Of a stretch of DNA of 64,000 nt, positions 1 to 64,000 are shown piece after piece. Below the pieces are notes generated by a model. It saw only the letters and a program-made list of their open reading frames with translations, searched no databases and was not told the DNA's origin. The first letter of the stretch is position 1, and each line of letters opens with the position of its first letter. The DNA lies in NCBI RefSeq assembly GCF_014207985.1, contig NZ_JACHMI010000001.1:2029001-2093000 (forward strand). The letters are read 5' to 3'. Made by a program: the position numbers and the translations under genes. This DNA is from Nonomuraea rubra. Its GTDB lineage: Bacteria > Actinomycetota > Actinomycetes > Streptosporangiales > Streptosporangiaceae.

Positions 1-1
1 C

Positions 2-526
2 ATCGCGCCGTATTCCAACCTCACCCAGCCCATCAGCGGGCTCGGCATGGGCGACACCGCCCCGTACATGAACGCCGCGTTCGTCCTCAGCGGGCTGCTG
101 TTCGGGGCCGGCTTCCTGGGCTTCTTCCGGGCCGTCGAGGGAGGACGCACGATCAGGCGCGTGCCGGCCTCGATCGGCCTCGGCCTCGTACCGATCGGCC
201 TGGCGCTCATCGGGCTGTTCGATCTCGAATCGCCCGCCCTGCACTTCGCCGGCGTGACGCTGGCCTTCCAGCTACCGATCCTGACCTTCGTGGCCGTGGG
301 CCTGTTCCTGCGAGATGTCTCCGGCCGGCGGCTGGCGAACCTGCTGCTCTACGTGGCCGCGCCGATCACGCTGATCCTCATGGCGGTCTACTTCAGCACC
401 TTCGACGAGGCGACCACCGCCGGCAACGACGGCATCGCCGGCCTGACCCAGCGCCTGTGGCTCACCTGGGTCCTGGCCTGGTACGCCGTCCTCGGATGGA
501 CCGCCCACCGTAGTACCCATCGGTGA
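2..526 (+). CDS. DUF998-type integral membrane protein (5' end outside window)
   Basis: The reading frame is open from base 2, so the start lies upstream of the window. The visible 174 residues contain about five hydrophobic segments (AFVLSGLLFGAGFLGFF, IGLGLVPIGLALIGLF, LPILTFVAVGLF, APITLILMAVYF, WLTWVLAWYAVLGW) separated by short loops, the layout of DUF998 membrane proteins. The phrase NLTQPISGLGMGD near the beginning resembles the family's periplasmic loop. No enzymatic motif is visible and the role of the family is unknown to me. The assignment rests on remembered family appearance plus topology. Confidence 0.65.
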   Translation: MAPYSNLTQPISGLGMGDTAPYMNAAFVLSGLLFGAGFLGFFRAVEGGRTIRRVPASIGLGLVPIGLALIGLFDLESPALHFAGVTLAFQLPILTFVAVGLFLRDVSGRRLANLLLYVAAPITLILMAVYFSTFDEATTAGNDGIAGLTQRLWLTWVLAWYAVLGWTAHRSTHR

Positions 527-585
527 CATCCCGTCGTCCCCGGCGTGCTGAGAACTTCTGGGATGTTCTTCGCGTCCTACGTGTC

Positions 586-816
586 ATGCTGAAGATCGCT
601 ACTGCGGCCATCGCCGGATCCGGCATCTTCATCTGTTCGTCCGCCTGTGCCGTGACAGCCGCCGTCTCCCAGGAGTCGTGTACGTTCACCTGGTCCAACG
701 TCCAAGACCGTGACGTGCTCACCACGGTCTCCGAGGCGAGGACGCTGGCAAAGGGCGAGAAGCGGGTCCCGTCCATGAGGGTGGTGAAGTCGGGCGTCGC
801 GCAGGTCACCGGGTGA
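586..816 (+). CDS. small secreted protein, hypothetical, possibly truncated
   Basis: This encodes 76 residues with a convincing N-terminal export signal (MLKIATAAIAGSGIFICSSA, cleavage near CAVTAA) followed by a short polar mature part. Third codon positions are almost all G or C, as expected for a real gene here. The frame can be extended upstream to a GTG at 523, but the ATG at 586 puts the signal peptide at the N-terminus. Neither start has a clear ribosome binding site. The product is short, and transposase debris begins about 200 bases beyond its stop, so its 3' end may have been lost. I do not recognise the family. Confidence 0.4.
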   Translation: MLKIATAAIAGSGIFICSSACAVTAAVSQESCTFTWSNVQDRDVLTTVSEARTLAKGEKRVPSMRVVKSGVAQVTG

Positions 817-1029
817 AGCTCGACAGGCCGCACACGGCGATCGCGTCGCTGCGTACGCGGGTCGGCCATGCGTTGGTGCCGATCGGCCGGACGTACCCGT
901 CCAAGGTCCTTCGCGGTGAGACCTCTTTCGGTGGCGCGGGACAGGAGCAGGACCTCGGCGCACCTGTCTCCGGCTGCGCCGAAGCCGCTACCGCGCTGTC
1001 CGAACGCGGCAGGCGCCGCAGGCCGCAGA

Positions 1030-1415
1030 CAGGGGAACAGTTCAGTGGGGATCGCTGGACGTCCGGTCGCGTTCGGGTGCGTCCAGCGTTGGCTGACCAT
1101 CCGGCGGTGCCAGGACAACAAGGTGCCCGGTGTCACGATTCGATGGCGGCGAAGCCGCGCGGGTGGCAGTCGCGCCAGTGCGGCCGGCAGCGCCCGGTCG
1201 GCCCGGTCCGGTCGTGGTCGGGAGACTTGACGACGCAGGACGGCGACTTCATGACGCAGCGCCAAGATCTCCACGTCCTTGGAGGTGTCGTCCCGCGTGA
1301 GTAGCGTCAACCAGCCGAACAACCGGACCATCAGCAGATACAGCAGGCGTAGAAAAACGAGTGCCGAGGATAGAAGGCCAGGCCAGATGCCATGGACGAG
1401 TTTGGCACGGCACAA
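1030..1415 (-). pseudogene. IS3/integrase-type transposase N-terminal remnant, copy A
   Basis: Read on the minus strand, this gives the N-terminal part of an actinobacterial integrase-core transposase: LRLLYLLMVRLFGWLTLL, then DVEILALRHEVAVLRRQV, then HRIVTPGTLLSWHRRMV. The frame keeps the family's spacing for about 110 residues and then loses similarity near 1040. The helix-turn-helix continuation and the DDE catalytic core are absent, so it cannot be active. Almost the same DNA recurs at 31454-31818, where slightly more of the transposase survives. Confidence 0.75.
1050..1415. repeat. ~365-bp dispersed repeat, copy A
   Basis: From about 1050 to 1415 the sequence is nearly identical, with the same orientation, to 31454-31818 (offset 30,404 at GGACGTCCGG). 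The few differences include AAAAAC versus AAAAC near 1360 and ATCGC versus ATCGG at the left edge. It carries the transposase N-terminal remnant and could serve as a recombination substrate for the roughly 30 kb in between. Confidence 0.85.
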
Positions 1416-1519
1416 GGGCTGGTCGGACCGGTGAGAGGACCTTCACGGCCACGGGCTTCCGGCGACCTTGAGCTTCGAATGGAGGGCTCCTCCGGCCCGA
1501 GCGGTCGGCTGCGTGCAGA

Positions 1520-2072
1520 AGAAGGGGAGCGTTCTCAAGTTGTGCGACTACTCTCAGGTGTAATAGGGCTACTTTTGGTGATGGCATGGGTTGACGGAGG
1601 GGGTGCCGGTGCTGCAGGTGTACTGGGACGTTGGCGTGCGCGTTGTTGATGTCCCCGTCCGCGTGGGCGTCCACGGGGCCGTGGTCCTGGTCCCAGCGTG
1701 AGGAGGTTGCGGCCGCCGTAGCCACAGTTACGGTGCTTCCTGGCACCTTGCTCACCGGGCCGATGGCCGCCGTCGGCGGAGACGGAGCAGTCGAGGGAAG
1801 CCTGTCGAAGTGGGGTTGGCCCTCAAGCCGGCCAGGCGCCCTATGACCTGCGGCGTGGAGAACATGTCCAGCTCATCCACGTGTCCGGTCGCAGGAGCGG
1901 CCCTGAGGAGGCCACGGTTGTCGTGGAGGACGCGCTGGTCGACAGCGTGAGTTACTCGGCAGGTTCGGCGGGCCTGGCAACCGTCGTCGTCGACGGCGTC
2001 GTCGCTCCCACGGTCGCGTCCTATGCGGTTAACGGGGAGATAGCCGTCGCCGTTGTACGCGCACAAGGCTGA
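1520..2072 (+). pseudogene. SAF-domain membrane-anchored protein, frameshifted
   Basis: Four successive pieces in shifting frames line up with one SAF-domain (CpaB/RcpC-like) protein. They are a membrane segment (LLSGVIGLLLVMAW, about 1545), a beta segment VPVLQVYWDV (about 1600), then VTVLPGTLLTGPMAAVGG (about 1725), and finally VGLALKP-PYDLRRGEHVQLIHVSG (1810-1890) running to VASYAVNGEIAVAVVRAQG and a stop at 2072. Order, spacing and the typical LPPGTLLT and LRPGxxVQIIHV motifs match intact actinobacterial homologues. At least two frameshifts near 1600 and 1810 make it non-functional. Intact members occur beside Flp/Tad pilus-like genes or alone; no such neighbours are present here. Confidence 0.65.
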
Positions 2073-2570
2073 CCTGCCGGTGCAGTCTCGTCAGGTGGTA
2101 TCGATGCGGCTCTGAAGGCGTGGCTTGAGTGGACGGTCGCAACGATGGTGGCTAGGGTGAGGGCCCGATCGTGCTCGGTGCGTGCTCGTACGCTCTATCA
2201 CGTGCCGTCAGGATCTGGCTCCGCCTGACACACATAACGTGCTGAGGTGGCACGAACCATCACCCGAGGACACGGTGCGGCCCTACTTCTAATTCGATGG
2301 CCTGCGTGCTCGTAAATCCGATGACTGCGACTTCGAGACGAGTCGAGATGACGCTTGATCTAGTATTTATGTTCGTTCGTGCTGATCGCCAACGCTTGAC
2401 TTATCGACAGCGCCGCGATGCTAATGCCTTGCTCAATATGTACCGAACGCGGCGTCTCACGCTTCGGTGGCGCCAGCGTAGGAAGTCTTGTGCCATCGAC
2501 TGTGCACTCCGATGGTCGCGCCGTTCATGCGCGGCATCCGGATGCCGGTGATCGCGATCTTGATGCCAGC
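2073..2570. other. gene-less, lower-GC stretch
   Basis: I find no convincing coding frame here. Base composition drops noticeably below the flanks around 2280-2440, with runs such as CTAGTATTTATG. It probably represents decayed foreign or IS-flanking DNA plus the downstream end of the GNAT operon. Confidence 0.5.
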
Positions 2571-3098
2571 TTATTGCTCCCGCGCGATCCGCTGATCGCC
2601 TTCGAGTGTGAACAGCCCGAGCGGCGGCTCATCCAGGCCCACGAGCGGACCGGCCTCCCGCCAGCCCAGGCGGTGATACAGCCGGGCGGCGGGTGCTTGC
2701 GAAGAGGTGATCAGCCAGGCCTTGGGCCAGCCGGCGACGGCCTGGGACAGCAACGCGGAGGCGATTCCTTTCCCGCGGACCTCGGGGTGGACGAACAGGT
2801 CGACGACCTCGAAGGAGCCCGAGGTCATCCTGGAGACGGCGGGTGCACCGAAGGAGCTCTTGAGCAGGTCGTAGATCCGGCTGCCCGACAGATCGGCGGG
2901 GGTCGGCCAGCCATAGCAGATGCCGAGCAACCGCCCGTCGCGATCGCGTTCGACCCACGCCCTGAAGAAGGGATGTTCCAGGGCTTCCGCCAGGCGATCG
3001 GCGTAGGCGTCGAGTTGCTCGGGAGTCTCCGACCAGGGTGGGTCGGCGTAGCAGCGGCGGTACAGGGCGATGATTTCAGTGGGATTGAGCCGTGTCAT
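2571..3098 (-). CDS. GNAT family N-acetyltransferase
   Basis: This 175-residue protein has the acetyl-CoA-binding fold. Motif A is visible as VVDLFVHPEVRGKGIASALL (residues about 97-116; V-x-P-x-x-R-G-x-G-I-A), followed by a C-terminal LITSSQAPAARLYHRLGW, the usual beta5-alpha region in which an (A/N)xxxYxxxG element closes the site. The substrate cannot be deduced. Its ATG overlaps the stop codon of the upstream MFS gene by four bases (3095-3098, ATGA), so the two are translationally coupled. That suggests a joint role in detoxification, with the acetyltransferase modifying a compound the transporter handles, although this pairing is only inferred. Confidence 0.88.
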   Translation of the reverse strand: MTRLNPTEIIALYRRCYADPPWSETPEQLDAYADRLAEALEHPFFRAWVERDRDGRLLGICYGWPTPADLSGSRIYDLLKSSFGAPAVSRMTSGSFEVVDLFVHPEVRGKGIASALLSQAVAGWPKAWLITSSQAPAARLYHRLGWREAGPLVGLDEPPLGLFTLEGDQRIAREQ

Positions 3099-4111
3099 GA
3101 ATGCGCCGCCTTCTGGAGCCGCGTGATGGGCACGATGGTCAGCGTGGCCGCTGCGGCGAGGAGGATGAAGGCGAGGCGGAAATCGGCCGTGGCGTCGCGC
3201 AGGATGCCCACGAGCATGGGGGCCAGGGCGGCGAAGCCGAGCGCGGTCAGCGCGGCCGTCAGCGCGAGCCCCACGCGCAGGTCGCGCTGTTCGCCGAGCA
3301 CGGCAGGGACGGCCAGCATCGCGACCACCTGGATGCCGATCATCACGGTGAGCAACGTCCCGGCTCCGGCTCCGGGCCCGTTCTCCTGAAGCAGGGGCAC
3401 GATCCAGGCCAGTTCACAGTAGTACAGGGCGGAGTTGACCGCCGATAGCGCGGTCACCCGCCAGGCCACCCCGCTACGCCAGGGCAGCCCCGTGGTGAGT
3501 GGCCCCGCGGGGGCCGCCACCCGGTCCAGGGCCAGGGAACGCCGGGATGCCGCCCACGCCATCGCCCCGGCCAGCGCGAGCACCGACCAGGAGGCCAGCG
3601 CCCCCGGCCAGGAGCCGAGGAAGCCGGCCAGCGGTGCGCTGACTCCGGCCGCGACGGCGCCGCCCGCGCCGAGCCCGGCGGTGTAGATACCGGTGGCCAG
3701 GCCGGCCTGGTCGGCGAAGCGGCTCTTGACGACGGCGGGCAGCAGCGTCTGAGCGATGGCGATGCCGGCCCCGACGACCGCCGCGCAGCTCAGTTGCAGC
3801 CAGGTGGATCCCCCGGCGAGGCGGGCGGCGGTGGCCACGGCGATGACGACCAGGCCGAGCAGGACCCCGCGATGGAGCCCTAACCGGCGGCCCGCCACGG
3901 CGGCCAACGGCGCGCACAACCCCATGGCCAGCGTGGGAACGGTCGTCAGCAGCGCCACGCCGGTCGCGGTCAGATCCAGGTCGGCGCGGATGCGGTCCAC
4001 CAGCGGCGAGACCGCGGCGATCGCCGGCCGCAGGTTGGCCGCCGCCACGAACATCGCCAGCCCTGCCGCGCCGAGCACCTGCTTGTCGGGTGGCGAAGAG
4101 GTCAACATCAT
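3095..4111 (-). CDS. CynX/NimT-like MFS transporter, apparently internally shortened
   Basis: This 338-residue protein belongs to the cyanate/2-nitroimidazole (CynX/NimT) branch of the major facilitator superfamily. It has a membrane helix with AAANLRPAIAAVSPL near residues 20-35, the family's ANLRP(A)I signature, then ALLTTVPTLAMGLCAPLAAVAGRRLG. Family members are usually about 390-420 residues with 12 helices. Here the segment VGLALTAALTALGFAALAPM joins directly to LVGILRDATADF, so roughly 50 residues covering helices 9-10 seem to be missing in frame. The ATG at 4111 follows GGAG; an upstream TTG at 4135 is less likely. It is transcribed divergently from the Rrf2 gene across the operator at 4141-4184 and is coupled to the GNAT gene. 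Function after the deletion is uncertain. Confidence 0.75.
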   Translation of the reverse strand: MMLTSSPPDKQVLGAAGLAMFVAAANLRPAIAAVSPLVDRIRADLDLTATGVALLTTVPTLAMGLCAPLAAVAGRRLGLHRGVLLGLVVIAVATAARLAGGSTWLQLSCAAVVGAGIAIAQTLLPAVVKSRFADQAGLATGIYTAGLGAGGAVAAGVSAPLAGFLGSWPGALASWSVLALAGAMAWAASRRSLALDRVAAPAGPLTTGLPWRSGVAWRVTALSAVNSALYYCELAWIVPLLQENGPGAGAGTLLTVMIGIQVVAMLAVPAVLGEQRDLRVGLALTAALTALGFAALAPMLVGILRDATADFRLAFILLAAAATLTIVPITRLQKAAHS

Positions 4112-4140
4112 GGACACTCCAATGATCTCGGACAATCTCT

Positions 4141-4184
4141 ATCCGAGTTGTACCACAACTCGGATAATAAACATCCGAGTTGGG
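4141..4184. promoter_or_regulatory. RsrR/Rrf2 operator: 11-3-11 palindrome plus extra half-site
   Basis: ATCCGAGTTGT (4141-4151) and ACAACTCGGAT (4155-4165) form a perfect 11-bp inverted repeat with a 3-bp spacer. A third half-site, ATCCGAGTTGG, follows at 4173-4183 and pairs with 4157-4165 as a second, wider-spaced palindrome. It lies between the divergent MFS and Rrf2 starts, only 14 bases from the Rrf2 ATG. An 11-3-11 palindrome is the class 1 site reported for RsrR of Streptomyces venezuelae. Confidence 0.8.
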
Positions 4185-4197
4185 TAGGCTGGTGACC

Positions 4198-4677
4198 ATG
4201 AAGTTGTCCAACGGGGTGGAGTGGGCGCTGCACAGCTGCGTCACCCTCAGCCAGAGCCGCGAGCCCGTCCCCGCGGCCAGGCTCGCCGAGCTGCACGGCA
4301 CCCCTCCCGCCTACCTGGCCAAGCACCTGCAGGCGCTGTCGCGCGCGGGCATCGTGCACTCCACGGCCGGGCAAGTGGGCGGATATGAGCTGACTCGGCC
4401 CGCCGCCCAGATCTCGGCGCTGGAGGTGGTACGGGCCATCGACGGCGGCGAGCCCGCCTACCGGTGCACCGAGATCCGGCAGCGAGGCCCGCTCGCCCTC
4501 CCGGCCGAGCGATGCGAGCGGCCGTGCGCGATCGCGCGCGCCATGGCCGCGGCCGAGGAGGCCTGGGCGGACGCCTTGCGCCAGGTCACGATCGCCGACC
4601 TCGCCGCCCGCATCGACGCCGACAGCGAGGGTACGGCGATGGCCGCTGTCAGCCGATGGCTGGCCGCCACACGATAG
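4198..4677 (+). CDS. RsrR-like Rrf2-family [2Fe-2S] redox regulator
   Basis: This 159-residue Rrf2 protein has an N-terminal winged helix (AARLAELHGTPPAYLAKHLQALSRAGIV, residues 27-54, with the recognition helix and wing TAGQVGGYEL). Counted from the ATG at 4198 it carries Glu8, His12, Cys90, Cys106 and Cys110. Glu8, His12 and two cysteines are the unusual ligand set described for the [2Fe-2S] cluster of RsrR, whereas NsrR uses three cysteines and an aspartate. I therefore favour a redox-sensing RsrR homologue over NsrR or IscR. It probably represses itself and the divergent MFS-GNAT operon through the 11-3-11 palindrome directly upstream. The ATG at 4198 is preferred over an upstream GTG at 4180 because of these ligand positions. 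Confidence 0.85.
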   Translation: MKLSNGVEWALHSCVTLSQSREPVPAARLAELHGTPPAYLAKHLQALSRAGIVHSTAGQVGGYELTRPAAQISALEVVRAIDGGEPAYRCTEIRQRGPLALPAERCERPCAIARAMAAAEEAWADALRQVTIADLAARIDADSEGTAMAAVSRWLAATR

Positions 4678-4841
4678 GAATCCGGCAGACAATGGACGCC
4701 ACTTCCTCCACCGTGCTCGGACCGGCGTGATCGCCGCGGACAAGGTCGGCTCCCTCGGCACGACCGCCGCACGCGACGCGCGCGGCGCCCAGACCGTCGT
4801 CGAGGCAGTCGAACGGCGTCACCGAGGCGCCTGCTCAAGGT

Positions 4842-5489
4842 TCACGCGTGGCCGTGTTCCCAGGCCCAGGCGGCGATGCCCACGCGGTTGCGCACCCCGA
4901 GCTTGCGCTGGACGTTGGCCACGTGGGTCTTGGCGGTGCCGGCCGAGATGAACAGCTCGGCGCCGATCTCGGGGTTGGACTTGCCTGCGGCGACCAGTTT
5001 GACGATCTCCAGCTCGCGGTCGCTCAGGGGCTGTTCGCCCGGCGCGCCGGTGCGGGTGGGTGATGGGGTGAGGTGGCGCAGCAGGCGTACGGTCACCGAG
5101 GGGCTGATCAAGGCATCGCCTGCGGCCGCCGCTCTGATGCCCTCCACGAGGAGCACCGGCCCCGCGTGTTTGAGCAGGAAGCCGCAGGCTCCTGCGCGGA
5201 GCGCGGCGTGCACGTACTCGTCGAGGTCGTAGGTGGTCACGACGATCACTCGCATCGGCGCCGCCGCCTCGGGGCCGGCCAGGCGCCGGGTGAGTTCGAG
5301 CCCGTCCATGCGCGGCATGCGGATGTCGGCGACGACCACGTCCGGCCGGAGCTCGCGGGCGAGGCCGAGCGCGGTCACGCCGTCCGGCGCCTCGCCCGCC
5401 ACTTCCAGGTCCGGCTGGACATCGAGAATGGTGCGGAAGCTGCGCCGGATGGCCGGCTGGTCGTCGGCGATCAGAACCCGGATGGTCAT
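4842..5489 (-). CDS. NarL/FixJ-type response regulator (module 1)
   Basis: This 215-residue protein has a receiver domain with acidic pair Asp9-Asp10, phospho-acceptor Asp55 (VVVADIRMPRMDG) and a conserved switch Thr (VIVVTTYD). The C-terminal LuxR-type helix-turn-helix is LSDRELEIVKLVAAGKSN through TAKTHVANVQRKLGVRNR. The start at 5489 overlaps the kinase stop codon (ATGA), so the pair is translationally coupled. It should activate or repress genes after phosphorylation by the adjacent kinase. The divergent membrane-protein gene at 6721 is the obvious candidate target. It closely resembles the regulator at 46885-47514, including the receiver sequence and the AWAW C-terminus. Confidence 0.93.
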   Translation of the reverse strand: MTIRVLIADDQPAIRRSFRTILDVQPDLEVAGEAPDGVTALGLARELRPDVVVADIRMPRMDGLELTRRLAGPEAAAPMRVIVVTTYDLDEYVHAALRAGACGFLLKHAGPVLLVEGIRAAAAGDALISPSVTVRLLRHLTPSPTRTGAPGEQPLSDRELEIVKLVAAGKSNPEIGAELFISAGTAKTHVANVQRKLGVRNRVGIAAWAWEHGHA

Positions 5490-6610
5490 GGGAACACCGC
5501 CTTCACGACCCAGCCGCCGCCGGCGCCGCGGCCAGAGGTGAACTCGCCGCCCAGTGCCTGCACCCGCTCGGCCAGCCCGGCCAGGCCGACGCCGGTGCGT
5601 CCGGCGGACGGCAGGCGCGGCGGGGCCTGGTCGCGCGCATGGTCGGCCACGGTCACGACGACTGTCCCCGTCTCGTCGGTTACCTGGATGGCCACGCTGG
5701 ACCCGGCCGGCGCGTGCTTTCTGACGTTGGTGAGCGCTTCGACGACGATGCGGTAGATCGTGGTCGCGACCTCGCGCGGCACCGGGCCGGAGGGCTCGAC
5801 ACGCAGCTCGGTGCCGGGGAACCCCGCGTCGGCGAAACGCCGTACCAGCTCGGGCAGGCCGTCGAGCCCGGGCAGCGGCTCGGCGGAGGCGCTCTCGCCC
5901 TCCAGTTCGCGCAGCATCCGCACGGTCCGGTCCATCGACGCCAGCGCCCGCGCGCCGTCCTCCTCGATCGCCCGCAGTGCGGCCGCGGCCTCGGCCGGAT
6001 CGCGGTCGAGCAGGATCTGCGCCGCCTGGGCCTGGATGACCATGGCGCTGACGTCGTGGGCGACGAAGTCGTGCAGGTCGCGGGCGAGCTGCAGGCGCTG
6101 GGTGCGGCGGGCTTGCCTGACCGCGTCGATTCGGCGCCGGTCGAGGGTGCGGAGATAGGCGCCGAGGCCGATCGCGCCTCCCGTGCCGACAGACCAGAAG
6201 AGGGTGAGGGCGACCGCGTCGAGGCCTGAGGGCGGCGGCTGAGTGATCTGCAACGCCAGCAGCGCCTCGGAGATCGCCGCCACCCCCACCGCAGGGACTG
6301 CCTGCCGCGCGGCGGCCCAGCGCACGGTCAGCGTGATGAGCGTGAGCACGGCGACCGTGTGGACGTAGGTCGACGGGCCGCCGGCGATGCCGGGATCGGC
6401 AAGCCAGGCGAGCGTGCACGTCGCGCCGGCCACACCGGTGGCCGCCGTGATCGCCGCGAGGCGGGGGCGCGCCCTCGGCCACCAGACAAGCGACATGGCC
6501 GCGGCCGTGAGCATCGCGGGCACGACGACGAGCGGGCTGGGGAGCGGCCGGAGCGCGAGTGCGAGCGCGAACGCACCGGCTGCCACCAGCCCGCCTGCAA
6601 GGAACCTCAT
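5486..6610 (-). CDS. NarL-family sensor histidine kinase (module 1)
   Basis: This 374-residue kinase starts with about five to six membrane helices (residues 1-155) and short loops, so no large extracellular sensor is present and the signal is probably perceived in or at the membrane. The dimerisation and phospho-acceptor box is LARDLHDFVAHDVSAM (HisKA_3 type), with the histidine in LHDF. The HATPase region shows VVEALTNVRKHA (N box) and GVGLAGLAERVQALGG (G2 box). It is the first gene of a kinase-regulator operon (4-bp overlap) and is divergent from the membrane protein at 6721. The kinase at 45839 has the same box and topology. Confidence 0.92.
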   Translation of the reverse strand: MRFLAGGLVAAGAFALALALRPLPSPLVVVPAMLTAAAMSLVWWPRARPRLAAITAATGVAGATCTLAWLADPGIAGGPSTYVHTVAVLTLITLTVRWAAARQAVPAVGVAAISEALLALQITQPPPSGLDAVALTLFWSVGTGGAIGLGAYLRTLDRRRIDAVRQARRTQRLQLARDLHDFVAHDVSAMVIQAQAAQILLDRDPAEAAAALRAIEEDGARALASMDRTVRMLRELEGESASAEPLPGLDGLPELVRRFADAGFPGTELRVEPSGPVPREVATTIYRIVVEALTNVRKHAPAGSSVAIQVTDETGTVVVTVADHARDQAPPRLPSAGRTGVGLAGLAERVQALGGEFTSGRGAGGGWVVKAVFP

Positions 6611-6720
6611 GGCGGCACCTTAGGGCAGCGGCCCGCGCCGGCGAATCGGCCGATCGGCAGATGTCTTCCTGCCCGCGTGAGCGCAGTCTGGGTCCCGACC
6701 CTAGAAATCAGGAGGCGACG

Positions 6721-7257
6721 ATGACGATCAATCTGCTGCACAAGGCTCCGGCCGCCAGCGACACCGAACAGCCCGTCCCCCGCTGGGCGATGCGTGCCGC
6801 CTACGCGCTTCCCTGGCTGCTGCTGCCTTCGTGCCTGTGGAGGTTGCCGTTCGCCTTTCACTTCGAGATGGGTCAGCTCGACGACGCGCCTGTGTCGCCG
6901 TTGTGGATCACCATCCCGTACGTGTTCGGGCTCAGTGTGCTCACGGAATTGGCGGCGCTGCTCAGCATCGGTCTGGTGCGCCGGTGGGGCGAGGTGGTCC
7001 CGAGTTGGATCCCGGTCATCGGCGGCCGCCGCGTGCCACCGATGGCGGCGGTCGTTCCTGCCGTGACCGGTGGACTGGTGCTGAGCGCGGTCTCGGTGTG
7101 GATGGTGCTCACCTGGCTCGGCTTCTCCGAGCGTATGGCGTACGAGAACGGCTGGTGGCAGGCGCTGGCCATGGTCTGCATCACCCCGCTCGCGCTGTGG
7201 GGCCCGACCGTGCTCGCCCTGGCCTACGCCTACCACCGGCGCCGCCGCCACGCCTGA
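6721..7257 (+). CDS. small polytopic membrane protein, RWGE-GRRVPP family (module 1)
   Basis: This 178-residue protein has four predicted membrane helices (near residues 24-40, 62-84, 104-128 and 144-168). AGGAGG directly precedes the ATG at 6721. A distinctive loop, RRWGEVVPSWIPVIGGRRVP, joins helices 2 and 3 and recurs in the proteins at 11473-12024 and 44719-45717. LPSCLWRLPFAF after helix 1 recurs in the former. No known catalytic motif is present. All three paralogues are divergent from a two-component system, so this protein is probably its target or its signalling partner. I do not know a characterised homologue. Confidence 0.85.
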   Translation: MTINLLHKAPAASDTEQPVPRWAMRAAYALPWLLLPSCLWRLPFAFHFEMGQLDDAPVSPLWITIPYVFGLSVLTELAALLSIGLVRRWGEVVPSWIPVIGGRRVPPMAAVVPAVTGGLVLSAVSVWMVLTWLGFSERMAYENGWWQALAMVCITPLALWGPTVLALAYAYHRRRRHA

Positions 7258-7303
7258 AGATTCCGTGCGATCGATGTCGTCATCAGCGCCTTGCTGAGCC
7301 GCT

Positions 7304-8875
7304 TCAGCCGGAGGGCATCAGGTCGCGGCGGCGCAGCAACGCCAGCCCCGCCGCGCCCAGGGTGACGGACAGCACGGTCAGCCCCAGCAGGGGCGCCACC
7401 GGTGAGGAGGAGCCGCCCAGCAACATCGCCGGCACGTGCACGAACGGCGAGAGGTCCAGGACGATCCCTGTGGCCAGCTTGAACTCCGCCAGCAGATCCA
7501 CGACCAGGAAGAGGCCGAGCGCGGTCCAGCTCACGGCGGTCGCCAGCCGTGGCATCAGGCCGAACAGCAGGGTGGCGAGCCCGGCCACGGTCCAGACCGC
7601 GGGCAGGTAGGCCAGCGTGGCCCCGGTGACGCGGGCCACGTCGCCGTCGTAGGTGAGCCCCGCCGCCGCCCCCAGCGCGGTCAGCAGCAGAACCGGGCTC
7701 AGGAAGGCGAACAGCAGGTGGCTCAGTGCCCAGCGCAGCCGGCCGATGGGGGTGGACAGCAGCAGCTCGGCCCGGCCCGCCGCCTCCTCGCCGCGGGCGC
7801 GCAGCGCCGACACCAGCGCCGCCCCGGCGACGAGCTGGCTGAGCACGTACATCACGAAGGTGAAGAACACATCCGAGATCGGTGCGCCGGCGCCGCCGAT
7901 GGTCGCGGCCAGCTGCTGGAACTGCGGGGTGTCCAACTGGGCGTCCAGCCCGCGGGCCGCCACGCCGAGCAGGGCGCCGAGCGCACCGAAACCGATCGCG
8001 AAGCCCGCGAGTGTGCTCCGGTGCAGCCGGGCGGTCAGGCCGAACGCGCCCGGCAGCGTCCCGGTGGCGGGTCCGGGGCGGGCGGGGATCAGGCCGCCGG
8101 CCACGTCACGGCACGTGGACAGGGCGAACGCGACCGCCGCCAGGGCGGCGACGAACACCGCGATCAGCCCCAGCACCCACCATCGGTCGTCGGCGTAGGG
8201 TCTGGTCAGCCGGACCCAGCCGAACGGCGACAGCCAGGCCAGCCAGCCGGCACCGCCGGTGTCGGCCAGCGAGCGCAGTGCGAACAGCAGGCCGCCGATG
8301 GCGATCGCGATGCCGCGCGCCGTGCCGGATGACGCGGTGAGCTGCGCGGTGATGGCTGCGACGGCTGCGAACGCCCAGCCCCCCGCGGCGGTGGACAGGC
8401 CGAACAGCAGCGAAGATCCCGCGGGCAGGCCGCTCGTGACCAGGGCGGGTACGGACAGCAGACCCAGCAGCAGGTTGGCGGCCAGCACGACCGTGAGTGC
8501 GGCGGCCAGCGGGGCGTGACGGCCGATGACGCCCGAGGACAGCAGCTCGCGCCGGCCGGTCTCTTCCTCGAGCCGGGTGTGCCTGATCACCAGCAGGATG
8601 CTGATCAGCCCGCCGATCAGCGCGAGGGAGGAGCCGAGCGTCCAGGCGGTCAGACCGCCGACGCTCGCGTCGTGGATGGGGCCTCGCATGGCCAGCTGCG
8701 CGGGATTGCTCGCCGAAGCCGCCGCGAAGGCGTCGCGGGCGGCCTGATCGGCGTACAGGTCTGTGGTGGCAGAGGCGATGCTCGCCGGCAGCAGCGCCGT
8801 GATCGCGATCCACACCGGCAGCAGCACCCGATCCCGGCGCAGGATGAGCCGGATCTGGGTCCAGGTGCCGGTCAT
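7304..8875 (-). CDS. ABC-2 type exporter permease, two-half fused form
   Basis: This 523-residue integral membrane protein has about twelve hydrophobic segments in two similar halves, each starting with a short cytoplasmic helix and a large loop. The pattern, including [18 protein letters not shown] in half one and [20 protein letters not shown] in half two, is that of permeases of the tetronasin/antibiotic-resistance exporter type. It is the last gene of a TetR-ATPase-permease operon, and its ATG overlaps the ATPase stop codon by four bases. It presumably exports a hydrophobic compound or antibiotic using the ATPase as motor. The substrate is unknown. Confidence 0.88.
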
Positions 8876-9762
8876 CTGGCGGCTCCCTCGTAGTGGCGCA
8901 GGAACAGCTCCTCCAGCGTCGGCGGCTGCGTGACCAAGGTGCGTACGCCCGCCGCGGCCAGCTCGGCGAGCACCGCGGTGAGCGCGTCAGCGTCCACCTG
9001 GCAGCGCAGCCGCGCGCCGTCCATGGTCACGTCGTGTACGCCGGGCAGGGCGGCCAGGCCCGGGGCGGGCCCGATCAGCTCGGCCGTCACCGAGGTGCGG
9101 GTGAGGTGGCGCAGGTCGGCCAGGCTGCCGGTCTCGACGGTACGGCCGGCGCGGATGATGCTGACGCGGTCGCACAGCGTCTCCACCTCCGACAGGATGT
9201 GGCTGGACAGCAGCACGGTGCGGCCGTCGCGCTTCTCCTGCATGACGCACTCGTTGAAGACCGCCTCCATCAGCGGGTCGAGGCCCGAGGTCGGCTCGTC
9301 CAAGACCAGCAGTTCGACATCGGAGGCGAAGGCGGCCACGAGCGCGACCTTCTGCCGGTTGCCCTTGGAGTAGGTGCGGCACTTCTTGCGCGGGTCGAGC
9401 TCGAAGCGTTCGAGCAGGTCGGCGCGGCGTCCGGGGTCGAGGCCGCCGCGTACCCTGCCGAGCAGGTCGATGACCTCGCCGCCGGTCAGCGAGGGCCACA
9501 GGGTGACGTCGCCGGGCACGTAGGCGAGCCTCCGGTGCAGTTGCGTGGCGTCGTGCCAGGGATCGCCGCCGAGTAACGTGATCCGGCCGCCGTCGGCGCG
9601 CATCTGACCCAGCAGGATACGGATCGTGGTGGTCTTGCCCGCGCCGTTGGGGCCGAGGAAGCCGTGCACCTCGCCGGTTGCGACGGTGAGGTCGAGCTCG
9701 TCCAGTGCCCTGGTCCGGCCGAAGGTCTTGACCAGGCCGTCGGCGTGCACCGCGGCGGTCAT
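8872..9762 (-). CDS. ABC exporter ATP-binding protein
   Basis: This 296-residue nucleotide-binding subunit has Walker [10 protein letters not shown] (residues about 38-46), a signature region [15 protein letters not shown] that replaces the canonical LSGGQ, and Walker [11 protein letters not shown], followed by the H-loop SSHILSEVE. The YSKGN form of the signature is usual in this exporter subfamily. A C-terminal 80-residue extension ([11 protein letters not shown]...[12 protein letters not shown]) is also typical of drug-resistance ATPases. It is translationally coupled on both sides (4-bp overlaps with TetR at 9759 and permease at 8872). Confidence 0.92.
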
Positions 9763-10385
9763 TGTTGTCCCTCGACTTTCTCCAGGCCCGTCCGCGCCTG
9801 GTCGAACAGCTCGCGGCCGAGGAATTCCGGTCTGATCAGGTCGAGCTGGGCCTTGCCGACGCGCAGCGCGCCCTGCTGGGCGTAGAGGTCCGTGCCGAGG
9901 GCGCGGGAGACGTGCTCGTGCAGCACCGTGATGCCCAGCTTCATCGCCGTCAGTACGGTCGCGCGGGCGCGGTGGTCGGCCTCGGAGTGCTCGCCGCGGG
10001 CGAGGTGCCCCTCCGTCACGCTGACGAGTTCGTCGAACATGGCGGCGGCCGCGGGCGAGCCGTCCACGAGCGCGCGACCGAGGTACTTCATCAGGGGCGG
10101 CGCGGTGCGGTGAACGTTCTCGATGAACTCGGGCTTGGCCAGGTTGCGGTCGGTGACGCCTACGTTGACCTGCTCACGCATGTAGCTGAGGACGTACTCG
10201 TCACAAGCCTGTCTCAGCGCTTCCTTGGTGCCGAAGTGGTGCTGCACCAGGCCTGGCGAGACTCTGGCGGTCTCGGCGATCCCGCGGATCGTGGTGGCCT
10301 TGACCCCTTGCTCGGCGAACAACGCCATCGCGGCGTCGCGGATGCGGGCGCGCGTGGTCAGGTCTTCTTCCGATATTGGTCGCAC
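9759..10385 (-). CDS. TetR-family regulator of the ABC exporter
   Basis: This roughly 208-residue TetR protein has an N-terminal helix-turn-helix ([20 protein letters not shown], then [16 protein letters not shown]) and an all-helical ligand domain. The GTG at 10385 is chosen because a TTGCAC-N17-TATAGA promoter ends about ten bases upstream, leaving almost no leader. A TTG at 10391 is an alternative. It heads the operon with the ATPase and permease, all with 4-bp overlaps, so it most likely autorepresses the whole operon and is relieved by the exported compound. A small palindrome overlapping the -10 element (10398-10409) is the likely operator. Confidence 0.88.
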
Positions 10386-10394
10386 GTACAAGAG

Positions 10395-10423
10395 TCTATA
10401 CAGATGTATTGGTTGTCGTGCAA
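10395..10423 (-). promoter_or_regulatory. promoter and candidate operator of the TetR-ABC operon
   Basis: On the minus strand, TTGCAC (10423-10418) and TATAGA (10400-10395) are separated by 17 bases and resemble a sigma70-type (HrdB) promoter. The predicted transcription start falls within a few bases of the GTG at 10385, so the mRNA would be nearly leaderless. ATACA-GA-TGTAT (10398-10409) is a perfect short inverted repeat overlapping the -10 region and is suited to TetR repression. Confidence 0.55.
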
Positions 10424-10769
10424 CTGTTCAACGCATCGCATCGCATCCACCGCCACGCGCTTGGTGCACCGGTTCGGCGGCGACGTCGTACTCTGGTCCG
10501 GCTCTGGCCGTGAGCCGCCACCCGGAGTTGGACGGCGTCCCCGGCAGCCCGCCCGCTGAAGCTCCCCGGCCCCTACGCCCCCGGCAGGGCCCCGGCCTTC
10601 CGCCTGCTCCCTGATCGACCGACGATGCCCAGCCCTGGTCGCCCGCGCGGGTGACGAGCGAAGCCGGGGAGGTTCCCGTGTTCACTGGTTGATCGCTCCT
10701 CTCCGTCTCGCTCGCCGCCCTGCTGGACACGGCGCCAGTTGCTCGTATGTTGATTCGCGAGGGCGCTGG
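10424..10769. other. gene-less intergenic stretch
   Basis: No credible coding frame, RNA gene or strong hairpin was seen. The region separates the ABC-exporter promoter from the SDR pseudogene and is GC-rich without codon bias. Confidence 0.5.
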
Positions 10770-11460
10770 TCAGACTTGTTCGAAGTGAAACGCCTTGATG
10801 AAGCAGTCGCGGGGCTGGGCGACCGCGAAGAGGATGCAGTCCACGAGCGAGTGCGCGGTGAGGGCGTCCTTGGAACCGCGCGGGGTGGTGTCCGGCTCCT
10901 CGGAGAGCGGATCGGGGCTGTCGAAATCGGGCGGGTAGAGCGATATCGCCCGGACTCCTTGTGGTCGCAGACGCTTGGAGAGGATCTCGGAGAACCCTGC
11001 CTGGGCGCTCTTGGTTGCGTAGAAGCCGTCGTGCGCGTCCGAGCGGTGATGGCCGGCCGTTCCGCAGGCGGAGACCATCGTCACCACGTCCGGCTTGTCC
11101 GAGTTGAGAAGGAGAGGCAGGAAGTGCTTCATGGTCAGGACAGTGCCGGTGGCGCCGGATGAGATGGTGGCGACGATATCGGCGTCGGAGGCTGGCTGGA
11201 GGTCTGGCCCATGGAGAAGGCGGGAACCGTTGTTGATCAGGATGCCGACGTGGCCGGTGTGCCGGGCAACGCCGGCAGCGAAGTCGCGGATTGAGGCGGG
11301 GTCTGTCAGCTCGCAGGCAAAGGCGTGGACCTGCTGATGGCCACGATCGCGAATCTCATCGCGGACCCGCTCGGCGGCGGCGAGACTCTGTGCGGAGAGG
11401 GAGGCCTCCCGAAGTCGCGGCCCGCAGCGGTGGTGGCGACGCGATGGCCGTCGAATCTCA
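10770..11460 (-). pseudogene. short-chain dehydrogenase/reductase, internally deleted and frameshifted
   Basis: The C-terminal two thirds form one frame: ILINNGSRLL, ATISSGATGTVLTMKHFLPL, TMVSACGTAG, then FYATKSAQAGF with the YxxxK catalytic pair, ending CFIKAFHFEQV at 10770. The N-terminus survives as MRFDGHRVATTAAGRDFGR (about 11460) in a different frame. Between them about 14 residues, including the end of the first Rossmann alpha helix, are missing and the frame shifts near 11405. Without an intact nucleotide-binding loop it is unlikely to function. Low-similarity SDRs with VSACGTAGHH are known to me only as unnamed family members. Confidence 0.7.
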
Positions 11461-11472
11461 TGGTGTCACTCC

Positions 11473-12024
11473 TCATGGTTCGGTCGCGAGAGTGAACGGT
11501 GCAGAGGAGCGATCCTGCTGGGCCGGATCCCCGCGCCGGTTCCTGTGCGGCCGGACAAGTTGAGCGACGAAGCAGGCGGTCCACAAGACCGTCAGGATCC
11601 CGGCGCCGAGGGCGGCGGGGATGACAGCGGCGGGCGGCGGCACCCTACGGCCACGCAGCCCGGGAACCCAGCGTGGAAATCGCTCGCCCCAGGTGGCGAC
11701 CAGCCCGAACGCAGTAAACGCCACCAGCTCCGACAGAACCGACAGGAAGACGATGTAGGCTCGCTCGCCCACCCCCATCCCGTCGCTGAACGCGGCCGGG
11801 AGTCGCCAGAGGCTGGACGGCAGTACGGCGACCGGGATGGCATAGACGGCGATTCGTGCCCAGCGGGGAACCCCGGTCACCGGGGCATGCGCGGCCCTCC
11901 ACGCGCGACGCAGCCGCCCGATGGTCGCCGGCGAACCAAGCGGAGTAGCCCCGGTTGATCCTTGTGGTCCGGCGGTCACCGTGGGCGATGGCGCCGTACG
12001 GACCGTCTGATCAGTTGTCGTCAT
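11473..12024 (-). CDS. polytopic membrane protein, RWGE-GRRVPP family (module 2)
   Basis: This 183-residue protein starts at the ATG at 12024 (MTTTDQTVRT). The family features are VAVLPSSLWRLPAAF after helix 1 and the loop ATWGERFPRWVPGLRGRRVP between later helices, closely matching the proteins at 6721-7257 and 44719-45717. It ends soon after the third helix with a polar, Arg-rich tail, shorter than module 1, so the last helix may be lost. Its start codon overlaps in opposite orientation with the first possible ATG of the decayed kinase gene (12023). This preserves the divergent arrangement seen for the other two copies. Confidence 0.75.
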   Translation of the reverse strand: MTTTDQTVRTAPSPTVTAGPQGSTGATPLGSPATIGRLRRAWRAAHAPVTGVPRWARIAVYAIPVAVLPSSLWRLPAAFSDGMGVGERAYIVFLSVLSELVAFTAFGLVATWGERFPRWVPGLRGRRVPPPAAVIPAALGAGILTVLWTACFVAQLVRPHRNRRGDPAQQDRSSAPFTLATEP

Positions 12025-12995
12025 GCCGCTCACGCTAGAAACGCTGACGCCGGGGCGCGTGCTGGTGTTGTGGGCGGCGTGCCTGCCCGCCTCAGTGCTG
12101 CTCGCCATGACGCCCGTGATGCCGGCGTCTGGAGATGGCCGCGCTGTCGGAACTGCTTGACGTCGACGTGCCCAAGCGGGCCGACCGCGTCTACCTGGTG
12201 GCCCTGACCAGCCTGCACCTGTACGGCGGCGCCACGCTCAGCGCGGGCCTGCTGGCGCTGTCTCCCGGACTGATCCCGCTCGGCGGACTGACGCATGAGG
12301 GGCCCGGTGAGCCGGTCGAGGCACTCCTGCTCGCCGCCACCGTACTGGCCGCGATGGTCTCCGCCGGATTCGGCCAGCGCTGGGCAGCGCGCCGGCTGCT
12401 GCGCAGCGAGCCGTCACGGGTGATCGACGAACTCGGCCGCCGCCAGACCCCTGCCCTAGGGAACTGCACGACTCCGTCGGCCACGCCCTGAGCGTCGTCC
12501 TCGTGCAGGCCATGGCCGCCCAGGCGGCGCCGCGGCGGACCGAGCCCACGCTCGCCGCACAGTCGCTCGATCAGCTGACGGCCACCGCCCGCCACGCCCA
12601 GCAGGACCTCGACGTGCTGCTGAGCGTGCTCGACGACGGCATCACCACCGGGAGCCACACGCTGGAGGCGCTCGACACGCTCACCCGCGGCCTCGACGTG
12701 CACGCGAGCGTCGGGCACCTCGACAAGATCCCGGCCCCCGACCTCGCGCGCGGCCTTCGCCATCGCACGGGAGGCGCTCACCAACGCCCTGCGTCACGGG
12801 CGCGGCCCGGTCACGCTTGACGTGGCCGTCGGCACCGACCTGGTCCTGATGGACAATGCGACCGCAGGCAGCTCCGGTAGGCAGGGGGGGGGCGGTCTGA
12901 CCGGCATGCGCATGCGGGCCGGCCTGGCCGGCGGGACGTGCACCTGGGAGGAGACGGGCGGGACGTGGCGCGTACAGGCGAGGCTGCCGCTGTGA
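12023..12995 (+). pseudogene. two-component sensor histidine kinase, multiply frameshifted (module 2)
   Basis: Three frames together spell a NarL-family kinase: membrane segments from 12135 (SLHLYGGATLSAGLLALSPG and VEALLLAATVLAAMVSAGFG), then ELHDSVGHALSVVLVQAMA (about 12465) as the H box, then AIAREALTNALRHGRGPV (about 12760) and TGMRMRAGLAGG as HATPase N and G boxes. Frameshifts occur near 12455 and 12755, so no intact kinase can be made. The stop at 12993-12995 overlaps the GTG of a response-regulator stub. Its H box differs from the kinases in modules 1 and 3, so this module recruited a different kinase subfamily. Confidence 0.75.
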
Positions 12996-13036
12996 TCCGG
13001 GTCGTCCTGGCCGACGACGAGAAACTGATCCTCGAC
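12992..13036 (+). pseudogene. response regulator stub (module 2), cut by IS remnant
   Basis: GTG at 12992 overlaps the kinase stop (GTGA) and begins a classic receiver domain, VIRVVLADDEKLI, with the acidic pair in place. After about 14 codons the similarity ends and DNA from the opposite-strand transposase remnant follows. The remaining receiver and the DNA-binding domain are gone. This junction marks the boundary of an insertion or deletion. Confidence 0.7.
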
Positions 13037-13620
13037 CGTGGATCCGAGAGGCCGTGTCGATCACCAGGGTGGGTTGTGCAAGGGCGGGCGGAGGGGAGCC
13101 TGTACGAAGTTCCTGATCGCCTGGGTGACCGGCGGTCGGGTGCGCGGTGGTGCCGAGCACGCGGACGGGTCCGGTGGCGTGCTCGATGATGGCCGGGATG
13201 TACTGGCGTTGCCCGTCCAGGGTGATGGTCTCGATGAAGTCGCAGGCCAGGAGGGTGTCGGTGTGCGAGCGCGGGAAGTCGGCGGGACGCTCGCTCGGGC
13301 GCCGGATCAAGGCCGGCCTGTTCGAGGATCTCCACACCGTGGACGGCGCGACCTTGATACCGAGCGTGGTGAGCTTGCCGGTAGCCCCAGCCGGGGTTCT
13401 CTCGAACCAGGCGCAGAATGTGGGCGCGGATGGAGTGGACTGTGGATGGGCGGCGCCTGGGCCGCTTCGGCCGGCAGATACGAGCGTGACGTTGCCTCGT
13501 CAGATCGCGGTGCCGGTGCGGGACGGTGATCTGGTGGCGCAGGGCGAGAGTCTCGACGCCCTTGTCCCGAGCGCCGATGGGCGGCAACCGTAGCGCGGCG
13601 AAGGCATACATGGCCCATGA
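13037..13620 (-). pseudogene. integrase-core (IS3/ISL3-like) transposase remnant
   Basis: Minus-strand frames give GVETLALRHQITVPHRHRD near 13560, RAHILRLVRENPGWGYRQAH near 13400 and, after a frameshift, LACDFIETITLDGQRQYIPA near 13230, the start of the DDE integrase core (first catalytic Asp in ACDF). The rest of the core is missing where the sequence abuts the response-regulator stub at about 13036. It belongs to the same general family as the copies at 1030 and 31285 but is a separate, more decayed insertion. Confidence 0.75.
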
Positions 13621-13909
13621 CCTGGGTGGATGTCATTGCTGGCGGACGCAAGGTCGGATCTTGTCGTCAACGTAACAGCCGTATCAGGCTTTGACCAGAT
13701 ACAGGCGGAAGTTCTGACTCTTTCGCCGCTACTTGTTGACATTTCGCTGAAAATGGCGCGTACTTCGATCGAAAGTCGATCTAACTTCCCCTCTACGACA
13801 CCACCGATCACGACGCGGCCGGTCCAGCCCTAGACCCGCATCGCGCGCGAAGGCAGCGTCCCGAGCACCCGCAAGACACCCTCACGCAAGCGTCATCGAT
13901 TGGGGAACC

Positions 13910-14899
13910 ATGACCGAGGTAGGCAGAGGCGTGGCGGAAAGCCTGCTCTCCCGGCGTGCCTTCACCACGTCCGCGGCGGCTGCCGCGTTGGCGCCGTTGG
14001 TCGCAGCGAATCAGACGGCCGCGTCGACCCAGGCCGGCACGACCATGGGCGCGGTCCGCCGCATCACCCTGTACGCCGAGCGGCTGGAGAACGGCCAGCT
14101 GGGCTACGGCCTGGAGCCGGGCATGGCCACGATTCCCGGGCCGCTCATCGAGATGGTCGAGGGCGACACGCTCGAGATCGAGATGGTCAACAACCTGGAC
14201 GTGACGGCGAGCCTGCACGTCCACGGGGTGGACTACGACGTGGCCAGCGACGGTACGAGGCTGAACGAGAGCGTGGTCGAGCCAGGCGGCCGGCGCACCT
14301 ACATCTGGCGCACCCACGCGCAGGGCAGGCGCGCGGGCGGTGCCGGCATCGAGCCTGGCAGCGCGGGCTACTGGCACTACCACGACCACGTGGTGGGGAC
14401 CGATCACGGCACGGGCGGCATTCGTCAAGGGCTGTACGGCCCGCTGGTGGTCCGGCGGAAGAAGGACGTCAGGCCGGACAAGACGTTCACCGTCGTCTTC
14501 AACGACATGATGATCAACAATCGTCCCGGGCACGACGCGCCGGAGTTCGTCGCCAAGGTCGGTGAGCGGGTGGAGTGGATCGTGATCACCCACGGCGAGT
14601 TCTATCACACGTTCCACATTCACGGGCACCGCTGGGCCGACAACCGCACCGGCATGCTGGAGAGCCTTGAGGACCAGAGCCGGATCATCGACACCAAGAT
14701 CACCGGGCCCGCCGAGTCGTTCGGCTTCCAGCTGATCGCGGGCGAGCGCGTCGGCCCGGGGGCGTGGATGTACCACTGCCACGTCCAGAGCCACTCCGAC
14801 ATGGGGATGGCCGGCATTTTCACGGTGACGGACGCGGCCGGGAACGTGCCGGGCCGACCGGGCGGCGATCACCCGGGCGGCGACCACACGGGCCACTGA
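13910..14899 (+). CDS. two-domain multicopper oxidase (small laccase), Tat-exported
   Basis: This 329-residue protein has a twin-arginine signal ([20 protein letters not shown], residues 14-33) and two cupredoxin domains. Copper motifs are LHVHGVDYD (about residue 101), WHYHDHVVG (about 155), [10 protein letters not shown] (about 234) and [13 protein letters not shown] (about 286; HCHxxxH plus axial Met). The length and two-domain layout match small laccases such as SLAC, which assemble as homotrimers with trinuclear copper centres at subunit interfaces and oxidise phenols with O2. A His-rich tail ([12 protein letters not shown]) may help load copper. It is the first of four co-directional genes for exported proteins. 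Confidence 0.92.
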
Positions 14900-15042
14900 C
14901 GGCCGCGCGGCCCCGGGCGCCCCCGAGACCGGAACGCCGTACGAGCACAGCCCTACGCAGACGTCGACAACCCCGGACCGCGGCCGACCCCCGAACTCGC
15001 CCGCGAATGGTCCCGAACCACCCTCGATCCCAAGGAGCAATG

Positions 15043-18000
15043 ATGGGTCGAAAAGGCCATTTACCGTCCCGATCATCCGCCTGGCGACGCGTACTGATCA
15101 CGATGTCGAGTGCCGTCCTGGTGCTCGGACTGGCGACCCCGCCCGCCGTGCCGGCCCAGGCGCAGGCCCCCGCCCCGGCCGCCAAGAAGGCCGCCGTCAA
15201 CGTGCTGGTCTTCAGCGGTCAGGCCGCTCAGCAGGACGACCCGGTGCGGGCGGCCGCGACGGCGATCAGGGAACTGAGCAAGAAGAACGGGTTCTCCGTT
15301 GAGGAGGCCCAGGATCCGGCGGTCTTCACCGCCGGCAACCTGGCGCGGTTCCGCGGCGTGGTGTTCCTGTCCGCCAAGGGTGTGAGCTTGGACGAAGCGC
15401 AGCTCGCCGCCTTCCAGGCGTTCATCAGGGGCGGCGGCGGGTTCGTCGGCATCCGGGACGCCGCCCGCGCGCAGGTGGACTCGGCCTGGTTCACCGAGCT
15501 GATCGGCACCCGTCCCGTCGGCGCCCTCCCCATCGCGGAGAAGGTGGTGGAGACCGCGGCGAGCGCGGAGAACCCGCCGAACGAGACCAAGGACAAGGTT
15601 TTCGACGGGGACAACGACACCAAATGGCTGGCCCGGACGCCGACCGCGTGGGTGCAGGGCAAGCTGGACAAGCCCGTCGCGGTGGCGCACTACGCGCTGA
15701 CGTCGGCCAACGACTCCGCCGGCCGGGATCCGAAGGACTGGGCCCTCCAGGGTTCGCAGAACGGGACGACCTGGACGGATCTCGACAAGCGCAGCGGGGA
15801 GACCTTCCCTCAGCGGTTCCAGAGCAAGGAGTACAAGTTCGAGAACACCACGGCGTACCAGTACTACCGGCTCGACATCACCGCGAACAGCGGTGAGCCC
15901 CTGACCCAGCTCGCCGAGCTGCGGCTGTTCGGCCCCGACTCCGCGCCGCCCCCCGCGCCGAAGGAGCAGAAGGCCGTCGTGGACATCGTCGACCGCCGGC
16001 ATCCGGCGAACGAAGGGCTTCCGCTCACCCTGTCACGGACCGACAAGTGGCTGAGCTGGAATCCCAATCCGGTGGGCAAGGTCCACACGATCGCGCAGGT
16101 CGAGGAGTGGACCTACAACCCGAGCATGAACGGCAACGGCCCGTTCCATCCGGTCTCCTGGTGCCGCGACTACGACGGCGGCCGGTCCTTCTACACCGGC
16201 ATGGGCGGCACCGCGGCGAGCTACACCAGCGACAAGCAGTTCCGCACGCACCTCGCGGGCGCCATCCGGTGGGCGACCGGCATCGTCCGGGGCGACTGCC
16301 AGGCGACCATCGCGGCCAACTACACCGTCGAACGGCTGACCGCGCCGAACACGCAGGGCCAGCTCGACCAGATCGGCGAGCCGCACGGCCTGACCATCGC
16401 GCCGAACGGCAAGGTGTTCTACATCGGCAAGGCGGCCTGCGCCACCGGCCCCATCCCCGACTGGAACGACCCGAAGGTGGGCCTCGGCTGCGGCACCATC
16501 CACCAGTGGGACCCGCGGACCAAGCAGGTCAAGCTGCTGACCACGCTGCCCGTCATGGGCAACCGCGGCAGCGGCGACGAGCTGGTCAAGAACGAGGAGG
16601 GCCTGGTCGGCATCACCCTCGACCCGGACTTCGCGGAGAACGGCTGGATCTACGTGTACTGGATGCCGCACGCGTCGATCGACCGGGACAGGCGCATCGG
16701 CAAGCGGACGGTCTCCCGGTTCGACTACGACTCGCGTACCCAGACGATCGACCAGAGCAGCCGCAAGGACCTCCTGCAGTGGGACACCCAGATCCACAGC
16801 TGCTGTCACGCGGGCGGAGGCATGACCTTCGACGAGGACGGCAACCTCTACATCGGCACCGGTGACAGCAACTCCTCCGGGGGATCCGGCGGTTACTCCG
16901 GGAACAACTGGACCCAGGACTACAAGGGCACCTCGTTCCAGGACGCCCGCCGTACCTCCGGCAACACCAACGACCTCAACGGCAAGATCCTCCGCATCCA
17001 CCCGGAGCCCGACGGCACGTACACGATCCCCAAGGGCAACCTGTTCACCGGCGAGGAAGAGGGCGGCGGCAAGACCCGCGCGGAGATCTGGGTGATGGGC
17101 GTCCGCAACATCGCGCGGTTGCAGTGGGACAAGGAGAACGACTGGATCACGGCCGGCTGGGTCGGCCCCGACGCCACCGGCCCGAGCGAGACGTGGGGAC
17201 CGGCGAAGTACGAGACCGTGACGGTCCTCACCTCCGCCGGCAACCAGGGCTGGCCGTACTGCATGGGCAACAAGCAGCCTTACCGCGACCGCAGCAACAG
17301 CGACGCCACCCAGCCCGCCGAGTGGTACGACTGCGACAACCTGAAGAACACCTCGCCGCGCAACACCGGCCTCGTCGACATCCCGCCGGCGCGCGACAAC
17401 ATGATCTGGTACTCGCCGCAGGGCGGCGGCCCCGTCTACCCGAAGCGGCAGGACGGCAGCGGTGTCCCGACGTACAAGCAGGGCGAGGAGACCTTCACCA
17501 TGCCCTACCTCAAGGGCGGCGGCCAGGCGGTCATGTCGGGCCCGACCTACCACCGCTCCCAGATCGACACCGGCAGCGGGGTCGCGTGGCCGGAATACTG
17601 GGACAACAAGTGGCTGATCGGTGACGAGGCCAACGGCAACAACCGCATAGCCGTGACCGTCGACCCGGAGACCGCCCGGGACGCGGGCCGGCCGGCGTTC
17701 GCCGAGGACCTGCGGCACATCATCCCGGGTGGCGTCGGCGCCAACCAGCTCCAGTCGTGGATGGACGCGAAGTTCGGTCCCGACGGCGCGCTCTACCTGC
17801 TCGACTACGGCAACGGCTTCTTCAGCCTGCACGCCAACCAGAAGCTGGTCCGCGTCGCCTACAAGGGCGGTCCGGCGACGCCGGACCCGGACGCCGCCGT
17901 GGCGCGTCCCGCCCGGCAGAACGCCGATCCCAGGACGATGACGTTCTCCAGCGCCAAGGCCGGCGGCGTGGCGTGGGAGTGGGACTTCGGCGACGGCAGC

Positions 18001-19029
18001 GCGCCGTCGAACCAGGCCGCCCCGACGCACACCTACGCCGGCTTCGGCACCTACCAGGCGACGCTGAAGGTCACCTACGCCGACGGCGAGCAGGCCACCG
18101 GGAAGATCGCTGTCACGGTCGGCTGCGCCGCGCCCGACGCCCGGCCGACGGTGCAGTTCCTCGACGCCTTCACCGGCGTGCGCAACAAGGCGGCCGGCGG
18201 CGGCTGCACGATCAACGACCTGATCGACGACGAGCGCGACTGGAAGAACCGCAACCAGTTCGTCAAGCACCTCGGCGCCGTCGTGAGCCGGCTTCTCAAG
18301 GACGGCGTCATCACCGCCCAGGAGGCCGAGGCGCTGCGTGCGGCCGGCGCCGAGTCGGAGGTCGGGACGGTGAAGGGCTACCAGCCCATCTTCGACGGCA
18401 CGGCATCGTCGCTGCTGGGCTGGAGCCAGGCCCCGTCCGGGCGCTTCGACCTCCGGCCGGACGGTACGATCCGCAGCTCCGGTGGCCTGGGCATGCTGTG
18501 GTACTCCGACCAGGCGTACGCGGACTTCTCGGTCCGGCTGCAGTTCCGTGACAGCTCGCCCGACCCGCACCGCGCCAACAGCGGCGTCTTCGTCCGGTTC
18601 CCGGACCCGAGGACTCCGCTGGAGCAGCGTCCCGCCGGAAGCTGCGGCACGGTCGGTGCGGCGCGCACCTCACCCGCGTGGGTCGCGATCTTCTGTGGCC
18701 ACGAGATCCAGATCTACGACGGTGACACCGGCGAGCCGCAGAAGACGGGCTCCATCTACAACTTCGCGCCCAACGGCCTGAACCGGGCCGGGGTGACCCC
18801 GAAGGGCCAGTGGAACGACTACGAGGTCCGAGTGGTCGGCCAGCACTACACGATCATTCGCAACGGCACGGTGATCAGCGAGTTCGACAACACGCCGGGC
18901 AAGGCGTCGTCCCGCGCCGGTGACCCGCCCACCGACCTGCGCCAGTTCATCAGCGGGTTCGTCGGGCTGCAGAACCACGGCGGCAACGACGTGATCGACT
19001 TCCGCAACATCCGCGTGCGCGAACTCTAG
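15043..19029 (+). CDS. giant secreted ThuA/discoidin/GSDH/PKD/DUF1080 protein
   Basis: This 1328-residue exported protein starts at the ATG at 15043, five bases after AAGGAG. Domains in order: signal peptide (1-40); first half of a ThuA-like domain (52-180, NVLVFSG); an F5/8-type discoidin carbohydrate-binding domain (about 186-296, DGDNDTKW to LAELRLFG); the rest of ThuA (about 312-420, HPANEG, EEWTYNP); a glucose/sorbosone dehydrogenase six-blade propeller (426-940, GEPHGLTIAPNG, EEGLVGITLDPDF, SGGSGG-rich loop); a PKD domain (960-1025, WEWDFGDGS); an alpha-helical linker (1030-1105); and a C-terminal 3-keto-disaccharide hydrolase/DUF1080 jelly roll (1112-1328). It probably binds and oxidises or cleaves extracellular sugars. 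Such multidomain proteins are common in actinomycetes and planctomycetes, but a discoidin domain inserted inside ThuA is unusual. Confidence 0.85.
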   Translation: MGRKGHLPSRSSAWRRVLITMSSAVLVLGLATPPAVPAQAQAPAPAAKKAAVNVLVFSGQAAQQDDPVRAAATAIRELSKKNGFSVEEAQDPAVFTAGNLARFRGVVFLSAKGVSLDEAQLAAFQAFIRGGGGFVGIRDAARAQVDSAWFTELIGTRPVGALPIAEKVVETAASAENPPNETKDKVFDGDNDTKWLARTPTAWVQGKLDKPVAVAHYALTSANDSAGRDPKDWALQGSQNGTTWTDLDKRSGETFPQRFQSKEYKFENTTAYQYYRLDITANSGEPLTQLAELRLFGPDSAPPPAPKEQKAVVDIVDRRHPANEGLPLTLSRTDKWLSWNPNPVGKVHTIAQVEEWTYNPSMNGNGPFHPVSWCRDYDGGRSFYTGMGGTAASYTSDKQFRTHLAGAIRWATGIVRGDCQATIAANYTVERLTAPNTQGQLDQIGEPHGLTIAPNGKVFYIGKAACATGPIPDWNDPKVGLGCGTIHQWDPRTKQVKLLTTLPVMGNRGSGDELVKNEEGLVGITLDPDFAENGWIYVYWMPHASIDRDRRIGKRTVSRFDYDSRTQTIDQSSRKDLLQWDTQIHSCCHAGGGMTFDEDGNLYIGTGDSNSSGGSGGYSGNNWTQDYKGTSFQDARRTSGNTNDLNGKILRIHPEPDGTYTIPKGNLFTGEEEGGGKTRAEIWVMGVRNIARLQWDKENDWITAGWVGPDATGPSETWGPAKYETVTVLTSAGNQGWPYCMGNKQPYRDRSNSDATQPAEWYDCDNLKNTSPRNTGLVDIPPARDNMIWYSPQGGGPVYPKRQDGSGVPTYKQGEETFTMPYLKGGGQAVMSGPTYHRSQIDTGSGVAWPEYWDNKWLIGDEANGNNRIAVTVDPETARDAGRPAFAEDLRHIIPGGVGANQLQSWMDAKFGPDGALYLLDYGNGFFSLHANQKLVRVAYKGGPATPDPDAAVARPARQNADPRTMTFSSAKAGGVAWEWDFGDGSAPSNQAAPTHTYAGFGTYQATLKVTYADGEQATGKIAVTVGCAAPDARPTVQFLDAFTGVRNKAAGGGCTINDLIDDERDWKNRNQFVKHLGAVVSRLLKDGVITAQEAEALRAAGAESEVGTVKGYQPIFDGTASSLLGWSQAPSGRFDLRPDGTIRSSGGLGMLWYSDQAYADFSVRLQFRDSSPDPHRANSGVFVRFPDPRTPLEQRPAGSCGTVGAARTSPAWVAIFCGHEIQIYDGDTGEPQKTGSIYNFAPNGLNRAGVTPKGQWNDYEVRVVGQHYTIIRNGTVISEFDNTPGKASSRAGDPPTDLRQFISGFVGLQNHGGNDVIDFRNIRVREL

Positions 19030-19046
19030 GACGGTACGCCGGCCGG

Positions 19047-19081
19047 GTGCCGGGCCGGGGAGCGTTCCCCGCGCCCGGCAC
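19047..19081 (+). terminator. hairpin between the GSDH and cupredoxin genes
   Basis: GTGCCGGGC (19047-19055) pairs with GCCCGGCAC (19073-19081), and the inner GGGGA/TCCCC adds five more pairs with a short loop. There is no U-run, as usual in actinomycetes. It lies 18 bases after the stop and may end or attenuate transcription into the next gene. Confidence 0.55.
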
Positions 19082-19112
19082 TCCACCCCAGCTCGGAAAG
19101 GTGCATAGACAC

Positions 19113-20735
19113 ATGCATGCCGGATCTCTCCCTTCCCTCGTGACCAGAGCCTTACGGCGGGCGTCCGCGCCTCGCCTCGCCTTCTTGCTGCTCGCCGTGG
19201 CGCTTCCCGCGCTCTTCCTGTCGTCGGTCCAGGCCGACGCGCGGCCCCGTACGCAGCTCACCGCCGCGCAGGCGGCGGACCAGGTGCTCACCTGGACCGC
19301 CGACGACAGCATGACCGCGTACAGGTCGGCGCCGGAATCGGCGACGGCCGGCCCCACCACCATCGTCTTCGAGAACAGCGCGGCCACCGGCAACACCACC
19401 GGCATGACGCACACGCTGACGTTCGACACCTCCACCCCCGGCTACAACCACGACGTCAGCCTCAACATCATCGCCAGCCCCTTCGACGCCGACGGCGGCC
19501 GGCACATCGCGCAGGTCAACCTCACTCCCGGCAAGTACCGCTACACCTGCGTGATCCCCGGTCACGGCCAGATGACCGGCGAATTCGTCGTCACCGAAGG
19601 CGGGAACGAGGACACGACCGCACCGCAGGTCTCCGCGCAGGTGGCAGGTGACCAGGACGCGGACGGCAACTACGTGGGCGCGGCGACGGTCACGGTCTCG
19701 GCGAGCGACACCGAGTCAGGGGTGGACACCGTGGAGTACGCGCTCGACGGCGGCGAGTTCGTGGCCTACTCGGCCCCGGTGTCGGTCAACCAGGTGGGGG
19801 CGCACACGGTGACCTTCCGGGCCACCGACAAGGCGGGCAACACCTCGCCGGTGGGCTCGGTGGAGTTCACGGTGGTGGCTCCGCAGGAGGAGGACACCAC
19901 TCCGCCCGAGGTCACCGGGAAGGTTACCGGTGACCAGGACGCGGACGGCAACTACGTGGGCGCGGCGACGGTGACGATCACGGCGAGCGACGCCGGCTCT
20001 GGGGTGGACACCGTGGAGTATTCGTTCGACGGCCAGCCGTTCGCGGCGTACACGCAGCCGCTGTCGGTCAACCAGCCTGGCGCGCACACGGTGACCTTCC
20101 GGGCCACCGACAAGGCGGGCAACACCTCGCCGGTGGGCTCGGTGACGTTCACGGTGACGGCCCCGCAGGAGGAGGACACCACCCCTCCGCAGGTCTCGGC
20201 GCAGCTCTCGGGCCAGCAGGACTCTGCGGGCAACTACGTCGGCTCGGCGACCGTGATGATCTCGGTGAGCGACACCGAGTCGGGGGTCGCCACGGTGGAG
20301 TACTCGCTCGACGGCGGGCCCTACACCGAGTATCCGTCCCCCGTGTCGGTCACCCAGGCGGGGGCGCACACTCTGTCGTACCGGGCCACCGACAAGGCCG
20401 GGAACACCACGCCGGTGGCGACTCTGAGGTTCACCGTGGTGGCTCCGGAGGACGACACCACGCTGCCGCAGGTGTCGGCCGCGATCACCGGCACCCAGGA
20501 CTGGGCCTGGAACTACGTCGGCTCGGCGACGGTGAAGCTGACGGCGAGCGATGTCGGCTCCGGGCTGGACACCGTGGAGTATTCGCTCGACGGTCAGCCG
20601 TTCGCGGCGTACACGCGGCCGCTGTCGGTCAACCAGCCCGGCGCGCACACCCTGTCGTACCGGGCCACCGACAAGGCCGGGAACATGTCGGTGGGCACGG
20701 CCAAGTTCATGATCGTGGAGGTCGGCGGCGAGTAG
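19113..20735 (+). CDS. secreted cupredoxin with four Ig-like (OmpL47-type) repeats
   Basis: This 540-residue protein starts at the ATG at 19113 after GGAAAGG. A signal peptide (about 1-45, LAFLLLAVALPALFLSSVQA) precedes a single cupredoxin domain (about 50-165) with type 1 copper ligands in MTHTLTFD and TCVIPGHGQM (Cys, His, Met spaced as in azurin-like proteins). Four near-identical repeats of about 92 residues follow, each beginning DTTxPxV and containing GSGVDTVEYSxDGxPF and HTVTFRATDKAGNTS. These are the OmpL47/Ig-like stalk repeats. The copper domain may accept electrons from, or hand them to, the neighbouring laccase or dehydrogenase, while the stalk holds it at the cell surface or on polysaccharide; this is inference from synteny. 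Confidence 0.85.
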   Translation: MHAGSLPSLVTRALRRASAPRLAFLLLAVALPALFLSSVQADARPRTQLTAAQAADQVLTWTADDSMTAYRSAPESATAGPTTIVFENSAATGNTTGMTHTLTFDTSTPGYNHDVSLNIIASPFDADGGRHIAQVNLTPGKYRYTCVIPGHGQMTGEFVVTEGGNEDTTAPQVSAQVAGDQDADGNYVGAATVTVSASDTESGVDTVEYALDGGEFVAYSAPVSVNQVGAHTVTFRATDKAGNTSPVGSVEFTVVAPQEEDTTPPEVTGKVTGDQDADGNYVGAATVTITASDAGSGVDTVEYSFDGQPFAAYTQPLSVNQPGAHTVTFRATDKAGNTSPVGSVTFTVTAPQEEDTTPPQVSAQLSGQQDSAGNYVGSATVMISVSDTESGVATVEYSLDGGPYTEYPSPVSVTQAGAHTLSYRATDKAGNTTPVATLRFTVVAPEDDTTLPQVSAAITGTQDWAWNYVGSATVKLTASDVGSGLDTVEYSLDGQPFAAYTRPLSVNQPGAHTLSYRATDKAGNMSVGTAKFMIVEVGGE

Positions 20736-21154
20736 CGCCCGCTGCCGGGCGGCGGCGGGTGCCGGGCAGAGCTGATTCTCCCCGGAGGTGGCCACCATCG
20801 ACGCGTCGTCCGCGTGCACGGTCGTCGCCGACGCGCTCAACTACCACGCCATGGAAGTCCCCGGGGAGGGGCAACGCGGGACACCTCGTCCCATGCCGGG
20901 TTCATCTCCTCAGATGATCACAATCGTCTGCCGCATGTCTCGGTTTGTCGACGGCCGCCACCGTCGGCCGCCACCGTCGGTTGCCGCCGTGACACGACCA
21001 TGACGCGGCGCGGATGAGGCGGGGACATGGCCGGCTGACACTGGACCGGGTCGGCCGGCGGGCGAGTCCGGCGCCTTCGGCATCGCCCTCAGGAGGTGTT
21101 GTGCCCGTCCGCCGGCAGGGACCACGGCAAAGTGATCACGAAAAAGGAGAAGGC
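20736..21154. other. intergenic region, no gene seen
   Basis: After an imperfect GC hairpin just beyond the stop at 20735, no credible gene is visible. A short tandem repeat (CCGCCACCGTCGG twice, near 20952-20980) occurs. AGGAGG at 21091-21096 precedes a possible GTG start at 21101 for the downstream gene. Confidence 0.45.
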
Positions 21155-22477
21155 GTGGCTGATGGCAGGCAATGGGACCGGCGTTCGCTCCTGCGGGGCG
21201 CTGCCGCTCTGGCCGGTGCCGCGGCGACCGCGCCGCTGCTGGGCGGGGAGGCCACCGCGCTGGCCGGTGGTGGTGACGCGGACGCGCTGTTCAAGGCCGG
21301 CAAGTTCGAGCAGGCCGGCCGCGCGTACGAGGAGATCCTCAGAAATGACCCCGAGAATCTGCACGCGGCCCGCCGGCGCGGGTACGTCGGGCTGTTGTCC
21401 AACCGGTTCCCCGACGCCGAGAAATACCTCAAGCTGGCCGTCGAGCTGGCGCCCGGCGACAAGGAAGCCCATTCGTTGCTGGGCGACTGCTACATCCGGC
21501 AGGACAAGTTCGCCCTGTCCGTACCCCACTGGGAAGCGGCCGGTGATGAAAGCTACGCCAAGTGGTTCGCGGCGGTCCGCGGCGAGGCGTATCGGGTCCA
21601 CGGCGAGACCGCGCGGGTGCCGTTCCAGCAGATGGACCCGATGCCGCTGGTGGAGGCCTCGGTCAACGGCGGACCGGCGAAGCGGTTCCTGTTCTACACC
21701 GGCGCCCCGAATCTGAGTATGCGCGCGTCGGTGGCCGAGGAGGCCGGGCTGCGCCCCGTCTTCAGTCAGGAGACCGATTTCGGGATGGGCCCCGTACGGG
21801 CGCACTGGGGCATCCTGGACTCCTTCACGCTGGGCGGCATGGAACTGCGTAACATCCCCGTGAGCTGGGCGGAAACGATGCCGGGCGAAGACGTCGGCAC
21901 CGACAACGACGGCCTGATCGGCACGTGGGTCTTCTACCACCTCCTGCCCACCTTCGACTACGCGGGCCGGCAGCTGATCCTGCGCCGCCGCACCGCCGAA
22001 ACCGCCACGAAGGCCCGCGCCGCCGCGGCGCGGGCGGGCGTGAAGCCCCTGCCGGTGTGGCTGGCCCGTGAGCAGTATCTGCACAGCACAGGCAGCTTCG
22101 CCGGCGCCGCCGGCTCCGGCACAGGAGTGGTGGGCGTGAACTTCGGCGGAGTCGGCGAGATCGCCGCGGGCGTGCGGGGGAAAACGGCCGAGCAGCTGGG
22201 GATCCGCACCGACTACGACCGCCAGATCGGGACTTTCGCCCAAAGCCACCCGGCCGTCGTCTACCCCTGCTACCCGAAGGACATCCGCATCGGCGACGCC
22301 GTCGCCAAGGATGTCTACTGCTACACGAACCCCAACCAGCCGGTCAACGTGCCCTGGCCCTATGGGACGGGGTTCGACTCGATGGGCTGGTTCGCCCACT
22401 GCTTCTGGAAGCCGTACAACATCACCGTCGACTTCACCGGCATGAACCTCTACATCGCCCGCGGCAAGGCCACCTGA
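21155..22477 (+). CDS. Tat-exported TPR / retropepsin-like protein with altered active-site motif
   Basis: This 440-residue protein counted from the GTG at 21155 (AAGGAGA five bases upstream) has a twin-arginine signal (DRRSLLRGAAALAGAAATAP). Two TPR-like helical repeats follow (ADALFKAGKFEQAGRAYEEI, then AARRRGYVGLLSN and FPDAEKYLKLAVELAPGD). The remainder resembles bacterial pepsin/retropepsin-like domains: VEASVNGGPAKRFLFYTGAP, then LDSFTLGGMELRNIPV and DGLIGTWVFYHLLPTFDY. The motif that should read D-T-G is Y-T-G (Tyr in FLFYTGA), so proteolysis by the first half-site is doubtful. A longer start at GTG 21101 after AGGAGG is possible. It closes the cluster of four exported proteins. Confidence 0.75.
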   Translation: MADGRQWDRRSLLRGAAALAGAAATAPLLGGEATALAGGGDADALFKAGKFEQAGRAYEEILRNDPENLHAARRRGYVGLLSNRFPDAEKYLKLAVELAPGDKEAHSLLGDCYIRQDKFALSVPHWEAAGDESYAKWFAAVRGEAYRVHGETARVPFQQMDPMPLVEASVNGGPAKRFLFYTGAPNLSMRASVAEEAGLRPVFSQETDFGMGPVRAHWGILDSFTLGGMELRNIPVSWAETMPGEDVGTDNDGLIGTWVFYHLLPTFDYAGRQLILRRRTAETATKARAAAARAGVKPLPVWLAREQYLHSTGSFAGAAGSGTGVVGVNFGGVGEIAAGVRGKTAEQLGIRTDYDRQIGTFAQSHPAVVYPCYPKDIRIGDAVAKDVYCYTNPNQPVNVPWPYGTGFDSMGWFAHCFWKPYNITVDFTGMNLYIARGKAT

Positions 22478-22519
22478 TCACCGCGACTGCACGGGCGCCA
22501 TGGGAGCTCCATGGATCCA

Positions 22520-22735
22520 TCGCCCGGTGCCGCACCCGGGACTGCCCCCGTTGGTGAGCCCGGCCTCGACGAAGCGCCCGATCAGGTCGCGGGCGGCGCC
22601 CCAGCCGACCGGGACGATCTCGGTGGGGTCTGCGCCGGGCGATGGCGTCGATCGTGGTGGCGGGGATCTCGGTCGCGGCCACCGCGAGGCTGGTGCCGTA
22701 GTGGTCGGCCTCGATCTCGCGGCCCGCGTCAGCCA
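22520..22735 (-). pseudogene. luciferase-like (LLM, F420-type) oxidoreductase C-terminal remnant
   Basis: Minus-strand frames read HYGTSLAVAATEIPATTIDA (about 22690) and, after a one-base shift near 22635, PTEIVPVGWGAARDLIGRFVEAGLT (split here into short motifs EIVPVGW and RFVEAGLT). These are the characteristic C-terminal features of LLM class flavin/F420 oxidoreductases. Only about 70 residues remain, and neither a start nor the barrel core is present. Confidence 0.5.
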
Positions 22736-22739
22736 CGCC

Positions 22740-22925
22740 CGCATCTGCGCCTGCGGCGAACGCGCCATTTCCACCTTGAAGACCTGGAAGGTCCTGGCCC
22801 GGGTGCGCTGCTGCCCGCACCGCGCCACCACGATCGTGCAGGCCATCCTCGTCCTGCAACTCATCGAAGAGGGCCGCTACTCAGGATCAAAACTGACGGA
22901 GCGCGTCGTTCACTCCGCCGCGTCA
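22740..22925 (+). pseudogene. IS5-family (DDE) transposase C-terminal remnant
   Basis: The plus-strand frame gives GERAISTLKTWKVLARVRCC followed by RATTIVQAILVLQL. This matches the end of IS5/IS1182-type DDE transposases, in which GERAxxxLKxWxxL carries the catalytic Glu and the final helix precedes the stop. No start or other catalytic Asp remains. It abuts the LLM remnant on the other strand, suggesting that insertion and deletion created the junction. Confidence 0.65.
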
Positions 22926-23082
22926 TCCTCAACGCTGTTCGCGCAGCGGTGGCCCTCTGCGCCAAGCTCAAGTGAGATATACGGGACTACTATTCCCAAA
23001 CTGACACGAGTAGGGCGAGAACGGGTGCCGACCACAGTGACTGTTACCAGACGGGGTCGTCGAGGATGGCAGCCGGTATGAA

Positions 23083-23660
23083 ATGTGTGCGTGCGTCACC
23101 TTTGACGAGGTGCATGCCGACGCGAAACGCGCGGCCGGGGACGTCGTGGCCCGCTATCGCGCCCTCGCCGGGCAGCCTGACGCGGTGGTGGTGGTCGGCA
23201 CCGACTACACCGATGTGGGGGCGCCGACGGAGTTCGAGGTCAACGCCCCGGCTGGCCGCGGATCTCGGAGCGCCCGTGGTCAACGTGGTGAGCGGGCGGA
23301 CCAGAACGCCCTCGCAGATCGCCGCCGCGATCGAGTTGTCCTGGCCCGGCATCACGCCCGCGGGCTCGCGGTCGTCGTCACCAGGGCCGCCCCGGGCCGT
23401 TCGTGATCGACCACCCGACCCGGTGTTCATGCTGCCGGAGACCTCCTCCCTGCGCGCGCCGACCTGCTCGACGCCTGCGACGGCAGGCTCTTCCTGGGCG
23501 AACGGGACGGGCTCGGGCGCGAGGCGAGCACGGTGATGGTGGGCGCCATGTCGCTGCCCAACATCCTGGATCGTCATACCGAGGCGCAGCGGTGATCATC
23601 CCGTCCGACCGGGCCGCCGCGCTGCTGCCCGGCCCTGATCGCGTCGGTGACGGCCTCCGG
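23083..23660 (+). pseudogene. pta: phosphate acetyltransferase (Pta) N-terminal region, frameshifted
   Basis: Pieces in three frames align in order with the N-terminal P-loop-like and DRTGG domains of long-form Pta: DEVHADAKRAAGDVVARYRA and DAVVVVGTDYTDVGAPTEFE (from 23083), LAADLGAPVVNVVSGRTRTP (about 23255), DLLDACDGRLFLGERDGLG then STVMVGAMSLPNIL (about 23460-23565), and AVIIPSDRAAALLPG (about 23588). The start and the whole catalytic C-terminal acetyltransferase domain are absent, and at least three frameshifts are present. This is a dead fragment; a functional copy would be expected elsewhere, next to ackA. Confidence 0.72.
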
Positions 23661-23702
23661 CAGGAAGCCGTCGCCAGGAAGCCGTCGCCAGGAAGCCGTC
23701 GG
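23661..23702. repeat. 14-bp tandem repeat, three units
   Basis: CAGGAAGCCGTCGC occurs at 23661-23674 and 23675-23688 and, with one change in the last base, at 23689-23702. It lies directly between the Pta remnant and the GntR-like remnant and probably reflects slippage. Confidence 0.85.
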
Positions 23703-23754
23703 CAACCGCCGCGCCGGTGACGGTGCCGGCGTCTCCGGGGTCGCCGGTGGCGGC

Positions 23755-23890
23755 GCCGACGTGGAGAGCGAGGAGAGCGCCGAGCTGCTCGACCTGCCTA
23801 CCGGCACCCCGGTCCTGGCGCGGCGCGCGAGGCTCGGGACCGCGCGCGTGGAGGTGACCCGCAACCTCGTCCTGGCATCCCCCGCCGGGC
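23755..23890 (+). pseudogene. possible GntR-family UTRA-domain remnant
   Basis: A short stretch reads SAELLDLPTGTPVLARRARL followed by VEVTRNLVLAS. This resembles the ligand-binding UTRA domain of HutC-type GntR regulators, where (L)xLPxGTPVLxIxR is followed by a strand with VEV. No helix-turn-helix is present upstream and the frame dissolves downstream. Similarity is limited to about 40 residues. Confidence 0.35.
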
Positions 23891-24015
23891 CTGCCTGGGC
23901 CGGGGAACACCTGCGGACCTGCGCCGCGCCACTTGGGCGCCGCCTGCTCCGACCCCACGTCCGACGTTCGCTCGGGCACGGCCTGGTGTCGTGGGAGGCG
24001 GGCGGGCCGTTGGCC

Positions 24016-24768
24016 TCAGCCGCTGAACATGCGGTACGTCGCCACCGTTTCGAAGCCCAGCCGCTGGTACACCGGGACGCCGGCGGCGCTGGCCTGAAGG
24101 GTGGCCGTGTCGAGGTCGCGGTCGCGGCCCTCGCGCATGGCCGCGGCGGTCAGGGCGGTGCCGATGCCGCGGCGCCGGTGGGTCTCCTGCGTGGTGACGA
24201 CGTAGATTCCGGCGACGCCGTGCGCGTCGAACAGGGCCGAGGTGCCGACCAGGCGGCCGTTCCAGTGGGCGGCGAAGCGGACGAGGGCGCCTGGTTTGTC
24301 CGGGCGGTCGTGTTCGACCTGCAGGACCTGGTCGTACTGGTCGGGGGTGACGCCGAAGGAGGGCGCGTAGGTGTGCACCCACCCGGAAAGGGGGTCCAGG
24401 TCCGTGAGCTGGTGGATGCGCAGACCGGGCGGGGGAGTCTCCTGGATGGGGCGGGTCAGGTCGCGGGACATGATGGGCACGGTGCCCGACTCGGTCAGGC
24501 CCGCGGCCAGCAGGTGGTCGGCCAGGTCGGGGCGGCTGTCGGGGCCTGCCCACCACAGGTGCGGCACGCCGGCGAGCCGATCTTCCGCCTCTGCCATGGC
24601 GTCCTGCGGCGAGTGGTGCGGGCTCACCCTGAGGACGCCGTTGAGCTGGGGGTGGGCCACGCTGCTGCGGTAGAGGGTCAGGGCGCCGTCCGAGCGGTCG
24701 GCCGCGCCCCAGCCCAGCCAGTAGTCGCGGGCGTTGGCCAGTTGCCGGTCCAGGTCGGCGGTGGTCAT
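24016..24768 (-). CDS. GNAT family N-acetyltransferase, two-domain
   Basis: This 250-residue protein has a degenerate N-terminal half (WWAGPDSRPDLADHLLAAGL, as in tandem GNAT proteins) and a catalytic C-terminal GNAT fold (about 150-250) with GIYVVTTQETHRRRGIGTAL as motif A (Q/R-x-x-G-x-G/A) and ASAAGVPVYQRLGFETV as motif B. The ATG at 24768 overlaps the stop codon of the alpha/beta-hydrolase gene by four bases. It is the downstream member of a hydrolase-acetyltransferase pair. The substrate is not deducible; small-molecule detoxification is a reasonable guess. Confidence 0.85.
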   Translation of the reverse strand: MTTADLDRQLANARDYWLGWGAADRSDGALTLYRSSVAHPQLNGVLRVSPHHSPQDAMAEAEDRLAGVPHLWWAGPDSRPDLADHLLAAGLTESGTVPIMSRDLTRPIQETPPPGLRIHQLTDLDPLSGWVHTYAPSFGVTPDQYDQVLQVEHDRPDKPGALVRFAAHWNGRLVGTSALFDAHGVAGIYVVTTQETHRRRGIGTALTAAAMREGRDRDLDTATLQASAAGVPVYQRLGFETVATYRMFSG

Positions 24769-25664
24769 CGTGACAGCTCTCCTAGGGTGACGTCCTGGGT
24801 GAAGGTGGCGATGGCGGAGGTGAAGGCGGCGGGTTCCTCGATGTGTGCCAGGTGACCGCTGTCCTTGAAAAGGGTGTAGCGGGAGTGGGGGATGGCCTCG
24901 TGCAGCATCTCTCCCCAGTGCGGGGCGCAGATGAAGTCGTGGGCGCCGCTGACGATCAGGGTGGGGGTGGTGACGGTGGTCAGCTCGTCGCGGACGTCGA
25001 AGGGAGGTCCGGCGGCGCGCATGGGGTCCGTCCACACGCGCAGGCCCGCCCGCATCGGAGCCAGCTCGGACTCGTGGGACCAGTAGTCGGCGAAGTAGGC
25101 GGGCAGGATGGCGCGCAGGCCCTCGGTGCCGGTCTCGTCGTCGGTGGCGGACAGCGTCCGCTGGAAGGTCTCCCGGATGCCGGCCACCTCCGCCCGGCCG
25201 GGATGCCGTTCCGGGAGGCGGTCGAGGTTGGCCAGCGCCTCGGCCCAGAACTGCTCGCCGGTGCGGGGCGAGGTGGCGTACAGGATCAGGCCCGTCAGGG
25301 CGGTGGGGTGGGTCAGGACGTAGCGCTGGGCGACGAAACCGCCGTGCGAGTGGCCGAGCAGGAACGTGGCCGGCGCGTTCAGATGCTCCACCACGCCGTG
25401 GACGAACCGGGCGTAGGCGTCGATGCGGTAGTCGTCGGGGTGGGGAAGGCGTCCTGATTCGCCGGTGCCGATCGGTTCCAGGTAGACGAGTGTCAGGTGC
25501 TGTTCCAGGTCGGGCATCCGCAGGTACTCCCAGCTCAGCCCGGGGCCTCCCGAGTGGACGAGGCACACGGCGGGGCCCGTGCCGGCGACGTGGTAACGCT
25601 GGGGTATGCCCCCGATGGTGATGGTATGGCTGCCGGGCAGCAGGGGATCGGCAGGGGTGGTCAC
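24765..25664 (-). CDS. alpha/beta-hydrolase, proline-iminopeptidase-like
   Basis: This 299-residue enzyme starts at the GTG at 25664, preceded by GAGGAG. It shows an oxyanion segment HSGGPGLSWEYL (the HGGPG motif of proline iminopeptidases, with Ser in place of Gly), the nucleophile elbow LGHSHGGFVAQ (Ser near residue 109), a lid region, Asp in VSGAHDFIC and the catalytic His in DSGHLAHIEEP. All three catalytic residues are present. It could be a peptidase or a small-molecule hydrolase. It is translationally coupled to the GNAT gene downstream. Confidence 0.85.
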   Translation of the reverse strand: MTTPADPLLPGSHTITIGGIPQRYHVAGTGPAVCLVHSGGPGLSWEYLRMPDLEQHLTLVYLEPIGTGESGRLPHPDDYRIDAYARFVHGVVEHLNAPATFLLGHSHGGFVAQRYVLTHPTALTGLILYATSPRTGEQFWAEALANLDRLPERHPGRAEVAGIRETFQRTLSATDDETGTEGLRAILPAYFADYWSHESELAPMRAGLRVWTDPMRAAGPPFDVRDELTTVTTPTLIVSGAHDFICAPHWGEMLHEAIPHSRYTLFKDSGHLAHIEEPAAFTSAIATFTQDVTLGELSR

Positions 25665-25750
25665 CGTAAGGCTCCTCGTTGACTCGGGTACATGACACCG
25701 GCAGGACGGGAGCGCGGGGCCGGAGTTCGATCCGGGAGGTGTGGCGTGTG

Positions 25751-26728
25751 TCACACGAGTTCGTGTGGCCAGACCTCTCGCAGTTCCGGCGGGACGGCGG
25801 TGCGTCTCAGCCTAGCCGGGTGGAACAGGCGCAGCTGGGCCACCCGGCCGCCGCGGAGCGTCATGATCCACGCGACCGACGGCGGGCAGTGGGCGGGGTT
25901 GTCGGCGGGGTTGAGGATGTCCATCTCCCAGACGGTCAGGGAGTGGCCGGCGGCCACGTTGATCGGTCGCTGGCGCACGCCGGCGGCGAGGTCGCCGTTC
26001 ATGACGCGCTCCAGTATCGCGGCCCCGCCCATGCGGGTGGCCCCGCTCATCAGGGTGACGTCGGTGGACCAGCACTCCTTGAGCAGCTTGCCGAACTCCC
26101 CGGCCTCGGCGGCCGACAGGGTGTGGCGGGCCTCCTCCCAGCTGGCCTCCGTGCGCAGCCGGGTGTCGCTGTGGGTGGTGGCCGCCGTCGCGTCCAGGGC
26201 TTCGGCGAGCTTGGCGCGTGCCTGGTTCAGGCGACTGCGTACCGTGCCCACCGGGACGCCGCAGACCTGGGCGATGCGGTCGTATCCGGTCACGCCCTCG
26301 GTGAAGTGGCGCAGCACCAGCGGCAGCCGCAGCGCGGGCGAGAGCTCCTCGACGGCCGCCCACACCCAGTCGCGCATCGCGTGCCGTTCCAGCACGGCCG
26401 CCGGGTCGTCGCCGACGGGGGCGTGGGGTGCGGGCTCGGCGACCGGCTCGACCCGCTGGGAGGCTCGCAGCACGTCGCGGCAGCCGTTGCGGACGATCAT
26501 CCGCAGCCACGGGCCGATCGCCCCAGGGTCCCGGACGCCGCCGATGCGGCGCAGGGCGGTGAGCGCCGCGTCCTGCAGGACGTCGTCCACGTCGGGGCCG
26601 GGGCCCAGGATGCTCAGTGCCACGGCGCGCATGCCGGCGCGGTGCCGTTCCAGCAGCAGCCCGAGGGCCGCGGCGTCGCCCGCCTGCGCGGCCCTGGTCA
26701 GCGGTGCGTCCTCCATGGCGTCCATCAT
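25751..26728 (-). CDS. ECF-type sigma factor with SnoaL-like C-terminal domain
   Basis: This roughly 325-residue protein has sigma region 2 (LLERHRAGMRAVALSILG, then DVDDVLQDAALTALRRIG) and region 4 (ELSPALRLPLVLRHFTEG, then IAQVCGVPVGTVRSRLNQA), followed by about 130 residues resembling a SnoaL/NTF2 fold (VTLMSGATRMGGAAILER, PINVAAGHSLTV, SVAWIMTLRGGRVAQLRLF). ECF sigma factors with this C-terminal fold (for example SigJ/ECF41 groups) are controlled by that domain rather than by an anti-sigma factor. ATGs at 26728, 26725 and 26716 are all possible. A hydrolase-GNAT pair follows on the same strand and may belong to its regulon. Confidence 0.85.
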   Translation of the reverse strand: MMDAMEDAPLTRAAQAGDAAALGLLLERHRAGMRAVALSILGPGPDVDDVLQDAALTALRRIGGVRDPGAIGPWLRMIVRNGCRDVLRASQRVEPVAEPAPHAPVGDDPAAVLERHAMRDWVWAAVEELSPALRLPLVLRHFTEGVTGYDRIAQVCGVPVGTVRSRLNQARAKLAEALDATAATTHSDTRLRTEASWEEARHTLSAAEAGEFGKLLKECWSTDVTLMSGATRMGGAAILERVMNGDLAAGVRQRPINVAAGHSLTVWEMDILNPADNPAHCPPSVAWIMTLRGGRVAQLRLFHPARLRRTAVPPELREVWPHELV

Positions 26729-26744
26729 GGCCGGCTCACCGCGT

Positions 26745-26990
26745 CCTCGAGCACCGGTACGGCGGTTCAGGAGGTCAGGATGCGGAGGACCTCGGGGGAG
26801 GGGGAGCCGGGGTTCGGCGGTGAGGACCATGAGGCGCTGACCGCTGCCGCCGGGGCTGTCCCACACGTCGCAGTCGAGGGCGAGCTCCCCGACGAGGGGA
26901 GCTCGCTGGTGCTTGGTGCCGTACCCACGGCACACGAGGTAGCGTCCCCAGTCCCACCGCTTCGGGGAGCTGGAACGGGCTGCCCGGGAG
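26745..26990 (-). pseudogene. XRE/MmyB-like regulator, C-terminal remnant
   Basis: The minus-strand frame gives SPKRWDWGRYLVCRGYGTKH, then VGELALDCDVWDSPG and QRLMVLTAEPRLPLP. This matches the end of the MmyB-like ligand-binding domain of actinobacterial XRE regulators, typically H-P-x-V-G-x-L-x-L-x-x-D then L-x-V-Y-T-A-E-P-G. The helix-turn-helix and most of the domain are missing. It sits directly upstream of, and in the same direction as, the ECF sigma gene. Confidence 0.55.
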
Positions 26991-27038
26991 CCTCGGCCGG
27001 GAACCGAAATTCTGACCGGCGTGCTCGAAGCGAGAGTT

Positions 27039-27677
27039 CTACCCGCTGTCCGCGCTGCGCCCGTCGTCTCCGGAGCCCAGCTTCGAGACGAGGTCGGTGG
27101 CCTGGGGAGCGGGCACGCCCGACACGGTCAGGACGGCGACGGCGGCGGCGGGGCCGGCCGTGTCGGACGCCAGCAGGCCGTTGTTCACCGCGTCCATGAG
27201 GGCCATGAGCATCTGCTCGTGGAGGAACATCAGAGCCGGTGCCGACAGCGAGGATGTGAACAGGCCCTGATCGAGACCGCGTTGAAGCATCTCCAACGAG
27301 GCTTCGCGGACGGGGGCGAGACGCTCGCGGATGCCTTGCACGGTGACGCTGCGCTGGGCGAGCGCAAGCAGGAGCCGGTATCGGTCGGCGACCTGCCAGG
27401 CCGCGAGAGTCGCGCGGGCGAGTGACTCCGCCGGATCCGTCGCGCCTTCCATGCCCGACGCCCTGGCCGCCGCGACCATCTCCACGGCATCGTCAAGGAT
27501 GGCGCTGACCAGTGCCTCGCGGGTCGGGAAATGCCCGTACACCGTGCGGCGGACGACGCCCGCCGCACGGGCGATCTGGTCCATCGACGCGTCTGGGTCG
27601 CGGAGCAGTTCAGCGAAGGCGACGTCGAGAATGCGGCGACGGTTGGCGGCGGCGCGGCTGGTGTCACGCGAAGGCAT
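27039..27677 (-). CDS. TetR-family transcriptional regulator
   Basis: This 212-residue protein starts at the ATG at 27677 (MPSRDTSRAAANRRRI). The helix-turn-helix is LDVAFAELLRDPDASMDQIA then AAGVVRRTVYGHFPTREAL, and the ligand domain is helical. Two near-identical 18-bp palindromes lie 58-102 bases upstream (27735-27779), consistent with autorepression. The HIT gene on the other side of these operators is divergent but starts about 310 bases away. The effector is unknown. Confidence 0.88.
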   Translation of the reverse strand: MPSRDTSRAAANRRRILDVAFAELLRDPDASMDQIARAAGVVRRTVYGHFPTREALVSAILDDAVEMVAAARASGMEGATDPAESLARATLAAWQVADRYRLLLALAQRSVTVQGIRERLAPVREASLEMLQRGLDQGLFTSSLSAPALMFLHEQMLMALMDAVNNGLLASDTAGPAAAVAVLTVSGVPAPQATDLVSKLGSGDDGRSADSG

Positions 27678-27734
27678 GCGCCCATTCTTCCCTCGCTTGG
27701 TGGTGCCCGATCCGCCGTCCAGCCTTCCGTGACC

Positions 27735-27779
27735 TTGCGCACCCCTGTGCAATCAAGTAAATTGCACACCACTGTGCAA
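27735..27779. promoter_or_regulatory. twin 7-4-7 palindromes, TetR operators
   Basis: TTGCACA-CCAC-TGTGCAA at 27762-27779 is a perfect inverted repeat. TTGCGCA-CCCC-TGTGCAA at 27735-27752 is the same site with one mismatch. Their centres are 27 bases apart. They lie upstream of the TetR start at 27677, with AT-rich DNA between them that could contain the promoter. Confidence 0.8.
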
Positions 27780-28092
27780 CTGCGCGCTGTCGTGCACGTT
27801 GTATTGAGTCTCAGGGAGAAGGCGCCCGCCCATGCATCTCGTCATGATCCCGTTTCACAGTTCCTGCACACCAGCACGCCGGACGATACCCGGACGGGCG
27901 CGACCTCGCGATTTGTCTGGGCACGCCCAGCGGACACCGCGGTGGACGGTTTGGCGGGACCGGTGGAGCCAACCCGCTCTCCAGTGAACTGAGCAAAGCC
28001 GAACCCGCTGCGCCAAGCAGAGTGTGCTCGGGCAGCCGTCCCGTTTTTGCGTGACCGTCAACGAAGATGTTCCCATCAGCAAGGAGAAGAAG
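27780..28092. other. intergenic region upstream of the HIT gene
   Basis: No convincing gene or RNA is visible. Short coding-like stretches have no start or family resemblance. AAGGAGAAG at 28081-28089 is the ribosome binding site of the HIT gene. Confidence 0.5.
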
Positions 28093-28521
28093 ATGGCCAG
28101 CGTATTTTCCCAGATCATCAACGGAGAGCTGCCGGGCCGTTTTGTCTGGAAGGACGTTGACGTGGTGTGCTTCTTGTCCATCGCGCCGCTCCGGCCAGGT
28201 CACACACTGGTCGTGCCGCGGCGTGAGTTCGACAGTTGGACGGAGCTGCCGGCTGAACTGCTGGGCCGGGTGATGAGTGTGGCTCAGGTGATCGGCCAAG
28301 GCGTCGAGCGCGCGTGGAGTGCGCCGCGATCGGGGCTGGCCATCGCGGGGTTCGAGGTGCCGCACTGCCACGTGCACGTCAGCCCGACCTGGAGCATGGA
28401 CGACCTCGACTTCACAAAAGTCAAGCCGGTGAACGACCCGGTCGAGCTCGACGACGCCGCGGAGCAATTGCGGACCGCCCTGCGAGAGCTGGGCCACGGG
28501 AAGTTCGTGCCGGACGCATAA
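28093..28521 (+). CDS. HIT-family nucleotide-binding hydrolase
   Basis: This 142-residue protein starts at the ATG at 28093, with AAGGAGAAG close upstream. It begins MASVFSQIINGELPGRFVWK and contains RPGHTLVVPRREFDSW and the histidine triad PHCHVHVSP (His-x-His-x-His), in which the middle His attacks the alpha-phosphate of dinucleotide or adenylated substrates. Length and layout match Hint/Ap4A-hydrolase-like HIT proteins. The usual C-terminal Gly-rich end is replaced by a short LGHGKFVPDA tail. It is monocistronic and transcribed away from the TetR operators. Confidence 0.9.
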   Translation: MASVFSQIINGELPGRFVWKDVDVVCFLSIAPLRPGHTLVVPRREFDSWTELPAELLGRVMSVAQVIGQGVERAWSAPRSGLAIAGFEVPHCHVHVSPTWSMDDLDFTKVKPVNDPVELDDAAEQLRTALRELGHGKFVPDA

Positions 28522-28721
28522 GCCCCGTAAGTGGATCTTCCGGTCCCTGCTTCCGGCGGCACTTGGGCTACTCACGGTCAACCGCGCGCCGGCGACTACG
28601 AATACGGTCTCCGGCATCTGACCGGTCAGCCGGTGGGGTTGCCGAGGGTGGGACGGCTGGTAATCAACAGCTGAACAGGCGACTCCACCAGTACACGACC
28701 CGGAGTCGCGCTGGTGGTCGC

Positions 28722-29642
28722 TCAAGGCGCCGCTCCTTCCTTCGCAGCCGCCGCGACCGGGGAGCCGGGGCGGGCGGCGTGGCTGGGTGGGTGGCCGTAC
28801 TGGCGGCGGTACTCGCGGCTGAACTGCGACGGGCTGTCGTAGCCGACGCGGTGCGCGACGCCCGTGATGTCGCCGGGGCGGGCGGCCAGCAGGAGCCGGG
28901 CCTGCTGGAGGCGGAGCTGCTTCTGGAACTGGATGGGGCTCAGCGCCGTGACGGTCTGGAAGTGGCGGTGGAACGCCGACGGGCTCATGCCGGCCAGCCG
29001 CGCCAGGTCCTCCACGCGGAAGGGCTCGGCGTAGTGGTCCTGGATCCAGCGGACGGCCCTGGCGACGTGGCTGAGGCTGCTGCCGGCCAGGCCGAGCTGG
29101 CGTACGGAGGCGCCCTGCTCCCCGGTGAGCAGCCGCCACAGGATCTCGCGTTTGACCAGCGGCGCCAGCACCGCCTGGTCGCGGGGACTGTCCAGCAGGC
29201 GGACCAGGCGGGTGAGCGCGTCGAGGAGGTCGGCCGTCATGGTGGCGACGGCGAGGCCGGGCAGCGCTCCCGCCCGGGGGCGGGGCAGGTCGGCGGGGGC
29301 GGGGTGCAGGAGGAGGTCGGCGACGGCGCCCGGCTCCAGGGTAAGTGCCAGCCCGAGCGCGGGGCGTCCGGGTTCGACGTCGAAGAAGTGGCCGGTGACG
29401 GGGAGGTCGACGGAGGCCACGAGGTAGTCGCCGGGACGGTATTCGAGGACCCGGTCGCCCGCCGCGAGCCGTTTGGCGCCCTGGGCGAGGACCGCCAGCA
29501 CGGTGCCGGTCATCGAGGGCGCGGGCGGCCCGGGCTGTTCGATCTGCGCGATGTAGAGGCCGTCGATGGCGGTGCTCTCCTGGGGCCGGACGTGCCGGGC
29601 CAGTGCCGCGCGGAGCTCGTCGAATCTCAGCGATTCCTCCAT
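28722..29642 (-). CDS. AraC-family regulator with AraC_N cupin-type sensor domain
   Basis: This 306-residue protein has an N-terminal sensor domain (about 1-190, including GDRVLEYRPGDYLVASVDLP, the strand pattern of AraC_N/RipA-like regulators) and two C-terminal helix-turn-helix motifs (VEDLARLAGMSPSAFHRHFQ, then DITGVAHRVGYDSPSQFSRE). Members of this group often activate neighbouring oxidoreductase or hydrolase genes. It is divergent from the monooxygenase-esterase pair at 29755-31079, which share a short intergenic region with it and are its likely targets. Confidence 0.9.
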   Translation of the reverse strand: MEESLRFDELRAALARHVRPQESTAIDGLYIAQIEQPGPPAPSMTGTVLAVLAQGAKRLAAGDRVLEYRPGDYLVASVDLPVTGHFFDVEPGRPALGLALTLEPGAVADLLLHPAPADLPRPRAGALPGLAVATMTADLLDALTRLVRLLDSPRDQAVLAPLVKREILWRLLTGEQGASVRQLGLAGSSLSHVARAVRWIQDHYAEPFRVEDLARLAGMSPSAFHRHFQTVTALSPIQFQKQLRLQQARLLLAARPGDITGVAHRVGYDSPSQFSREYRRQYGHPPSHAARPGSPVAAAAKEGAAP

Positions 29643-29754
29643 GGGCAGGATTATGCAAGAGCGGAGCAGGTTTGTTCTACCGTCACCCCAGTGTGAGGCG
29701 GTGAAATGGTGTTACCCCGATCGGCGAGGGATCACCGAAGAAGGGGGATCGTGC

Positions 29755-30102
29755 ATGACCATCCTAAGGAAGAGGAACACTGCCGTGAAGGTCCGCTACG
29801 GGTTCAACGCCACCTTGACCGCCAAGCCCGGCCAGGGGGAGCAACTGGCCGGGCTGCTGCTGACCGGCCTGGACGAGGGCAGCCCGGCCGCGAGCGAGCA
29901 CTGCGTGGTCTATCTCGTCTGCCGGTCGGCGTCCGACCCCGACGTCGTCCACGTGACCGAGGGCTGGACCAGCGAGGAGGAGCACCACCGGGTCTTCGCG
30001 GGCGAGGCCGCGCAGGCGCTGGTCACCCAGGTTCAGGAGCTGGTCGCCGCGGAGTCCCCGTACACCGACTACGTGCCGGTCGGCGGCAAGGCCGCGTTCT
30101 GA
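29755..30102 (+). CDS. antibiotic biosynthesis monooxygenase (ABM) domain protein
   Basis: This 115-residue protein starts at the ATG at 29755; a GTG at 29785 after AGGAAGAGG is an alternative. It contains a single ferredoxin-like ABM fold: VRYGFNATLTAKPGQGEQLA, then SEHCVVYLVCRSASDPDVVH and TEGWTSEEEHHRVFAGEAAQ. Such cofactor-free proteins oxidise small aromatic substrates or degrade quinones, but many have no known activity. It is followed 20 bases later by an esterase gene and is divergent from the AraC regulator. Confidence 0.85.
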   Translation: MTILRKRNTAVKVRYGFNATLTAKPGQGEQLAGLLLTGLDEGSPAASEHCVVYLVCRSASDPDVVHVTEGWTSEEEHHRVFAGEAAQALVTQVQELVAAESPYTDYVPVGGKAAF

Positions 30103-30122
30103 GATTCGAAAGGAACACGTTC

Positions 30123-31079
30123 ATGTCATCCCTTGCCCGCCCCGCCCTCGACCCCGAGCTGAACGCCCTGCTCGCCGACGTGCCGCTCGTCCCGCGGATC
30201 ACCCCGGAACTCCTCACCCAGCTGCGCGGCATGCCCTCGACGCCGGTCGAAGCCCTGCTGGAGGGCCGCGCCGTCGAGCGCCGCGAGGTCACCGTGCCCG
30301 CCCCTGACGGCGCCGGGATCCCGATGACGGTCCTCGCCCCGGCCGGCGCCGGTCCCGGTGCGCCGTGCGTGTACTGGATGCACGGCGGCGGCCTGATCAT
30401 GGGGGACCGGTTCTCGCAGCTCGACATCCCCCTCGAATGGCTCGACCTGCTCGGCGCCGTCGTGGTCACCGTCGACTACCGGCTCGCGCCCGAGGCCGGC
30501 GGCGCCACCCCCGTCGAGGACTGCTACCGGGGCCTGCAGTGGATCGCCGGCCACGCCGGCGACCTCGGCATCGACCCCGGCCGCGTCGTCGTGGCCGGCG
30601 CCAGCGCCGGCGGCGGCCTGGCCGCGGGCGTCACGCTCATGGCCCGCGACCGCGGCACGCCGCCGATCGCCGCCCAGGTGCTGATCTGCCCCATGCTCGA
30701 CCACCGCAACACCACCACCTCCAGCCGCCAGTACGCCGGCGAGCCCGGCGTGTGGACCCGCGAGAGCAACGAGTTCGCCTGGAACGCCGTACTCGGCGGC
30801 CTCGACGGCGACCGGGTTCCCGCCTACGTCTCGCCCGCCACCGCCGAGGACCTGTCGGGCCTGCCCGCCACCTACATCGACGCCGGGTCCGCCGAGGTCT
30901 TCCGCGACGAGGACGTGGACTACGCCACCCGCATCTGGGCCGCGGGCGGGCAGGCCGAGCTGCACGTCTGGGCGGGCGGCTTCCACGGCTTCGACGCCCT
31001 CTTCCCGCAGGCCGGGTTGTCGGCCGCCGCCCGCGAGACCCGTACCGGATGGCTCACCCGCACCCTGGACGCCGGATGA
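30123..31079 (+). CDS. HSL-type alpha/beta-hydrolase (esterase)
   Basis: This 318-residue protein starts at the ATG at 30123 after GAAAGGA. It is of the hormone-sensitive-lipase group: oxyanion motif YWMHGGGLIMG, VDYRLAPE, nucleophile elbow VVAGASAGGGLA (G-x-S-x-G, with Ala in place of the usual Asp before Ser), catalytic Asp in STEVFRDED-like SAEVFRDEDVDY and His in GGFHGFDAL. All catalytic residues are present. It probably hydrolyses short-chain esters or lactones. It forms an operon with the ABM gene and is likely controlled by the divergent AraC regulator. Confidence 0.9.
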   Translation: MSSLARPALDPELNALLADVPLVPRITPELLTQLRGMPSTPVEALLEGRAVERREVTVPAPDGAGIPMTVLAPAGAGPGAPCVYWMHGGGLIMGDRFSQLDIPLEWLDLLGAVVVTVDYRLAPEAGGATPVEDCYRGLQWIAGHAGDLGIDPGRVVVAGASAGGGLAAGVTLMARDRGTPPIAAQVLICPMLDHRNTTTSSRQYAGEPGVWTRESNEFAWNAVLGGLDGDRVPAYVSPATAEDLSGLPATYIDAGSAEVFRDEDVDYATRIWAAGGQAELHVWAGGFHGFDALFPQAGLSAAARETRTGWLTRTLDAG

Positions 31080-31284
31080 AGACCGCTTCCAAGAGCAGGC
31101 ACCGCCGCCCCAGCGCACCGGGGTCAGGCGCGCGGCACGACCGGGGCCGGCAGGCCCACCCCGAACAGGCGGGCGCCCAGGGCGACCCTCTCGGCGCCCA
31201 GCGTGGAGGCGCGGATCTCGGGGACGCGCAGGCAGGTGAACACCGGGATTGAACTCCCGGTGTTTGGATGCGGATCATGGTTCT

Positions 31285-31800
31285 CGAGGAGCTGCGTGAT
31301 CTGCTCGACCTGTGCGGTGCCAAGGCGTTCGCCCTTGGTGACCGTACGGGGGTCTTGATGACTCGGACGCCGGCGGCGGCCCTGGATCCGCCGGTGCCTC
31401 CGTCGTGGGTTCTCTCCGGCCAGCCGGATCGCCGGCTCACGCAGTTCGTTCGGGATCGGTGGACGTCCGGTCGCGTTCGGGTGCGTCCAGCGTTGGCTGA
31501 CCATCCGGCGGTGCCAGGACAGCAAGGTGCCCGGTGTCACGATTCGATGGCGGCGAAGCCGCGCGGGTGGCAGTCGCGCCAGTGCGGCCGGCAGCGCCCG
31601 GTCGGCCCGGTCCGGTCGTGGTCGGGAGACTTGACGACGCAGGACGGCGACTTCATGGCGCAGCGCCAAGATCTCCACGTCCTTGGAGGTGTCGTCCCGC
31701 GTGAGTAGCGTCAACCTGCCGAACAACCGGACCATCCGCAGATCCAGCAGGCGTAGAAAACGAGTGCCGAGGATAGAAGGCCAGGCCAGATGCCATGGAC
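31285..31800 (-). pseudogene. IS3/integrase-type transposase remnant, copy B
   Basis: This is the longer surviving copy of the family seen at 1030-1415: MVRLFGRLTLLTRDDTSKDV, EILALRHEVAVLRRQV, HRIVTPGTLLSWHRRMV, then PIPNELREPAIRLAGENP and a degraded RRRHRRIQG that should read WGYRRIQG. Frames break near 31390 and the integrase core is missing. Beyond it (31118-31280) runs a short minus-strand frame, LRVPEIRASTLGAERVAL, of unknown origin. Confidence 0.75.
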
Positions 31801-31818
31801 GAGTTTGGCACGGCACAG
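31454..31818. repeat. ~365-bp dispersed repeat, copy B
   Basis: This is nearly identical to 1050-1415 in the same orientation; see that entry. The identity stops at the right where copy B continues GGGCGCGTAGC and copy A continues GGGCTGGTCGG, and at the left near GGGATCG. Confidence 0.85.
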
Positions 31819-31829
31819 GGCGCGTAGCA

Positions 31830-32010
31830 CCGCCGGCAGTCCTCGGGCCAGCGCGGACAGCACCGCTCGGTCCGCCTACGACAGCCTCGGACGGCCAACC
31901 TGACGGCGGAGCACCGCGACCTCGTGCCGCAGTACGAGGATCTCCATATGGTCGCGTCGCTACGAGCCAGCAGGGGCAGCCAGCCCAGAATGCGGCAGAT
32001 ATCAAGGTCA
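31830..32010 (-). pseudogene. second transposase N-terminal fragment of the same family
   Basis: Immediately beside copy B, the minus strand again spells the family's N-terminus in broken frames: GWLPLLARSDAT near 31990, then a shifted equivalent of ILVLRHEVAVLRRQ, and LCRAKLVHGIWPGLLSSALV near 31800. The last phrase joins directly onto copy B's beginning, as it also does at copy A. This indicates that a chimeric, nested insertion existed before the repeat was duplicated. Confidence 0.55.
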
Positions 32011-32143
32011 TTCGGCGTGATCGCCTCGGCGGGCTGATTCACGAATACGCGCAGGTCGCATGGGGCGGCCGAGCTCTCGGCACCCACAGGATCCCAACGG
32101 GCGGGTAGTTGCGGCCGAGCATCGAAAAGCGAGATCATCACGC

Positions 32144-35098
32144 ATGCTCGACCCCTTGCCCGAGGACGACGGGACTTCACCGGCGGTTTCTACGCCGCAT
32201 TTCGTGGGTCGTGATCGGGAGATGGCGGCGCTTCGGGTCGCCTTGGCCCGGCCGCCGGCGATCGTGCTGGTAGAGGGCGAGGCGGGGATCGGGAAGAGCC
32301 GGCTGCTGCGAGAGTGGTTGGCCGCGCCGGACCAGCGCACTGCCTTGGTCTCGGTGTGCCCACCGCTTCGCGAGTCGCTGACGTTGGGGCCGATCGTCGA
32401 CGCGTTCCGTGGGATCGGCCGCCCGGTGTCGCGATTGCGGCTCACCGAGCTCGCGGGTGCGTTACGGCCCCTGTTCCCTGAATGGTCCTCGGACCTGCCG
32501 CCCGCATTGCCGCCTTTGGACGATGCGAAGGCGGCACGGCATCGCCTGTTCCGCGCCCTGGACGAGCTGCTGCGGGCTCTGCGGGTCGACGTTCTCGTGC
32601 TCGAGGACGCTCACTGGGCCGACGAGGTGACCTTGGAGTTCCTGCTGTTCGTCGCCTCCCGGCAGCAATCGGACGGGCCAAGCCTCGTGATCTCCTATCG
32701 GCCGGAGGAGGTGGACGCCGGATCGCTGTTGCTGCGGCTGACGTCCCGGTTGCCTGCCGGCGTGACCCAGCTGAGGATCGCCCTGGCGCCGATGCGACCC
32801 GACGACACGGCGGCGCTGGTGTCCTCGATGCTGGACGGCAACCCGATATCGCAGGAGTTCACGACGTTCATGCACGAGCGGACCGGTGGCGTTCCTCTGG
32901 TGCTGGAGGAGTCGGTTCGCCTCATGTGCGACCGTGCCGACCTCGTCTTCCGCGACGGGCAGTGGGTCCGGCTGAAGCTGCGCAAGCTACAGGTGCCGCC
33001 GACGGTGCGCGACTCCACCCGGGAGCGGGTGGGCCGTCTGTCGCCGACGGCGCAGCAGGTGTTGCGAGCCGCGGCTACGTTGGCTGAGCGGTCATCGGTG
33101 GCCACGATCGCGATGACCGCCGGTCTGTCACCGGCTGTGTGCCGAGGCGCCATCGCGGAGGCGGCCGACGCCGGCCTCCTGGACGGAGACGGCCGCGGCC
33201 AGTGGCGATTCCGGCATGTGCTGGCCGCCACGGCTGTCTACGAAGCGATCCAGCTGACCGACCGCAGGCACTTCCACCTGCTGGCCGGCCGGGCCTTGGA
33301 GGACATCCATCCGCCGCCTGTCGCACGCCTTGCCCACCACTTCCGTGAGGCGGGCGAGACGCGGTCCTGGGCCCGGTACGCCGAGCAGGGTGCCGAGTTG
33401 GCCATGGCCTCGGGTGACCACACCAAGGCGGTCGACTTGCTGGTCGATCTGTTCTCGTGGTCCGAGCTGGCGCCGGCGGATCGGGCACGGGTCGCGCGCA
33501 TCGCCGGAGTAGCCGCACTGGGCCGTCGCGAACCGGTCGACGAGGTCTACCACCGCGTGATCCGTACCTTGCGCTCGGTGCTGGAGACCCCCGGTCTCTC
33601 CGCCCGCCAGCAGGCGGAGATCCGAAACCCCCTGGGTCGGCTCCTGATCATCGGGGGTGAGGCGCAGGCCGCACTCAGCGAGCTCGAGCAAGCGGTGGCC
33701 AACCTCGACCATGACCCGGTCGAGGCGGCTCGGGCCATGACCTATCTGGGATGGGCCTATGCGGGACCGTGGCCGGCGTCGACCCATCGGCGCTGGCTGG
33801 ATCGCGCCGCCGAGCTCACCGCCGAAGTCGATTCTCCCGCAGAGCGGCTGAATCTGGCCGGCAACCGAGCCGCTGCGTTGCTCATGCTCGGCGAAGAGGA
33901 GGCCTGGGACGTCGTCGCTGACCTGCCCATCGACGGCGCGGCCTCGGCGGAGCGTCTCGACGTGGCCCGCATCCACGTGAATGTCGGGACCGGCGCGCTG
34001 ATCTGGGGTCGGTACGCCGACGCGGAAGAACACCTCGCCGTGGCCATGCGCCTTGCCGAGGCCGAGCAGGCGTCCCGGCTGCAACACAACGTCCGGCTCG
34101 AACAGGCCAACCTGGCGTGGTTCACCGGCCGCTGGGAGGGTCTCGCGGAGAGGAGCGCGGCACTCGCCGATGCCGACCGAGACCGGCCGGCGTACTACCT
34201 CGGCAGCATTCGCCTCGCGGCCCGGCTGGCAGCCGCAGCCGGACGGCGGCGCGCCGCGGGGGAGCAGTTCCGGCTGGTCCTTGAGGAGTCTGCCCGTCTC
34301 GGCGCAGCCGACGACACGATGGAGGCCGCCGCTGCGCTGGCCAGACTGTGGCTGACGGACGGTAACAGCGGCCGGGCGCTGCAGATCACGGACGAGCCGA
34401 TGGGCACAGTCCAGAGAAAGGGCATCTGGGTCTGGGCGGCGGACCTCGTCCCCGCCCGGATCGAGGCGTACCTCGTCGCGGGCGACCTGAAGGCCGCGAC
34501 ACGCCTGAGTGACCAGTTCGCCAGAGGACTGCGTGGCCGTACAGCGCCTGCGCCCCGCGCCGCCCTCACCGTATGCCGCGCTCTGCTGCTCGCCGCGGCC
34601 GGAGACCACGCCCGCGCGGCGAGGGCGTACGACCGGGCGGCACGCGCCTGGGACGCGTTGCCGCGCCCCTACGACGCCATGCTCGCCCGCGAGCGTCAAG
34701 CCGAGGCGCTCATGGCGCAAGGCCAGATCGAACAGGGCCGAGAGCTGCTGGCCGCACAGTACGAACAACTGTTCAGGCTCGGAGCCCGCGGCGATGCGGA
34801 CCGGGTCGCACAGCGGCTTCGCGAACACGGCGCCGAGGTTCCGCGATTGTGGCGCGGCGGCCGACGGGGGTACGGCGACCGGCTCTCACCTCGTGAGCTC
34901 GACGTGGTCCGGCTGGTCGTCGCCGGCAAGACGAACCGGGAGATCAGCCGGATTCTGGCCAAGTCACCGGCCACGGTGGATCAGCAGCTGCGTGCGGCGA
35001 TGCGCAAGCTGAAGGTGAGTTCCCGGACCGCGCTCGCGGTCAAGGCGGTAGAGGCCGGAGTGTTCGCAGAAGAGGATTCCCTCGACGACCCGTCGTGA
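32144..35098 (+). CDS. large ATP-binding LuxR-family (LAL/MalT-like) regulator
   Basis: This 984-residue protein starts at the ATG at 32144. After HFVGRDREMAALRVAL comes an AAA/STAND ATPase with Walker A VEGEAGIGKSRLL (about residue 44) and Walker B VLVLEDAHWAD (about 149). A long helical TPR-like region (about 420-880) is followed by a C-terminal LuxR helix-turn-helix, LSPRELDVVRLVVAGKTN then SPATVDQQLRAAMRKLKV. LAL regulators bind ATP and an inducer and often activate secondary-metabolite or catabolic genes. Its position just upstream of the giant subtilase, in the same direction, makes that gene a possible target. No adjacent biosynthetic cluster is visible. Confidence 0.92.
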   Translation: MLDPLPEDDGTSPAVSTPHFVGRDREMAALRVALARPPAIVLVEGEAGIGKSRLLREWLAAPDQRTALVSVCPPLRESLTLGPIVDAFRGIGRPVSRLRLTELAGALRPLFPEWSSDLPPALPPLDDAKAARHRLFRALDELLRALRVDVLVLEDAHWADEVTLEFLLFVASRQQSDGPSLVISYRPEEVDAGSLLLRLTSRLPAGVTQLRIALAPMRPDDTAALVSSMLDGNPISQEFTTFMHERTGGVPLVLEESVRLMCDRADLVFRDGQWVRLKLRKLQVPPTVRDSTRERVGRLSPTAQQVLRAAATLAERSSVATIAMTAGLSPAVCRGAIAEAADAGLLDGDGRGQWRFRHVLAATAVYEAIQLTDRRHFHLLAGRALEDIHPPPVARLAHHFREAGETRSWARYAEQGAELAMASGDHTKAVDLLVDLFSWSELAPADRARVARIAGVAALGRREPVDEVYHRVIRTLRSVLETPGLSARQQAEIRNPLGRLLIIGGEAQAALSELEQAVANLDHDPVEAARAMTYLGWAYAGPWPASTHRRWLDRAAELTAEVDSPAERLNLAGNRAAALLMLGEEEAWDVVADLPIDGAASAERLDVARIHVNVGTGALIWGRYADAEEHLAVAMRLAEAEQASRLQHNVRLEQANLAWFTGRWEGLAERSAALADADRDRPAYYLGSIRLAARLAAAAGRRRAAGEQFRLVLEESARLGAADDTMEAAAALARLWLTDGNSGRALQITDEPMGTVQRKGIWVWAADLVPARIEAYLVAGDLKAATRLSDQFARGLRGRTAPAPRAALTVCRALLLAAAGDHARAARAYDRAARAWDALPRPYDAMLARERQAEALMAQGQIEQGRELLAAQYEQLFRLGARGDADRVAQRLREHGAEVPRLWRGGRRGYGDRLSPRELDVVRLVVAGKTNREISRILAKSPATVDQQLRAAMRKLKVSSRTALAVKAVEAGVFAEEDSLDDPS

Positions 35099-35178
35099 AA
35101 ATTGACGTATCCGCCGGATAGCGAAGGTCGCTCGTCACCCCGAGCATGACTTCATGATCCATGGCTTTAGGGCAGTGC

Positions 35179-35361
35179 ATGCCTGAGCGACCTATCGCGC
35201 GTGACGACTCCGTCATCGAGCACCAGCAACCACTTGAGCTGTCGTGCGAGCCACGCGTCAGCACTCCCGACGCCCCTGGTGCCCCCGACGCCCCCGACGC
35301 CCGGGATGCCGGCGATGCCGACGACGACGACGAGAGCCACGACCCCTACCAACCCCTGTAG
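35179..35361 (+). CDS. small acidic Pro/Asp-rich peptide upstream of the subtilase
   Basis: This possible 60-residue gene starts at the ATG at 35179 (MPERPIARDDSVIEHQQPLE; an in-frame ATG at 35161 is also possible). Its C-terminal half is built of PDAPGAPDAPDARDAGDAD followed by DDDESHDPYQPL, and there is one Cys. The stop at 35361 lies 17 bases before the GTG of the secreted subtilase, so the two could be co-transcribed. There is no signal peptide and I recognise no family. It may be a leader-type peptide, a protease-associated peptide or merely a chance frame in low-complexity DNA. Confidence 0.3.
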   Translation: MPERPIARDDSVIEHQQPLELSCEPRVSTPDAPGAPDAPDARDAGDADDDDESHDPYQPL

Positions 35362-35378
35362 GCCGGAGGACCCCCCAC

Positions 35379-38300
35379 GTGAGACTGAAAGCCCTCGTCG
35401 CTTCGCTGACCGTAGCGGTCGGCCTGAGCATGATCCCGCCATTACCGGCGTCGGCCGCTGAGCCGGATCCCGGTGCGCCCGCCGGCAAGATCGCGTCAGA
35501 CCTGAAGGGCCGCTTCCGCACGGAGCCGGTCTCCGACTTCTGGATCACGTTCGACACCAAGGCCGACCTCGCGCCGGCGAAGAAGATCGCCGACTGGGCC
35601 GCTCGCGGTCAGTTCGTCTACGACGCGCTGAAGGCCTCGGCCAAGGCCTCCGCGGCGTCCGTCTCCGCCCAGCTCGACGCGGCGGGCGTGAAGTACACCT
35701 CCTACCCGCTCGTCAACGCCGTGCTCGTCAAGGGCGGCACGCAGGAGCTCGCGCTCGACGTCGCCTCGGTCGGGCAGGTCGCCGAGATCCAGGCGTCGCC
35801 ACAGGTCGCGCTGGTCGAGCCCGTGGACGAGAAGACGCCGCCCGACCAGGCCGTCCGCCCCTCCACCACCGCCGAGGACGGCACCGTCTCGTGGGGTCTG
35901 GACGCCATTCACGCCCCCCAGGCCTGGGCCATGGGGGCCACCGGTGCGGGCATCACCGTGTCCAACCTCGACTCGGGCGTTCAGTTCGACCACCCCGCCC
36001 TGATGCACCAGTACCGCGGCACGAAGCCCGACGGCACCGTCGACCACAACTACAACTGGATGGGCACCCGGGGTACGTGCACCGGCGTACCGTGCGACGA
36101 CGACGGACACGGCACGCACACCATGGGCACCATGGTCGGCGACGACGGCACCAACCACGTTGGCGTCGCCCCGGACGCGAAGTGGATCGCGACGAACGGC
36201 TGCTGCGACAGCACCGGCGTCGAGTCGCTGCTCAAGTCCGGCTGGTGGTTGCTCGCCCCGACCGACGTCAACGGGAACAACCCCGACCCGTCCAAGCGCC
36301 CCCACGTCATCAACAACTCGTGGGGCCAGAACGCCGAGCACAACTTCGACGACTTCTTCAAGGCCATCGACGAGGCCTGGAGCGCCGCGGGCATTTTCAG
36401 CGTCTGGTCATCGGGCAACACCACGCCGTACGCGGCCTGCGACACCGTCTCCTCGCCCGGCTCCGCCGAGAGTGCCTACTCGGTCGGCGCCTACGCGTCG
36501 GACGGCAAGCTCGCGTTATTCTCCCGCAAGGGCGAGGGTGAAGGTGGCCGGATCAAGCCCGAGATCTCCGCTCCGGGCGTCGCCGTCCGTTCGTCCTACC
36601 TGAACGGCGGTTACACCGAGATGTCCGGCACATCGATGGCGGCTCCCCACGTCGCCGGGGCCGTCGCCGGCCTGTGGAGCTACGACCCGACCCTCATCGG
36701 GCAGGTCGAGGAGACCCGCCGCCTGCTGGCCGAGTCGGCCGTCGACGTCGACGACACCGAGTGCGGCGGCACCGCCGACCTCAACAACAAGTACGGGGAA
36801 GGCCGGCTCGACCTCGTCCGCCTGCTCGAGCTCGCACCCCGGCAGGGCGGCACCCTCACCGGTGTCGTCACCGCCGACGGCGACCCGGTCCCCGCCGCCG
36901 ACGTGACGATCAGCGGACCGTTCAGCCGGTCCGTCGGGACCGACAAGGACGGCCGGTTCACGGTAAATCTCCCGGTCGGCGACTACCAGATCAGCACCAA
37001 GGTCTTCGGGTACCTGACGGCGACCGCGAGCGCCACGATCACCCTCGGCCAGAACACCTCGGTCGAGGTTCCCCTCACCGCCGCCGCGCGCCACGACATC
37101 AGCGGCAGGGTCATCGACGACAAGAAGCAGCCCGTCCCGAACGCCGAGGTCTCCGTCAAGGACACGCCGCTGGACGCCGTGCGCACGGACGCCAACGGCG
37201 CGTTCACGATCGCCGGTGTGCCGGAGGGCCAGTACGGGCTCGCCGTCACGCCCAACGCCTGCTTCTCGCCGACGCTCGTCCCGCTGACCGTCGGTGCCGA
37301 GAACAAGCCGCTGGAGATCCCGATCGGGCTCGTCGTCGACAAGGGCGGCTACAGCTGCTCCGTCTCCGAGGGGGAGTACCTGCGCGGCACCGACCCGGTC
37401 GCGTTCACGAGCGGCGTGTGGGCGACGGTGAACCTGCCGTTCCCGATCGCGCTCTACAACGGCAGCCACGACACCCTCGGAATCAGCCTGCGCGGCGTGA
37501 TCTCCCCGGACACCTCCACCGGACCCGGCACCGGCGGTGCGGGCGTCTTCCCGTTCTCCGTCCCGTCCCCCGTCGAGTTCGCCCCCGGCGGGGGAGTCTT
37601 CACGGCGGCCACCAAGGTCGACGGCGAGGACGCGTTCGTCATCGAGTTCCGCAACGCCAAGATCTGGGCCTACCCGATCCGGTCCGAGTACACGGAGCCG
37701 GTCAACTTCTCGGCCACGCTCACCCGCTCGGGCAAGGTGATCTTCGGGTACGGCGACGGCATCGGGACCGACGACCCGGTGACCGGCGGGGCCCGCACCA
37801 TCACCGGCATCCAGGGCTGGGCCGGTGTGGACGGCATCCGGTACTCCGACAACGTCCCGGTGCTCCACGACGGGATGATCGTCACCTACGATCTTCCGGA
37901 CTGGGGATACCTCGACGCGACCGTCGTCGACAAGAACGACGGGCTGCCGGTGTCCGGGGCCAAGGTCTCGCTCTCCGACGAGAACGGCCTCGTCGAGAGC
38001 GTCACGACCAACGGGACGGGCATCGTGCATCGCCAGCTGCCGGTCGCCGGCTACACGATGACCGTCGAGGCGCCGAACTACGTGACGGGGTCGTACGACT
38101 TCACCCTCGACAAGCTCTACGCGAAGGCGACGGTCGACGCGCGCCTCACCACGGGCGCCGCCGGCCTGAAGGTGAGCGGCCTCGACGCCGTGATGGGAAC
38201 CGACCAGAACGGTGTGGGCTCGCTGACGCTGACCAACAACGGTTCCGCCCCGCTCACGTACGACCTGGGCGAGGCCGCGCGCCACCCCGAGCTCGACGCC

Positions 38301-41300
38301 GCCGGCGCCACCACGCGCACCGGGACGGGTGCGGACAGCACGATCGACCTCACCGCGTGGAAGGCCGGTGCGAGCGGCATGAAGCCGTCGAACGTCGACG
38401 GCAAGGCCGCGACGGCGAGCGCCGCGGAAGCACAGGCGGCCGACAAGGTCGGCACGACCTCCGGCGGCGACGTCATCACCCGCATCGAGATCCCGGGCAC
38501 GATCGCGGAGAAGGAGCCCTCCGGCATCGGGTACGACGGCGACGTCTGGGTCCACGACTACAACGCGCGGACCAACACCGCCTACGCCGTGACGGGCAAG
38601 CGGACCGGCAAGGTCTTCGACGCCTCGTGGAACCCCAAGTACCGGGCGTTCGACATGGCGCTCGACACCAAGACCGGTGACATGTGCCAGATGGAGGACA
38701 GCCCGGCCAGCTACATCCACTGCTTCGACCGGGAGACCGGAAAGGAAACCCGGCAGATCAAGGGTGACTGGTCCACGCTGCAGCTGACCGGACTCGCCTA
38801 CAACCCGGCCGAGGACGTGTTCTACGTCGGCGGCCGGGCGAACGGCCTGATCGGAACCGTCGCCGGGACGTCGCACGACAACGCGGGTGCGCTGCTGTCC
38901 TTCTGCGCCCCGCCGCTGCCCGAGGTGATGGGCCTGGCCTACAACCAGGCCTCCGACACCATCTGGTACACCGACCTCACCTCGAACAGGCCCACCCGCC
39001 TGCTGCAGGTCGACCCCGACGACTGCTCGCTCGTCAACGCGTGGTGGTTCCCGGGTCAGAAGGCGGGCCAGGGTGGTGGCCTCGAGACCGACTCGACCGG
39101 GGCGCTGTGGGCGGCGGACCAGATCGCCGATGACGTCGTGCTGGTCGATGTCGAGGACGACCTGCTCACCGACCTGCCCTGGCTGTCGCTCTCCTCGACC
39201 GGCGGCACCCTGGCCCCGGGCGAGTCGGCGACGGTCAAGGTCTCGATCTCCTCGAAGGACGCCGACCCGGGCACTCTCGGCGCGAACATCGTCGTGTTGT
39301 CCGACTCCGGACGGCAGCCCAAGACCTACGTCCCGGTGACGCTCACGACCACGAAGTACCAGGTCGGCGTCAACGCCGGCGGCCCCTCGCTCACCGACGC
39401 CGCCGGCTTCACCTGGTCTGGCGACCAGGCGGCCGGTGACGGGGCGTGGGGCTACGCCGGGAAGGGCAAGACGATCTCCGCGAGCGCCGCGATCGAGGGC
39501 ACCGAGGACGACGCCCTGTTCCAGTCCCAGCGCACCACGCCGGGCAAGGACCTGGTCTACAGGTTCCCCGACGCGCCGAAGGGCACCTACGCCGTCGACC
39601 TCGGGTTCGCGGAGATCGAGCGGGTGAACCGGGGCAAGCGGGTGTTCGACGTCCTCGTCGACGGCGAGCTGACGCAGTACGCCTACGACGTCGTGGGAGC
39701 CGTCGGCCCGAACGCCGCCGACTGGCACACCGCCGTCGTGCAGCACGACGGCGGTCCGCTGACCGTGGAGCTGCGGGGCGGGAAGGGCCTGCGGGCCCCG
39801 AGCATCGCGGCGCTGCGCGTGACGCTCGATCCGCGCGGAGACGAGGCGGAGCCGGAGCCCCAGCCCGAGCAGCCGGAGCCGGGCCCCGTGCCGGTGGCCC
39901 CCGCCGGTCGCTCGTACTCGATGAAGGTGACCGACGGGCTCTACCGCCAGGGCACGGAGGATTCCGGGTGGCACGGCGATGACGTCTGCGGCGTGCTGTG
40001 GTTCGACTCCAGCTTCCTGTTCCCGTTCTACGACACGGCCTGGGACGGCGTGTGTGTGACGACGAACGGCGCGCTGATCTTCGACCGGGCCAGCGCCTTG
40101 GGGAGCAACACGGCGCTGCCGTCGCGATACGCGTTCGACGCGATCTATCCGTTCTGGGACGACCTGGTCGTCGACGACCAGGCGGGCATCTACTTCGGCA
40201 CCACCGAGGTGGACGGCCTGGCCGCTGAGGTCATCGAGTGGCGCAACGCCACCTTCGACAGCGACAGGGCGGCCCGGGTGAGCTTCTCGGTCACCCTGAT
40301 CGCGGACGGCCGCATCCAGATCGGGTACGGCGACGGCATCGGCGGCGACAACCCCCTCACCCGCGGGTCGTCGGCAACGGTCGGCCTGGAGAGCCTGACG
40401 CGCAACCCCGCGAGCCAGTACTCCTTCAACCAGCCCATCCTGACGGCCGGTCTCGGGCTGGAGTACACCCTCCCGGCTGCGGGCACGATCGAGGGCACGG
40501 TCACCGACGCGAACGACGGCAAGCCGATCGCGGGCGCGATCGTCACGCTCAGGGGGCCGAACGGTGAACGGGTCATCATCGCCGACGAGAAGGGCCGGTG
40601 GAAGGCCCAGGCGCTGGTCGGCGAGAACACCGTGCAGGTCTGGGCGCCGAACTATGTCACGGCCAGCCACCCCGTGACCATCGCCAAGAAGGATCAGGCC
40701 GAGGTGGTCGACGCGAAGTTGACCACGGGCGTCGCAACCGTCACGGGAGGTGACCTCGACTGGCTCCTCGGCCCGGACCAGAAGGCGACCGCCGACGTGA
40801 CCGTGACCAACACCGGCTCCGCCCCGCTCGAGGTGCGGCTCAGCGAGCAGAAACGCACCAGCGACGGCGGGCACGAGGCCGCCGACCTTCCGTGGCTGAC
40901 CCTCACGGGCGCGGCCGCGGCCGGCACGGTCAAGCTCGCGGCCGGCGAGTCCACCACGGTCACGGCAACGGCCGACAACACTGCCGTCGAGCCCGGCGTG
41001 CTCGTCGGGGACGTGCTCGTGGCGTCGAACGCCGGCAAGGGCGAAGCCCAGCTCAGGCCGGTCCGCCTGGCGACCTCGGCCTACTGGAGGGGCGTCGACG
41101 CGGGCGGGTCCGGGCACGTCGGTGCCGACGGCTTCGTCTGGTCACCCGACCAGGAACTCGGCTCGCGGCCGTGGGGCTACGTCGGCGGCAGGGCGCGTGC
41201 CACCAAGGCCGACATCGGCGGCACGGAGGACGACGACCTGTTCCGCACCCAGCGGACCGGCGAGACGTTCGCCTACGTGTTCAAGAACGCGCCCGCCGGG

Positions 41301-41558
41301 ACTTACCGAATCGGCCTCGACTTTGCGGAGATCGAGAATGTCAAGGCCGGCAAGCGTGCCTTCGATGTTGTGGTCGACGGCAAAGCCCTGCTCCACGACC
41401 ACGACGTGCAGGCGAGGGCGGGTGCGCTGACCGCGGACGTGAACACGGTCACCGTCGAGCACGCCGGTGGCGATCTGAAGGTCGAGTTTCGCCGCGAGAC
41501 CGGCGAGCGCGACCCGATCCTCAATGCCCTGAAGGTCCAGGAGGACCCGCGCCTATGA
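35379..41558 (+). CDS. giant secreted subtilisin-family (S8) protease with malectin-like domains
   Basis: This 2059-residue protein starts at the GTG at 35379, after GGAGGA. A signal peptide (1-28) and an I9-like propeptide precede an S8 catalytic domain with Asp198 (SNLDSGVQFDHP), His244 (DDGHGTHTMG) and Ser419 (SGTSMAAPHVAG). Then come carboxypeptidase-regulatory-like beta domains (from about 489, GGTLTGVVTADGDPVPAADV), a six-bladed-propeller-like region (about 1040-1260), and two malectin-like domains (about 1326-1484, VGVNAGGPSLTDAAG; and 1902-2059, GVDAGGSGHVGADG). The second half repeats the order regulatory-like domain, Ig-like strand domain, malectin. Malectin domains bind carbohydrate, so the protease may act on or be anchored to cell-wall or glycoprotein substrates. 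The overall design resembles bacillopeptidase-F-like actinobacterial proteases. Confidence 0.92.
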   Translation: MRLKALVASLTVAVGLSMIPPLPASAAEPDPGAPAGKIASDLKGRFRTEPVSDFWITFDTKADLAPAKKIADWAARGQFVYDALKASAKASAASVSAQLDAAGVKYTSYPLVNAVLVKGGTQELALDVASVGQVAEIQASPQVALVEPVDEKTPPDQAVRPSTTAEDGTVSWGLDAIHAPQAWAMGATGAGITVSNLDSGVQFDHPALMHQYRGTKPDGTVDHNYNWMGTRGTCTGVPCDDDGHGTHTMGTMVGDDGTNHVGVAPDAKWIATNGCCDSTGVESLLKSGWWLLAPTDVNGNNPDPSKRPHVINNSWGQNAEHNFDDFFKAIDEAWSAAGIFSVWSSGNTTPYAACDTVSSPGSAESAYSVGAYASDGKLALFSRKGEGEGGRIKPEISAPGVAVRSSYLNGGYTEMSGTSMAAPHVAGAVAGLWSYDPTLIGQVEETRRLLAESAVDVDDTECGGTADLNNKYGEGRLDLVRLLELAPRQGGTLTGVVTADGDPVPAADVTISGPFSRSVGTDKDGRFTVNLPVGDYQISTKVFGYLTATASATITLGQNTSVEVPLTAAARHDISGRVIDDKKQPVPNAEVSVKDTPLDAVRTDANGAFTIAGVPEGQYGLAVTPNACFSPTLVPLTVGAENKPLEIPIGLVVDKGGYSCSVSEGEYLRGTDPVAFTSGVWATVNLPFPIALYNGSHDTLGISLRGVISPDTSTGPGTGGAGVFPFSVPSPVEFAPGGGVFTAATKVDGEDAFVIEFRNAKIWAYPIRSEYTEPVNFSATLTRSGKVIFGYGDGIGTDDPVTGGARTITGIQGWAGVDGIRYSDNVPVLHDGMIVTYDLPDWGYLDATVVDKNDGLPVSGAKVSLSDENGLVESVTTNGTGIVHRQLPVAGYTMTVEAPNYVTGSYDFTLDKLYAKATVDARLTTGAAGLKVSGLDAVMGTDQNGVGSLTLTNNGSAPLTYDLGEAARHPELDAAGATTRTGTGADSTIDLTAWKAGASGMKPSNVDGKAATASAAEAQAADKVGTTSGGDVITRIEIPGTIAEKEPSGIGYDGDVWVHDYNARTNTAYAVTGKRTGKVFDASWNPKYRAFDMALDTKTGDMCQMEDSPASYIHCFDRETGKETRQIKGDWSTLQLTGLAYNPAEDVFYVGGRANGLIGTVAGTSHDNAGALLSFCAPPLPEVMGLAYNQASDTIWYTDLTSNRPTRLLQVDPDDCSLVNAWWFPGQKAGQGGGLETDSTGALWAADQIADDVVLVDVEDDLLTDLPWLSLSSTGGTLAPGESATVKVSISSKDADPGTLGANIVVLSDSGRQPKTYVPVTLTTTKYQVGVNAGGPSLTDAAGFTWSGDQAAGDGAWGYAGKGKTISASAAIEGTEDDALFQSQRTTPGKDLVYRFPDAPKGTYAVDLGFAEIERVNRGKRVFDVLVDGELTQYAYDVVGAVGPNAADWHTAVVQHDGGPLTVELRGGKGLRAPSIAALRVTLDPRGDEAEPEPQPEQPEPGPVPVAPAGRSYSMKVTDGLYRQGTEDSGWHGDDVCGVLWFDSSFLFPFYDTAWDGVCVTTNGALIFDRASALGSNTALPSRYAFDAIYPFWDDLVVDDQAGIYFGTTEVDGLAAEVIEWRNATFDSDRAARVSFSVTLIADGRIQIGYGDGIGGDNPLTRGSSATVGLESLTRNPASQYSFNQPILTAGLGLEYTLPAAGTIEGTVTDANDGKPIAGAIVTLRGPNGERVIIADEKGRWKAQALVGENTVQVWAPNYVTASHPVTIAKKDQAEVVDAKLTTGVATVTGGDLDWLLGPDQKATADVTVTNTGSAPLEVRLSEQKRTSDGGHEAADLPWLTLTGAAAAGTVKLAAGESTTVTATADNTAVEPGVLVGDVLVASNAGKGEAQLRPVRLATSAYWRGVDAGGSGHVGADGFVWSPDQELGSRPWGYVGGRARATKADIGGTEDDDLFRTQRTGETFAYVFKNAPAGTYRIGLDFAEIENVKAGKRAFDVVVDGKALLHDHDVQARAGALTADVNTVTVEHAGGDLKVEFRRETGERDPILNALKVQEDPRL

Positions 41559-41581
41559 GCTAGCCGACCAATCCGTCAGCA

Positions 41582-41628
41582 GTGGTCAGAGCCTCCTCGG
41601 AAAGGATCGCCGTGGAGGCTCTGACCAC
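41582..41628 (+). terminator. strong intrinsic hairpin after the subtilase gene
   Basis: GTGGTCAGAGCCTCC (41582-41596) and GGAGGCTCTGACCAC (41614-41628) form a perfect 15-bp stem with a 17-base loop, 24 bases after the stop codon. No U-tract follows, which is usual for actinomycete terminators. Confidence 0.8.
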
Positions 41629-41989
41629 GACTACCGAGTTTGCGGCTTCCGGCCGTACTCGCGCACTTGGTGGCAAAGAATCCGAGTTCCCCGTCAGTGG
41701 CGGCGCGCCAGACGACGAAGCGCGTTGCCCGCCACTGTGCCTGCCGATAATTGCGTCCGCCCAGTTCACGGCCGCGTGGGCAAGCGCCGCCAGCTCTACG
41801 CCATGTACCGGCCGCCGGCCGACTCCACGCTGGGGCGAGATCTAGCCAAGGTGACCTACCGCGTCACGGTCGCCTCCGAGGAGGGCCATCGCAATGTGCC
41901 CGATCCCGGCTTGTGGAGCCGGCTTGTGAGTGCTCCTGTCCTCGTCGGTGGCACGCTGGCAGCCACCGGCCTGCCGACATGCGACCTGA
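41629..41989. other. gene-less stretch with possible permease debris
   Basis: No complete gene is visible. Fragmentary frames such as AKVTYRVTVASEEGHRNV may be part of the same decayed ABC permease whose C-terminus is recognisable immediately downstream, but I cannot place them confidently. Confidence 0.4.
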
Positions 41990-42180
41990 GCGCTCCACGA
42001 TGATGGCCATCGGCGCCTCACCGGGAACATTGCGGATGGTCGTGGCCGGCCAGGCTCTCTACATCGCCGGGCTCGGCGCGTTGGTGGGACTGCCCGTTCT
42101 GGCGACTGCGGCGGCGCTGATCGCCAGAACCAGACTGCTTCTTGCCCCCGGCTCCTGTCACACCGGATCCTGGTCTGATC
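41990..42180 (+). pseudogene. FtsX/MacB-type ABC permease C-terminal remnant
   Basis: The frame reads MMAIGASPGTLRMVVAGQAL then YIAGLGALVGLPVLATAAAL. This is the hallmark of the last membrane pair of FtsX-domain permeases (R-A-I-G-A-S-x-x-x-L-R-x-V-V-x-x-Q-A-L). The frame ends without the normal final helix and runs into unrelated sequence, and the rest of the protein is absent. Confidence 0.6.
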
Positions 42181-42419
42181 GCGACTATCGCAGGGTTCGG
42201 GGGACGGTCCAGCGCATCACCCAAGAGGACCCCGCCGATCAGAAGACAGAGGTTTCATTTTGTTGGTCTCCACGGGCAGCGCTTGTAGGTGAGCTCTGAC
42301 AGTGGTTGGAGATCAACACGAGGCGAAATGTTGGTGAGAAATGACAGCGCCCGCTCCGCCGTGATCACGCGGAAGCGGGCGCTGGATGGTCTTCAGCCGT
42401 GGTGGGAGGGAGCCGACGA

Positions 42420-43106
42420 TTACGGGGTCGGACGGTGGCCGGAGCTCAGGTGGCCGAGGATGAGGCGCGCCACTTCGCGCGGAGCCTCCAGGTGCATGTC
42501 GTGGCCGGTGGTCAGGTCGGCGAGGGAGAGCAGCGGAGTATGCGCGGCGGCTGTCTTGAGTTCGCGAGCAAAGCCGCGGACGTAGGCGTCGAAGGCCACC
42601 GAGACGGCCGGGGGCAACATCGCACTCAGGTCCGAGCCGCTGGAGGAGACGACGAGAAGGGGACAGCGGGCCGCCCGGTAGACGGCGATGAGGTCGAGCG
42701 CGTCCATCTGCGCGATGAAGTGGGTCATCTCCGGATCGCCCGCCGTCTGTTCGGCGAGGAACGCGCGCATCGTGTGCTCGGCGCCGACCGGGTCGACTCC
42801 GTCGAAGGGCCCCGTGGGATTGGTATGCCCGTCCAGATTGACCGCGAGCGGGCACTCGGGATGCTCTGAGGCCCACAGGGCGGCGACGATGCCGCCCAGC
42901 GAGTGCCCGGCCACTGCCGGATGCTCCATGCCGTGGTCGTTGATCGCCTGCTCCACGGACTCGACGGCTCCGGCCCAAGACCACGAGCCCAGATCCGGCA
43001 AGTCGACCGCCACCGTGCGTAACCCCGCTGCCTCCAGCAGCGGCGCAGCGAGCCGCCAGTCCGTGGACCTCCGCCCACCGCCGGGCAACAGAAGAATCTC
43101 CGTCAT
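42420..43106 (-). CDS. alpha/beta-hydrolase
   Basis: This 228-residue enzyme starts at the ATG at 43106. It has the oxyanion loop LLLPGGGRRSTDW, nucleophile elbow VAGHSLGGIVAAL (Ser near residue 80), an acid in a strand ending VVSSSGSDL and the final His in LTTGHDMHLEAP. The triad is therefore present in a compact fold without a large cap. The substrate is unknown. The DNA directly upstream is an IS21 remnant, so the gene's native promoter may have been replaced; the start sits about 20 bases from the remnant's recognisable sequence. Confidence 0.85.
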   Translation of the reverse strand: MTEILLLPGGGRRSTDWRLAAPLLEAAGLRTVAVDLPDLGSWSWAGAVESVEQAINDHGMEHPAVAGHSLGGIVAALWASEHPECPLAVNLDGHTNPTGPFDGVDPVGAEHTMRAFLAEQTAGDPEMTHFIAQMDALDLIAVYRAARCPLLVVSSSGSDLSAMLPPAVSVAFDAYVRGFARELKTAAAHTPLLSLADLTTGHDMHLEAPREVARLILGHLSSGHRPTP

Positions 43107-43109
43107 CGT

Positions 43110-43510
43110 GGCACTCTCCCGGCCCGGCGGCCGCCACTGCAACCCAATTCCGCCCCTCGGCTGCTGCAGGCCGATCAGGCGAGCGGGCACCGAGTAGCGG
43201 TTGGTGCGCACCGTGATCTGGCTGTCGCGGTCCACCCGCGGCGATGTCACCGAAGTCGACCTCTGCCTCGACACCCGGGCGATGCGACTGGGTGATGCAC
43301 GCCTCCACCGGACCGCGGGCCGCCTCGATCCGGATCTCCGGGCGGCGCTGTGCGACATAGGCGCGAACCATCTGACACGACACCTCCACCGCGTCGTGCT
43401 CGCTCAGCAGGCGGTCGAAGATCCGCTTGGTGGTGTGGCGTTGCTTGCGTGGCGCGTCCAGGGCGGATGGCCGCGTACAGCTCGATCTTCGACATGCGAG
43501 GCACGACGGC
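43110..43510 (-). pseudogene. istA: IS21-family IstA transposase, deleted and frameshifted
   Basis: Minus-strand frames contain MSKIELYAAIR at about 43495 (the IstA N-terminus), LDAPRKQRHTTKRIFDRLLS, VSCQMVRAYVAQRRPEIRIE and GVEAEVDFGDIA (first catalytic Asp region). They then jump to DRDSQITVRTNRYSVPARLI, which belongs to the C-terminal half. The intervening integrase core is deleted and several frames are used. No IstB gene follows. Confidence 0.75.
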
Positions 43511-44054
43511 TCCCTTACGGGCTGCAGCACCTCGATACTCTTACCGCAACCAATCGGACGCTGTCATTTCTCATCGACACACCCGAGCGCTCACGACCCC
43601 CGCTGTCACGGCTGACCTACAAACGCTGTCGCAACTCGCCTACAGAACCAGAGGTTGTTGCTGAACCCCGCAGCCGAGTGGACGATCTAGGTTCTCGGAA
43701 AGCGCGACCGCAGTCTCTAACCGCTGAAGGGGTAGGCGTGAGGCGCTTTGCGACCTCGCGCCATGCCGGTGGCGTGCCGCCCTCACGCGTGGCGACTGCC
43801 TCGGGTGATGGTGATCAGCACGAGAGAGCTCGAGACGACGCGCATCGATGACTGTGATGGGGACGGTCTGGCCCGCCGATGGGCGCACTTCCAACGACGA
43901 GATCGAGCGGCAGGCCACCGCCATGGCTACCGCGTCCGCCGAGCACGTCGGCGGGTTCGCCCGCGAGTCTGGCGAACAGAACTCGGGCCGACATGGTCGA
44001 ATCTGTCCCCCGCCCCTTCGTCTTCAGGATATGAGCCCTCATGAAGGAGTAGCC
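43511..44054. other. intergenic stretch without a supported gene
   Basis: Weak frames exist on both strands (for example SNDEIERQATAMATASAEHV near 43890), but none has a start signal, codon bias throughout or a recognisable family. GAAGGAG at 44043-44049 is the ribosome binding site for the next gene. Confidence 0.4.
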
Positions 44055-44528
44055 ATGTCCTCGGCAACCCTGCCGCCGGCACGTAACCTCCCCCAGCGAC
44101 GAGCCGACACCCTTGACCGTCTGAGCAGCGGATTCCAAATGTGGCTGGCCACCGGAAGCGACGGTCACGGGGCACATCTGATTCCAGTCGCCTACGTCTG
44201 GAACGGCTCGGCCTTGACTACCGCGACCTTCCGCCGCAGTCGCACGGTCTCGAACCTGCGGGCGAGGCCAACGGCGCGGCTGGCGATCGGGGACACCGCC
44301 GACGTCGTCCTGATCGATGCCTACACGATTCTGCTCGACGTACCCAACATCGACGTCGCCTCAGCCGAGGCGTACGCAGAGGTATCGACGGACCCACGCA
44401 ACGCCCCGGACATGTTCCTGTACATCCGCCTCGTCCCCAAGCGGATACTCGCGTGGAATTCTCTGGCAGAGTTCAGCGGCCGTACCCTCATGCTCAACGG
44501 CTCCTGGCTTGATGCCCCCGTTGACTGA
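44055..44528 (+). CDS. pyridoxamine-5'-phosphate-oxidase-like flavin/F420-binding protein
   Basis: This 157-residue split-barrel protein starts at the ATG at 44055, preceded by GAAGGAG. It has MWLATGSDGHGAHLIPVAYV then WNGSALTTATFRRSRTVSNL and RARPTARLAIGDTADVVLID. These beta strands form the FMN- or F420-binding pocket in PNPOx-like proteins. RIRLVPKRILAWNSLAEF-like text near the end (YIRLVPKRILAWNS) fits the family C-terminus. Such proteins are often F420-dependent reductases of unknown substrate. No neighbouring gene suggests the pathway. Confidence 0.82.
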   Translation: MSSATLPPARNLPQRRADTLDRLSSGFQMWLATGSDGHGAHLIPVAYVWNGSALTTATFRRSRTVSNLRARPTARLAIGDTADVVLIDAYTILLDVPNIDVASAEAYAEVSTDPRNAPDMFLYIRLVPKRILAWNSLAEFSGRTLMLNGSWLDAPVD

Positions 44529-44718
44529 AGCTTAGAGGTCGCCCCCGTAGGCCTGATCGTTTCCCGCTTGCCAACCATCGATACCCGGGGCCAGCTCGTG
44601 GACAAGTGGGCTGCATCCTTGCCTGTAGACGACCCTTCACATCTCGCCTGAGCGGTTGCCGGCGGTGCTCGCCGAGGCCCACCGGGCGCCGGCACCGCGA
44701 TCAGCTTCTGCTGCGGCC

Positions 44719-45717
44719 TCACGTCGCGACGAGCAGCGGCATCTGCCCGTTTGCGTCGTCCTTGCGGCGCAGGTGGTAGGAGACGGTGGCGGTGGCCAGC
44801 GCGGCGCCCCAGATCGGCCAGAAGCACTCCGGCAGCCAGGCACCCCATTCGGACACGGCGAACCGGCCTGCGATCGTCCACCGAATGTAGGTCAGCCCGG
44901 CCACAGTAACGATGATCGAGACGAATGCGGCCGGGATGACCGCCAGCAGGGGCGGTACCCGCCTGCCGCGCAGGCCGGGAATCCAGCGTGGAAAGATCTC
45001 CCCCCACCGCTGAGTCAGCCCAAGGGTGAGCACGCCGCCGAATGCGCCGAAGGTCGCCAGATAGGCGCCCGCCAGCCACAGGCCGTCCTCGCCTTCGGCC
45101 AGGAACTCCGGGCTCACGCCGAGCGGGATGCCCAGCGCCCACGCCCACCGGGTGGCGCAGTACACCAGAGGCACCACGACGGCCACGTACACGGCTGTGC
45201 GCCCCCGCTGCGGGGTGAACCAGCGCGTACGGACCTGACTACGGCCATACGCCAGCGCCGCGGCGCCCAGCAGCAGTCCGCCCAGCACGCAGACGAGCTG
45301 ATTCAGGACGGGCCATGGCCAGGCATCGGCGAAAGTGGCGCCCCCCAGGCTCCAGCCGAAGACCGGCGCCACCAGCAGCAGCGGCGTGTAGGCGACGCCC
45401 ATCATCAGCCGCGAGTCCGGAACAACCAGGACCAGGATGACGGCGATCGGCCAGGCCAGGAACAACGGAGTACGACGATCGCTCCTGCGGGTAAGTGCCA
45501 GCGCCGTCACTGCGGTGAGCAGGCTGAATGTGGCAATCCACCAGCCGAAGCGGGGCGTCGTCCCGGCCAGGACCGACAGCGCCCCGTCCGGGTCCGGGTC
45601 TGAAGCGCCCCAGGGGAAGCCGGGCAGCCCGAGCGCCCACGCTGAGCCGAGCACGCCATAGGCCAGCGCCCACAGCGCCGCCGCGTAGCCTCGCCAGGCA
45701 GAAGTGATGGGTTTCAT
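44719..45717 (-). CDS. polytopic membrane protein, RWGE-GRRVPP family, long form (module 3)
   Basis: This 332-residue protein starts at the ATG at 45717 and has about eight predicted helices. The C-terminal half matches the two shorter paralogues (6721-7257, 11473-12024). It carries the loop TQRWGEIFPRWIPGLRGRRV followed by PPLLAVIPAAFVSIIVTVAG, and CATRWAWALGIPLGV in place of the LWRLP motif. The N-terminal half adds about four helices with no clear family. It is divergent from the kinase-regulator pair at 45839-47514, with a large palindrome in between. Its function is unknown; the recurrent pairing suggests that it is regulated by, or signals to, the two-component system. Confidence 0.85.
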   Translation of the reverse strand: MKPITSAWRGYAAALWALAYGVLGSAWALGLPGFPWGASDPDPDGALSVLAGTTPRFGWWIATFSLLTAVTALALTRRSDRRTPLFLAWPIAVILVLVVPDSRLMMGVAYTPLLLVAPVFGWSLGGATFADAWPWPVLNQLVCVLGGLLLGAAALAYGRSQVRTRWFTPQRGRTAVYVAVVVPLVYCATRWAWALGIPLGVSPEFLAEGEDGLWLAGAYLATFGAFGGVLTLGLTQRWGEIFPRWIPGLRGRRVPPLLAVIPAAFVSIIVTVAGLTYIRWTIAGRFAVSEWGAWLPECFWPIWGAALATATVSYHLRRKDDANGQMPLLVAT

Positions 45718-45755
45718 GTGATCAGCGTCGCCGGGTGACAGCCCTGCGGACCAGA

Positions 45756-45799
45756 TGCCGTTCGGCACCTCCGGCCGCCGGCAAAGGTGCCGAACGGCA
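45756..45799. promoter_or_regulatory. 15-14-15 palindrome between membrane protein and kinase (module 3)
   Basis: TGCCGTTCGGCACCT (45756-45770) and AGGTGCCGAACGGCA (45785-45799) are exact inverted copies. Each arm also contains its own small palindrome, GCCG-TT-CGGC or GCCG-AA-CGGC, so the element could bind two regulator dimers. It lies 39-82 bases from the membrane-protein start and 40-83 from the kinase start. It is the most likely target of the module 3 response regulator, or alternatively a strong cruciform. Confidence 0.7.
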
Positions 45800-45838
45800 C
45801 CTGCGGCCGGATTTCAGTATGGACGTATCGTCGGTCCG

Positions 45839-46945
45839 GTGAGCTGGATGTGGATTGCCGTGTCGATATCGCTGCTGGTTCCCGTAGCAGTGGCGGCCGC
45901 GGTGCTGTCGCGGCCGTCGTTGGGGTCGCGTCTGCCTGCGCTGACGTGTGTGGCCGCGGCCGGGTCGCTGGCCGTCACGCTGGCTCACGTCATCAGCCCT
46001 GCACAGCCCGAGCCGGGCGCCGCCGCACTGGGGATGATCGAGAGCCTGGCGCTCATGGCGCTGGTCGGCCTGGTCATCCGGTACGCGCCGGCACGGCGGG
46101 CGACTGTGGCCGCGTCTGCGGCAGGCATGGCCGCGGCCACGTGGCTGCTGCGTTTCTTCGCTCCTGCCTCGCCGCTGGAAGGGCTGGGCGCGTGCGTGTT
46201 CTGGGGGTTGGGTGCGCTCCTGGCCGCCGTTGTGGGAGGTTACCTGCGTTTTCTCGATGTACGGCAGACCCGCGCCGTGGCCGACACCCGCACCGCGTTG
46301 CGGCTGCAGCTGGCCAGAGACCTACACGACTTCGTCGCCCATGACATCAGCGAAATGGTGGCGCACGCCCAAGCCGGCAAGGTCGCGGGCGACCCGGTGC
46401 AGGCGCTCGAACGCGTCGAAGCGGCAGGCCAGCGCGCCATGTCGATGCTGGACCGCACCCTGGACATGCTCCACCACAACCGGCTCCCCAACTCTACCGG
46501 TGACCTCAGCGGCATACGCGAGGCGGCCGAACGCTTCTCCGCCGCTGGTCCCGCGCCGGTCCACCTGCGCATGGACCCGGAGGTGACGGTCCCGGCGGAG
46601 ACCGCGGCCCTGGCCTACCGGATCGTGATCGAAGGACTCACCAACGTCCGGCGGCACGCGCCGCAGGCCAGCCGCGTCGACCTGAGCATCTGCGCTGGGG
46701 CCGGCCTCCTGGAGATCACGATGACCAACGATGGCGTGAGACGAGCGCGAAGCGGCCGACGCGGCGGGTCCGGCCTGCCAGGCCTGACCGCCCTCGTGGA
46801 GGAACAGGGCGGCGAACTGGTGACGCAGGCCGTATCGGATGGGTGGTCGATGACCGCGCACCTGCCGCTGGCACAATCGCCGGAGTGTCCACCCGCATCC
46901 TCATCGCCGACGACCAGGAAGGCATCCGAAGCGCCTTCCGCATGA
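45839..46945 (+). CDS. NarL-family sensor histidine kinase (module 3)
   Basis: This 368-residue kinase starts at the GTG at 45839. About five membrane helices (1-150) contain no large external domain. The H box is LARDLHDFVAHDISEM, almost identical to module 1. The HATPase N box is VIEGLTNVRRHAPQ and the G box GGSGLPGLTALVEEQGG. The frame continues past the usual end into AQSPECPPASSSPTT, overlapping the response-regulator gene by 61 bases. It forms an operon with that regulator. Confidence 0.9.
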   Translation: MSWMWIAVSISLLVPVAVAAAVLSRPSLGSRLPALTCVAAAGSLAVTLAHVISPAQPEPGAAALGMIESLALMALVGLVIRYAPARRATVAASAAGMAAATWLLRFFAPASPLEGLGACVFWGLGALLAAVVGGYLRFLDVRQTRAVADTRTALRLQLARDLHDFVAHDISEMVAHAQAGKVAGDPVQALERVEAAGQRAMSMLDRTLDMLHHNRLPNSTGDLSGIREAAERFSAAGPAPVHLRMDPEVTVPAETAALAYRIVIEGLTNVRRHAPQASRVDLSICAGAGLLEITMTNDGVRRARSGRRGGSGLPGLTALVEEQGGELVTQAVSDGWSMTAHLPLAQSPECPPASSSPTTRKASEAPSA

Positions 46946-47514
46946 TCCTCGACGCCCAGCCCGACATGACGGTCGTGGCCGAGGCCGCCGACGGCCGCAC
47001 CGCGATCGACACCGCCAAGGCGATCAAACCCGACGTCGTGCTCGCCGACATCCGGATGCCCGGAGCCGACGGCATCGAGGTGGCCCGTGCCCTGGCCGAC
47101 ACCGACATCCACGTGGTGATCGTCACCACCTTCCATCTCGACGAGTACGTCCACGCGGCACTGCGGCACGGCGCCGCCGGGTTCATCCTCAAACGCTCCG
47201 GCCCCACTCTGCTCATCGAGGCCATCAGGGCCGCGATGAACGGCGATATGCTCATCAGCCCGCAGCTAACCGTCCGGCTGCTACGCCAACAGGGCCTGCC
47301 GCACGAGACACCGACCGTCGTCCTCACCGAGCGGGAAGACGACATCGTGGCACTGCTCGCGCACGGCAGGACCAACGCCGAGATCGCCGCGGAACTCTTC
47401 ATCTCTCCGGGCACGGTCAAGAACCACATCGCGGCCATCCAGCGCAAGACCGGCGCCAGAAACCGCGTCGCCATCGCGGCCTGGGCATGGGCAACCGGCA
47501 GAGCCGAGCCCTGA
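46885..47514 (+). CDS. NarL/FixJ-type response regulator (module 3)
   Basis: This 209-residue protein starts at the GTG at 46885 inside the kinase gene. The receiver has Asp9-Asp10, phospho-acceptor Asp55 (VVLADIRMPGADG) and the VIVTTFHLDEYVHAALRHGA region seen in module 1. The C-terminal LuxR helix-turn-helix is LTEREDDIVALLAHGRTN to VKNHIAAIQRKTGARNR. It probably binds the palindrome at 45756-45799 and controls the divergent membrane protein. It converges with the TetR gene at 47566. Confidence 0.92.
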   Translation: MSTRILIADDQEGIRSAFRMILDAQPDMTVVAEAADGRTAIDTAKAIKPDVVLADIRMPGADGIEVARALADTDIHVVIVTTFHLDEYVHAALRHGAAGFILKRSGPTLLIEAIRAAMNGDMLISPQLTVRLLRQQGLPHETPTVVLTEREDDIVALLAHGRTNAEIAAELFISPGTVKNHIAAIQRKTGARNRVAIAAWAWATGRAEP

Positions 47515-47565
47515 TCGCGTACACCGGCCTTGGCTGGAGATGGCACAGCACGGTTCCTCATGCCC

Positions 47566-48177
47566 CTACGCGTAACCCAGCAGCGGAAGGAAGACCTCGT
47601 CGGTGACGGCGGCCAGGTCGGCATCGGATGGCAAGATCCCGAAGACCACGAAGTCGTCCCGCAGCAGGCTGATCGGCAGGGTGATCACCCGCAGCGGCCA
47701 GGGGCCGGGCGGGATCTGACCGCGCTCGGCCGCGCGCTTCAGCACCGTGGACATGGCGTCGGACAGGGCAGAGTTGGCGATGAGGTCCCGCAATCGCTGT
47801 GCCAGCCGCGGGTCGTGAACCGTGTCCGCGATCAGCCCGGACACCGTGTCGCGGCGGGTGTCGCCGAGGTTCGTCTGTGCCTGACGCAGGAGGTGCAGCA
47901 CGTCGTCGCGCAGATCACCGGTGTCGGGGACCGGCACGTTGGCGAACCGGCTCCGCAGCGTGTCCAGCACGAGCTCCGGCAGGCTGCTCCAGCGGCGGTA
48001 CAACACGGCCTTGCTGGTACCGGCTCGGTTTGCGATACCGCTCATGGTGGACTTCGCGTAACCCAGCTCGGCCAGTTCCTCGCGAGCCGCGTCCAGAATG
48101 GCGTCTTCGAGCGCGGCTCCCCGGCGGCGCGACATGGTCTCGCCTGCAGATGGGCCCGTACTCGGCGTGTTCGGCAT
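47566..48177 (-). CDS. TetR-family regulator of the P450-ferredoxin operon
   Basis: This 203-residue protein starts at the ATG at 48177. Its helix-turn-helix is AREELAELGYAKSTMSGIAN then AGTSKAVLYRRWSSLPELVL, followed by a helical TetR_C-type domain (DDVLHLLRQAQTNLGDTRRD). A perfect 10-3-10 palindrome (48229-48251) lies between this gene and the divergent P450 gene. It probably represses both itself and the P450-ferredoxin operon until an inducer, possibly the P450 substrate, is present. Confidence 0.88.
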   Translation of the reverse strand: MPNTPSTGPSAGETMSRRRGAALEDAILDAAREELAELGYAKSTMSGIANRAGTSKAVLYRRWSSLPELVLDTLRSRFANVPVPDTGDLRDDVLHLLRQAQTNLGDTRRDTVSGLIADTVHDPRLAQRLRDLIANSALSDAMSTVLKRAAERGQIPPGPWPLRVITLPISLLRDDFVVFGILPSDADLAAVTDEVFLPLLGYA

Positions 48178-48228
48178 CACAACTCCCAAGAAACCTTGCG
48201 TTCCCTGATCGCCGAGCTTAGCCTGAGC

Positions 48229-48251
48229 ATAAGGAACTAAGAGTTCCTTAT
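48229..48251. promoter_or_regulatory. 10-3-10 palindromic operator between TetR and P450
   Basis: ATAAGGAACT (48229-48238) and AGTTCCTTAT (48242-48251) form a perfect inverted repeat with a 3-base spacer, 16 bases from the P450 ATG and 52 from the TetR ATG. This is a typical TetR operator placement for controlling both directions. Confidence 0.85.
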
Positions 48252-48266
48252 TTCGAGAGGTGACAC

Positions 48267-49472
48267 ATGACGAACGCCGCCACCCAGACTCCACCGGCAT
48301 TCCCGATGCCCCGCTCCTGCCCATTCGGTCCGCCGCCGCAGTACGCGCAAGCCAGACGGGAGGCGCCGATTTCGCGGGTGACCCTGCAAGACGGCAAGCA
48401 AGCGTGGCTGATCACCGGGCACGCCTTCGCGCGACAATTCCTGTCCAGTGACAAGATCAGCTCGAACCGCGCGAACCCCGGTTTTCCTCAGCTGATTCCC
48501 GGGGTGGCCTCGGTGCCGCTGAAGGGCACGATCGTTGCCATGGACCCGCCGGAGCATTCCCAGCACCGGCGCATGATCACCAATGAGTTCACCGTCAAGC
48601 GAGTCAAGCAGATGCGGCCCGAGATCCAGCGGATCACCGACCGATCCATCGACGAGATGTTGGCAGGACCGCGGCCGGCCGACCTGGTGGAGGCCTTGTC
48701 GCTGCCGGTACCGTCGCTGGTGATCTGCGAGCTGCTGGGAGTGCCCTACGCCGATCGCGGCCGATTCCAGGGCAGAACCAAGATCATTCTCAGTCGCAAC
48801 TCGACAAGCGAACAGCGACGTGACACCGCATTGTGGTTGCGCCAGTACATCAACGGCCTGGTCGTGGGCAAGGAGACCGAGCCGGGCGAGGACCTGCTGA
48901 GCCGGCTGATCGACAAGTACCGCGACATCGACGCCTATGACCGCGAGACCCTGACCGGGATCGGGCTGCTGCTGCTGGTCGGCGGTCACGAGACCACCGC
49001 CAACATGATCTCGCTGAGCGTGGCCTCGCTTCTGGACGATCCGGAACTGCTGGCCGGGTTGCGGGAGCGGCCCGAGCGGACGCCGCAGCTGGTCGAAGAG
49101 CTGTTGCGCTTTCACTCCATCGTCGACAACGCCACTTCCCGGGTGGTCGTCGAGGATTTCGAACTGGACGGCGTCACCTTCCGCGCCGGCGACGGCGTCA
49201 TCGTGGCGGCCGCGGCCGCCAACCACGACCCGGACGTGTTCACGCGGCCGGATCAGATCGACGTCGATCGCGGTGCACGGCACCACCTTGCCTTCGGTTT
49301 CGGGATCCACCAGTGCCTCGGACAGAACCTGGCCCGGCTGGAGCTGGAGGTCGTGCTGAACACGCTGTTCGCACGGATCCCGAACCTGGCACTGGCGGAC
49401 CCGGTAGAGCGCCTGCCGTTCAAGAGCGACGCACTCGTCTACGGCGTCCACCGGCTGCCGGCGACCTGGTAA
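48267..49472 (+). CDS. cytochrome P450, bacterial class I (CYP105-like)
   Basis: This 401-residue protein starts at the ATG at 48267. The I helix is LLLVGGHETTANMI (about residue 238), the K-helix ExxR motif is Glu278 to Arg281 (VEELLRF) and the heme loop FGFGIHQCLGQNLARLE has the thiolate Cys350. MDPPEHSQHRRMITNEFTVK in the C-helix region is typical of actinomycete P450s. It uses electrons from a ferredoxin, and the gene immediately downstream encodes a [3Fe-4S] ferredoxin. The dedicated reductase that would normally follow is broken, so a reductase from elsewhere must serve. It is controlled by the divergent TetR protein. Confidence 0.95.
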   Translation: MTNAATQTPPAFPMPRSCPFGPPPQYAQARREAPISRVTLQDGKQAWLITGHAFARQFLSSDKISSNRANPGFPQLIPGVASVPLKGTIVAMDPPEHSQHRRMITNEFTVKRVKQMRPEIQRITDRSIDEMLAGPRPADLVEALSLPVPSLVICELLGVPYADRGRFQGRTKIILSRNSTSEQRRDTALWLRQYINGLVVGKETEPGEDLLSRLIDKYRDIDAYDRETLTGIGLLLLVGGHETTANMISLSVASLLDDPELLAGLRERPERTPQLVEELLRFHSIVDNATSRVVVEDFELDGVTFRAGDGVIVAAAAANHDPDVFTRPDQIDVDRGARHHLAFGFGIHQCLGQNLARLELEVVLNTLFARIPNLALADPVERLPFKSDALVYGVHRLPATW

Positions 49473-49489
49473 CCGAAAGAGACGCCTTC

Positions 49490-49690
49490 ATGAAGATCAC
49501 ATTGGACGAGGAAAAATGCTGCGGTTCAGGCCAATGTGTGCTTACCGCCCCTGAGCTCTTCGACCAGCGAGAGGAGGACGGGATCGCGATTCTGCTTCAT
49601 CCATGCGCGGATTCGGAGCAATACGAATCCGTTCATGAAGCAGCCATGGTGTGTCCAGGACAGGCGATCTCGATCGAGGGATCACCATAG
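49490..49690 (+). CDS. [3Fe-4S] ferredoxin, P450 redox partner
   Basis: This 66-residue protein starts at the ATG at 49490, with GAAAGAGACG upstream. Cys10, Cys16 and Cys55 (KCCGSGQC and MVCPGQAI) are the three cluster ligands of actinobacterial [3Fe-4S] ferredoxins, with Gly12 at the position of the missing fourth ligand. Cys11 and Cys39 are extra. It is 17 bases behind the P450 gene and surely serves as its electron donor. Confidence 0.93.
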   Translation: MKITLDEEKCCGSGQCVLTAPELFDQREEDGIAILLHPCADSEQYESVHEAAMVCPGQAISIEGSP

Positions 49691-49803
49691 TGGACAAAGA
49701 TTGTCATCGTGGGCGCGTCCGCGGCGGGCATCGGTGCCGCGGACTCCCTGCGACAACGCGGCTTCACCGGCAGGGTGCATACCTCTGACCAGCCCATCCG
49801 GTA
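49691..49803 (+). pseudogene. ferredoxin reductase N-terminal stub
   Basis: Directly after the ferredoxin the frame reads TKIVIVGASAAGIGAADSLR then QRGFTGRVHTSDQPIR and stops at 49803. This is the FAD-binding Rossmann motif (GxSxAG) of the NAD(P)H-ferredoxin reductases that normally follow P450-ferredoxin pairs. The remaining ~360 residues are missing; the next recognisable sequence is from an unrelated antiporter. The break appears to be a deletion junction. Confidence 0.75.
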
Positions 49804-49959
49804 GTGCTGGACCGACCCGACTTTGTCGAGGCTGCTCCCGCCCTCCCCGGTGATCCCCGGATCAGGCTGCCTCCTCCTTCACCCCACCGCTACGACGGCC
49901 GGGCGACGGTGGCCTTCCACCTCCATGCGGACAAACAGTGCTTTCCGTGGCGCACTGAC

Positions 49960-50160
49960 AGCTTCCTTGAGGCAGGCCGATCCGGGACGGGGGCCGGCCT
50001 GGTCAACATGGTCGGGCTGGCCGTTCTGTCCGGGATCGGCTGCACCGTCTCGCTGCTCATCGGCGAGCTGGCGATCGGCATGGGGGAGGGCGTCGCGCCC
50101 GTCAAGATCGCGGTCCTGGCCGGGATCATGGCCCCGGCGCGCCCGCACCGGACCTCTCGC
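49960..50160 (+). pseudogene. nhaA: NhaA Na+/H+ antiporter C-terminal remnant
   Basis: The frame reads MVGLAVLSGIGCTVSLLIGE then LAIGMGEGVAPVKIAVLAGI. This corresponds to the last two conserved helices of NhaA (V-G-L-A-V-L-A-G-I-G-F-T-V-S-L-L-I-x-E-L-A-F), with Cys for Phe. Nothing else of NhaA is present upstream, where the reductase stub ends. Confidence 0.72.
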
Positions 50161-50202
50161 GCCGGCCACGGCGGGCACGGCGGCGCAGGAAGGCCATGGA
50201 CG

Positions 50203-51036
50203 TCAGGCGCCAAGCGGGCCGTGCGCCTGGGCCGACAGGTCCTGCCAGTCGGCCCAGGTCTTGAGCCGGTCCGCGTACGCCTGCTGGATCATGGGGTAGA
50301 AGCCATGACCGAACAGCACGCGCAGGGGCGCGTCGTCGGTGTCTGCGAGGGTGAGCAGCGCCTGGGCGGCGGCGGCCGGGTCGCCCGTCGGTTGCTGCGC
50401 GGTGGCCCCGAGACGCTGGCGCAGCTCGTCGTAGGCCGGGTTCGTCCGCGCCATGTGGCCGTAGTCGAGAGGGTTGTTGGCATCCCGGGTGGCGAAGGCG
50501 TCCGGCTCGATGATGGTCACCTTGACGCCGAACGCGGCGACCTCTCCGGCGAGGGCCTCGTTGAGGCCTTCCAGGGCCCATTTGGAGGCGTGGTAGGCGC
50601 CGACGAGCGGCATGGCGACGATCCCGGCCACCGAGGAGAGCTGGATGATGTGCCCGGAGCGCTGCTCGCGCAGGTGCGGCAGGGCGGCCTGGATCACCCA
50701 CACCGCGCCGAACAGGTTGGTCTCCATCTGGTCGCGCAGTTCCTGCTCGCTCAGCTCCTCGATCGCGCCGATCTGGGTGAAGCCGGCGTTGTTCACGATG
50801 ACGTCCAGGCGGCCGAAGTGCTCCTTGGCCTGCTTCACGGTGCCGAAGACGGCCGGCTTGTCGGTCACGTCCAGCTCTAGCGGCAGCACCGCGTCGCCGT
50901 AGGCGGTGACCAGGTCGTCCAGGCTCGCCGTGGTGCGGGCGGTCGCGGCGACCCGGTCGCCCCGGGACAGGGCCGCCTCGACGAAGTTACGGCCGAGCCC
51001 GCGCGAGGAGCCGGTGATGAACCAGACCTTGCTCAT
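50203..51036 (-). CDS. short-chain dehydrogenase/reductase
   Basis: This 277-residue classical SDR starts at the ATG at 51036, with AAGGACATC upstream. The nucleotide-binding motif is FITGSSRGLGR (TGxxxGxG), followed by the strand motif NNAG (IVNNAGFTQIGA), catalytic Ser in IIQLSSVAGIVA, and the Tyr-x-x-x-Lys pair in GAYHASKWALEG. The Arg at the end of TGSSRG suggests NADPH preference. Substrate is unknown. It is monocistronic and transcribed toward the NhaA remnant. Confidence 0.9.
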   Translation of the reverse strand: MSKVWFITGSSRGLGRNFVEAALSRGDRVAATARTTASLDDLVTAYGDAVLPLELDVTDKPAVFGTVKQAKEHFGRLDVIVNNAGFTQIGAIEELSEQELRDQMETNLFGAVWVIQAALPHLREQRSGHIIQLSSVAGIVAMPLVGAYHASKWALEGLNEALAGEVAAFGVKVTIIEPDAFATRDANNPLDYGHMARTNPAYDELRQRLGATAQQPTGDPAAAAQALLTLADTDDAPLRVLFGHGFYPMIQQAYADRLKTWADWQDLSAQAHGPLGA

Positions 51037-51329
51037 GATGTCCTTCCGTTCCCGCCCGGGCCGCGGTAGTCGTGCGGCGGTCACCGCGCGCGAGGCCGGG
51101 GCGATCACTCATGGAGATCTGTGCCGCGCGGAACGTTCGCGCGGCGTCCTGACCGAACATGAGGCGCCGGCGACCCCCTTCCCCGTGACAGCGCCGCCGT
51201 GTGACATGCGCCACGATCACCGGATGTCACACGGCGGTGAGGCGCGGCGGCTTGTGGGTGAAGGCCGAGATCCAGAGCGGACAGGCAGGGGCTCAGGTGG
51301 GTCACAGCAGCTCAACCAGATGTCCACTG

Positions 51330-51635
51330 TCAGTCGATGCCTTCCACGATGCGGAAGTCGCGCTCGAAGCCGTCGGGGAGGGCCACCAGCGCCTTCTGGT
51401 ATGCCTCGCTCTCGTATGCCGCGACGGCCTGTTCAAAGCTGTCGAACTCGATCAGAACGACGCGCTGCGTGATTCCGGCCTCGTGGGCGACGACTCGACC
51501 ACCACGGGACGGGATCCGGGACAGGACGCGCCCGCCCCCGGCCTGGACAGCCGGACCGGCCAGCTTGTCGTAGGCAGTCAGCCTCTCAGGGTCGGAAATG
51601 GCGGGGTAGACACTGACCCAGTAGCCCTTAGCCAT
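51330..51635 (-). CDS. DUF1330 family protein
   Basis: This 101-residue protein starts at the ATG at 51635 and is a single ferredoxin-like (dimeric alpha-beta barrel) domain: MAKGYWVSVYPAISDPERLT, then VQAGGGRVLSRIPSRGGRVV and VLIEFDSFEQAVAAYESEAY. These are the conserved strands and helix of DUF1330, whose biochemical role is unknown to me. It is divergent from the LysR regulator at 51824, with a 14-bp perfect palindrome between them, so it is the probable LysR target. Confidence 0.88.
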   Translation of the reverse strand: MAKGYWVSVYPAISDPERLTAYDKLAGPAVQAGGGRVLSRIPSRGGRVVAHEAGITQRVVLIEFDSFEQAVAAYESEAYQKALVALPDGFERDFRIVEGID

Positions 51636-51684
51636 GGAAACCTCCTGTATTGGGCCGGACGCGTCCGGCTTCGCATTGACACTC

Positions 51685-51698
51685 GGATCGATCGATCC
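51685..51698. promoter_or_regulatory. 14-bp palindrome between DUF1330 gene and LysR gene
   Basis: GGATCGATCGATCC is perfectly self-complementary. A related GATCGAT occurs again near 51772. LysR regulators bind short dyads of the T-N11-A type in divergent intergenic regions, so this is a candidate regulatory site. GATC-rich palindromes can also arise by chance. Confidence 0.45.
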
Positions 51699-51823
51699 CG
51701 GCGACGGGTACTGCGGTCAGTTGAATCGTCATAGGCGCAGGTTAGGGCCTCATGTGCGGTCGAGGGAAAGATCGATACGGGATAGACTCAGAACGGATCG
51801 TTATCAATCGGCAGGGAGGGCAC

Positions 51824-52726
51824 GTGGCGCCGGACACGGTGAGCCTGCGGTACTTCCTGGTGCTGGCGCAGGAGTTGAACTTCACCCGCGCGGCCGCACG
51901 GATCGGTATCGCACAGCCCGCACTCAGCGCCCGGATGCGCCGGTTGGAGGCGGAACTCGGTACGGCCCTGCTGGTCCGCAACACGCGTAGCGTCGTATTG
52001 ACCACGGCCGGTGCGGCTCTGGCGGAGTCCGCGCCGCCCGCGCTGGCGGCGCTGGACCGGGCATGGGACACCGCCCGGAGCGCGGCGGCCGGTGAACTGG
52101 GCACGCTGCGCATCGGATACAGCCTCAGCGCCGGGGCCGAGACGGTACCGGCCCTGGTGGACAGGCTGATGCGCAAGAGTCCCGGACTTGAGGTCGGCGC
52201 GGTCCCGATGGCGACACCGGAGATCTCCCCCGCGGTCGCCGACGGCCGCATCGATGCCGGGATCACCCGCGGTGAGCAGCCGGGCCGTGGCGTGCGCCGG
52301 TTCCTGCTGCGGCGTATGCGCGTGGGGGTCCAGCTGGCGCAGCACCATCCGCTGGCCGAACACCCGGAGATCGAGATCGCCGACGCGGCCGCGTATCCGC
52401 TGCGACTCCCGGACCGTGCGGCCAACCCGGTGATCCACGATCAGCTGTCCGCACTGTTCCGGGACACCCGACCACACCCCCGGTTCCACACGCCCGCAGT
52501 CTCTTTCGACCTGTCCCAGCGCGACCTGCGCGACGGGGTCACCCTCGCCCCGGCCGGAGAAGCCGCGCTCACGGCAGCACCGGCCGGTCTCACCTGGCGA
52601 CCGCTGCGGGGCGCGCCCAGCCTGACGATCCACCTGGTCCTCCCACGCGAGCAGTCGCCGCTACACCGCCGCGTCCGTGCCGTCGCCAAAACCCTGGCGC
52701 ACGAGCTGCGCTGGCTGCCGGACTGA
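51824..52726 (+). CDS. LysR-family transcriptional regulator
   Basis: This 300-residue protein starts at the GTG at 51824 after GGGAGGG. The N-terminal winged helix is SLRYFLVLAQELNFTRAAAR then IGIAQPALSARMRRLEAELG (residues about 6-46), followed by the linker helix and a periplasmic-binding-protein-like effector domain (LGTLRIGYSLSAGAETVPAL, ISPAVADGRIDAGITRGE). It probably controls the divergent DUF1330 gene. The effector is unknown. A longer frame upstream lacks a ribosome binding site. Confidence 0.9.
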   Translation: MAPDTVSLRYFLVLAQELNFTRAAARIGIAQPALSARMRRLEAELGTALLVRNTRSVVLTTAGAALAESAPPALAALDRAWDTARSAAAGELGTLRIGYSLSAGAETVPALVDRLMRKSPGLEVGAVPMATPEISPAVADGRIDAGITRGEQPGRGVRRFLLRRMRVGVQLAQHHPLAEHPEIEIADAAAYPLRLPDRAANPVIHDQLSALFRDTRPHPRFHTPAVSFDLSQRDLRDGVTLAPAGEAALTAAPAGLTWRPLRGAPSLTIHLVLPREQSPLHRRVRAVAKTLAHELRWLPD

Positions 52727-52917
52727 CGCGCAAGAGGTCAAGCGAGACGGACGCCTGCGGTGGCGAGTGTCTGGACGCAGCGGAGATGACAGTGGAGCCT
52801 GCGCCTTATCTGGGCGCTTTCACTTCGATAGGTGTCGAAATAGCGGCGCTCGCGTCATCGAAGTCGGCCGATCGCCAGGCTGCACACCCGCCGGCCCAGT
52901 GAGCGTCGCCGGTTTCG

Positions 52918-53547
52918 TCAGCGGGCGTGACGCAGCCGCAGGAGATGCCCGGTGATGTGGTCACGGGCCGCGGTGACAGCGCGAACAGCGTGATCGTCGA
53001 TGCCTTGTGGTGGGCGGGTGCCCTTGCAGAGCAGCGTGGCGTAGCCGTGCGTGGTGGACAGGTGCACGTAGACGAAATCGGCGATCTCGGGCCAGGAGGT
53101 GTCGGCGGGCAGCACGTCCGCGGCCAGGCGCATGAGGGCGGCCGTGAGGTGGCGGCTCTGCTCCTGGACGGTCGGACGGTGGGGTTCGGCGAAGTCATAG
53201 GAGTAGACGAGGTCGAGGCCGGCGCGGTGCTCCAGGACGAAGCGGGTGTAGGCGCCCGCGGTGGCGGCGAGCCGGTCCACGGGATCGGGCCCCGCTCGCT
53301 CGGCCGCCTCGACGAGAACGTCGGTGATGTCGCTGATGATGGCGGCCGCGCAGGCGGCGAGCAGTGCCTCACGATCGGGGAAGTGGCGGTACGGCGCGGC
53401 CGACGACACGCCGACGCGGGCGGCGACCTTCGCCACGGAGAAGCCGGTGACGCCCGATTCGGCCAGCAGCGCGAGACCCTCGCGGATCAGCTCGGGACGT
53501 AGGTCGCCGTGGTGGTAGCCGCGTTTCGGCGGCGTGGGTCTGCTCAC
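52918..53547 (-). CDS. TetR-family regulator of the aldo/keto reductase
   Basis: This 209-residue protein starts at the GTG at 53547 (a TTG at 53553 is possible). It begins SRPTPPKRGYHHGDLRPELI, a typical opening for the TetR_C_33/WHG-type subgroup. The helix-turn-helix is LALLAESGVTGFSVAKVAAR then VGVSSAAPYRHFPDREAL. Two 19-bp palindromic direct repeats lie 25-64 bases upstream (53572-53611), between this gene and the divergent aldo/keto reductase. Repression of both genes, relieved by an electrophile or aldehyde, is a reasonable model. Confidence 0.88.
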   Translation of the reverse strand: MSRPTPPKRGYHHGDLRPELIREGLALLAESGVTGFSVAKVAARVGVSSAAPYRHFPDREALLAACAAAIISDITDVLVEAAERAGPDPVDRLAATAGAYTRFVLEHRAGLDLVYSYDFAEPHRPTVQEQSRHLTAALMRLAADVLPADTSWPEIADFVYVHLSTTHGYATLLCKGTRPPQGIDDHAVRAVTAARDHITGHLLRLRHAR

Positions 53548-53571
53548 GGCCAACGATTCTGCCCCCTTCCC

Positions 53572-53611
53572 AATGTTAGAGTACTCTTACTTAATGTTAG
53601 AGCACTCTTAC
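53572..53611. promoter_or_regulatory. two 19-bp operator repeats, 21-bp period
   Basis: AATGTTAGAGTACTCTTAC (53572-53590) is repeated with one change at 53593-53611. Each copy is a near-palindrome, GTtAGAG-TA-CTCTTAC. The two centres lie two helical turns apart on one face of DNA. The downstream copy is 24 bases from the reductase ATG. Confidence 0.85.
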
Positions 53612-53625
53612 ATCTGCAGGAATGA

Positions 53626-54609
<984 letters not shown>

Positions 54610-54639
54610 CCCCGGTGACCGGGCACGGCCTCCTCTGAA

Positions 54640-54658
54640 GCAGCGGTCAGGCCGCTGC
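54640..54658 (+). terminator. hairpin after the aldo/keto reductase gene
   Basis: GCAGCGG (54640-54646) pairs with CCGCTGC (54652-54658) around a 5-base loop, 31 bases after the stop. It sits between the plus-strand reductase and the minus-strand WD40 gene and may terminate one or both. Confidence 0.5.
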
Positions 54659-54841
54659 CGTCCGCAGCCGCGCCCGTGCCACCCGGTACGGCGATGCCCG
54701 ATAAGGGCACCAGGTAGAACGGGCACCATGCAGTAAACCGGATCGGGGACGGTGCGCAGATATCAGGAATTGATGGGCTCGGCGCTGGTTGTGGACGTGT
54801 TCGTTCTCGCCCAGGGCTTGCCGCAGGTGGCGGAAGACTGT

Positions 54842-57800
54842 TCAGCAGGTGCGTTCGAAGGGGAGCTCTCTGACACGTTGTGCCCACTGATGATCGGTCA
54901 GGGGGCCGGCCAGCTCGCAGGCCGCCTTGGAGGGATCGCCCAGGTATCTCAGGTGTGTGGCGAAGTCCCATACCACCATTTGGCCTGCCCAGTCGTAGGG
55001 TGACACCCCGTCGAAGAGCGGGGTGATCAGGACTCCGGATGTGGACAGAGCGGCCGGGTGGAAGATCCCGCTCGCCACGTTGAAGGTGAACAGATGTGTG
55101 GGACGGTCCGTGATCTCCCACACGGTCGTGACCCCGAGCAGGGACTGGATGAGCCCGTGTCCGTCGGGCGTGACGATGGCGCTGTTGTCGCTGGCGATCT
55201 GACCGTCCCGCCGGTCGAGCGGCCGGGGGCGGGTGGGGTCGGCGAGATCCCAGATGGTTCCCGGAGTCTCCGAGGTGGTAGTGATCAGCCGGTGTCCATC
55301 GGGAGTGAAGGTGATCTGCCCCCGCCGTCCGCCGGTGGTCTCCTGGACCTTGGCGAGGCGCCGGGGCCGGTGGGCGTCGGCGATGTCCCAGATCTCGACC
55401 GTCCGGTCACTGTCCAGCAACGCCAGCAGTCGTCCGTTCGGTGAGATCGCGGCGGACCTCAGCTCGCCCTGCCAGCCGTCGAGGCCGGCGAGCGGGGTGG
55501 TGGCGGGCAGTTGCCACAACTCCAGCGTCCGCTTCCTTCGGTCGGTGACTGCCAGGAGCCGTCCGCTGGAGCCGATCGCCACGGGGGACTTGCCGTCGAC
55601 GCCTGCCATCTGGCGGGGCCGACGCCGATCCGAGAGATCCCACAGCTCGGTCGAGTCCTGCCCTCGGCCCACTGCCACGATGCCGTCCTTGCCGGAGAAG
55701 AGGCGGCTGCTGGTCTCGCTCCTGTGGCGCTGAGTCGGCGGGGCCCGGCCGATCACTACGGGATGGGCCGGGTCGCTCATCTCCCACACCAGCACTTCTC
55801 CCGCCGAGGAAACGGTGGTGAGGCCGGCGTCGGGGGAGAAGGCCGCCGACGTGGTCCGCCCGTCGCGGCCGGGCACGATGGCCACGGGTGCCGGACGGCT
55901 GAGACTGGTCAGTCGCCATAACTTGGCTCTGGGGCTCCCGTCCACCGTGACCAGGAACGGCAGATGAGGCGATGCCCCGAGGTGGACCATCTGACGGGCT
56001 TCGTCGGTGGCGCCGTCCACGAAGGACGGCTCCGAGGGGCGGGTGATGTCCCAGACTTCGCCACTCACTCCCCGGTCGGTGACCAGGTAGCGATCATCCA
56101 GACCGAAGGCCAGCTGATTCGCGCTGCCGGGTATCTCCACGGAGCGCCTGGCGATGGCCAACTGCGTCGGCGCGACAGGGTTGGTGATGTCGAGCAGGAT
56201 GATTCCGCCGGTGTGCAGGGCGGCAAGCGTACGGCCGTCCCGGGAGAGTGCGATGGCTCTGATGGAGCCGGCCTTGTCATCCAGTACCGTGCCGAGCTTC
56301 CGCAAGGCCGCCCCGCCGGAGGCGTCCCACAGGGTGAGCCGCTGGTTGCCGAGGGAGGCGAGGATCCGGCCGTCCTCCGAGAGCGCGAGTCCTTCCGCTC
56401 CCACTCGTCCCCGCTCGCTCGGCTCGCTGTGCCGCAGGCGCGGATTCTCGGGGATGGTGATCTCCCAGTGCTCCAGGACGTCCGCATCCCGGACCACGGT
56501 AAGAAAGCGGCCGTCCGGCGAGAACACCAGTGCGCTGATCTCATCGCCTGCGTACCCCTGGTTTGCGAAGAGACCAGGGATGACGCCGACCTTCCTGGGC
56601 GTGCGCGGGTCGGCCAGGTTCCAGAGGGTGATGTCTCCTCTGTTCTCCGGTATGGCGATCATGCTTCTGTCTCGGGAGAAGGCGCTCCTGCGTGGATCCG
56701 GTTTCGGGACGTCGATGGTGGTGATCGCGGTGCGCGTGGCCGTGTCCCACAGGATCACGCCGCCGTCCTCGGAGGTGGTCGAGAGCATCCGGCCGTCGGG
56801 GGAGAATGCCGGATGGGACAGGCCGAACAGGGGCAGTTCGCCTGCGTAGCGGGTGGTCAGCAGGTTCTTGAGGAGGGCGGCGCGTGCTCCTTCTGCGCCG
56901 CCGAGCCGTACGGCGGCCAGGCCCAGCCGTAGGGCCAGCCGGGGTTCGCGGTTGAGCAGGTCGCCCGCTTCGCCGATCAGCCTGCCGGCCAGTGCCTGGC
57001 GGTGCGCCCGTTCGGCGGCGTCGATGGCTCGGGCGGCCACGACGCCGCCGGAGGACATGCCCAGGATCACCGCTGTCGCGGCTCCCACGAACCGTTCGTT
57101 CAGCCGGGTCCGGGTCAGCCTGATGGCCTGAGTCAGGTCGCGGGCTTGTCGCGCCCGGGCTTCGCGTAGCAGCTCGGGCGGAACCTGGTCCGCGGGCCGG
57201 AGCACGGGTAGGACGACGCGCCAGCGCTGCCTGACGGCCTCCTGGAGTTTGGCCCGGTAGCCACCGACGGGCAGGAGTCGCCCCTCGTCGTCGAGCCCGC
57301 CGGTCACGGCACACCGGTGGTCCAGGCGGCGCAGCCGATATCTGCCCAGCTTGCGCGATTGCCGGTGCAGTTCGTCCAGGCCGAGGGCGAACGAAGCAGC
57401 GAGCGAGCCCTGGATCACGTCGTTGCATGGATGGCGTCCATCCGTAAGGGACCACAGGACGCAGCGCTCGTGCAGCCGGGGGATGGCTTGCCAAGCGGCG
57501 TCCAGCGCATCGGCGAACGCATGGTCGGCAACCAGGAACGTCATGCGCCCCGGCATGGGATACAGGCCAGGCGGAGCGTCTCGAAGCAGTTCCAGACGCA
57601 GACTCGCGTGCCCGCCGGCCGCCAGCCGGTCGAACAACACCGGCAGCTCCACCTGGCCTGCGACGGCGGGCAGTGAGTCCTTCAGGGCGCATGCCAGCAG
57701 GGCGACCAGAGCTCCCGGGCCAGGATCGGGCTGGAGGTCGGCGAGGCGATGGAGGACGGAGGCGAGCTTCATGTCAGCGGCGGGCAGGATGCTCGTCGAT

Positions 57801-58150
57801 GGTTCGAAGGTGGCCGTCAGGGTGGAGGGCAGCACGTTCGCCTGCCGCCAGTGCTGGATGGAACGGATCAGGTACGGCTCCGCGCCCGCAGGCTCACCCA
57901 GCGCCTTGACCACGTCCAAGACGGCGCGGGCGGCACTGCTGGCCGGGCCCTCGGACGCGGATGCGCCGGTCCGCGGCTCATCTGGCCAGCTTGGCTCGAA
58001 CATGGCCAGCGCCTTGCCCTCGTCCCCGTCGAGACTCGGCTCGACATCCGTGCCGAGGGCCGCGCGGCGGCACCGCTCGAACCAGGTGCCAGGCCCGAGA
58101 GTCAGCTCGTCGAAGAGGGTGCCGAGTCTGGTCGCGTCCGCCCGGGTCAT
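54842..58150 (-). CDS. WD40 beta-propeller protein with degenerate Lon-like domain and membrane helix
   Basis: This is a 1102-residue protein. Residues about 1-200 show no known family. Residues about 230-335 resemble a Lon (S16) protease domain: NDVIQGSLAASFALGLDELH then AVTGGLDDEGRLLPVGGYRA. The catalytic Ser (GPSAG) and Lys (GGLKEK) positions appear to be Leu and Arg, so it is probably a pseudo-protease. A membrane helix (about 353-372, FVGAATAVILGMSSGGVVAA) follows, then REPRLALRLGLAAVRLGG, typical of actinobacterial WD40 signalling proteins. Residues about 440-1090 hold about fourteen WD40 blades (AFSPDGRMLSTTSEDGGVIL, LLALLDSDRTVEIWDIADAH). It is the last gene of a tightly overlapping three-gene operon. 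A scaffold, sensor or conflict-system role is inferred from architecture only. Confidence 0.8.
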   Translation of the reverse strand: MTRADATRLGTLFDELTLGPGTWFERCRRAALGTDVEPSLDGDEGKALAMFEPSWPDEPRTGASASEGPASSAARAVLDVVKALGEPAGAEPYLIRSIQHWRQANVLPSTLTATFEPSTSILPAADMKLASVLHRLADLQPDPGPGALVALLACALKDSLPAVAGQVELPVLFDRLAAGGHASLRLELLRDAPPGLYPMPGRMTFLVADHAFADALDAAWQAIPRLHERCVLWSLTDGRHPCNDVIQGSLAASFALGLDELHRQSRKLGRYRLRRLDHRCAVTGGLDDEGRLLPVGGYRAKLQEAVRQRWRVVLPVLRPADQVPPELLREARARQARDLTQAIRLTRTRLNERFVGAATAVILGMSSGGVVAARAIDAAERAHRQALAGRLIGEAGDLLNREPRLALRLGLAAVRLGGAEGARAALLKNLLTTRYAGELPLFGLSHPAFSPDGRMLSTTSEDGGVILWDTATRTAITTIDVPKPDPRRSAFSRDRSMIAIPENRGDITLWNLADPRTPRKVGVIPGLFANQGYAGDEISALVFSPDGRFLTVVRDADVLEHWEITIPENPRLRHSEPSERGRVGAEGLALSEDGRILASLGNQRLTLWDASGGAALRKLGTVLDDKAGSIRAIALSRDGRTLAALHTGGIILLDITNPVAPTQLAIARRSVEIPGSANQLAFGLDDRYLVTDRGVSGEVWDITRPSEPSFVDGATDEARQMVHLGASPHLPFLVTVDGSPRAKLWRLTSLSRPAPVAIVPGRDGRTTSAAFSPDAGLTTVSSAGEVLVWEMSDPAHPVVIGRAPPTQRHRSETSSRLFSGKDGIVAVGRGQDSTELWDLSDRRRPRQMAGVDGKSPVAIGSSGRLLAVTDRRKRTLELWQLPATTPLAGLDGWQGELRSAAISPNGRLLALLDSDRTVEIWDIADAHRPRRLAKVQETTGGRRGQITFTPDGHRLITTTSETPGTIWDLADPTRPRPLDRRDGQIASDNSAIVTPDGHGLIQSLLGVTTVWEITDRPTHLFTFNVASGIFHPAALSTSGVLITPLFDGVSPYDWAGQMVVWDFATHLRYLGDPSKAACELAGPLTDHQWAQRVRELPFERTC

Positions 58151-58794
58151 GCCGGGTTCTCGATCGCCTGCCGTACTGGATCATCTGGTGACAGCCGCGT
58201 GGCCACCTCCAACCATGCCCGCCGCCACGGCGGGGGAGAGGCGAGTACCGAGAGTCTGACGGTTTCCACCGCACCGGGCTGTGCTTCGAACCCCCGGATC
58301 GTCACGTCGGCCCAGGCAGACACGTCGGGGACGAGCAGTTGCCCCGCCCAGAGCCCGGAAGGATCAGCTGTGAAGATCATGACGTACGCCCGTTCGCCCG
58401 CCTCCGTCGTCACTGTGACAGGCAGGAAAGGCTCATTGCCGAGGTCTTCGGCCTCCACTGTGAAACGCATTCTGCCCCGCCCCGCCTCGATGAGGTGACA
58501 GGTCAGCCCCCACTCCGCGATGCGCCATTCGGCCGGGGTCGGCCGGGCCTCGTGGGTGGCGGCATGGCTGCGGGCGGAGACAGGGCTGAAGCGCGGGAGA
58601 TGCAGAAGGCCGTCACGGATGATGGGTGTGCGCCAAAGCGCCGACGGGGCCGTTTCCGGGGGCTCTTGCCGGAAGGCGAACGCCCGAGTGTTCCGCGCCA
58701 GTGCCTTGATCAGTGAGGGTGCGCGCGGATCGGCGACTCCTCCGAAGGCGGCTGTGTCCCGAGCCAGCGCGGCCAGGAGGTCGTCAAGTCGCAC
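58147..58794 (-). CDS. uncharacterised operon partner of the WD40 protein
   Basis: This 215-residue protein starts at the GTG at 58794. It begins RLDDLLAALARDTAAFGGVA and later contains SLIKALARNTRAFAFRQEP, a repeat-like pair of helices. Its second half is beta-rich (CHLIEAGRGRMRFTVEAEDL, AYVMIFTADPSGLWAGQLLV). I recognise no family, signal peptide or membrane helix. It overlaps the membrane-protein gene by 11 bases and the WD40 gene by 4 bases (ATGA). The stoichiometric coupling suggests that it forms a complex with them, perhaps linking the small membrane protein to the propeller. Confidence 0.75.
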   Translation of the reverse strand: MRLDDLLAALARDTAAFGGVADPRAPSLIKALARNTRAFAFRQEPPETAPSALWRTPIIRDGLLHLPRFSPVSARSHAATHEARPTPAEWRIAEWGLTCHLIEAGRGRMRFTVEAEDLGNEPFLPVTVTTEAGERAYVMIFTADPSGLWAGQLLVPDVSAWADVTIRGFEAQPGAVETVRLSVLASPPPWRRAWLEVATRLSPDDPVRQAIENPA

Positions 58795-59128
58795 TGCCGC
58801 TCCCTCGCCCCGCCTCCGTCTCGGTCAGTGCCTGACTGGAGCGCCGGGCCTGCCGCGATAACTGCTCGACGAACAACGGGGCACCTATGCCTGCCGCAAA
58901 GGCACCGAGCACCCCGCTGAGTTGCCCCGCCGTTCCCAGGGCCGCCGCGACCGCGGCGCCCACGCCGACCCGGATGACGACCGAGGCCACCAGCGCGGAG
59001 GCCGGCGCTTCGCCTTCCTGCTGCCACGGCCAACCGCTCGTCCGGCGAATCGCTGCGACGATCTCCAACAGCTCGATACAGGCGCTGCCCAGCAAGCCCC
59101 AGAGCGCCGCCTCGCCTCCGCTGATCAC
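58784..59128 (-). CDS. small membrane protein, first gene of the WD40 operon
   Basis: This 114-residue protein starts at the GTG at 59128. It has an N-terminal hydrophobic helix (AALWGLLGSACIELLEIVAA), a charged linker (RRTSGWPWQQEGEAP) and a long Gly/Ala-rich hydrophobic hairpin (about 45-90, VIRVGVGAAVAAALGTAGQL then GVLGAFAAGIGAPLFVEQL), ending in a polar cytoplasmic tail with RQARRSSQALTETEAG. I know no function for it. It probably anchors the complex at the membrane. Confidence 0.72.
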   Translation of the reverse strand: MISGGEAALWGLLGSACIELLEIVAAIRRTSGWPWQQEGEAPASALVASVVIRVGVGAAVAAALGTAGQLSGVLGAFAAGIGAPLFVEQLSRQARRSSQALTETEAGRGSGSAT

Positions 59129-59261
59129 GAGTCCGCCCTCTCGTCATGTGTCGATAACGACCATGCAAGACAATCTCCGTCACGCCGACAAGCTGAACCG
59201 GGTAAATGGCAGCGGGCCGGCACCACTACGAGATTCACCGGGCGTGCGACTCCGAGCTGTC

Positions 59262-59529
59262 CCCCGAGGTGGGCAGTGATCTTTCACGACACGCGCGACA
59301 TCGCCGACGTGGTCCTGCAGTCGCAGGCCGAGGGTTGGAAGATCGCACCCGAGGACCTGGCCGAGGTCTTCCCCTACCTGACGAGCACATCATGCGGTTC
59401 GGCGAGTACTCCACCCACGAACTCGCCATCACCCCGAAGGCGCACGAGCCCCGCCTGGACATTGCCTTCACCAGGCTGCATGACGTGGCCCGACTCGTCC
59501 GGTGCCAGGCCGAACACAGCCCTGGTTGA
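59262..59529 (+). pseudogene. Tn3-family transposase C-terminal remnant
   Basis: The frame reads FHDTRDIADVVLQSQAEGWK then IAPEDLAEVFPYLT. After a one-base shift near 59390 it continues EHIMRFGEYSTHELAITPKA. This is the terminal region of Tn3-type transposases, in which a helix pair is followed by S-P-Y-x-x-x-H-I-x-R-F-G-x-Y. The stop is at 59529. All upstream parts and the terminal inverted repeats are absent. Confidence 0.55.
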
Positions 59530-59587
59530 TCCCACGGCCTCCACGGGGGAGTGTCGACTCAACGGCTGATCTCGGTTGTTGAAGTGG

Positions 59588-60225
59588 TCAGAGGCTGGCA
59601 GGGGTGAGGTGGCCTTCGAAGGCGATCTGGAAGGCGTTCAAAGGTGCCTTCCGGCGCAGGGTTTCTGGAGCGACAACCAGCCGTGGTGGTCTTGCGCCTG
59701 CCGGAAATTCAATCCGTGCAGTGCAAGCCGCTTGTGAGTATTCGCGGAGGACTCCGCCGGGCCGGTCTCGTCGGTGCGGACGTAGGTGATGTCGCCGACC
59801 AGCTTGATGCCCGGCCGCTCGGCACCGGCGAAGGTCTCGGCGACCGACGCGGTCAGCAGCGTGCGGCGTCGCGCGGTGGCCGAGGCCGGCCGCTCGCGCC
59901 ACTCGTAGTAGCCCGAACGGGACACATCCAGCCAGGCGCACATCTTCACGATCGAGTGACGGGCCTTCTTCGCGTCGATGAGCTCGTACGTGGCGAGCGC
60001 CATCGAGTCTCGGACGCGAGGAAGGCGCCGCTTCTTCGGGAAGATCAACTTCTCGCGCGGCTCGGCGTTCTCCCGCTCCAACATCCGGATCCGGATCCGG
60101 TCCGGCCCGGAGACCGGCTGCTCGTCCTGGGCATGCGCGATCCGATGCCGGTTCGCCCAGCTGCCCAGCGTGCATGAAGGAACACCACCTGCGCAAGCGG
60201 CGCTCACGTGGCCGGTCTTCGGCTT
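59588..60225 (-). pseudogene. IS3-family transposase (OrfA/OrfB), deleted
   Basis: Minus-strand frames show the OrfA end (IRIRMLERENAEPREKLIFP), the OrfB N-terminus (ATYELIDAKKARHSIVKMCA then WLDVSRSGYYEWRERP) and a jump to PGIKLVGDITYVRTDETG, which contains the first catalytic Asp, before running into NTHKRLALHGLNFRQAQDHH. The end LTPASL lies at about 59588. The catalytic core after the first Asp is missing. Confidence 0.8.
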
Positions 60226-60261
60226 CACCGAGCGGTCGCCGCCGCGGCGACCGCTCGGTGA
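60225..60261. terminator. 16-bp perfect hairpin at the edge of the IS3 remnant
   Basis: CACCGAGCGGTCGCC (60226-60240) and GGCGACCGCTCGGTG (60246-60260), with one further A/T pair outside, form an exact stem around a 5-base loop. It could be a bidirectional terminator or a fused terminal inverted repeat of a lost element. It lies about 100 bases upstream of the regulator gene. Confidence 0.6.
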
Positions 60262-60363
60262 GCGCGCGGCGAACGGACTGAGGCTGGGCGAGGGTAGGCG
60301 GAGACGGTTCTGCTCTGCGCGAAGCTGACAGAACTCGAACGCGCCATCGACCTATGGTGAGGT

Positions 60364-60717
60364 ATGGCCTCATCCATGCCGTCGCGTCCAGCGATCAATC
60401 GGACCGCCCCCGAGCCGTCCCCGGCTCGCGAGCCGCTGTGGCGGCAGGTGCTCGGCGAGCGCTTGAGAGGGCTTCGCCATGAGCGGGGCGAGAAGTTGAG
60501 CGAGACGGCAAGCCGCGCCGGAGTCTCGCCGCAATATCTCTCCGAGATCGAACGAGGCGTCAAGGAGCCGTCGAGCGAAATGATCGCCGCGGTCGCCGGG
60601 GCGCTGGATGTAACCCTGGTCGATCTGACCCTTGCCGTTGCCGAGAGTTTGCGGCCTGCTCAGCAGGGCGCGTCGAGAGGTGCCACCTGCTCGGCCGCGT
60701 ATGCCCTGGCCGCGTAG
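60364..60717 (+). CDS. PopR/ClgR-like XRE regulator with C-terminal LAA degron
   Basis: This 117-residue protein starts at the ATG at 60364 (a second ATG lies at 60376). It contains one XRE helix-turn-helix: LGERLRGLRHERGEKLSETA then SRAGVSPQYLSEIERGVKEP and SSEMIAAVAGALDVTLVDLT. RAGVSPQYLSE(I/V)ERGxKEPSSE is characteristic of ClgR/PopR, which activate clp genes in actinomycetes. Those regulators are degraded by ClpP through C-terminal Ala-Ala, and this one ends AYALAA. It converges on the clpP pair (27-base gap) and probably controls that pair through the repeats at 61998-62081. Confidence 0.85.
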   Translation: MASSMPSRPAINRTAPEPSPAREPLWRQVLGERLRGLRHERGEKLSETASRAGVSPQYLSEIERGVKEPSSEMIAAVAGALDVTLVDLTLAVAESLRPAQQGASRGATCSAAYALAA

Positions 60718-60744
60718 CGCGGCTTGCCGGGGTTGTCCACGGGG

Positions 60745-61335
60745 CTATGAACGCTCCTCGATGATCTGGTCGAGGAGCCCGTACTCCAAGGCCGCGGTAG
60801 CGGTGAACACGCGATCGTGATCGGTGTCGGCGCGCAGCGTCTCGACCGTCTGGCCGGTGTGCCGTGAAAGTATGCGCTCGATGTCCGCCCGGACACGTAC
60901 GACCTCGTCGGCCTGCAAGATGAGATCCGGGATTGCTCCGCGCCCCTGGGCTGCCGGCTGGTGCAGGATGATCCGTGCGTGTGGGAGAGCGGCACGTTTG
61001 CCTTCGGCGCCCGCGGCGAGAAGTACGGCACCCACCGCGACGGCCTGTCCCACACAGGTCGTCGAAACCCGCGGGCGGATATGGCGCATGGTGTCGTAGA
61101 TCGCGAGCATCGCGCTCGGATCTCCGCCTTCGCAGTTGATATAGAACTGGATCTCCGCCTCGGGGTTGTCTGATTCCAGAAAAATCAGCTGCGCGATGAG
61201 AGCATTCGCGACGCCCGCGTCGATTGCGGTGCCCAGGTAGACGATCCGCTCGGTGAGCAGGTGCGAGTAGACATCCATGATCCGCTCGCCACGAGGGTTC
61301 GAGGCGATGACGTTCGGGATCGTATATGTGGTCAC
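60745..61335 (-). CDS. ClpP-like subunit lacking the catalytic serine (ClpR-like)
   Basis: This 196-residue member of the ClpP family starts at the GTG at 61335, overlapping the upstream clpP stop codon (GTGA). Conserved regions are IVYLGTAIDAGVANALIAQL, MLAIYDTMRHIRPRVSTTCV and ALPHARIILHQP (His125 present), plus TDHDRVFTATAALEYGLLDQ with the Asp. The nucleophile motif that should read GQAAS is GQAVA, so Ala100 replaces Ser. INCEGGDPSAM also departs from INSPGGS. It is therefore probably catalytically silent and assembles in mixed rings with the active subunit, as cyanobacterial ClpR does. Confidence 0.85.
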   Translation of the reverse strand: MTTYTIPNVIASNPRGERIMDVYSHLLTERIVYLGTAIDAGVANALIAQLIFLESDNPEAEIQFYINCEGGDPSAMLAIYDTMRHIRPRVSTTCVGQAVAVGAVLLAAGAEGKRAALPHARIILHQPAAQGRGAIPDLILQADEVVRVRADIERILSRHTGQTVETLRADTDHDRVFTATAALEYGLLDQIIEERS

Positions 61336-61958
61336 TGGCCGACTCCTTGGGTGACGCCGAATCCGAGCCGTGGGCGGTTTTGTGGCGCGATTTCGTCGAA
61401 GTTCTGCACGATGGCGTCGATGAAGCCGTAGTCCAGTGCTTCCTGTGCCGTGTACCAACGATCGTGCAGAGAATCCTCGAATATGCGCTCGACAGGCTGA
61501 CCTGTGTCCTCGGCAATCAGACCGAGCACCGTGTCGCGCGTATGCCGAAGGTCGCCGGCCTGCAGTTCGATGTCGACCGCGGTGCCACCGATTCCCGCCG
61601 AGCCTTGGTGCATCAGGACTCGTGAGTGCGGCAGAGCACGGCGTTTCCCACGGGCCCCCGACGACAGCAAGAACTGCCCGGCGCTGTAAGCGATACCCAG
61701 GACGAGAGTGGATACGTCACAGGGAATGATGCGCATGACGTCGCGGATCGCAAGCATCGACGGGACCGAGCCACCTGGGGAATGAATCCACAAGGCGATA
61801 TCGGACGACGCATCCTGCGTGGCGAGTGCCATCAGCTGAGTGGCCAGCAGTGTTCCGTTGTCGTCGTCGAGAGGGCCGTCGAGAACGAGCACACGCTGCT
61901 CGTAGAGTTCGCGTCTCATTCGTGGGTTGAACAGCGGAAGTTTCGATTCTTCGCTCAT
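61332..61958 (-). CDS. clpP: ATP-dependent Clp protease proteolytic subunit (ClpP)
   Basis: This 208-residue ClpP starts at the ATG at 61958 (a GTG at 61997 is possible). Triad: Ser92 in LGIAYSAGQFLL, His117 in SRVLMHQGSA and Asp in the FEDSLHDRWYTAQEALDYGF region. HSPGGSVPSMLAIRDVMRII is the handle and substrate-binding part. The AYSAGQ form differs from the usual AASMGA, as in secondary actinobacterial ClpP subunits. It is the first gene of a two-gene operon with the Ser-less partner. With a PopR-like gene next door, it resembles the inducible clpP3-clpP4/popR locus of Streptomyces rather than the housekeeping clpP1-clpP2. Confidence 0.9.
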   Translation of the reverse strand: MSEESKLPLFNPRMRRELYEQRVLVLDGPLDDDNGTLLATQLMALATQDASSDIALWIHSPGGSVPSMLAIRDVMRIIPCDVSTLVLGIAYSAGQFLLSSGARGKRRALPHSRVLMHQGSAGIGGTAVDIELQAGDLRHTRDTVLGLIAEDTGQPVERIFEDSLHDRWYTAQEALDYGFIDAIVQNFDEIAPQNRPRLGFGVTQGVGQ

Positions 61959-61997
61959 GCGTCCATCTTGTGAGGCGATCCGGACCGGAGTCGACAC

Positions 61998-62081
61998 GAT
62001 CTGCCTGGGGCAGATCTGCTCTGAGCAGCGAGAGCTGCTGAGCAGGGAGAGCTGCTGAGCAGGGAGAGCTGCTGAGCAGGG
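61998..62081. promoter_or_regulatory. operator array upstream of clpP: 19-bp palindrome plus three 17-bp repeats
   Basis: GATCTGCC-TGG-GGCAGATC (61998-62016) is a perfect inverted repeat. It is followed by a degenerate unit and then three exact tandem copies of AGAGCTGCTGAGCAGGG (62031-62047, 62048-62064, 62065-62081). Each copy holds the near-palindrome CTGCT-GAGCAG. The array starts 40 bases upstream of the ATG at 61958 and is well placed for an activator such as the PopR-like protein. Confidence 0.8.
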
Positions 62082-62279
62082 ACAGCGCGATTACCGGTCG
62101 GTTCGGGGAGCGCGGTCCGGCTGGCGGGCCGGGTTCGAGCCGGCCCCAGTGAGCTGAGACCTTGCGACCACGGCAACGCGACGGCTCGCTAGGGCAGAGG
62201 CGCCTGGATGCGATGGGCTCCGGCGAGGCGCCTGCCGAAGTGCCGCCAGAGGAAGGTGAGCAAGTCGTTCGCGCGTGCC

Positions 62280-63266
62280 TCAGCTCAGCACTCGACATCG
62301 CTGGTCGGCCACGCCTCGACGGTACTCATACGTCCGAGCACTGTGCCGAGGTGGTCGGGAACGAGCAGGTCGTGATGCTCTTGCCAGGCTTCGTCCGGCG
62401 CTTGCCAGTAGTGTCGTCGCGCGGCCGTCCCCGCTGATGCGCACGACCTTGTTCGGTACGTTGAGGGTCGCGATGACCTGGTCGTCCCCGGTTCCGGTGA
62501 AGGCGATGTCGTCGATGCCGGCCAGCCCGGCGGCCTTGACCCTGACGGGTCCGGGACGGCCTCGGTCGATCGGGATCCGCAACAGGGTGCCCCGGTCCAG
62601 GTTCGTGGCCCACACCGCGCCGTGACGCACCTTGATGCCGTTGGCGCCGAGGAACGTGGTGGCGGACAGTTCTCGCGCCGAGGACCAGACCTGGGCGTGG
62701 CCGCCGTTCAGGGGCACGGTGGTGATGGTGCCGTGCACCGAGTCGGTGAGGTAGAAGGTCTTCGCCGGCTCGTCGTAGGCCAGGCCGTTGGGCAGCCCGG
62801 TGGCCGGCAGCGCGGCGATGCGCCGCGGCTCCCGCCCGGGGGAGAGGCGGTAGAGGCCGGTGGTCGCGGCGTCGCCGCTGGCGTACAGGAAGTACAGCGT
62901 CCCGTCGCCGGTGCGGACGATGCCGGTGGTGAGCGCGAACCCGAGGACCGGGGTGGCCGCGCCGCCGTCGGCGGGCGCGGGGAGGGTCGCCAGAATTCGG
63001 GTGGCGCCGGCCGGACTGATCGCGGCGACCTGGCGGGCGGCCGCGAAGGTGACGTAGGCCGTGCCGTCCGGGCCGAGCGCGATGTTCTCCGGCATCTGGC
63101 CCTTCGCCAGGTCGAAGTGCACGGCGATCCGTGACGTCACCGCCGGCGGGCGGGTCTGCGCGGCCGAGGGGGACGATGCGGCGGTGATCGTCGCCGCGTT
63201 CGCCGGAGGTACGCTCGCCAGAGCGATACCGGCGGCGAACGCGAGGGTGAGCATGCTGTTGCGCAC
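62280..63266 (-). CDS. secreted SMP-30/NHL-type beta-propeller protein, C-terminus probably scrambled
   Basis: This 328-residue protein starts at the ATG at 63266. A signal peptide (MLTLAFAAGIALASVPPANA) is followed by six-bladed-propeller repeats: PENIALGPDGTAYVTFAAAR, GIVRTGDGTLYFLYASGDAA, TGLPNGLAYDEPAKTFYLTD, GANGIKVRHGAVWATNLDRG and GLAGIDDIAFTGTGDDQVIA. After residue about 285 the sequence turns into an Arg/Ser-rich tail (RSLARASRPARSRPPRHSAR). Another frame of the same DNA reads DEAWQEHHDLLVPDHLGTVL, apparently from a different gene, so the 3' end was replaced by a deletion or frameshift and the last blade is missing. Substrate is unknown; superoxide-dismutase-like or lactonase activity cannot be inferred. 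Confidence 0.72.
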   Translation of the reverse strand: MRNSMLTLAFAAGIALASVPPANAATITAASSPSAAQTRPPAVTSRIAVHFDLAKGQMPENIALGPDGTAYVTFAAARQVAAISPAGATRILATLPAPADGGAATPVLGFALTTGIVRTGDGTLYFLYASGDAATTGLYRLSPGREPRRIAALPATGLPNGLAYDEPAKTFYLTDSVHGTITTVPLNGGHAQVWSSARELSATTFLGANGIKVRHGAVWATNLDRGTLLRIPIDRGRPGPVRVKAAGLAGIDDIAFTGTGDDQVIATLNVPNKVVRISGDGRATTLLASAGRSLARASRPARSRPPRHSARTYEYRRGVADQRCRVLS

Positions 63267-63382
63267 TGCTGGGTCCTTTCAGGATGACTGCGCGAACAGG
63301 GGGTTCGCGGGCATGCGACATCAGGCGCTCGGCTCGGAGCGCCTGGGCAGAGCGTGGAGAAGCGTGGGAAGGAGTCAGCCGG

Positions 63383-64000
63383 TCATGTCCGCACCGGCGC
63401 ATCGTGCCGGGGGTCCTGGGAGGCAGGGGTGCGACTGGTGAGCGCGTTGTGGATGAGCAGCGTCATCGCGGCGTGGGAGGGAGAGCCGGGTTCGGTGGTG
63501 GCGGCGACCACCACCTGGTCGTCGGAGATCCGCAGCGTCTGCTGGGTCACGTGCATGGTGCCCACCAGCGGATGCCGCATCTCGTAGACCGCGTCGCCGC
63601 CGGCCTTGACCCGGTAGTCGGCCCACATCGTGGCGAACTCCGGGCTCTTGACCGTCAGCTCCCCGAGCAGCGCGGCCAGGAGCGGGTCGTCCGGGTGGTG
63701 CCCCGTGGCCACCCGCAGGTTCGCCACCACGGCACGTGCCTTGGCGGTCCAGTCGGCGTACAGGTCACGGGTGTGCGCGTCCAGGAACAGCAGGCGTGCC
63801 ATGTTGGGCCGCTGCCGCGGTGTGTCCGGAGCGTCTGGGGCCAGGTGGCCGGCGTACAAGGCGTGTCCCGGCGGGTTCCACGCCAGCACGTCGATGTACC
63901 GGCCGAGCACCACCGCGGGCACGTCGCCCACCGTCGCGATCAGCTGGCGCGTCGCGGGGCTGACCCGTTCGGGCGCCGGCCGTCGCCTGGCACCCCGGCG
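63383..64000 (-). CDS. XRE-family regulator with MmyB-like ligand domain (5' end outside window)
   Basis: The frame is open to the window edge at 64000, so the N-terminal helix-turn-helix is largely outside. The visible roughly 205 residues are the MmyB-like domain: PATRQLIATVGDVPAVVLGR, YIDVLAWNPPGHALYAGHLA, PNMARLLFLDAHTRDLYADW, PLVGTMHVTQQTLRISDDQV and VVAATTEPGSPSHAAMTLL. These match in order the PAS-like ligand domain of actinobacterial XRE/MmyB regulators, which bind fatty acids and control neighbouring oxidoreductase genes. The adjacent gene at 62280 is in the same direction. Confidence 0.85.
   Translation of the reverse strand, partial: RRGARRRPAPERVSPATRQLIATVGDVPAVVLGRYIDVLAWNPPGHALYAGHLAPDAPDTPRQRPNMARLLFLDAHTRDLYADWTAKARAVVANLRVATGHHPDDPLLAALLGELTVKSPEFATMWADYRVKAGGDAVYEMRHPLVGTMHVTQQTLRISDDQVVVAATTEPGSPSHAAMTLLIHNALTSRTPASQDPRHDAPVRT

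Follow-up and report, generated by a model that had tools for sequence, protein, structure and literature searches.

The window, that is, the whole stretch of 64,000 nucleotides of the Nonomuraea rubra genome that was analysed (G000:C1:2029001-2093000; genome 12.9 Mb), carries several genes of one membrane-protein family, here called M, next to two-component genes. In module 1, the gene of M1 (6721..7257, plus strand), a membrane protein of 178 residues that belongs to the 4-helix branch of the family and has 292 relatives, the nearest named ones from Nonomuraea, is divergent from two genes of the minus strand, those of the histidine kinase K1 (5486..6610) and the response regulator RR1 (4842..5495), the latter overlapping the end of K1. 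The order and domains given in the original prediction are borne out, with Pfam matches to HisKA_3 (1.1e-12) and HATPase_c (4e-9) in K1 and to Response_reg (1.2e-25) and GerE (1.2e-18) in RR1, which make them a NarL-type two-component pair. Between the divergent units sits a palindrome, TGCCG-WW-CGGCA (TGCCGWWCGGCA), present at this locus in an asymmetric form, TGCCGATCGGCCGAT (6645..6659, minus strand; core 6648-6659), a candidate RR1 site and one of exactly two genome matches. Measured from the centre of its core, the K1 start is 43.5 bp away, the predicted -10 hexamer of K1 (TAAGGT, 6617..6622, minus strand) 31 bp and that of M1 (CAGTCT, 6684..6689, plus strand) 30 bp. An arginine-rich conserved loop, RWGEVVPSWIPVIGGRRVPP, is encoded at 6982..7041 of the plus strand, within M1.

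Module 3 (44719-47514) is likewise intact, with the same layout. It consists of M3 (44719..45717, minus strand; 332 residues counted from the inferred start), a member of the 8-helix branch, and, on the plus strand and from inferred starts, K3 (45839..46945; HisKA_3, 1.5e-6) and RR3 (46885..47514; Response_reg, 2.9e-25; GerE, 2.6e-17). Two copies of the box lie between them, TGCCGTTCGGCA on the M3 side (45756..45767) and TGCCGAACGGCA on the K3 side (45788..45799), their centres 32 bp apart, and each is 32 bp from the predicted -10 hexamer nearest to it (GACGCT, 45724..45729, minus strand, for M3; TATCGT, 45826..45831, plus strand, for K3). The shorter starts of K3 and M3 are preferred because the long frames begin in or cross the boxes, that of K3 crossing both; with them, both M3 (45717) and K3 (45839) have a box whose centre is about 45 bp upstream. 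Outside the window lies a fourth copy (L001, about G000:C1:4710000-4712700), an operon on one strand, M4-K4-RR4, in which 15 bases separate M4 from K4. K1 and K3 do have almost the same H box, as had been pointed out, with RLQLARDLHDFVAHD in both; by eye, the N-terminal half of each kinase appears to be made of hydrophobic segments and to lack a soluble sensor domain. One alignment gives K3 36% identity to K1 over 328 residues; in another comparison K3 is 37% and K4 44% identical to K1, and the identities to RR1 are 61% for RR3 and 68% for RR4.

Module 2 is a remnant, so that of the three divergent copies originally described two, modules 1 and 3, stand as intact, and the kinase of copy 2 is split over several frames and its regulator cut at 14 residues. 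M2 (11473..12108, minus strand) is a truncated paralogue that has lost its C-terminal part; the kinase remnant (12017..12992, plus strand) lacks its N-terminus, and the regulator remnant (12989..13030, plus strand) holds the first 14 residues. Relative to the intact kinase of a locus in Nonomuraea thailandensis (L126), the pieces 12017-12121, 12063-12458, 12461-12736 and 12744-12992 lie in different frames, and about 35 N-terminal query positions find no match. The M2 and kinase 2 matches overlap at 12017-12057, and therefore the intervening stretch is gone. In N. thailandensis both modules occur about 7 kb apart, with M2, its kinase and its regulator intact; in trees this intact kinase falls in another clade than K1, in line with the earlier view that the kinase of module 2 is of a different subfamily.

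No match above the cut-off was found for M1, M2 or M3 in Pfam or NCBIfam, and for M1 none at E up to 1; nor did a sequence search reveal a solved relative of M at E up to 1. The predicted structure of M3 is helical and confident (pLDDT 89.5 over the 349-residue frame), and no convincing structural match was found for this model. M3 has an extra N-terminal half compared with M1, which aligns with the C-terminal half of M3 (hhalign probability 99.3); M1 and M3 are not homologues of equal length. An internal duplication of M3 was considered and set aside, the comparison of its N- and C-terminal halves (probability 39.7, E 0.0003) being suggestive only. Some relatives of M bear the label DUF3995 in their UniProt names, a family that we take to be PF13160; that M is DUF3995 was rejected, as 0/16 members of the A5 set match the Pfam model with E values of 10 or less under the filters of the tool, and no mention of DUF3995 was found in the literature searched. 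CxxC[G/S] motifs were also seen among the 108 members of the A6 set, at least two in 46, one in 6 and none in 56.

The loop RWGExxPxWxPxxxGRRVPP is indeed common to the three proteins of the window, exactly in M1 and M3 and as TWGERFPRWVPGLRGRRVPP in M2. The proposal that it links M to the kinase is not supported: by a loose pattern, its core is kept in 72/76 M1-type loci that have no adjacent kinase, as it is in 4/4 of those that carry the pair. From this conservation, the loop appears to serve the M family's own work rather than the kinase.

How regularly M and a kinase go together was counted over 77 M loci of Nonomuraea, a table that excludes G014:C2:3222065, a frame of 44 residues at G012:C29, all matches from beyond the genus and the second parts of split genes, and to which an M1-type locus found later (L215) does not belong. 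With a kinase profile to which some of these loci had themselves contributed, a kinase was found at most 1.5 kb from M at 46/77 loci, some of them remnants, including copy 2 of the window. The flanks from 1.5 to 6 kb out, scanned with the same profile, gave 11 matches in 314 kb, or 6 in 298 kb (73 loci) when the window and L126, which had been counted twice, were omitted, a density of 0.06-0.1 per 3 kb. The recurrent link between the M family and NarL-type two-component systems thus holds against these sparse flanks. Its divergent orientation holds in part: the 46 arrangements comprise 31 divergent pairs, 13 operons with the kinase downstream, one convergent pair and one kinase upstream on the same strand, so that the M promoter abuts or heads the system in 44/46. 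The association is strongest in the 8-helix branch (profile score >150), with a kinase at 31/38 loci, compared with 15/39 for the remaining loci; it is real for that branch and narrow for the branch of M1.

For the latter, the best 80 of 133 relatives were read, the loci coming from named genomes and 12/80 being shorter than 12 kb. Kinase and regulator adjoin M in 4/80 (L002, L004, L007, L008); none lies within 1.5 kb at three close Nonomuraea loci (L003, L005, L006) and 73 others, and looser scans gave weaker kinase- or regulator-like matches only, at least 2.7 kb from M (L005, L015, L018, L020, L021, L024, L025, L051). Most relatives of M1 (76/80) are therefore without adjacent two-component genes, an outcome that the original prediction itself had named as telling against it; in the 8-helix branch this is not the case. 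M occurs alone in many genera, M1-type genes of Streptomyces and others included. Around M1-type genes (80 loci and L001, with crudely called genes), no other gene cluster recurred in more than 11/81 loci, so that gene context gives no clue to function there.

Beyond the genus, the 8-helix profile matched in 14 of 296 genomes of the phylum, the genome of the window included; in the 13 others a kinase lies beside M in four (L146-L149), and loci without one are L133-L136, L150-L153 and L119, for which flanks of 1.5 kb were read. Within the family, 40 of 120 genomes had 8-helix matches (47 match rows), and the best-scoring 28 new loci were read, 26 from other genera and two from the same genus, with 16 rows unread. 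A kinase was present at 20/28, in 16 divergent, two classed as co-directional and two convergent; at L278 there is a kinase on both sides of M. The association was also examined from the side of the kinase, with profile A3 in 30 Nonomuraea genomes and up to 67 candidates scored per genome. Thirty kinases scored at least 290 bits and form the K1/K3/K4 subfamily, the next score being 242, and 28/30 have an M gene within 450 bp, the new M1-type locus L215 among them. The two exceptions are one in G010, where M is 5.9 kb off and the boxes are still beside M (L217), and one in G042 (contig C11), with no M in the stretch read.

The box was counted as present where a copy with no more than one mismatch lies in the 350 bp upstream of M; 0.027 occurrences per stretch are expected from the rest of the loci. 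Divergent 8-helix loci have it in 17/18 cases (16 exact; the exception is L166) and operon loci in 7/13, the six without it forming one 8-helix subfamily (L106-L108, L137, L138, L167). Among divergent loci of the other branches it is found in 3/13, all three M1-type, and ten lack it. Six of the seven pair-less 8-helix loci have no box, L130 and L168, which hold copies with two mismatches, being counted as boxless, and in the seventh the pair is 5.9 kb away from M; other kinase-less loci have a one-mismatch box in 3/24. In the M1 branch, a box lies between M and K in 5/5 loci with the pair (the window, L002, L004, L007, L008), and none is found upstream of M at the pair-less loci L003, L005, L006, L012 and L175. 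In the family sample (two of its 28 loci from the same genus), the box is present at 13/20 kinase-bearing loci versus 0/8 kinase-less ones. Paired boxes mostly have a centre-to-centre distance of 32 or 42 bp, equal to three or four turns of the helix; at L102 it is 41 bp, and L098 has a third box.

The longer forms of the box are rare and mainly confined to these promoters. Pairs of boxes separated by 18-32 bases were found at 13 sites in 30 Nonomuraea genomes (reversed control, 0), of which 12 lie at 8-helix M promoters, 11 directly between M and K; the exception, in G007, shows neither M nor a kinase or regulator in the stretch read (L212, L220). The same search in 394 genomes of the class returned the window's own site and two more, both between an 8-helix M and K, which brings the distinct two-box sites at M promoters to 14/15. 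The gap is 19 bases once, 20 nine times and 30 four times, and 27 at the site away from M. The asymmetric form TGCCGWWCGGCNGAT matches the window's genome exactly twice, at M1 and M4 (a narrower pattern matched M4 alone), so that two-box and asymmetric forms are restricted there to modules 1, 3 and 4. Across the genus it has 37 matches versus 3 in the control; 11 are at M promoters, and of the 26 not at a known M, 21 were read and have no M and 5 are unread. The bare 12-base core occurs at 45 places in the window's genome (control, 11), and none of the 23 read of the 43 sites besides module 3 has an M, a kinase- or regulator-like match lying within 1 kb at 3/23 (L233, L234 and L221, where the box falls within the frame of the kinase). 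Within the window, six sites with up to one mismatch compare with 1.06 expected, and those at 877, 16400 and 50069 are not at an M gene. Other targets of the box are possible, because 45 bare cores occur and 26/37 asymmetric boxes lie away from known M genes. The box, found mainly at M genes, is probably the switch that joins M with its two-component system. Among the matches listed, a search of the literature for the box strings gave papers on mouse muscle and heart.

The promoters share a fixed geometry around the box. A hexamer NANNNT begins 30, 31 or 32 bp from the box centre in 27/28 M promoters (4, 8 and 15, respectively) and in 19/20 kinase promoters (2, 9 and 8), with none at +33 to +35 in either, at a chance of about 2.7% per position; these counts concern a pattern that had been spotted in the sequences beforehand, with the range widened from single distances to +30 to +32. 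Activator sites commonly lie upstream, at the -35 region, and activator-dependent promoters have poor -10 hexamers. We infer that the layout is that of an activator touching the -35 region.

The trees of M and of the kinases disagree. In the membrane-protein tree M1 and M2 are sisters, and in the kinase tree the partners of M2 and M6 share one clade and those of M1 and M7 another. Forcing the M tree to join M2 with M6 (p=0.0004) or M1 with M7 (p=0.00009), or the kinase tree to join the kinases of M1 and M2 (p=0.0001), was rejected, in tests on quick trees with groups picked after seeing them and with a program warning of meeting long branches. The type of box tracks the clade of the partner kinase and not M; divergent intergenic regions of the M2 and M6 type show by eye another palindrome, approximately CTCCC-N8-GGGAG, whose high G+C content seemed to make it of little use for scanning whole genomes. 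The original suggestion that the association goes beyond descent of a single block is thereby upheld, as M2, the sister of M1, is paired with a kinase of another clade and matching histories are rejected. Judged from these sequences, modules 1, 3 and 4 share related parts and module 2 appears as a re-pairing.

Gene order, recurrence, box position, the rarity of the longer forms and the fixed distance between box and hexamer are direct observations; the box and the two-component system are lost together, and the pairings are separate. Together they make it likely that every intact module works as a two-component switch of its own, which activates itself and has one membrane protein, M, as its main output. 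The presumably membrane-embedded HisKA_3 kinase would phosphorylate its NarL-type regulator, which would bind TGCCG-WW-CGGCA just upstream of the predicted -35, at both divergent promoters or at a single operon promoter, and thereby activate the M gene and the kinase-regulator pair; that this regulator binds this box, and that binding activates, is what the sequences lead us to suppose. Since the regulator would activate M and its own pair, M would be the chief output and the regulatory circuit self-reinforcing. As in the case of DesK, the signal may be a membrane state, and M may alter or protect the membrane. By its setting, M seems to behave as the output of a membrane-facing sensor; as to the original idea that the kinase may sense M itself, the DNA evidence suggests M first as the regulated output. 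A more far-reaching version, which we regard as rather doubtful, is a new three-component class in which M is the near-sole output of a private system and, in addition, signals back to the kinase how much of it is present or what membrane state it produces, the whole being copied and re-paired within genomes, each copy with its private operator.

Among the other explanations, M could be an accessory sensor or brake that binds the kinase in the membrane and whose own induction stops the signal, as LiaF does for LiaS. The tight linkage of M and kinase in both directions, kinases that by eye have no soluble sensor domain and the presence of M genes and kinase under the same box would all fit such a role; however, the supposed contact loop is kept in 72/76 M1-type loci without a kinase, the partner kinase of M2 belongs to a different clade, Pfam matches no LiaF domain in M1-M3 and M stands alone in many genera, and an accessory function is accordingly considered unlikely. 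Still less probable is that the regulator keeps M and the operon to which it belongs repressed until the signal lifts this repression. Boxes close to both promoters would suit a repressor, and repressors also use palindromic sites, but the box centres lie at about 43-45 bp ahead of the inferred transcription starts, beyond the -10, which is the usual place of an activator, and the -10 hexamers of M are poor (e.g. GACGCT), as is generally the case in activator-dependent promoters.

The neighbourhood might also be due to chance, given that a genome of 12.9 Mb with about 93 HisKA_3 matches will place kinases beside many genes, and given that M1-type genes of Streptomyces and others lack the pair. 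This is highly improbable in view of the flank kinases (11/314 kb, or 6/298 kb corrected) against 46/77 loci, of the longer box forms, which occur mainly at these promoters, and of the recurrence in other genera; for the 8-helix branch these counts refute it.

If the modules work as self-activating switches with M as their output, an anonymous membrane-protein family of soil actinomycetes becomes testable, with an operator, a regulator and a main target that are all predicted, and with several parallel copies in one genome. Kinases without a sensor domain are hard to assign, and here the DNA indicates the output. Moreover, actinomycetes would offer a second DesK-like model of how the state of the membrane is read, and the re-pairings would let changes in kinase and operator specificity be tested.

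No comparable system was found among the literature matches listed, and two known types of system come closest. The envelope-stress systems LiaFSR and VraTSR combine a membrane kinase without a sensor domain, a NarL-type regulator and a neighbouring membrane protein, and share these three features with the module; they differ from it in that M is a protein of 4 or 8 helices and seems to be the principal target, and no LiaF domain was matched by Pfam in M1-M3. The other is the DesK-DesR-des system, whose genes are neighbours in the order des-desK-desR and whose regulator DesR acts mainly at one neighbouring promoter; M4-K4-RR4 has this order too. The solved kinase nearest to K1 is DesK (E 1.2e-7). 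DesK is reported to be without an extracellular domain, to have five membrane helices per protomer and to read membrane fluidity and thickness, with des being induced via DesR (PMC6879721, PMC3996569). The system of Bacillus subtilis resembles the module in its HisKA_3-type kinase, its NarL-type regulator and one membrane-protein target, the part for which M is the candidate here. The module would work in the manner of that system but was rejected as a member of it, since M is no desaturase (M1-M3 match no Pfam or NCBIfam family above the cut-off), and it differs further in its divergent promoters with one or two boxes and in its several copies per genome. The module is probably a variant of a known, DesK-like kind of switch, with a new predicted operator; the link of M with the pair is best supported in the 8-helix branch.

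The palindrome TGCCG-WW-CGGCA, the candidate site of the regulator, has in one locus stayed with the gene of the RWGE/GRRVPP-loop membrane protein (M) where the module has come apart. In a Nonomuraea genome (G010; locus L217, 6030-11860), M and its two-component system are separated by about 6 kb with other genes in between, and both boxes are still found at M, and a search around the kinase allowing at most one mismatch found none remaining there. Locus L278 has a single M gene with two kinases, one divergent, with two boxes, and another downstream; the sole two-box site away from any M promoter, with a gap of 27, is at L212 (G007:C1:1185310).

By eye, the intergenic regions of M2-type and M6-type modules (L126, in its second module, L127, L128, L141, L143, L144, L154 and L173) carry a different palindrome, about CTCCC-N8-GGGAG, which is perhaps the site for the different regulators of these modules.

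In the window, module 2 is broken: only 14 residues of its regulator are left (12989-13030), and the frames downstream of this remnant, to 13651, look by eye like a transposase remnant; the module may have been disrupted through insertion. Genes for an ABC permease, an ABC ATPase and a TetR-like regulator (7304-10391; named by eye) lie between modules 1 and 2, and past the regulator of module 1 are a transporter-like and an Rrf2-like gene (3095-4677; also named by eye), whose 74-95% identical relatives occur close to the module in L007 and L008.

The fourth paralogue, M4, lies outside the window (L001, 6601-7689; G000:C1, about 4711600-4712700), in one operon with its own kinase and regulator. 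Among 8-helix members, M3 has no CxxC[G/S] motif, and 46 of the 108 in alignment A6 have two or more, in a loop and at the C-terminus (L001 6601-7689 is listed with these), which may form a metal site.
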